A program made the translations under genes and the position numbers. This document shows, in pieces, positions 1 to 23,440 of a DNA stretch of 23,440 nt. The notes under the pieces are model-generated. The model worked only from the letters and a program-made list of their open reading frames with translations, had not been told where the DNA came from and searched no databases. The DNA comes from a virus: the IMG/VR virus record IMGVR_UViG_3300017991_000398, positions 1 through 23,440 of that record. One strand, written 5' to 3'. How positions within the stretch are numbered: the stretch's first letter is position 1; the number at the start of each line of letters is the position of its first letter.

Positions 1-143
1 AGATAGGCACGGTCGCGCGGGCGAACGGTCAGACCATCGCGGCAGGATAAGGCCGGATTCGGCCGAGCCGGTCGCGTGGTCCGTGGTCCGATTGTGCGTG
101 TAAGTGCCTGTCATAGATACGTTTCTGGTCTCTGAGGTTCAAT

Positions 144-172
144 GAGACGGCCCCGGTACTGTGGAATATAAT
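144..172 (+). promoter_or_regulatory. Sigma70-type promoter for the plus-strand DUF5681 gene
   Basis: A perfect TATAAT lies at 167-172. The hexamer 17 bp upstream (144-149, GAGACG) matches the -35 consensus at only three of six bases, so the promoter may need an activator or be weak. Transcription would start near 179, leaving a leader of about 24 nt before the AAGGGG ribosome site (191-196) and ATG 203. The -10 is buried in an inverted repeat, which suggests repression. Confidence 0.5.
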
Positions 173-179
173 CTACAGT
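158..179. promoter_or_regulatory. Operator-like inverted repeat, copy 1
   Basis: ACTGTGGA-N6-TCTACAGT, an 8-bp inverted repeat with one mismatch. The perfect -10 hexamer at 167-172 starts inside its spacer and ends in its right arm, so a bound protein would block RNA polymerase. The same TGTGGA-N6-TCTACAGT pattern recurs at 212-231 and 2178-2197 with different spacers. That fits a protein-binding site better than a recombination core, which would keep the spacer. The regulator is not identifiable from this window. Confidence 0.6.
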
Positions 180-202
180 TTCGGCTCGTCAAGGGGCAGG
201 GC

Positions 203-832
203 ATGAGGAAGTGTGGATTTTTTTCTACAGTCCGATATCATGGGGGCATGGCCACGGAAGGCGATCAGGACGGCTACCTCATGCCGGAGGTTGGCGAAGC
301 CGAGCAAGCTCGACGGCGTGCCGCGCGGGAGCGCTCCCTGTCGAACCTCAAGCCTTTCGAGCCTGGGCAGTCCGGGAATCCAGCAGGCCGCCGGACAGCA
401 GGCGCGACCGTCACGGAAGAGCTACACAGGCTCATGCACGTGCGTGCCGATGGTCCGGCCTTCACGCTGGCCGAGATCAAGGTGATAGCTGAGGATCCAG
501 GGCAGGGCGTGGCCACGGTCGTGGCGGCGCGTCAAATCCTCGCCGCGTGCCAGGATGGCGAGCGCTTCTCCGTTGACCGCCTGGGCATCGCGCGGAAGAC
601 CGGCACGGATCCCGAGCCGGGCAGGGCGGCCGACCGCATCATGGATCGCACGGAAGGCAAGCCCATCGCGCGGCTGGCCGTGGCGAACGTGCGGGATCCT
701 GCTGAGATCCAGGACGAGCTCGCTGCACTCCTCCAGGCTGAGCCTGGGCTCGCTCGTCAGCTCGTCCAGCTCATGCCGGAGTACGCCCTGGCGGCGGCTG
801 AGCATGACGAAGCCGGGAAGACTACAGACTGA
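203..832 (+). CDS. DUF5681-type phage protein, possible small terminase-like subunit
   Basis: 209 aa, the only credible plus-strand gene in the window. With ATG 203 as start, the DUF5681 signature (FEPGQSGNPAGR) lies at about residues 52-63, and a RIMDRTEGKP motif that often follows in this family is in the second half. DUF5681 proteins occur in phages and integrated elements, sometimes next to terminase genes, and are suspected DNA-binding or small-terminase-like proteins; the function is not settled. I chose ATG 203 because AAGGGG sits 6 nt upstream and the predicted transcription start is near 179. GTG 161 would lie upstream of that start. ATG 248 is possible but has a poor ribosome site. 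The gene points towards the minus-strand late genes, which is odd for a packaging subunit and leaves a regulatory role open. Confidence 0.65.
   Translation: MRKCGFFSTVRYHGGMATEGDQDGYLMPEVGEAEQARRRAARERSLSNLKPFEPGQSGNPAGRRTAGATVTEELHRLMHVRADGPAFTLAEIKVIAEDPGQGVATVVAARQILAACQDGERFSVDRLGIARKTGTDPEPGRAADRIMDRTEGKPIARLAVANVRDPAEIQDELAALLQAEPGLARQLVQLMPEYALAAAEHDEAGKTTD
212..231. promoter_or_regulatory. Operator-like inverted repeat, copy 2
   Basis: TGTGGA-N6-TCTACAGT with an all-T spacer, 46 bp centre-to-centre spacing downstream of copy 1 judged by coordinates. It lies just inside the reading frame that begins at ATG 203. Two sites flanking a promoter and start region are typical of a repressor that binds cooperatively, though that is inference. 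Confidence 0.5.
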
Positions 833-866
833 ACCGGGCAGCGTACCGTAGGCCACGGCGGCCAAT

Positions 867-896
867 CTGGGCAGACTATGGTGATAATCTGCCCAG
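867..896. repeat. 9-bp inverted repeat downstream of the DUF5681 gene
   Basis: CTGGGCAGA (867-875) and TCTGCCCAG (888-896) are perfect complements separated by a 12-nt loop. It begins 35 bp after the stop codon. It could be a terminator, but no T-tract follows on either strand, so factor-dependent termination, a protein site or an RNA-stabilising hairpin are equally possible. Confidence 0.5.
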
Positions 897-1253
897 CCTC
901 ACCGGCTGCCGACGGCGGCCCGTGTTCGCTGTCTGTCAGGGTCCGGCGGGCCGGTCGGGCATGGTCCGGCGGTTTCGACAGGCCGCGGCCGCGCGTGCGG
1001 ACGGGGGGGGAGCCCCCCTCGGCGGAAGCCGCTGCTCCTCCACGTAGCCGACCTCTATTCCAGCCGCTCCAGGATCCCGAACCTGTTAGGGTGTAGTTCG
1101 GATGTTTGTTAGGGTCTCGCGACCGCTCACCCGAACGGACGCCTGACCTGGGACACATATGTGTCCCCGTGGGACACATGTTTTGGGCACTAGACGCGCA
1201 TGTGTCCCAAGCCTAAGTCACTGTCATATAAGAAGTTACACCCTATTTTCATG

Positions 1254-1359
1254 CGTCTGGGACACATGGGACACATCTTCTACGGCGATAGTGCTTAATC
1301 GGGGGGCGGGGGGGAGTGCCCGGCATTAAAGGAAACAATCGCCCCATGTGTCCCAGACG
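1254..1359. repeat. 17-bp perfect inverted repeat
   Basis: CGTCTGGGACACATGGG at 1254-1270 has its exact complement at 1343-1359, with 72 bp between. Each arm contains one GGGACACAT copy, so the arms extend the short repeat by shared flanks. The enclosed DNA holds the long G-run and TTAAT/ATTAA segments that are also complementary, so a large cruciform could form. Confidence 0.65.
1301..1314 (+). other. G-run with quadruplex potential
   Basis: Six G, one C, seven G in a row, enough for four GGG tracts with very short loops. It is centred between the arms of the 1254-1359 inverted repeat. Quadruplex formation is inferred from the base pattern only. Confidence 0.4.
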
Positions 1360-1517
1360 GACGAGAATCGAGCGGAAGATCTCGCGGGGCGTGGGGTTGC
1401 GCACAAGTGCCTGGAAGCGCGCATGTGTCCCCACGTGGCGGCCCTGTGAGCCGCGAGCGCATCGCCTCCGGCGAGCCGATCGTGCCCTAGAGCAGCGCCA
1501 AGGCCGTACCCTAACAG

Positions 1518-1544
1518 AAAAGCCCGCCACGTCGGCGGGCTTTT
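1518..1544. terminator. Bidirectional intrinsic terminator after the Tad1-like gene
   Basis: AAAAGCCCGCC (1518-1528) and GGCGGGCTTTT (1534-1544) pair perfectly around a 5-nt loop. The arm ends supply a T-tract on both strands. On the minus strand it lies about 50 nt past the stop codon of the Tad1-like gene and would end the late transcript; on the plus strand it would stop transcription entering from the DUF5681 side. Confidence 0.85.
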
Positions 1545-1592
1545 GATCGGGATCTGGTAGGGTACTCCAGACCGTCTCGTTATCGGTGGATG

Positions 1593-2144
1593 TTAGGGTG
1601 CGTGTTGCCCCTCGACGCCGCGAGACGTCCGCTCGCGGGTCCGCTCATGGAGCGCGGTCATGGCCGCGTCCACGTCCATGATGGCGCCCTGGAGCCGCTG
1701 ATAGGCGTCCTCGTTCGCCTGACACGGGAACTCGCCGCCCTGGAAGCCCTCCAGGCGGTCCAGGACGATCGCGAGCAGCACTTCGTTCGTCAGGCCATTG
1801 ACGCCCTGCTCGCCGATCGGGCCGTCCTGGAAGACGAGCAGATGCTCTCTCTCCGTGCCTTCGTTGTCCTTGAACCTTGCCCGGTACACGGTCGAGGCGC
1901 CGCCACGGCCCGGCGGCATCATGGCCTCCAGGGTGATGTGATTCTTGAGCCCGCCGATCAGGTGCTTCTCGATGAGCCTGGGCTGGGGCGCGGCGGTACC
2001 CGTGGTGTGCACGGCCGTGCCGCTCTCGCCCTGGCCGGGCTGCTCGCCATTCGGGCCTGGAGTCGTCGCCGGGGCTTGCTCGGGTGGCGCCTGGGCGCCG
2101 TCGGTCGCCGCGACGGGTGGCGGTGATTCGTGCTCGGAATCCAT
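1593..2144 (-). CDS. Tad1-like (Acb2/Tad1 domain) putative anti-Thoeris/anti-CBASS sponge
   Basis: 183 aa. Residues 1-55 are Pro/Ala/Gly-rich and probably disordered. Residues about 57-109 look like beta strands. Residues 105-180 carry the pattern I recognise from Tad1-type phage proteins: FQDGP, GVNGLTNE, a DRLEGFQ-G-F-C-N block, then RTRER and RGVEG. Tad1 binds and sequesters cyclic ADP-ribose signals made by Thoeris TIR proteins, and some relatives bind CBASS nucleotides. The ligand residues I recall for cbTad1 (Phe82, Asn92, Arg109, Arg113) map to Phe134, Asn144, Arg168 and Arg172. The Phe-Asn and Arg-Arg spacings fit, but Asn to Arg is 24 residues instead of 17, a one-heptad insertion. 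AGGAG lies about 8 nt before ATG 2144. It is the last gene of the late block, unusual for anti-defence. Family assignment is from memory of motifs, not a search. Confidence 0.65.
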   Translation of the reverse strand: MDSEHESPPPVAATDGAQAPPEQAPATTPGPNGEQPGQGESGTAVHTTGTAAPQPRLIEKHLIGGLKNHITLEAMMPPGRGGASTVYRARFKDNEGTEREHLLVFQDGPIGEQGVNGLTNEVLLAIVLDRLEGFQGGEFPCQANEDAYQRLQGAIMDVDAAMTALHERTRERTSRGVEGQHAP

Positions 2145-2177
2145 GATCGTCTCCTGTGCTGTGGCCTCTCGGCCGGT

Positions 2178-2197
2178 TGTGGATCGAAGTCTACAGT
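2178..2197. promoter_or_regulatory. Operator-like inverted repeat, copy 3
   Basis: TGTGGA-N6-TCTACAGT, the same site as at 160-179 and 212-231, located 33 bp upstream of the start codon of the Tad1-like gene. No clear -10/-35 pair is seen around it on the minus strand, so it may act as a roadblock or control a non-canonical promoter. Confidence 0.5.
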
Positions 2198-2200
2198 AGA

Positions 2201-2218
2201 ACCTTCCGGCCGGAAGGT
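2201..2218. repeat. 18-bp perfect palindrome after the 173-aa gene
   Basis: ACCTTCCGG followed directly by its complement CCGGAAGGT, starting one base past the stop codon on the minus strand. It can fold as a 7-bp stem with a CCGG loop. No T-tract follows, so it is either a weak terminator, an RNA-end stabiliser, or a dimeric protein site adjacent to operator copy 3. Confidence 0.5.
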
Positions 2219-2219
2219 G

Positions 2220-2741
2220 TCAAATCACCTTGCCCTCGACGGCGCAGAGCTCGGGATTCGTCCCGGCGGCGGCCGTCTTCACGCCGACGATAACCTGATC
2301 GCAGCCGTCCAGGTCGAAGCTGTTCGCATCCTCGTCAACGTCGCTGAACTTGTCGGTGCCGTCCTCCACGTCGGTGGCCGCATCGCTCAGCGTCAGGTCG
2401 ATGTTCCCAGACTTGTTGCGCAAACGCTGCCAGCCGCCATCATCGGAGTGCCGGCCGAAGACCTGGACGACGGGATCGGTGGTGAGCGTGTCGCCGTCGT
2501 CGTAGCGCAGGCGCAGGCGCAGGACCGTGCCCGCTTTGATCTTCTTGAGGATGTGCGCGCCCGCGTCCGTGATCTGCGTGTCGGGGTTGGTGATGTCGGA
2601 CCCGGCGTTGTCGGCCGCATCCACGCTGCCCTCGTCGCGTAGGTCAACCCAATCCGACGCGATGTTGGACGGGCAGACGACGCGCGAGAGATCGAGCCTG
2701 CGGAAGAGCTCGCTTCCGTCGAGTGCTGCTCCAAGTGCCAT
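2220..2741 (-). CDS. Hypothetical acidic protein, 173 aa, probably virion or head-associated
   Basis: I do not recognise the family. The protein is Asp-rich, with DDGD and several D-rich turns, alternating short hydrophobic strands (VLRLRLRY, VVQVFGRH, QVIVGVK) and no transmembrane segment or long helix, so an all-beta fold is likely. This composition is common in phage decoration or fibre-type structural proteins, but that is inference. The start ATG 2741 has AAGGAG about 8 nt upstream and begins 12 nt after the Bbp19-like gene, so the two are co-transcribed. It is followed by an 18-bp palindrome and an operator-like site, then the Tad1-like gene. Confidence 0.7.
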   Translation of the reverse strand: MALGAALDGSELFRRLDLSRVVCPSNIASDWVDLRDEGSVDAADNAGSDITNPDTQITDAGAHILKKIKAGTVLRLRLRYDDGDTLTTDPVVQVFGRHSDDGGWQRLRNKSGNIDLTLSDAATDVEDGTDKFSDVDEDANSFDLDGCDQVIVGVKTAAAGTNPELCAVEGKVI

Positions 2742-2753
2742 GTGCGGTGCTCC

Positions 2754-3080
2754 TTAGACTTGCGAGTAGTGGCGAAGCGGCTCGATCTGCTCGCGCCGAG
2801 CGAGCTGCGCGTACTCGATGAGCTCCTCGGCGCTCATCCCGGCACGCTGGCATTCGCCGATGATGAAGAGCACGACGCTGCGTGCTCCTTCGTTGAAGTG
2901 AACCGTCTCGGGGGGCTGCCCCGGCTGGAGGGTCGGGGAGAAAACGTGGTACTGCCCCATCAGCTCGGCGAGCACGGATTTACCGTCCTCGGATGAGAAG
3001 AGTCGGGCGTACTTCTGGCGCATCGCATCACGCTGGGCGTGCTGCTTGCGGATCGCGTCGTCGGCCGGGTGGTGTTCCAT
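2754..3080 (-). CDS. Bbp19-like phage protein
   Basis: 108 aa. Residues 25-48 (ARLFSSEDGKSVLAELMGQY) and 62-75 (FNEGARSVVLFI) match the pattern of the Bbp19 family named after Bordetella phage BPP-1: an aromatic segment, a DG turn, a helix, then an NEG-R-VVL helix. The function is unknown, but members usually sit beside portal and head genes, as here. The protein is mostly helical and has no signal peptide. It starts 11 nt after the portal stop codon with AGGA about 9 nt before the ATG, so translation is probably coupled to the portal. Relation to the family is recognised by eye. Confidence 0.7.
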   Translation of the reverse strand: MEHHPADDAIRKQHAQRDAMRQKYARLFSSEDGKSVLAELMGQYHVFSPTLQPGQPPETVHFNEGARSVVLFIIGECQRAGMSAEELIEYAQLARREQIEPLRHYSQV

Positions 3081-3091
3081 CGGTCAAGTCC

Positions 3092-4702
3092 TCATGCGGC
3101 GGGCGCGCCGATCTTGTCGATCGCCGTCGCCGCGTCCTTCGCGGCAGCGGCCGCGTCTCGGGCATCGAGAAGCGTCTGCTCTGTGGCGGCCTTCTCCTGC
3201 CTCTGGCGCCGAATCTCCTGGACCATGCGGAGCGGGGTGAGGGTCTTGGGGTCGGTCCCGTGCATCCCGAAGATCGCGCGGAAGGTGTAGTCCGCGTCCA
3301 GGTTGTCCAGCACTTCCGGCCGTGCCTGGGCGATGACCGCGATGTCGGCGAGTGCCGACCGGATCGAAACCGTCTCGTTGGCGCGCATCGACTGCGCGAG
3401 CGGCGACGTGTATTGGGGCTCGATCCGTCGGCCGACGAGCTGCTCCGGCGGGGTCGGGAACTTTCCGTGCCGGAGCATCCAATGGAAGACTCGCGAGATC
3501 AGCGGCGTCAACCACTCGGCGTAAAGGCGCGCGAGCACGGGCGACGCCTGGAGCAAGCCCTGTTGGCGCCGGGTGATGATCTCCTCGGCCGTCATGCGAT
3601 CCCGCTCGGGGAGCTTGAGGCGATCGAGGAAGAAGATCTTCTCCACGAACTGCTGGAAAGCCTGCACGAACTCGAAGCCGATCGGGGCGTTGATCCCGGT
3701 CTGCACCGGCGTGACGCGATTGTGGTCGCCGCCCTTGTAGTAGATCAGCGAGCCCGGCGCCGTGCGGATCGGGCCTTCCACTCCGGCGGGCACGTTGAGC
3801 GGCGGCCGGAGTGCCAGCTCGCCGGAGACCAGCAAGTCGTACATCATCACGTTGAGGGTCTTCACGGCGTCGATCGCGTGCATGCCCGGCCCGCGCCCGT
3901 AGTTCTCGCCGGGCGCCTTGCTCCAGCGGACGATGAGCATCGGCCAGCGATCGAAGCCGCCCTCGCTGAGCACGGCCGCCTCCTTCTGGAGCACGTAGAC
4001 ACTGGCGATCGGCTTGTTGATCCCCGTGCGGCGCGACGGGTCGTAGCTCTCGCGCCGATAGATCGCGTGCACGATGCCGAACTTCCGCGCCGCCTGCTTC
4101 GGGTCGCCCGCCGCGCGCTTCACGTCCACGGGCAGCTCGGCCTTGGGCCAGCGTCGGGCGATCTCGTCGGCGCGGAGCTCGAAGGCGCGGTACGCCTGCT
4201 GGATCGTGCCGTCGTCGTCCTCGACGAAGTAGAGCTCGCTCAGCGGGTTGCCGACGAAGCGCAGATTCGTGGCCTTCTCCACGATCCGCACGCCGCCCGT
4301 GCCGAAGCCGCACAGATCCAGGTAGAGCTCGGAGCTCGCCATCGGAAAGCCGGTTGCCGGTGAGGCGAGGTAGGTAAGCATGCGCGTCGTGCACTCGTAG
4401 AGAAAGGCGTTGACCTGCTGGTCCCTGTCCTCCAGCTCCGGCGACCAGAGCAGGAACCAGCGCGTAGCCGGGTTGTTCAAGAGACCATGTACCGCAGCGG
4501 CGAGCGACTCGTTTGCGTCTACGGCCGTCGGATCGTAGATCTGCCTGCGCCGCCGTGCGCCGGGAGTCCGTTTGACGGTAAAGTCGCGGGTCGGCACGAT
4601 CAGATCCGCAACGTCCTGCCAGTGGGAATCCCAATTCGACCTGTCAGTCCGTGCGCTGTCGAATCGGTTGAGGATCATCTGTCCGAGTGGCTTCGTAGGC
4701 AT
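3092..4702 (-). CDS. Portal protein, T7 gp8-type head-to-tail connector
   Basis: 536 aa, the same length as T7 gp8. Portals of this class form the dodecameric ring at the capsid vertex through which DNA is packaged and ejected and to which the adaptor ring binds. Recognisable pieces are the N-terminal W-D-V-A-DLIVPTRDF segment (about residues 24-42), the SLAAAVHGLLNNPATRWF helix region (about 66-84), a SSELYLDLCGFGTGG segment and the RDRMTAEEI motif in the clip/stem region. The C-terminus is Ala/Lys-rich and probably disordered. The start ATG 4702 has GGAAGG upstream. In T7 the portal precedes the scaffold and capsid genes; here it lies downstream of the large terminase and behind an unrecognised 203-aa gene, with Bbp19-like and 173-aa genes after it. 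Confidence 0.93.
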   Translation of the reverse strand: MPTKPLGQMILNRFDSARTDRSNWDSHWQDVADLIVPTRDFTVKRTPGARRRRQIYDPTAVDANESLAAAVHGLLNNPATRWFLLWSPELEDRDQQVNAFLYECTTRMLTYLASPATGFPMASSELYLDLCGFGTGGVRIVEKATNLRFVGNPLSELYFVEDDDGTIQQAYRAFELRADEIARRWPKAELPVDVKRAAGDPKQAARKFGIVHAIYRRESYDPSRRTGINKPIASVYVLQKEAAVLSEGGFDRWPMLIVRWSKAPGENYGRGPGMHAIDAVKTLNVMMYDLLVSGELALRPPLNVPAGVEGPIRTAPGSLIYYKGGDHNRVTPVQTGINAPIGFEFVQAFQQFVEKIFFLDRLKLPERDRMTAEEIITRRQQGLLQASPVLARLYAEWLTPLISRVFHWMLRHGKFPTPPEQLVGRRIEPQYTSPLAQSMRANETVSIRSALADIAVIAQARPEVLDNLDADYTFRAIFGMHGTDPKTLTPLRMVQEIRRQRQEKAATEQTLLDARDAAAAAKDAATAIDKIGAPAA

Positions 4703-4756
4703 GATGTCACCCTTCCGCTGGGTACATGGTCAAGAGCTCAACGCGGGAGCGGGCCG

Positions 4757-5368
4757 CTACTTCGGCGCGCCCGCCTCCTTCTCGGCCTTCTTGAGCTCGG
4801 CGATGGCATTGATCTGCCGCTCCAGGATGCCGCCCTTCTGCGGGTCCGTGCCCTTGGCGAACTGGAGGGCCGTTGCCAGATCCGCGGCCGAGACGGTCTT
4901 GCCCCGGATCGCGTCGCGGAGCGTCTCATAGGTCTTGAGACTACGCCCCTTGAAGTAGCCGAGCGCCTCGTTCACCATGCGAGCCTCGGGCATCGCCACG
5001 GGCAGCACGTGATCGACGTACCCCTCCAGCGACCGGCCGATGCGGCGCAGGAGGTAGTCGAGCAGCTTCTTCGGCGTGTTGTGCTTCGCGAACACGTCGG
5101 GGTTGAAGTCGATGTCCAGGCGATCGCAGAGCGTGGCCTGGAAGTTCCGCTCGTCGGGCAGCACGTCGTCGGGGCCGAAGTCGGCGCCGGGGATCGTGTC
5201 GAGGAGAGACTGCTCGATGATGAGCGAGACGGTCTTGCCGGGCGTGTCGATCGACAGGCTCAGTGTGGTGGCGTCCATCGGGATCGGCGCGGGCGCCTGG
5301 GTGTCGGGCGGCGCGTCGCTGGGTTCCGTCTTCGGCGCGTCGTCCTTCGCGGGCTTTGGGCTTGCCAT
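4757..5368 (-). CDS. Unrecognised 203-aa protein upstream of the portal
   Basis: No family is recognised with confidence. Residues 1-33 are Pro/Ala/Asp/Lys-rich and probably disordered. A central part (about 35-125) has mixed strands and helices, including a KKLLDYLLRRIGRSLEGYVDHVLP helix region. The C-terminal 25 residues are a charged helix ending in AELKKAEKEAGAPK. Position next to the portal and the charged helical end would allow a scaffold or head-assembly role, but in T7 the scaffold follows the portal rather than preceding it. ATG 5368 is preceded by CAGGAGA about 9 nt upstream; the same GCACAGGAGAC string precedes the Tad1-like gene. A terminator (5404-5422) separates it from the gene before. 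Confidence 0.7.
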   Translation of the reverse strand: MASPKPAKDDAPKTEPSDAPPDTQAPAPIPMDATTLSLSIDTPGKTVSLIIEQSLLDTIPGADFGPDDVLPDERNFQATLCDRLDIDFNPDVFAKHNTPKKLLDYLLRRIGRSLEGYVDHVLPVAMPEARMVNEALGYFKGRSLKTYETLRDAIRGKTVSAADLATALQFAKGTDPQKGGILERQINAIAELKKAEKEAGAPK

Positions 5369-5390
5369 GATGCAAGTCTCCTGTGCAGGG

Positions 5391-5422
5391 TGAGAAAAGA
5401 AAACGTCGGCGCGGTGCCGACG
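5391..5422 (-). terminator. Intrinsic terminator after the 72-aa gene
   Basis: CGTCGGC (5404-5410) pairs with GCCGACG (5416-5422) around a 5-nt loop. On the minus strand the stem is followed by TTTTCTTTTC. It starts 5 nt past the stop of the 72-aa gene and ends about 25 nt before the start of the 203-aa gene, leaving little room for a promoter, so partial read-through is expected. Confidence 0.8.
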
Positions 5423-5427
5423 CGGGG

Positions 5428-5646
5428 TTACTGGCCGAGCAGTGTGCGCCGGTTCGGAGCGGCGCCGGTGCTGCCGCCGAGCAGCGTGGACGCGCGGCCG
5501 CGCTGACGACGTGCCGAGCGCCGAGCCTGGGCGGCGGCCTGGGCTTCGGAGCGCGGGTCGGTCGGCGTGGTGGGCACGTCGGGCGTGGGTGGGGGAGCGG
5601 GGTACGACGGCGCGCTTCTGACGCCGAGTAAGCCTCCGATATTCAT
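5428..5646 (-). CDS. Small phage protein with RGRASTLLGG motif, 72 aa
   Basis: 72 aa from ATG 5646, which has AAGGAG 7 nt upstream; a longer frame starting at 5709 would overlap the terminase and is unlikely. The N-terminus is MNIGGLLG, followed by a Pro/Thr-rich linker (about residues 12-32), an Ala/Arg/Gln-rich helix (about 34-50) and the RGRASTLLGG...RTLLG end. Small proteins with this ending recur in podovirus and related genomes near terminase or portal genes and are of unknown function. It starts 16 nt after the large terminase stop codon and is followed by an intrinsic terminator. Confidence 0.75.
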   Translation of the reverse strand: MNIGGLLGVRSAPSYPAPPPTPDVPTTPTDPRSEAQAAAQARRSARRQRGRASTLLGGSTGAAPNRRTLLGQ

Positions 5647-5662
5647 GGTGAGCTCCTTTTGC

Positions 5663-7156
5663 TCAGTTATACATGCGGAGCGGGTCGGTGTCGCCTGCTC
5701 CCTGGTCATCGGCGAAGGGTGGCTTCCTCGTGGTGTTTTCCACGTGGGTGCTCGCGTAGCGCAGCATCATGCTGCCGTAGCGGACCGCCGATTCGATGTC
5801 GTCGTGCGTCGGGACGATCACGCCATCCTTGCGATGGAGGAGCCGCTTCTCCTCCAGGAACTCGTCGCATTGGGGTGAGAAGACTCGGAAGCGTCCCGTG
5901 TTCATGCGCTCCAGTAGGTCGATCGTCGCCTGCTCGCGAGACTGTGGGCCGCCGGTCTCGTCCTGGAAGCGCGCCGACAGCTCCATCACGTTGAGCTCGG
6001 CGTCCCGGTACGGCTGGATGAGCTGCACGCCGCTGCCCTTGTCGCGCGTCAGGCCGTCGTGCGGCCATGCGAGCGGGATCCACGGGCCGCGCTTCGCGAT
6101 CGCCGTCGTGTGGTACGCATGGGTCTCGCCCTTGCGGCGGTAGCAGTCGTAGAGGTAGAGCACGTCGCTGTCCGGATCGAGGGCCAGCCACGCGGCCGCG
6201 AAGGGGTGGCCGATGCCGAAGTCGATGCCGACCACGCGCCGGAAGTGCCGGGGAATCTGGAAGGGGCGACAGACGAGCTTCTCGTCGGGGACGGTGTAGA
6301 CGCGACCGGAGCCCATGAGGGGGTCGCCGCTGAGTCGGGTCTCGCGTTCGTGCTCCGGCGCCGTCGCGGCGAGGCGTTCGATCGCGGTTGTGTCCAGGTG
6401 CGGCGCATCGTATACCGTCGCGCCAACCCACATGATGCCGGGGCCGCCTTTGATGAAGTGGTGCACGGTCTCGGACATGCCGAAGAGGGGCGTGCGCGTG
6501 AAGAGAATCAGGCCGTTCGTGTCGAGCACGCGGAACTGGCATTCGGAGTAGATCTTGTGACTCGGCGGCTCTTCGTCCAACCAGACGCCGTGGCGACTAG
6601 TGCCCTGGAACTTCGTGTCGCCTTGTTCAAAGCTCTTGAACTGGAGCTGTGAGATCCCGCCGCTCACGTGGCGGATCATCACGGTGTCGAGCACGTTCTG
6701 GACGCCGCATTGGCGGAAGGACCAGCTTATGATGTCCACCTTCGGGATCCAGCCCGTGCCGTCGGGCTCGCGCTCGCCTTCCTCGAAGCCGCCGACGAGC
6801 GCGGTCTGGGGCACGTCGCGGGTGCTCTCGTTGGATTCACCGGCCACGATCCAGCGCGTCGGTCCGCTGAAGCGCCGCCCGCGCCACCATTCCGGATATC
6901 GCCCCGTCAGGTGGATCGCGACCTCGGCGGCGGCCGTCCTGGTCTTGCCCACGCGGTTGCCCGCGATGAGCGCGCGCTCGTTGTGGTCGATGCCCTCCGC
7001 ATGGAATCGCTCTTGCCAGTCGTAGGGGCCGCCGTCGTGGCCGTGGCGCGCGAGATCCGCGTACTCCACGCGAAGCCGGTTCTGTTTGACAGCGCGCTCA
7101 TACTCACGGATGAGCTTCGCCGCCTTCGCCTGGGCCTGGAGATCAGCCTGGGTCAT
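5663..7156 (-). CDS. Terminase large subunit (packaging ATPase and nuclease)
   Basis: 497 aa. It drives DNA into the procapsid through the portal and cuts the concatemer. The ATPase half has Walker A AGNRVGKT (65-72) and Walker B VWLDEEPP (191-198), with the two Glu after Asp supplying the catalytic carboxylate. The nuclease half has the RNase H-like GIDFG (Asp312), a PHDG segment (Asp367) and DDIESAVRYG (452-461, Asp453), the expected metal-binding acids. The N-terminal 60 residues contain an adenine-binding-type W-Q-RFH element. ATG 7156 overlaps the tail-fibre stop by ATGA, as expected for translational coupling. Following the tail-fibre gene matches T7 gene 19 after gene 17, but without the holin and spanin genes between. 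Confidence 0.95.
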   Translation of the reverse strand: MTQADLQAQAKAAKLIREYERAVKQNRLRVEYADLARHGHDGGPYDWQERFHAEGIDHNERALIAGNRVGKTRTAAAEVAIHLTGRYPEWWRGRRFSGPTRWIVAGESNESTRDVPQTALVGGFEEGEREPDGTGWIPKVDIISWSFRQCGVQNVLDTVMIRHVSGGISQLQFKSFEQGDTKFQGTSRHGVWLDEEPPSHKIYSECQFRVLDTNGLILFTRTPLFGMSETVHHFIKGGPGIMWVGATVYDAPHLDTTAIERLAATAPEHERETRLSGDPLMGSGRVYTVPDEKLVCRPFQIPRHFRRVVGIDFGIGHPFAAAWLALDPDSDVLYLYDCYRRKGETHAYHTTAIAKRGPWIPLAWPHDGLTRDKGSGVQLIQPYRDAELNVMELSARFQDETGGPQSREQATIDLLERMNTGRFRVFSPQCDEFLEEKRLLHRKDGVIVPTHDDIESAVRYGSMMLRYASTHVENTTRKPPFADDQGAGDTDPLRMYN

Positions 7157-8739
7157 GGAAGCTCGCTATCTGCCGTCCATGTGCCGTCCATCTGGGCCTT
7201 GCCCGCCGCGCCCGCGATGAGGTTGCCCTTCACCACGAAAGCGTCGGTCGTCGCGCTGCCCTGCTGGGACGTGGTATCCATGAGCGTCTCGGTCACGACG
7301 GTGAGCGCGATCGTCGCGCTCGCCGCCCGCTTCCTGGTGCGGAAGCGCACGGCGCCGCCGATCGCGCCGCTCTCGGCGACGTTTGGGTTGTATTGGCGGT
7401 CCTCGTAGTCGCCGACCTCGTAGAAGCGCTCGCAGAGCGTGAGCTCCTCCTGGTAGGGCCGGTGCAAGGTATCGTGGGCGTTGTCGCCCAGCTCCAGTTG
7501 CACGTCGGTGATGTAGAGCTCGTCGCCCGCCGCCGCGTCGGTGTCATCAACCCAGATAAACACGGCGACGTTCTTGGCGCCAGCCGTGTCGATGTTCACG
7601 CCCTCCAGCGTCCAGGTCTCCCACGTGTCTACCGTCAGGTCGATGAAGTCGGCGAAGATTCCCTCGGTCGTGAAGTTGGCATTGTGGCTCGGGTTCGTGC
7701 CCTGGGCATTCCAGGACGTGATGGGGTCGGCGACGGGCACGTCCTCGGTGCTCGTCCAGGACATCACGCTGGCGCGAATCTTCCGAATCCGCTTTCCGGT
7801 CGGCGTGTACGTCTTGAAGCTGAGCGAGACCTTCTTCCCGATCAGGCGCTTGGCGTCGCGGGCCTCGATGATCTGGTAGATCCCGAACTTCTTATTTGCC
7901 GTGTTCACGGTGAGCTTCATCGAGGCATAGCTCTGGTCGGGAATCGTCGTCGTCTCCTGGTCGGCGTCGATCACGCCGTTGCCGTCGGAGAGGATCTTCC
8001 AGCGATCGAGGAGGAAGGCGGCATCGTTGGGTGCCGCGATGCTCGCGCCGCGCTGCGCGATGCGCATGTCGCCATTGATGAGCGCGTTGTAGAGAATCGG
8101 GCTCTGCCACTCCCACGCGCTGGCGCCGGTCGCGGCGAGCTGCTTCCCGGCATCGGCGGCGACGGGATCGGGAACCTCCTGTGTGTCCTCGGCCCAATCG
8201 AAGGCGCCCGCGCCGGTGGCCTTCAAGACATAATCGACCTCGCCCGCCAGCGGCGCCGGGACGTTGCCCTGTCCGGCGATCGCCTGATTGACGTAGGTTT
8301 TCGTGGCCGCGTCCTGCGCCTCGGTCGGGTCGGCGACGTTCTTGATCTGCTGGCTCTCGGCATCCCACTCGTCCAGGGCGTCGCCCGTGCGGTGCACGCC
8401 TTCCTGGATCATCATGGTGAGCCGGTCGGCGAGATCCTGGAAGGTCTCGGCCGGGAATCGGTCGGCGTTGGCGAAGCCGTCGTCCTGGGTGCGCGGGATG
8501 CTCCTCACGATTTCGTACTCGGAATTGAGCGTCGTCGCGCCGATCCACGTGACCTCGCCGCCGCTCGCCTCGCCCGCGCCGGTGAGCTCGTAGTCCGTGT
8601 TGAGCGTCATCACCACGCCGTCCTCGAGAACCACGACCCAATCGTCGGCGTGGAACTGGAAGGTGACGGGGAACTTCTGTCCGGTCGAGCCGTCGCCGGT
8701 GTACGGGCCGGATCGCATTGTCTCGCTGGAAACCGTCAT
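7153..8739 (-). CDS. Tail fibre protein with T7 gp17-like N-terminal anchor
   Basis: 528 aa. The first about 110 residues (PYTGDGSTGQKFPVTFQFH, VLEDG, TDYELTGAG, VTW, ADRFPAETFQDLADRL) match the T7 gp17 N-terminal domain that fixes the fibre to the tail. Residues 132-150 (IKNVADPTEAQDAATKTYV) are a connector motif common in fibre proteins. From about residue 217 (YNALINGDMRIAQRG) a beta-sandwich-like, possibly carbohydrate-binding region begins and includes a LLDRWKI strand and a DVQLELG motif, ending in a receptor-proximal tip. No lyase or peptidase motif and no chaperone domain is seen. ATG 8739 has GAGGGA upstream and starts 12 nt after the gp16-like stop. Confidence 0.85.
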   Translation of the reverse strand: MTVSSETMRSGPYTGDGSTGQKFPVTFQFHADDWVVVLEDGVVMTLNTDYELTGAGEASGGEVTWIGATTLNSEYEIVRSIPRTQDDGFANADRFPAETFQDLADRLTMMIQEGVHRTGDALDEWDAESQQIKNVADPTEAQDAATKTYVNQAIAGQGNVPAPLAGEVDYVLKATGAGAFDWAEDTQEVPDPVAADAGKQLAATGASAWEWQSPILYNALINGDMRIAQRGASIAAPNDAAFLLDRWKILSDGNGVIDADQETTTIPDQSYASMKLTVNTANKKFGIYQIIEARDAKRLIGKKVSLSFKTYTPTGKRIRKIRASVMSWTSTEDVPVADPITSWNAQGTNPSHNANFTTEGIFADFIDLTVDTWETWTLEGVNIDTAGAKNVAVFIWVDDTDAAAGDELYITDVQLELGDNAHDTLHRPYQEELTLCERFYEVGDYEDRQYNPNVAESGAIGGAVRFRTRKRAASATIALTVVTETLMDTTSQQGSATTDAFVVKGNLIAGAAGKAQMDGTWTADSELP

Positions 8740-8751
8740 GCTGGTCCCTCG

Positions 8752-11700
8752 TTAGTTGGGCAAGCCTGCGTCGGCCGCCGGTTCGTCTTCGATGATGCCC
8801 GCCTTCTCCATGAGCTGTCGGTTCTTCACCAGCTCGCGGGCCATGCGCACGGCGGGGACGAAGCCCACGCCCTTGTATTGGCCGATCGCCTCGGCAAGAT
8901 CGAGCATCGCATCCCAGAACGCCGTGGTGCTCCAGGAGTCGGCGGTGATCGCGTCGCGCAGCTTGAAGCTCGACTGCATGAGCTCTTCGACGAGCCCGGT
9001 CGCGGGGGAGAGCTCCAGGCCGTAGCTGTGCTGCTCCAGGCCGGTGGCCTTCTGGGCGATCCAGGATGCCACGTCGCCGAGATAGAGGTTGCCCGCCGTC
9101 GCGTCGATCATGCGCTTCGACCAGCGCTCGTACCATTCGTCGTCGTAGTCCTTGCCGAGCAGCGCGCCGAAGAGCTCGTAGGCGGCGGTGATGAACATCG
9201 ACGTGCCGATCATCGTCGCCGCGATGTTCCAGGATTGGAGTGCGACGTTGCGGGGGCTCGGATCGCGTCGCATGTTCATGGCCGCCCGGTAGGCGTTGTT
9301 GACGTTCGCGTTGCGCGGGGCGTGGAGGAGCGTCAGGCCACGCACGCCCGCGCTCCCGCGCGCCTCGATGGCCATCCCCGCGAGGTTGATCGTGTCGAAG
9401 ACGGGCTGGGTGCGATTGATCGTCTTCTCGGCGAGTGCGGCGACGGCCGCGTAGTAGGCATCGCCCTGGAGCGCCGCGCCGTGGTCGTGGCTGATCTTGA
9501 GCTCGGCTGCCCTCCAAATGACCCGGATGGCGACGGTATCCATCGCGCGGATCATGGCCATCATCCACTCACCGCTGGGCCGGAAGCCCAGGAACTTCGG
9601 CGACTTGCCGAGCGTCTCGCTCATCAGCCTGATTGCCGACTGCTCCAGGCGATCGCGGACCATCGGGCTGTAGGTGCGCATGCGCTGGGTCACGCCGGGG
9701 CTCAGCGCGCTGGTCAAGAGCGCCCGGATGAGGTACGGCTCGGAAATCTCGCTGCGAGCCGCGATGAGCGAGCCGACTTGGTAGAGCGCAACGCGCGGGT
9801 TGAGTCCGAGAAAGGCGGGGGCCACTCGATCGAGCAGCGGATTGATGACGCTGGAAAACGGACCCTGCCGGATCTGGCCGCCCAGCGACTCGCGGGCCAT
9901 CTCGTTGAGGTGCGCCTCGAAGTAGCGGATCGCGGCGCCGCCGTAGGTGTTGCTCAGCGCAGCGCGAAGGTGGGGGTGCGCGAGTGCGCGCTGGGCCGTG
10001 GTCATCGCGGGCTCCAGCTCGCTGAGGGATGCGACGTACCATGACAGGTTGTTGAACTCGGCGAAGATCCCCTGGATCTCGATGGCGAGCTTCCGCTCCT
10101 CCGTGCGCTCATGGGCGATGTTGAGCTCGCGGACGGCCCGGCCGACGTAGTTGCCGGAGTCGATGCCCGCCTTCGGCTCGCGCGTGCGCACGCGATGGCG
10201 GGGCCAGTGGTTCTCGGGGAAGGTGATGTCGTAGCCGAGCTGGTGGGCTGCCCATTGGGCGATCGCCCGCTTGTGGATCGTGTTGTTGTATTCCATCAGG
10301 CGGGTGACGATCACGTGCTCCTGGTCGGTGAGCTGGTCCATGATCGTCTCGATGTCGGAGTGCGTGAGCTCGATCGTCACGCCCGTTGCCCAGCCGGGCA
10401 GTCGAATGTGCGTCCCCTCGAACTCGATGAGATCTCGGGTGCGCGAATCTCGCAGCGTTGCCACGATGCCCATGAGCTCGTCGGACGTGACGCGCAGCGT
10501 TCGCTCGCCGCTGAGCTCGATCGTGCGCGTCTCGGCGCGGGTCATGCCGCGCTGGACGGCCGGGCCGGAGCGGTTGAAGAACTTGTGATAGATCGCCTGG
10601 AAGCGGTTGTGTTGCCCGGCGAGCGTCCGGCTCATGCGCGCGAGGGTTCGGCTGCCGAGCACAAAGCCTGCCTCCTGGACGGCCGCGTGCAGCACGTCGA
10701 TCGCGTGGTGGTAGCGGCCGAGGCGGGAGCGGTGCCCCTGGTTGAGATCTCCGTAGAAGATCTGATGCAGGAGCGTGTCGTCCCCTCCGCTCAGGAAGTC
10801 GGCGAAGGTGTCGGGCTTGAGCTCGGCGGTGCGGCTCAGGGGGATCGCCAGCGGGCTGAGGCGCGTTACGCGCTGGATGGTGCCCGTGATGTCGATCGGG
10901 CGCACCCCGCCGCGCGTCTCCAGCACTTCGGCGGCGGCCGTCGCCGCGAGCTGGTCGAGCTGGCGCCGCTCGGCGCCCCTAATCACGCGGTTGACCATGT
11001 GATTGAGCGCGAGGAAGTGCTCGACCATATCGGCCATCTGCTCGGCCTCTTCCGTCGTGAGCTCGGCGATCGGCTTGAGGCTCAGCCGGGCAAGCTCGCG
11101 GCGCAGGGCGATGGGGATCACGCTGTCGGGGTTCTCGACGAGGAAGTCGGCGATCGCCTGGAGGGCGTCGCGGCGCTTGCCGCTCAGCGCCTTGCGCATG
11201 ACGTCGCCCGTGAGCTCGTCGATCATCGCCTGATACTCGGGCCGGAGCTTGGCCTTGCCCGCCGCGCGGAGCACGCGATCGAGGCGCTTCACGGCGACGT
11301 TGTGCTCGTATGCCTGGAGTACCTCATGCACCTTTCTGATCGACTTCGCGAGACGGCCCGGCGTCTCGGCATCCCGGATGTTCGTCAGGAGCTTGCCGCG
11401 CTGGCTGACGGGGAGCAGCTCGCGCACGATCTGGGTGAGCTGCTTCCGGATGAGCTGGCGCCCGGCCTTGTCGTCGCGGTGCTGACGCTGGAGATCTCGG
11501 CGCAGCTCGATGAGCTGGGTGCGGGCAAGGTCGCCCCGCGCGCGGTCGGCCGCGTGGGCCGCGCGACGCTGGGCGGCGAGGCTCAGGTGCAGCGCCTCGC
11601 TCTCCGTGATGGTCTTCGGCTGCTTCGGCCCGCGCAGCGCTTCGCGGATCCTGCCCTTGGCCGTCTGCCGCTTCGCGTAGGCGACGCGGCGCTCGACGCT

Positions 11701-14700
11701 GTTGCGCAGGTCGGTCGCAGCGAGCTCGAACCGGGCCGGGTCGATCTTTCCTGTCTCCGGATCGACCGATGCGGTGATGAGCTTCTGGACGTTGCGTGCG
11801 ATCCGCTTCTCGTACTTGCGTAGGTGCGGGCGGCGCTCCAGCCACGCGCGCACCATGTTGCGGATCCCCCGTGCGCCGCGCACGCCGTACTTCATCGCCT
11901 TCGCGGTGAGATAGATCGTCGCGTCGGCGATCATCGGGATCACGATCGACTCGCCCAGCACGGTGGCGTGCAGGCCGCGCGGCGGTCCCTTGCGCAGCCG
12001 GGCCGCCGCGTCGGCGGCGTACTGGTCGGCCTTGGTTTCGATCCAATCGAGTAGATCTCCGGATTCGTCGGCATCGAGCGCCGCCTGGACCTGGGCGCGC
12101 CGCTCGCGGTCGGCGCGATCTACCGGCGACGGCTCCGGTTCCGTGATGAGCGTCTCCTGCGCGCCGGTGACGGGGCCGCCGAACTCCTCGCCGATCAACC
12201 CCGGCTGGGTGACGGTGACGGTGCGCGTCGGCTCCTCGGCGCGCATCTCGTCGATCGCCGCCTCGGCCCGCCCGGCTTCCGCATCGTCCCGCGCCGTCTC
12301 CTCGGCCAGCGCCTCGCGCGAGATCTCGGTGAGCTGGAGCGTGCCCCGGTCGATGGGGATCCTCGCGATCGACTCGGCGATGATGTTCGCGTTGAGACCT
12401 TCCCAGCTTGTGAGCATGAGCTCGCCGTACTCGTTGGGCACAATCTCGAACTCGATGCCTTCGACCTGGAAGGTGGCGCCGACGGGGAGCTCGGAGGGGT
12501 CGTACCACTCGCGCTCGCGCGTGGAATACTGCCGACGCGCGCGGGCCGATTCCTCGCGGCTCATGTCGGCCGTCACGTGATCCTCCTCGGCCGTGAGACG
12601 CGCCTCGATGAGAAATGCGGCGAGGTACTGCTCCGGCTCGGCGAGCTCGGGCTGATCGAGGATGCGCTGCCGCGCGTTACGGTGCTTGGCGCGCTCGCCG
12701 CCCGCCGCTTCCTCCAGGATCGCGTCGATCATCGCGTCGCCGACCATCTCGCGCGCGTAGCTGTCGTCTTCCGTGACCTGGATGACGCTGCGAATCCGCA
12801 TCTGCTCGGCCGGAGTGAACCGCGTCAGGGCGTCGGGGTGGACGGCGAAGCCTTCCGTGTCGCCGACGCCCGGCCGGGTGCCCGATGCGGTGTCGTTCTC
12901 CAGCGCGATGCGCTCGTTGGCCGACTCTAGGAGATCGCCTCCGGTGTAGTCGATCCAGGATTGGACGAGCCCCTCTTGGGCTGTCCAGTTGACGGGCTCA
13001 AGGGTGATGGGCTCGGGGAGTGTTCCCGGTTGGCGACCTGTCGGCTCCCCACGGTCGGGCGGCTGCGCAGCGCGTTCCACCGCTCCTGGCGGCTCTGGGG
13101 CCTGGACGGCTTCTTCTTCGAGCTGGGCGAGGGCTTCGTGCTGTGCGGATTCCAGCTCCCCCTCGTAGGCACGTTGCTCGTCTTCTTCGGCATGGCGCTG
13201 TCCCTCGATGTCGATCAGGGTCCGGAGGATGGCCTCGCCGGTCTCGACCTGCGCGTCGCTGAGCGGCTCGCGCGTCTCCGGGTCGAGCCGGTTCGTGAGG
13301 ATCCATTGTAGCTCGCCGATGGATTCGGTGATCTCGGCCGCCGTCATCAGATCCAGCTCGTCGGGCAGGCTCCAGGTCGGACCCGATGGCTGGAGATCAG
13401 GGTACTCAGCGAGCACGTGTGCGGGAACTTCTTCGCCGCGCTGCATCGCTTCTCTGATCGCCTGTCGGTGGCGAATGCTCAGATCGGCCACCGGGACGCG
13501 GGGCATTTCGTCGCCGCGCTCCACGGCTCGGATGATGCCCCATGGATCGGCCGCCCGCTCCTCCTCGTCGGCGAGACGGTCGGCGAAGATCTCGGCCAGA
13601 ATCGGCCGGGCTTCCTGGAGATCCTCGGCCGTGGTCGGGTTGAGCGTGCTCCGGAGCTCGTCGTAGGTCATTTCCCATACGTGTTCGGGCTTCGGTCGGG
13701 CAGTCTCTTCCGTTGCGGCCGCCTCCGGCTCGATTCCAGGCTCAGCCGTCGCCTGGGCCGCCTGGGTGGGCGTTGGCGCCGGAGGGCCGTAGGTCTGGAC
13801 CTCGGCGCCTCGGGCGGCTCTCAGGGCATTCCTGGCGATCTCAGCATCCCACGTCGTCATGCGGTGGTCGTAGACGAGCTCCAGGCGGCCGGTGATCCGG
13901 CTCCGGCGGGTGCGGGGGGAGATCATCACGGGGCCGAGCAGCAGCAGCCCGCCGACCGCGCCGCCGCCCGCCGCTTCGCCGACGCCGGAGAAGAGCGGCC
14001 GCTTCGGGTCGATCGACTCGGTGCTGAAGAAGCCCTGCTTGGCGATCGCGTTCTGGATGACCTGCGTGATGCCCTCCTCCAGCGCCTCCACGCCCGTGCC
14101 CGTGAAGATCTGTCCGGCGGCCGTCACCATCGCCCCACGGTTGCCGCGCAGGAAAGCCTCGCCGAGCGACTTCTTCAGCGCGGGGGCCACCCTGCCGCCC
14201 AGATACTCCAGGCCGAGATACTCGGCCACGAACTCGGCCGCCGCGTGGCCGAGCCCGATCTCGACCGCCTCGGCCGCGTCCGGCGTGAAGCCCTGGGCTT
14301 CCATGATCGTGCGGTACTCATCCGCGCCGCCGCCAAACGCCTGGAAGCCGTAGTAGAGCGCGATCGCCGCCCGGCCGCCGCTCGTCGCGGTACCGCCGAC
14401 GCCTGCCATCGAGGGCACGATCTGACCGGCCACGCGCCCGGTCCAGACTGACGGCCCGCCCTTGCGCACGTAGTAGCCGCCGGATTCGTGCTCGAACTGG
14501 CGGCGCACGGTCTCTCCGGCGACGCGGTAGTCCTCGGCCAGATCCTCCCGGCCCGCGTAGTCGAAGATCGCGGCCATGCCGTTGGCGATGTTCTCGTAGG
14601 GGATGATGATCGAGCCTTCGCCGAAGCCCGCGGCCGCGTGGTAGACCTGGCCGACCACGGGGATGGAGCTCAAGCGTTCGGCGGTCGGGTCCGTGAGATC

Positions 14701-14928
14701 CGGAAGATCGTAGATGCGCGGATCGTAGATCGTGTTGCCGCTGCGCCGTGCAGCTTCGGCACCGAGCGCCTGGGTTCGGTCGGCCTCGAAGAGCTGGGCC
14801 AAGAGCGAGCCTTCCGGGCGCGTCTGTACCGTCGTCGTGCTGCGCAGGGAAAGACCGGGGCGGCTGTCGAGCGCTTCGCTATCCTGCGCCATGAGATCTC
14901 GGAGGAGCGTACTGTCGGCTCGCGTCAT
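8752..14928 (-). CDS. Giant internal virion/ejection protein, T7 gp16-like, 2058 aa
   Basis: 2058 aa against 1318 in T7 gp16. Position between the gp15-like and fibre genes supports an ejection protein that leaves the capsid and forms a conduit through the cell envelope. A Gly/Ala-rich region (about residues 90-340) contains the VEALEEGITQVIQ and GGGAVGGLLLLG pattern seen in large phage ejection and polyvalent-type proteins. A hydrophobic stretch lies at 318-336 and another near the C-terminus (IAATMIGTSMFITAAYELFG). A long Arg/Glu-rich helical region and several acidic stretches lie between. I see no lytic transglycosylase motif at the N-terminus, unlike T7 gp16. ATG 14928 overlaps the upstream stop by ATGA; the frame stays open to 15891, but that part lies inside the gp15-like gene and reads as shadow. 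Confidence 0.8.
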   Translation of the reverse strand: MTRADSTLLRDLMAQDSEALDSRPGLSLRSTTTVQTRPEGSLLAQLFEADRTQALGAEAARRSGNTIYDPRIYDLPDLTDPTAERLSSIPVVGQVYHAAAGFGEGSIIIPYENIANGMAAIFDYAGREDLAEDYRVAGETVRRQFEHESGGYYVRKGGPSVWTGRVAGQIVPSMAGVGGTATSGGRAAIALYYGFQAFGGGADEYRTIMEAQGFTPDAAEAVEIGLGHAAAEFVAEYLGLEYLGGRVAPALKKSLGEAFLRGNRGAMVTAAGQIFTGTGVEALEEGITQVIQNAIAKQGFFSTESIDPKRPLFSGVGEAAGGGAVGGLLLLGPVMISPRTRRSRITGRLELVYDHRMTTWDAEIARNALRAARGAEVQTYGPPAPTPTQAAQATAEPGIEPEAAATEETARPKPEHVWEMTYDELRSTLNPTTAEDLQEARPILAEIFADRLADEEERAADPWGIIRAVERGDEMPRVPVADLSIRHRQAIREAMQRGEEVPAHVLAEYPDLQPSGPTWSLPDELDLMTAAEITESIGELQWILTNRLDPETREPLSDAQVETGEAILRTLIDIEGQRHAEEDEQRAYEGELESAQHEALAQLEEEAVQAPEPPGAVERAAQPPDRGEPTGRQPGTLPEPITLEPVNWTAQEGLVQSWIDYTGGDLLESANERIALENDTASGTRPGVGDTEGFAVHPDALTRFTPAEQMRIRSVIQVTEDDSYAREMVGDAMIDAILEEAAGGERAKHRNARQRILDQPELAEPEQYLAAFLIEARLTAEEDHVTADMSREESARARRQYSTREREWYDPSELPVGATFQVEGIEFEIVPNEYGELMLTSWEGLNANIIAESIARIPIDRGTLQLTEISREALAEETARDDAEAGRAEAAIDEMRAEEPTRTVTVTQPGLIGEEFGGPVTGAQETLITEPEPSPVDRADRERRAQVQAALDADESGDLLDWIETKADQYAADAAARLRKGPPRGLHATVLGESIVIPMIADATIYLTAKAMKYGVRGARGIRNMVRAWLERRPHLRKYEKRIARNVQKLITASVDPETGKIDPARFELAATDLRNSVERRVAYAKRQTAKGRIREALRGPKQPKTITESEALHLSLAAQRRAAHAADRARGDLARTQLIELRRDLQRQHRDDKAGRQLIRKQLTQIVRELLPVSQRGKLLTNIRDAETPGRLAKSIRKVHEVLQAYEHNVAVKRLDRVLRAAGKAKLRPEYQAMIDELTGDVMRKALSGKRRDALQAIADFLVENPDSVIPIALRRELARLSLKPIAELTTEEAEQMADMVEHFLALNHMVNRVIRGAERRQLDQLAATAAAEVLETRGGVRPIDITGTIQRVTRLSPLAIPLSRTAELKPDTFADFLSGGDDTLLHQIFYGDLNQGHRSRLGRYHHAIDVLHAAVQEAGFVLGSRTLARMSRTLAGQHNRFQAIYHKFFNRSGPAVQRGMTRAETRTIELSGERTLRVTSDELMGIVATLRDSRTRDLIEFEGTHIRLPGWATGVTIELTHSDIETIMDQLTDQEHVIVTRLMEYNNTIHKRAIAQWAAHQLGYDITFPENHWPRHRVRTREPKAGIDSGNYVGRAVRELNIAHERTEERKLAIEIQGIFAEFNNLSWYVASLSELEPAMTTAQRALAHPHLRAALSNTYGGAAIRYFEAHLNEMARESLGGQIRQGPFSSVINPLLDRVAPAFLGLNPRVALYQVGSLIAARSEISEPYLIRALLTSALSPGVTQRMRTYSPMVRDRLEQSAIRLMSETLGKSPKFLGFRPSGEWMMAMIRAMDTVAIRVIWRAAELKISHDHGAALQGDAYYAAVAALAEKTINRTQPVFDTINLAGMAIEARGSAGVRGLTLLHAPRNANVNNAYRAAMNMRRDPSPRNVALQSWNIAATMIGTSMFITAAYELFGALLGKDYDDEWYERWSKRMIDATAGNLYLGDVASWIAQKATGLEQHSYGLELSPATGLVEELMQSSFKLRDAITADSWSTTAFWDAMLDLAEAIGQYKGVGFVPAVRMARELVKNRQLMEKAGIIEDEPAADAGLPN

Positions 14929-17900
14929 GGGCTCTGCTCCCGCATGAGCTTCGTCTTCGCGTTCTTGTCCATGTAGACGGAAGGCCAGCCGTGCTCGATC
15001 AGCGCTTGCCGTTCCACGTGCTGCCAGAGGAACTCCTGGTGCTGCGGGTTCTTCTTGTCCGGCATCACGTCGAATCGCGCGATGAACTCCATTTCTGCGC
15101 GTGCCTTCATCTTGGCCGTCATGCTCGCGTTGGGATACGGCGCGTAGCGCAGATCGTACTCTTCCAGGGAGTGCACGCCGGTCTCCTGGAAGTTGGCGTA
15201 GTCGAAGGCCGCATTGAAGCGGAAGTCGTCTTCGGTCATCGAGCCGTTGAGAATGGCTTCGTGCACGGCGAAGCCCGGAGAATCGGGGAGATAGATCTGG
15301 TAGAGCTTCGTGCGCGGGTCGAACTCCAGGACGCCCGCGAGCTCGCCGACCTGGGCCGTGCTGTCCTGGTCGATGCGGTGGGTGACGATCGGGGTGATGA
15401 CGTTCGCGCCCATGCGGCGGCTCCGGTGCACTTGGATCTTGGCGAGATCTCGCCGCGTCCAGGTTCCTGACTTCTCGGAGAACTGCAAAGCCGCATCGTG
15501 CAGCGCCGACTCGTATGCGGCGGTGAGCGAGGCTTGCCCGGCCGCCCGCTCGCGCGGGGTCTGCTCGGCGTCGAAGCGGAAATTGAACGGCGCGAGCTCG
15601 ACGGATTCGTCGCCGTCGTACTGCTTGACGGTGACGCGGAGGTAGTGGTCTTTGATCCACTGTTTCGCGAAGGACACGCCGCCGTTGAGCGCCGTCGTCG
15701 CGTCCGGGTTGTCGGGGAGCGTGCGGAGCAGTCCGAACATATAGGCCGAGCCGAAGTCCTCCTTCACGGACAGCCGGAGGGTGTCGGGCTGGTAGTTCGC
15801 GTTGGCGAGCAGCGTCTCGACGCTGAGCGGCGGCTTGTATTTGCTCGAAGTCGGGGCCAGCCCGTTGCCGTAGAACTGCTCGGTTGCCCATTCGAGCTGA
15901 ACCTCAGTTGCCTGCTGCATCGTGTTGATGGCCGCGTCGTACTCGGGCGTGCCGGGGACCATGCGGTGCGTGATGTCGAAGGCGATCGCCGCGCGGCCGG
16001 TCTTGTCGGCGCCCCTCGCGATGTTGCGGGCCATCACGCTGCCGCCGTGCTCGTTGATAAGCTCCAGGGTGCGCACGCCCTGGGCGACGTTGCGGGTCTG
16101 CTCGGCGAAGTCGCGATTGATGTCTTTGATCTGCGCATCGCGGAGCGGGATTCCGGCGACGAGCTGGCGCGTGATGAGCTCGTCGCGGGGCACGCCTTCG
16201 CTGCCCGCCCACTGGAGAAACTCGTTCCATGATCGGTCGTCGGTGGGCAGCGTATGGGCATCGACCGCGCCGTGGAGCAGCCACGAGCGCAGCCGGTTGG
16301 CGCCGTCGCGGGCCTCGCGCATCACTGCCTCCTCGCGGAGCAGCGCGGTGCGGCTCTGCTCGACGAGCAGCGTCGCGCGTTCGTCGCCGCCGACCTGGAT
16401 CGCCCTGGAGAGCGCGAGCCACTTCTCGCGGTCTCCCGTCGCGGCCGCCGCCTGGAGCGGCTTCTCCAGGAGCAGCATTCTGATCTCGGCTTCGGTCGCC
16501 GTGCGAGGTTCGCCGGTCTCTCCGCGCACGAAGAGCCCCGGCGAGATTTGCAGCTGGCGCGCCCGTGTGCCGACGAGCTCCTCCACGGCGGCCTGGGGCG
16601 GCTTGCCTTGGTACTGCGTGAAGAGATCCCGAAGCGCCTGCCGGGTCTCCAGGAAGGCCACGTCGGTGATGCCCGCGATGTCCTCGTCGGCCTTCTGCTG
16701 CCAGTGTTCCCGCTTCATGCGGATCTCGTCGCCGGTGAGGTACTTCGCGGCGAGGCTCGACCGGCTGGTGAAGTAACCTTCGGCCGCCACCGGGTCGGTG
16801 GCGCCGAGCACTTCGCCCCATTCCCTGGCGATGCGCTGCTTGTAGTCCAGGAGCATCACGGCGGCCTGGGCCTCGTTGAGCATGTCGGGCGTCAAGCCCT
16901 CGATGAGCGCCGCATAGCGTTCAATCGCGAGCTGAGGCGCTTCGGAGAATGCGAGGAAGTCTTCGCCCGTGAGGGTGCGAAGATCCTGCACGGCCTCTTC
17001 CTCGAAGCGCGAAAGCTCGGCGAGCGCCTCGGGCTTGTCGCCCTCGCGCAGCCATTCTCGGACCTGGGCTTCTCGGGCGATGCTGCGCGGTGTCGGGGCA
17101 AGCGGGCCGCCGGGGCGGTCGTAGGCCGGGTTGGCCTGGAGCTCCTCGATCCCGACGGCGACGATGCGCTCCAGCTCCTCGGCCGGGTACTCCGTGGACG
17201 GGCTGAGCTGCATCGCCTCGATGTCGGTACGGATCCGGTTGAAGGACCGGATGAGCGCCTCGTCCTGCTGCTTCTCCAGGCGGCGGCGGGCCAGCTCTCG
17301 CTTGCGATCGCGCTCGTTCCCGTCGATGAAGCGCGTTGCCAGCGGATCATCGAGGAACTCCATTGCGCCCTTGGGATCGTTGCGGAGCAGCGCGTGGAAG
17401 TGCTCGCGCGTCGCCTGGAGCCCGTAGTTCTGCTCCAGGATCTTGAGCTGCTCTGTGGTGTAGGCGGTGTGCAAGCCCTCGCGCGAGTTGGCCATCTGCT
17501 CATCGAGCACGGTCTGGAGCCTCACGGCGCCGCGTGCGTTGGCGATCTCCTGGAGCCGAGTCTCCCAGAGCTCGGCATCATCGGCGCGAAACTTCTGATT
17601 CATGCGCGAGACGTTGAAGCGCTGCAAGTCCAGGCGGGTGCGCATGCTGAAATCGTCGAGCCGCGTCCGCACTGCGGTGCGCACGTACTCGTTGGTGATC
17701 GTGCCCGTCTCCTCGCCGAGCGTGTTGCGCGCATCGTCGAAGATCTCCATCGTCTGCGCCGGATCCGCTTCGCGGGCGCGGAGCTCAGCGGCGCCGATCT
17801 CCGTGAGGATGTGCTGATTCCAGTCATTGATCGCCTGGGCCTGCTGGAGCTTGGCCTGGGCGACGCCGAAATCGGTGAGCACGTCGCCGAGCTGTCGGCC

Positions 17901-18026
17901 TCCGGCGGCGATCGCCGCGCCGATGGGCGACGCGCCAAGGCTGGGCGTGCGCGTCGGCACGTTGCCGAGCCGGGGCTGGTTGAGCTGTGAGCTCGGGATT
18001 CGCATGCCTGACTGGAAGCTGCTCAC
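14925..18026 (-). CDS. Internal virion protein, T7 gp15-like, 1033 aa
   Basis: 1033 aa against 747 in T7 gp15. Assignment rests mainly on position between gp14-like and gp16-like genes and on composition: mostly helical, rich in Glu, Arg, Ala and Leu, with many heptad-like stretches and no signal peptide. The first 35 residues resemble a flexible leader (SSFQSGMRIPSS, then Pro/Gly/Ala-rich), as in other ejection-core proteins. I see no enzyme motif. The start is GTG 18026 with AGAGGA about 9 nt upstream and a 12-nt gap from the gp14-like stop. An ATG lies seven codons further in. The end overlaps the giant gp16-like start by ATGA. Confidence 0.8.
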   Translation of the reverse strand: MSSFQSGMRIPSSQLNQPRLGNVPTRTPSLGASPIGAAIAAGGRQLGDVLTDFGVAQAKLQQAQAINDWNQHILTEIGAAELRAREADPAQTMEIFDDARNTLGEETGTITNEYVRTAVRTRLDDFSMRTRLDLQRFNVSRMNQKFRADDAELWETRLQEIANARGAVRLQTVLDEQMANSREGLHTAYTTEQLKILEQNYGLQATREHFHALLRNDPKGAMEFLDDPLATRFIDGNERDRKRELARRRLEKQQDEALIRSFNRIRTDIEAMQLSPSTEYPAEELERIVAVGIEELQANPAYDRPGGPLAPTPRSIAREAQVREWLREGDKPEALAELSRFEEEAVQDLRTLTGEDFLAFSEAPQLAIERYAALIEGLTPDMLNEAQAAVMLLDYKQRIAREWGEVLGATDPVAAEGYFTSRSSLAAKYLTGDEIRMKREHWQQKADEDIAGITDVAFLETRQALRDLFTQYQGKPPQAAVEELVGTRARQLQISPGLFVRGETGEPRTATEAEIRMLLLEKPLQAAAATGDREKWLALSRAIQVGGDERATLLVEQSRTALLREEAVMREARDGANRLRSWLLHGAVDAHTLPTDDRSWNEFLQWAGSEGVPRDELITRQLVAGIPLRDAQIKDINRDFAEQTRNVAQGVRTLELINEHGGSVMARNIARGADKTGRAAIAFDITHRMVPGTPEYDAAINTMQQATEVQLEWATEQFYGNGLAPTSSKYKPPLSVETLLANANYQPDTLRLSVKEDFGSAYMFGLLRTLPDNPDATTALNGGVSFAKQWIKDHYLRVTVKQYDGDESVELAPFNFRFDAEQTPRERAAGQASLTAAYESALHDAALQFSEKSGTWTRRDLAKIQVHRSRRMGANVITPIVTHRIDQDSTAQVGELAGVLEFDPRTKLYQIYLPDSPGFAVHEAILNGSMTEDDFRFNAAFDYANFQETGVHSLEEYDLRYAPYPNASMTAKMKARAEMEFIARFDVMPDKKNPQHQEFLWQHVERQALIEHGWPSVYMDKNAKTKLMREQSP

Positions 18027-18038
18027 GGTGGTGTCCTC

Positions 18039-18617
18039 TTAGCTGTTGTAGAGCTTGTAGCGCGTGTAGCCGCCGAGCAGCGAGCTCGCCGCGCCGAAGC
18101 CGCCGCCGATGAGCCCGGCCGTCGCCTGCTGCTGCGCCCGGGCGCTCGCGACCTCGCCGCCGAACTTGAAGCTCATTTCGTCGAGCTGTTCGTTGCGCAC
18201 AAGGGTCTGCGTCTCCAGGCGGGCGCGCTGGGTCTCGACCTCCCCCCGGCGCCGGACGAGCAGCGCCGCCTCTTCGGCCTCCCACGCCTGATCGGCGAGG
18301 AACTCGATCGGGGATCCTTCCAGGGTCGTGCCCTGGGCGGCGAGGGCGGCGCGCATCGCGGCCAGTCGCCGGGCGTTCTCGCGCCGGAGCGAGGCTTCCT
18401 CGATCTCCGCGTCGGCGGTCGCCTGCTGTGCGTTGTGCTCGCCGAGCGCGGTGTAGAACTCCTGATTCTGCCGTGAGACGGTCTGCTGGTACTGGCTCTG
18501 CGTCATCGCGACCTGTTGGGCGTACTGCCCCTGCTGGTACTGCATGATGCCGCCGACGGCCGAGCTGGCGGCGCTGGTCACGGCGCCCGCGATGAGGAGT
18601 GTTCCGGGGTCCATCAT
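18039..18617 (-). CDS. Internal virion protein, T7 gp14-like
   Basis: 192 aa against 196 in T7 gp14. In T7 this protein leaves the capsid first and enters the outer membrane. The hydrophobic N-terminal segment (about residues 5-25, TLLIAGAVTSAASSAVGGIM), a Gln-rich helical middle (QYQQGQYAQQ...SQYQQ), a charged coiled region and a Gly/Ala-rich C-terminal hydrophobic patch (about 163-180) are typical. The start ATG 18617 overlaps the gp13-like stop by ATGA and is followed by a second Met. The next gene starts 12 nt after its stop. Confidence 0.85.
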   Translation of the reverse strand: MMDPGTLLIAGAVTSAASSAVGGIMQYQQGQYAQQVAMTQSQYQQTVSRQNQEFYTALGEHNAQQATADAEIEEASLRRENARRLAAMRAALAAQGTTLEGSPIEFLADQAWEAEEAALLVRRRGEVETQRARLETQTLVRNEQLDEMSFKFGGEVASARAQQQATAGLIGGGFGAASSLLGGYTRYKLYNS

Positions 18618-19060
18618 TTCACCCTTGCGAAGAGAATATGATCGCTGCCGTCGCTGCCGTACTTGAGCATCACCCCTTCGGCGTGGAAGCCGAGCATTTC
18701 GAGGAAGCGCGCCGCCGGGGGGAAGCTGGTGATCGCCGTCGCCTCGATGCGGCGGAAGTCGAGCTCGTCGAGCTTCTTCCGGATCTCGCGCGTTACGCGG
18801 AGCATGCCCGTGCCGCCGAGCTCATGGTCGAACATTGCCCACGCGACGGCGCGGCCCTCCCAGATCTTGAGAACGCCCGCGCACGCCACCACGTCTTGCG
18901 CCGCGTCGCGCAAGGTCCAGGCGGTGCGGAGCTTTTGGATGAAGCCCCACTCATCGGCGCCGAACTCAGCGAGCGCATCGGCATCGGCGCGTTGGCTTGC
19001 GTGGAGCCTGGAGAGCAGCTCCTTCGCGTGCGCGGGCGAGAATTGAATCACGTCAAACAC
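18614..19060 (-). CDS. GNAT-fold internal virion protein, T7 gp13-like
   Basis: 148 aa against 138 in T7 gp13. The sequence reads as a degenerate GNAT acetyltransferase fold: an ACAGVLKIWEGRAVAWAMF strand pair (59-77), an LGGTGMLRVTREIRKKL segment (81-97) where the acetyl-CoA loop is expected, and PAARFLEMLGF (115-125), a classic GNAT C-terminal motif. The canonical Q/R-x-x-G-x-G/A loop is not clean, so catalysis is doubtful and a structural role is more likely. The start is GTG 19060 with GAGG about 8 nt upstream; it overlaps the nozzle gene stop by 8 nt. It ends in an ATGA overlap with the gp14-like gene. Confidence 0.75.
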   Translation of the reverse strand: MFDVIQFSPAHAKELLSRLHASQRADADALAEFGADEWGFIQKLRTAWTLRDAAQDVVACAGVLKIWEGRAVAWAMFDHELGGTGMLRVTREIRKKLDELDFRRIEATAITSFPPAARFLEMLGFHAEGVMLKYGSDGSDHILFARVK

Positions 19061-21116
19061 TGGAGACCTCGATGTCGGACATGACGGACAAGAGGGTGAA
19101 CGGAAGCGGGCCTTCGTGGCGGATCGTGAGCCGGGCCTCCGGCGACGTGGGCATGGTGTAGCTGAGATCGTAGCGCCCCGTGAAGAGGGCCGGCGCGCTG
19201 CCCATCGCATCGCCCGCTTGGTGGAAGGCGAGCTCCTGCACGTCCGTGTCCTGCCACTCGATCGAGCCGCCGAGTGTGCGGTCGAAGTAGAGGTAGACCT
19301 TGTAGACGCGGTGCAGGTTCGGACGTGAATCACCGGCCGCCGAGCCGAGCACGCGCGGGTTCGGTTCCACTTCGGCCGCGTAGGGCAAGCCCACGTGCAC
19401 GACGCTGGCCGCCACCGGGAGCGTGATCGCGCCGTCGATGACCTGCTGTTGGGCCACTTGCCCGCCGTCGGCAAGGATGTCTACGGAGGCGGCTTCCAGG
19501 TGGTCCAGGCCGGAGATCGCCGTGGCCGGGGCGCCGTCGTACGTCAGGCCGCAATCGACGAAGAAGGCGTCCTCCTGGTCGATCGCCCGCGTGAAGAGCG
19601 GCTTCATGTATTCCACGTGCCGCCGCGTCTCGCCATTGATGATGCGCTGGACGATCAGCCAGATCTCATCGCGATCGTTCTCCCGGATGACGGCGATCGA
19701 CTCCACCTTCGCGAAGTCGGCGTCGTCCACGTGCGAGCCGCCGAGCCGGTGGCGGTGCCATCCCAGCACGTCATGTTCGCGCTCGTAGGTGAAGCCGGCG
19801 AGCTCGCCGTCGGCGCGCACGGCCCAGACGATATTCTCAGGCTCGGCCTGGGCGGCGGCGTCCACGATCCCGCCGAGCAGAATGTGATCGGATAGGGCGC
19901 TCATGTTCGGCGCCACCATCTTGTCCTGCTCCAGTGAAAAGCGCAGCTCGCGGAGCCGGTCTCCCGTTCGGCTGAATGCGAGGAAGTTATCGCCGACCTG
20001 TTGCGGGGGCACGGTCGAGTGCACGCTGAAGTTCGTCTGGGGCACGATGTTGCAATTCGTAGGCGTCATGGCCTCTCCGGAGACGCCGGGCCGCGCCGTG
20101 AAGCTGCCGCCCGCCGTGAAGAGGAGGAGCCCCTGGGTGTCGTCGCCGAGATCTCGGATCGCGTTGACCTGACGGGACGAGACGGTGCGGGTGATGGCGT
20201 CTGTATCGCGCACGCTGCCGTCAGCGAGCTTGCTCGGGCCGAAGCCGTTGAGGATGCTGCTGCGCGAGGACCAGAGCGTCTGAGGCTGCGCGTTGGTCGC
20301 GCCGAACCACATGCGCTCCTGGTAGAACGTCGCGCACCACGGGTAGCCGGTCGTCTCGCTCCAGGCGCCGAGCCGCCAGAGCTCCGTGGCGACGCCCGCC
20401 TGGGCGAAGTCTTTGACCACGGTTACGTCCACGTTCTGCGCGTCGGTCACGGCGGTGATGGTGGCGTATCCCCAATCCTCATTCGCCGCCGGGTTGCTGA
20501 GCCGGATGTAGCGCCCCACGTCGGTGGAGACGAAGACATCAGCGCTCGCCGCGATCGTCGTGTTGCCGGTGACGGCGGCCGGGGTGAGCGTGGTCGTCGT
20601 GTCATTGATGTCGAGGTAGGGGCCGTCGCGGTGCGTGAACTCCGTGAGCTGCCACGTCGCGGGCTGGGTGTCGTCGCCGGACGTGCGGGCGAGCTGGCGC
20701 GGCGCATAGTCCGGGTGCGTGATGAAGAGCACGTCGGCGCTCTGCACGAAGCGCAGCTCGCGCAGGTCTGCCGTGCTGTAGGGCGAGGAGATCTCCGTGG
20801 GCGTGCCCGCGATCTCCTCAAGCTGGCCGTGGTCGCGGAAGAAGCGTATGTATTGATCGCCGAACTCCAGCGCGTAGGTTTGATCGACGCTGTATTGGAA
20901 GTCCTGGAGGATCGTTACGGCGGTGCGGTCCTTGACGGGGGCGACGTAGACGGTGCCGGAGCGGCGCCGGGCGGCGCCGGTCTTGAGCACGATGCAGTTC
21001 TCCAGCGCCTGGGCGCCGTTCTGGTACTTGGCCAGCTCGGCGCGGGCGATGAGCTCGGGGCTCATTTCCCCGGCGGTGAAGGTGGCTTGAACGAGACTAC
21101 CGCGCTCTCGGGGCAT
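19053..21116 (-). CDS. Tail tubular protein B (T7 gp12-like nozzle)
   Basis: 687 aa against 794 in T7 gp12. The protein forms the nozzle at the tip of the short tail. The N-terminal signature is clear: FTAGEMSPELIARAELAKY (about 13-31), QALENCIVLKTGAA and RRRSGTVYV (residues 50-58), typical of this family. The rest is beta-rich, including EFGDQYIRFFRDHG and W-x-T-x-YPWCATFYQERMWFGAT, a motif recurrent in phage nozzle proteins. ATG 21116 lies one base after the stop of the adaptor gene, so they are translationally coupled. The 3' end overlaps the GTG of the gp13-like gene. Confidence 0.92.
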   Translation of the reverse strand: MPRERGSLVQATFTAGEMSPELIARAELAKYQNGAQALENCIVLKTGAARRRSGTVYVAPVKDRTAVTILQDFQYSVDQTYALEFGDQYIRFFRDHGQLEEIAGTPTEISSPYSTADLRELRFVQSADVLFITHPDYAPRQLARTSGDDTQPATWQLTEFTHRDGPYLDINDTTTTLTPAAVTGNTTIAASADVFVSTDVGRYIRLSNPAANEDWGYATITAVTDAQNVDVTVVKDFAQAGVATELWRLGAWSETTGYPWCATFYQERMWFGATNAQPQTLWSSRSSILNGFGPSKLADGSVRDTDAITRTVSSRQVNAIRDLGDDTQGLLLFTAGGSFTARPGVSGEAMTPTNCNIVPQTNFSVHSTVPPQQVGDNFLAFSRTGDRLRELRFSLEQDKMVAPNMSALSDHILLGGIVDAAAQAEPENIVWAVRADGELAGFTYEREHDVLGWHRHRLGGSHVDDADFAKVESIAVIRENDRDEIWLIVQRIINGETRRHVEYMKPLFTRAIDQEDAFFVDCGLTYDGAPATAISGLDHLEAASVDILADGGQVAQQQVIDGAITLPVAASVVHVGLPYAAEVEPNPRVLGSAAGDSRPNLHRVYKVYLYFDRTLGGSIEWQDTDVQELAFHQAGDAMGSAPALFTGRYDLSYTMPTSPEARLTIRHEGPLPFTLLSVMSDIEVSSV

Positions 21117-21117
21117 G

Positions 21118-21741
21118 TCAGGCGTTCCCGTCGCTGGGCAGCGGTCGATCGAGCGCTGCGATGATGCCGGTGTCGCGCGCCTCGACCCAGCGGGTGGAAG
21201 TCATGGTCGTGAGCGGCGCCGATGCGGCGTCCACCAGCTTGGCCTTGTCCACGGTCTCCTGGTAGAGCAGCATGAGCGACTCGGCGAGCTTGGGATTGCC
21301 GGACAGCGCGTTGCAGATCTCGGCGGCAAGCCGGTACTTGATCGCCTGTTTCAGCCACTCGTCCATGTCGGCCACGTTGGTGAGGCGGCACACGTAGGTG
21401 ATGTTGAAGGTGCTGGAGTTGGCGAGCAGCTTTCGGCCTTCGATCTTGAAGTCGTCGTCGCGGTCCTCGCTGCGCTCCGGGCGCAGCCAGTCGGTGGGGA
21501 GCTGGAACTGGTAGCTGTATCCCCACGCAGGCGTGTCGGTAAGCAGCGTGAGGCTCACGCGCTGAATCGCGCAGTTCCAGGTGTGCTCCTGGAGGATGGC
21601 GTCGCGCACGCCCGCGTACTGCGACCGGCAACGGCGCCCGCTCGCCGACTCCTCGCTCGGGCTGGTGAGCGTGGGCTGGCCGATGAGGGTGAGCGCGGCA
21701 TTGAAGATGTCCAGCTCGCTGGTGATGGGTTGCGATGCCAT
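21118..21741 (-). CDS. Tail tubular protein A (T7 gp11-like adaptor)
   Basis: 207 aa against 196 in T7 gp11. The protein forms the adaptor ring between portal and nozzle. The family pattern is visible: DIFNAALTLIGQPTLTS (11-27), RRCRSQYAGVRDAILQEHTWNCAIQRVSL (36-64) and WLKQAIKYRLAAEICNAL in the C-terminal helical part. I chose ATG 21741, which has GGAG 9 nt upstream. The frame stays open to 22068, but that extension overlaps the 127-aa gene and a hairpin and reads as Arg/Pro-rich shadow. The hairpin 21761-21790 lies just upstream of the ribosome site. Confidence 0.92.
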   Translation of the reverse strand: MASQPITSELDIFNAALTLIGQPTLTSPSEESASGRRCRSQYAGVRDAILQEHTWNCAIQRVSLTLLTDTPAWGYSYQFQLPTDWLRPERSEDRDDDFKIEGRKLLANSSTFNITYVCRLTNVADMDEWLKQAIKYRLAAEICNALSGNPKLAESLMLLYQETVDKAKLVDAASAPLTTMTSTRWVEARDTGIIAALDRPLPSDGNA

Positions 21742-21750
21742 GATCGAGGC

Positions 21751-21790
21751 TCCGAAGTAAATACGGCGGCTGCATGAGCAGCCGCCGTAT
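21751..21790 (-). terminator. Perfect 13-bp hairpin upstream of the adaptor gene
   Basis: ATACGGCGGCTGC (21761-21773) and its complement (21778-21790) flank a 4-nt loop. On the minus strand it is followed only by TTTACTT, so termination would be partial. The stem ends about 10 nt before the GGAG of the adaptor gene, so it could also be an RNA-processing or 5'-stabilising hairpin. Confidence 0.6.
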
Positions 21791-21838
21791 CGGCTGACGA
21801 CGGAAGCCGCCCAGCACAGAAGTACCCCGTGTAGTAGA

Positions 21839-22222
21839 TCAGGTGTGAACGGGGGGACCGGCCTTGCCGGAGAGATTGACGATGATCCAGCCGGTCGTGC
21901 TGTTGACGAAGCGCAGCAGCGCGGCGTCGCCAGCATCGGCGAATACGATCGTCGCCCACCCGCTCGCGGTCGCGGGCGTAAGCGTGCCGTCGCCGCCGCC
22001 GTCGGTCGCGAGATAGAGAAGAATCTCCTGACCCGGCTTGCCGTTGGCGAGGGTGAGCGCTTCCGCATCGGCTCCGGTCGTCTTGGCGACGATCCCGTAG
22101 GTGACGGGAATCACCAGCGCGTCGGCGGCCACGGTCGTGGTCGTCTGGTACATCCAGGGGATGAGACCGAAGCCTGAGCGCGCCAGGTGCAGGCATGTCT
22201 TGAAGAGCTCTTTGAACGTCAT
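21839..22222 (-). CDS. Putative beta-rich capsid-associated protein, 127 aa
   Basis: 127 aa. After an N-terminal helix (MTFKELFKTCLHLARSG) the protein is a series of short strands with Gly/Asp turns: VVAKTTGADAEALTL-type, KPGQEILLYLATDGGGDGTLTPATASGW, TIVFADAGDAALLRFV, TGWIIVNLSG. Domains with the DGGGDGTLTP...GW pattern occur in small phage structural proteins near capsid genes; a decoration or structural role is inferred. It is bounded by hairpins on both sides (22255-22290 and 21761-21790). The ribosome site is weak. Confidence 0.65.
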   Translation of the reverse strand: MTFKELFKTCLHLARSGFGLIPWMYQTTTTVAADALVIPVTYGIVAKTTGADAEALTLANGKPGQEILLYLATDGGGDGTLTPATASGWATIVFADAGDAALLRFVNSTTGWIIVNLSGKAGPPVHT

Positions 22223-22244
22223 GGTGATGCTCGTAGTGTGGGGT

Positions 22245-22290
22245 GAGAGAAGAAGAGCTCAGCGGCGGGTAAGGATGCGCCGCTGAGCTC
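22245..22290 (-). terminator. Perfect 13-bp hairpin terminator after the 164-aa gene
   Basis: GAGCTCAGCGGCG (22255-22267) and its complement (22278-22290) flank a 10-nt loop. On the minus strand the stem is followed by TTCTTCTCTC. It begins 18 nt after the stop of the 164-aa gene and ends about 30 nt before the next start codon. Confidence 0.75.
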
Positions 22291-22308
22291 CATGAGGATT
22301 GGACAGGT

Positions 22309-22803
22309 TTAGCCGACCGTGTAGTAGATCCGGACGGCGCAGTCGGTGGCGGTCGCCTCGTTGGCCGCATCGAGCGAGATACCGAGATTGATGAGGGCCG
22401 GGGCATCGTCGCGCGAGCTGTAGCCGAGCAAGTCCCAAAGCTCGTCGCCGTAGTCATCGGCGCCGATGTTGTTGAGCAGATCGAGCCAGCCAGCGGCGGC
22501 AGCCGAGTCGATGCCTGTACCGAGCGCCGCGTCGGCGCCTGCGGTGTGGGGGCTGAGCTCGCCGAAGTCCATGTCGTCGGGATCGGCGGCCCCGGTCTCG
22601 ACGTAGAGCCACGCCTCCAGGAGCACGGCCTCGCGGGGAAGCTGCGCACAGTGGTACGTGGACGTGGCCGACGCACTTGCGGCCATCACGAAATCGTCGG
22701 TGGCGACGAGCACGCGACCGTTCAAGTGCGACGAATCGACCTTCTGGAGCGGGGTTGACGTGAGCTTCGTCATTTGCGTGCCCACGACGTTTTCAACGGC
22801 CAT
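22309..22803 (-). CDS. Capsid-proximal structural protein, 164 aa
   Basis: 164 aa, directly after the capsid gene. No named family is certain. The order MTKLTSTPLQKV, strand-rich core (CAQLPREAVLLEAWLYVETGA), an Asp/Ala-rich acidic loop region and a final strand (CAVRIYYTVG) is typical of small structural or decoration proteins that follow the capsid gene in podovirus-like genomes. I chose ATG 22803, with GGAG about 8-9 nt upstream; the frame is open to 23409, but that part overlaps the capsid gene and is shadow. Its last codons share 14 bp with DNA just past the 127-aa gene stop. Confidence 0.75.
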   Translation of the reverse strand: MAVENVVGTQMTKLTSTPLQKVDSSHLNGRVLVATDDFVMAASASATSTYHCAQLPREAVLLEAWLYVETGAADPDDMDFGELSPHTAGADAALGTGIDSAAAAGWLDLLNNIGADDYGDELWDLLGYSSRDDAPALINLGISLDAANEATATDCAVRIYYTVG

Positions 22804-22832
22804 GATGAGATCTCCAGGCTGGAGGTTGAAGG

Positions 22833-22864
22833 TGAAGAAAAGCACGGCGACGAGCGCCGTGCTT
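22833..22864 (-). terminator. Intrinsic terminator after the capsid gene
   Basis: A perfect 10-bp stem, AAGCACGGCG on the minus strand, formed by 22840-22849 and 22855-22864 around a 5-nt loop, followed by TTTTCTTC. It starts 4 nt past the capsid stop codon. T7 also has its major terminator right after the capsid gene, so this placement has precedent. Confidence 0.9.
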
Positions 22865-22868
22865 CGGG

Positions 22869-23440
22869 TTACGGGCTCTCGTCGCAGAAGATCTCGACCA
22901 CGTGGGTCTCCTGCATGCGCACCGCCCCGGCCGAGCCGGAGAAGTAGACGCGCCAGTTGAAGCGCTTGCTGGGATCCTTGCCGATCTCGCGCTTGGGCTC
23001 CTTGGGGATACCCATCTTCACGCCCATCTTGTGGAAGGCGAGACAGGTCCGCACGTCCGTGGTCGAGTTGAGCGTCATGATGTCCTTGGACAGACGCACG
23101 TGGTCGAAGCCAAGGAAGTGCGAGATCTTCCCGTCGTAGAGCGCCATGATGGCCGAGTTGTATTCGCGGCTCGTCGCCTCGGGCTCGCCCATGAGGTCTT
23201 CGAGCTGCTTCGCGGTGTAGGCGAGGACGCGATCTTCCTCGGGCACGTCGTAGTAATTCAGGATTCCGGCGGCGCGCCGGATCTTGTCGAACGTCATGCC
23301 GCTGTTGAGCGCAGCGCCCTGCGCGACGTAATCGACGGCGACCTGGTTGTCCGAGCTCAGGCTGTTGGCGGTGGTGCCTTCGTGGCCGGAGTACGCGGTC
23401 GCGCTGCACGCGAGGACGATGATCGTATCCCAGAGGCGCC
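22869..23440 (-). CDS. Major capsid protein, C-terminal part (cut by window edge)
   Basis: The frame is open from the right edge, giving 189 residues and a stop codon at 22869-22871; the real start lies outside. The protein carries features of the phage capsid protein family with the sequence pattern LNYYDVPEEDRVLAYTAKQL, followed by SREYNSAIMALYDGKISHFLGF and a C-terminal VRMQETHVVEIFCDESP strand region, i.e. the HK97-type family found in many podoviruses and relatives. It forms the icosahedral shell. A terminator follows directly, so it is the end of a strongly expressed transcript. A scaffold gene is not visible here and may lie just right of the window. Confidence 0.85.
   Translation of the reverse strand, partial: RLWDTIIVLACSATAYSGHEGTTANSLSSDNQVAVDYVAQGAALNSGMTFDKIRRAAGILNYYDVPEEDRVLAYTAKQLEDLMGEPEATSREYNSAIMALYDGKISHFLGFDHVRLSKDIMTLNSTTDVRTCLAFHKMGVKMGIPKEPKREIGKDPSKRFNWRVYFSGSAGAVRMQETHVVEIFCDESP

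Follow-up and report, generated by a model that had tools for sequence, protein, structure and literature searches.

A divergent Tad1-family protein with a disordered N-terminus and a lengthened last helix at the end of a phage structural block

The last gene of the late structural block in a viral DNA record raises two questions: does it encode a Tad1-family protein, as its motifs had suggested, and, if so, what is such a gene doing at the end of a set of virion genes? The window, i.e., the whole stretch of DNA analysed, is a linear viral record of 23,440 bases and is probably a fragment. The gene and its parts are as follows, with the basis of each assignment in brackets:

1593-2144, minus strand: Tad1-family protein of 183 aa, last gene of the late structural block (homology searches, fold, context)
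1980-2144, minus strand: disordered, acidic, Pro/Ala-rich N-terminal extension, codons 1-55 (composition, structure model)
1596-1979, minus strand: Tad1 domain, codons 56-183, with four strands and two long helices (alignment, structure model, fold comparison)
1674-1694, minus strand: seven-residue insertion LQGAIMD in the last helix, codons 151-157 (homolog alignment, model, control model)

The gene, here called tad1, starts at ATG 2144, with AGGAG six bases ahead of it. Within the N-terminal extension there is one alternative start codon, GTG45, and it has no good ribosome-binding site. An antisense ORF at 1590-2126 was set aside because the codon bias of the neighbouring genes is absent from it.

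Similarity to Tad1 is significant and spans the whole domain in PHROG, phmmer, tblastn and profile searches. PHROG 2428 matches residues 81-181 with an E value of 1.6e-25, and SBSphiJ7 Tad1, which is experimentally established, is 42.7% identical to the window protein by tblastn. The best match among solved structures is phiKZ gp184 (8y6v_I; phmmer E 8.5e-11, 1.9e-35 by profile), and phmmer also finds CmTad1 (E 6.4e-10) and cbTad1 (E 6e-5). With a profile built from 75 homologs, drawn from unrelated phages and prophages, the solved Tad1 chains are found at E 4.7e-30 to 1.9e-35. Of the 50 columns that are conserved to 80% or more in the homolog alignment, the window protein retains 42, including all of the invariant ones (FQ.GP..E.G.NG, RL..FQ.G, N and RT..R..GVEG); the near-invariant H85 is replaced by Thr. 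The motifs named in the original prediction are real and occur in the stated order: FQDGP (105-109), GVNGLTNE (114-121), RLEGFQ.G.F.C..N (130-144), RTRER (168-172) and RGVEG (175-179).

A scan of IMG/VR with the single window protein gave no close relative, and none of the Pfam, NCBIfam and PADLOC models matches it. An HMM search had been proposed as a check on the family call; its outcome was favorable for PHROG 2428 and for the 75-homolog profile but not for Pfam PF24729 (Acb2_Tad1_hairpin), whose curated cut-off the window protein misses. The same cut-off is missed by six of the seven other homologs tested, phiKZ gp184 among them; across all eight, SBSphiJ7 Tad1 alone passes (the others tested include those of L003, L004, L014, L015, L140 and L178, handles of records in our comparison). 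Thus, the PF24729 model is narrow, and Pfam annotation with it will overlook most of the Tad1 family members tested here.

The single-chain structure model of the window protein has a mean pLDDT of 80; residues 51-150 are at about 90, and the model is less certain beyond residue 150, with values of 66-73. Its elements follow the Tad1 order: strands 56-58, 70-74, 86-92 and 98-105, which form an N-terminal antiparallel four-strand sheet, and then two long helices, 120-136 and 142-175. Among the Foldseek matches listed for the model, all 20 of the 20 below E 0.001 are Tad1 chains. Comparison with 7uaw, a structure of Tad1 with gcADPR, by VIA-align gives Z 10.6 and an rmsd of 2.4 Å over 115 residues, and the next non-Tad1 row is at Z 5.5. 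The non-Tad1 rows (Z 5.5 or less) were set aside, as their overlap is mostly limited to the helical hairpin. The predicted fold therefore agrees with that of cbTad1, the comparison that had been suggested for it. An N-terminal β-sheet is the hallmark that separates Tad1 from Acb2 (PMC12043709). Acb2 resembles the window protein in its helical hairpin and in the concept of sponging up nucleotides, but it has no such sheet (PMC12043709) and consists of a short N-terminal helix and two helices, whereas the window model has four strands ahead of its helices, and an Acb2 identity was rejected. With homology resting on several independent results, the window protein is confirmed as a genuine, divergent member of the Tad1 family, its domain complete at residues 56-182; the original call, made from remembered motifs, was right, and sequence, fold and context all agree with it.

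The protein is unusual in two respects. Residues 1-55 are of low complexity (11 Pro, 9 Ala, 7 Thr, 7 Gly and 7 acidic residues, with no Lys or Arg) and have no secondary structure in the model, which bears out the long disordered N-terminus that had been claimed. Apparent N-terminal extensions in four homologs (L153, L155, L172 and L205) were discarded as mis-chosen starts, each with an internal Met just ahead of the domain. Second, the insertion LQGAIMD at residues 151-157, which had not been remarked on before, is absent from all of the 97 other aligned homologs in which it was sought. The second helix (142-175) comprises 34 residues in the window model versus 27 in the L140 homolog, which was modeled as a control; as modeled, the insertion lengthens the last helix by seven residues, or two turns, between N144 and R168/R172.

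This position matters for the predicted pocket. F134, N144, R168 and R172 of the window protein align in the profile alignment with F82, N92, R109 and R113 of cbTad1, which, under a numbering that we also assume, we take to be contacts with gcADPR. The retention of all of these presumed contact residues argues that the predicted ligand binding is still under selection, though the geometry must differ: the insertion sits between N144 and R168/R172, so that pocket residues are displaced by about two helical turns. In the model, such displacement could weaken or alter ligand binding. The lengthened helix amounts to a test of how far the signal pocket may vary with the family contact residues retained. 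Long branches of the tree include the window protein, phiKZ gp184 and orf71 of Lactococcus phage 1706, which, given few columns and open forks, is only a lead.

Annotation by Pfam- and PHROG-type searches places tad1 at the close of the minus-strand block, the position that the original prediction had given it. The order of the block is: major head protein (phrog_3437), a 163-aa protein, tail proteins (phrog_394, phrog_376), GNAT-like internal virion protein (phrog_308), internal virion protein (phrog_418), two very large ORFs, tail fibre, terminase large subunit, a 203-aa protein, portal, Bbp19-like protein, a 173-aa protein and tad1. The nearest genes, including that of the convergent unit, are:

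2220-2741, minus strand: 173-aa protein upstream of tad1, with no function assigned (ORF and domain searches)
2754-3080, minus strand: Bbp19-like phage protein, PF25181 (domain search)
3092-4702, minus strand: portal or head-tail connector, PF12236, E 8e-111 (domain and PHROG searches)
161-832, plus strand: DUF5681 or terminase-small-like gene of the convergent unit, likely start ATG 248 (domain search; arrangement in the neighbour L005)

Where an internal virion protein is expected, the window also has an ORF of 2379 aa (8752-15891, minus strand), with a likely start near 14928 that would leave about 2058 aa; it matches phrog_28077, and a match to virion RNA polymerase is weak (E 4e-4).

The place of tad1 raises the question of whether its product is simply the scaffolding protein of this phage. 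In the podophage relatives L006, L007 and L009 the scaffold comes after the portal and the Bbp19-like protein, an equal relative position, and the scaffolds of L007 and L009 have a low-complexity acidic N-terminus as well. However, proteins in the scaffold position are about 300 aa long, and those scanned, from L140 and L005, belong to a different family, phrog_3742; in L005, which has the arrangement of the window, the scaffold-like gene is on the opposite strand and adjoins the terminase-small-like gene, a location that for this phage would fall beyond the window. The window protein matches Tad1-type PHROGs only, and we rejected a phrog_3742 identity and regard a scaffolding role as very improbable.

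A Tad1 gene was sought at this site in the examined stretches of L005, L006, L007 and L009 and is absent there, so that tad1 of the window is an accessory gene. How often Tad1 genes lie among virion genes can be judged from a wider survey, in which the query was a three-member alignment, an eight-member one being too diverse for searching. This search gave at least 323 relatives in IMG/VR, of which 80 were kept, plus nine in bacterial genomes. Among the 34 records in which the terminase large subunit was located, 15 Tad1 genes share its strand and lie no more than 6 kb upstream; this location, where middle genes give way to late ones, is the usual one. Others are found deeper in structural surroundings: (i) in L140, between a tail protein (phrog_376) and an internal virion protein (phrog_418); (ii) in L145/L214, directly after the scaffold and major head protein; (iii) in L163-165, three genes past a major head protein; and (iv) in L138, next to a gene like phiKZ gp182. 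Tad1 genes thus recur within structural blocks of unrelated phages, and the late place of the window gene is a recurring minority pattern rather than a unique one.

Two further relatives are worth noting. In Burkholderia jumbo phage FLC9, gp131 (L015:5245-6261) joins a cyclophilin-type prolyl isomerase (PF00160, E 2.5e-44) and a C-terminal Tad1 domain in one ORF. Contig L194 has an intact Tad1 gene and, 2 kb upstream, a second, degenerate Tad1-like ORF (L194:5482-6003; E 2.6e-5) in which the latter half of the domain is missing.

Given this setting, the window protein might be a domesticated Tad1 fold, one that became a minor head or assembly protein and lost signal binding. Its place in the structural block, its long branch and the insertion in the very helix that bears the ligand residues are in keeping with such a fate. 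Against it, all invariant residues are retained, including the presumed ligand contacts, related podophages manage without the protein, and in L140 a block of this kind includes an ordinary Tad1, at a different place. We consider domestication improbable.

The DNA around tad1 holds several candidate regulatory elements:

2178-2197, no strand: operator-like site TGTGGATCGAAGTCTACAGT, between the 173-aa gene and tad1 (motif scan)
160-179, no strand: operator-like site upstream of the plus-strand terminase-small-like gene (motif scan)
212-231, no strand: second operator-like copy there, 16 nt ahead of the ATG at 248 (motif scan)
2201-2218, minus strand: perfect palindrome ACCTTCCGGCCGGAAGGT, with a 7-bp stem and 4-nt loop, just past the upstream gene (hairpin scan)
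1518-1545, no strand: terminator-like hairpin, bidirectional, at the end of both convergent units, with z -4.2 for the minus and -3.3 for the plus strand (hairpin scan)

The inverted-repeat motif TGTGGA-N6-TCTACAGT has exactly three copies in the window, one in the 75-base leader of tad1 and two before the terminase-small-like gene; the operator-like site attributed to tad1 is therefore real, and its copy is exact. A window scan with three mismatches allowed gives 5 matches versus 0.47 expected, in a test that is post hoc since the pattern (14 fixed bases, three times in 23 kb) was read off the same data. Three exact copies, each in a leader, are far beyond chance. Among the matches listed, other viral contigs have single, chance-level copies only. 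An operator common to the terminase-small-like gene suggests that tad1 has its own regulation rather than mere membership in the virion block. By this pattern of sites, tad1 may answer to the same putative regulator as the convergent unit and could presumably be switched apart from the virion genes. The palindrome ACCTTCCGGCCGGAAGGT is without a U-tract and would thus be an attenuator or weak terminator at best; the strong terminator-like hairpin at 1518-1545 comes after tad1 and faces the plus-strand unit. Between the convergent units, at 1150-1431, GGGACACAT recurs eight times without mismatch, counting both strands, where 0.08 copies are expected; the array resembles operator, iteron or partition sites and includes a perfect 18-bp palindrome, GGGACACATATGTGTCCC, at 1150-1167.

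In the original prediction, late expression or virion carriage of such an inhibitor would have been a novelty for the family; given a published precedent, this claim is not upheld. phiKZ gp184 is an inner-body interactor whose injection was validated by FLAG western blot in translation-blocked cells (PMC10449902), and it has been named as the phiKZ Tad1, which blocks CBASS and Thoeris (PMC13282480; PMC12043709); structural blocks of L140, L145/L214 and L163-165 contain Tad1 genes as well. Could the window protein likewise travel inside the particle and enter the host together with the DNA, which would place the sponge in the cell ahead of any phage transcription? Its disordered, acidic N-terminal stretch would then serve as an anchor in the head or allow passage through the tail. 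Several observations point this way: (i) phiKZ gp184, a virion protein with validated injection, is likewise a Tad1 with an acidic N-terminal extension. (ii) The Tad1 homolog orf71 of Lactococcus phage 1706 (L004:9866-10219) was deposited as a 'structural protein' despite being encoded among non-structural genes, away from the head and tail genes, which suggests virion proteomics and possibly another Tad1 in virions. (iii) In the window, tad1 is the final gene of the virion block and has the same orientation. However, phages of this type have no known packaging signal, the gp184 extension cannot be aligned with that of the window protein, the relatives in structural blocks (L140, L145, L163) are without an extension, and the operator is common to a gene outside the virion block. 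We regard packaging as possible but doubtful. The more elaborate conjecture that a small podophage packages Tad1 via its disordered tail, injects it with the DNA and re-tunes the signals held through the two-turn longer helix is unlikely; if true, it would mean virion-delivered signal sequestration outside the jumbo phages.

The reading that we favor, and hold with considerable confidence, is that of a divergent but genuine Tad1-family signal sponge, whose gene a BPP-1/T7-like podophage acquired as an accessory at the 3' end of its late operon. Homology, the Tad1 fold, the invariant residues, the last place in the structural block and a leader of its own with an operator-like motif were computed directly; the protein most likely functions by sequestering the TIR-derived signals of Thoeris and the cyclic nucleotide signals of CBASS. 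It would assemble as Tad1 does, into three interlocked dimers, and would bind, without cleaving, gcADPR from Thoeris TIR enzymes and cyclic di- and trinucleotides from CBASS; suicide effectors would stay off until the phage completes its cycle. Expression probably occurs in two ways, by read-through from the late operon and from the regulated leader. The disordered N-terminus would most simply be a flexible tail, which might perhaps also serve in virion packaging. Tad1 acts by stoichiometric binding, so the time and place of its synthesis decide which defence can be stopped. A late-encoded or particle-carried Tad1 poses a testable timing question that phiKZ has opened and that would be easier to address in a small phage.

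The Tad1 family is already known; it is the variant and its setting that merit a bench test. Like the window protein, phiKZ gp184 (8y6v chain I) has a C-terminal Tad1 domain behind an acidic N-terminal extension, but its extension of about 100 residues has an extra segment, versus 55 residues here, and it has no helix insertion; its virion location and injection have been shown, whereas those of the window protein are conjectural. The Tad1 of L140 (IMG/VR contig 2828417763_000003) is 48% identical and is likewise encoded within a podophage structural block of this kind (portal phrog_332, major capsid protein phrog_3437, tail phrog_394 and phrog_376), but it lies between the tail protein and the internal virion proteins and is 133 aa long, without extension or insertion. 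With Tad1 proper (cbTad1, 7uav/7uaw/8smd; CmTad1, 8kbb-8kbd; SBSphiJ7) the window protein shares the fold, the order of elements and the invariant residues; it differs in its 55-residue disordered N-terminus, a last helix longer by seven residues and T85 in place of His, and its gene differs in place, at the end of a structural operon.
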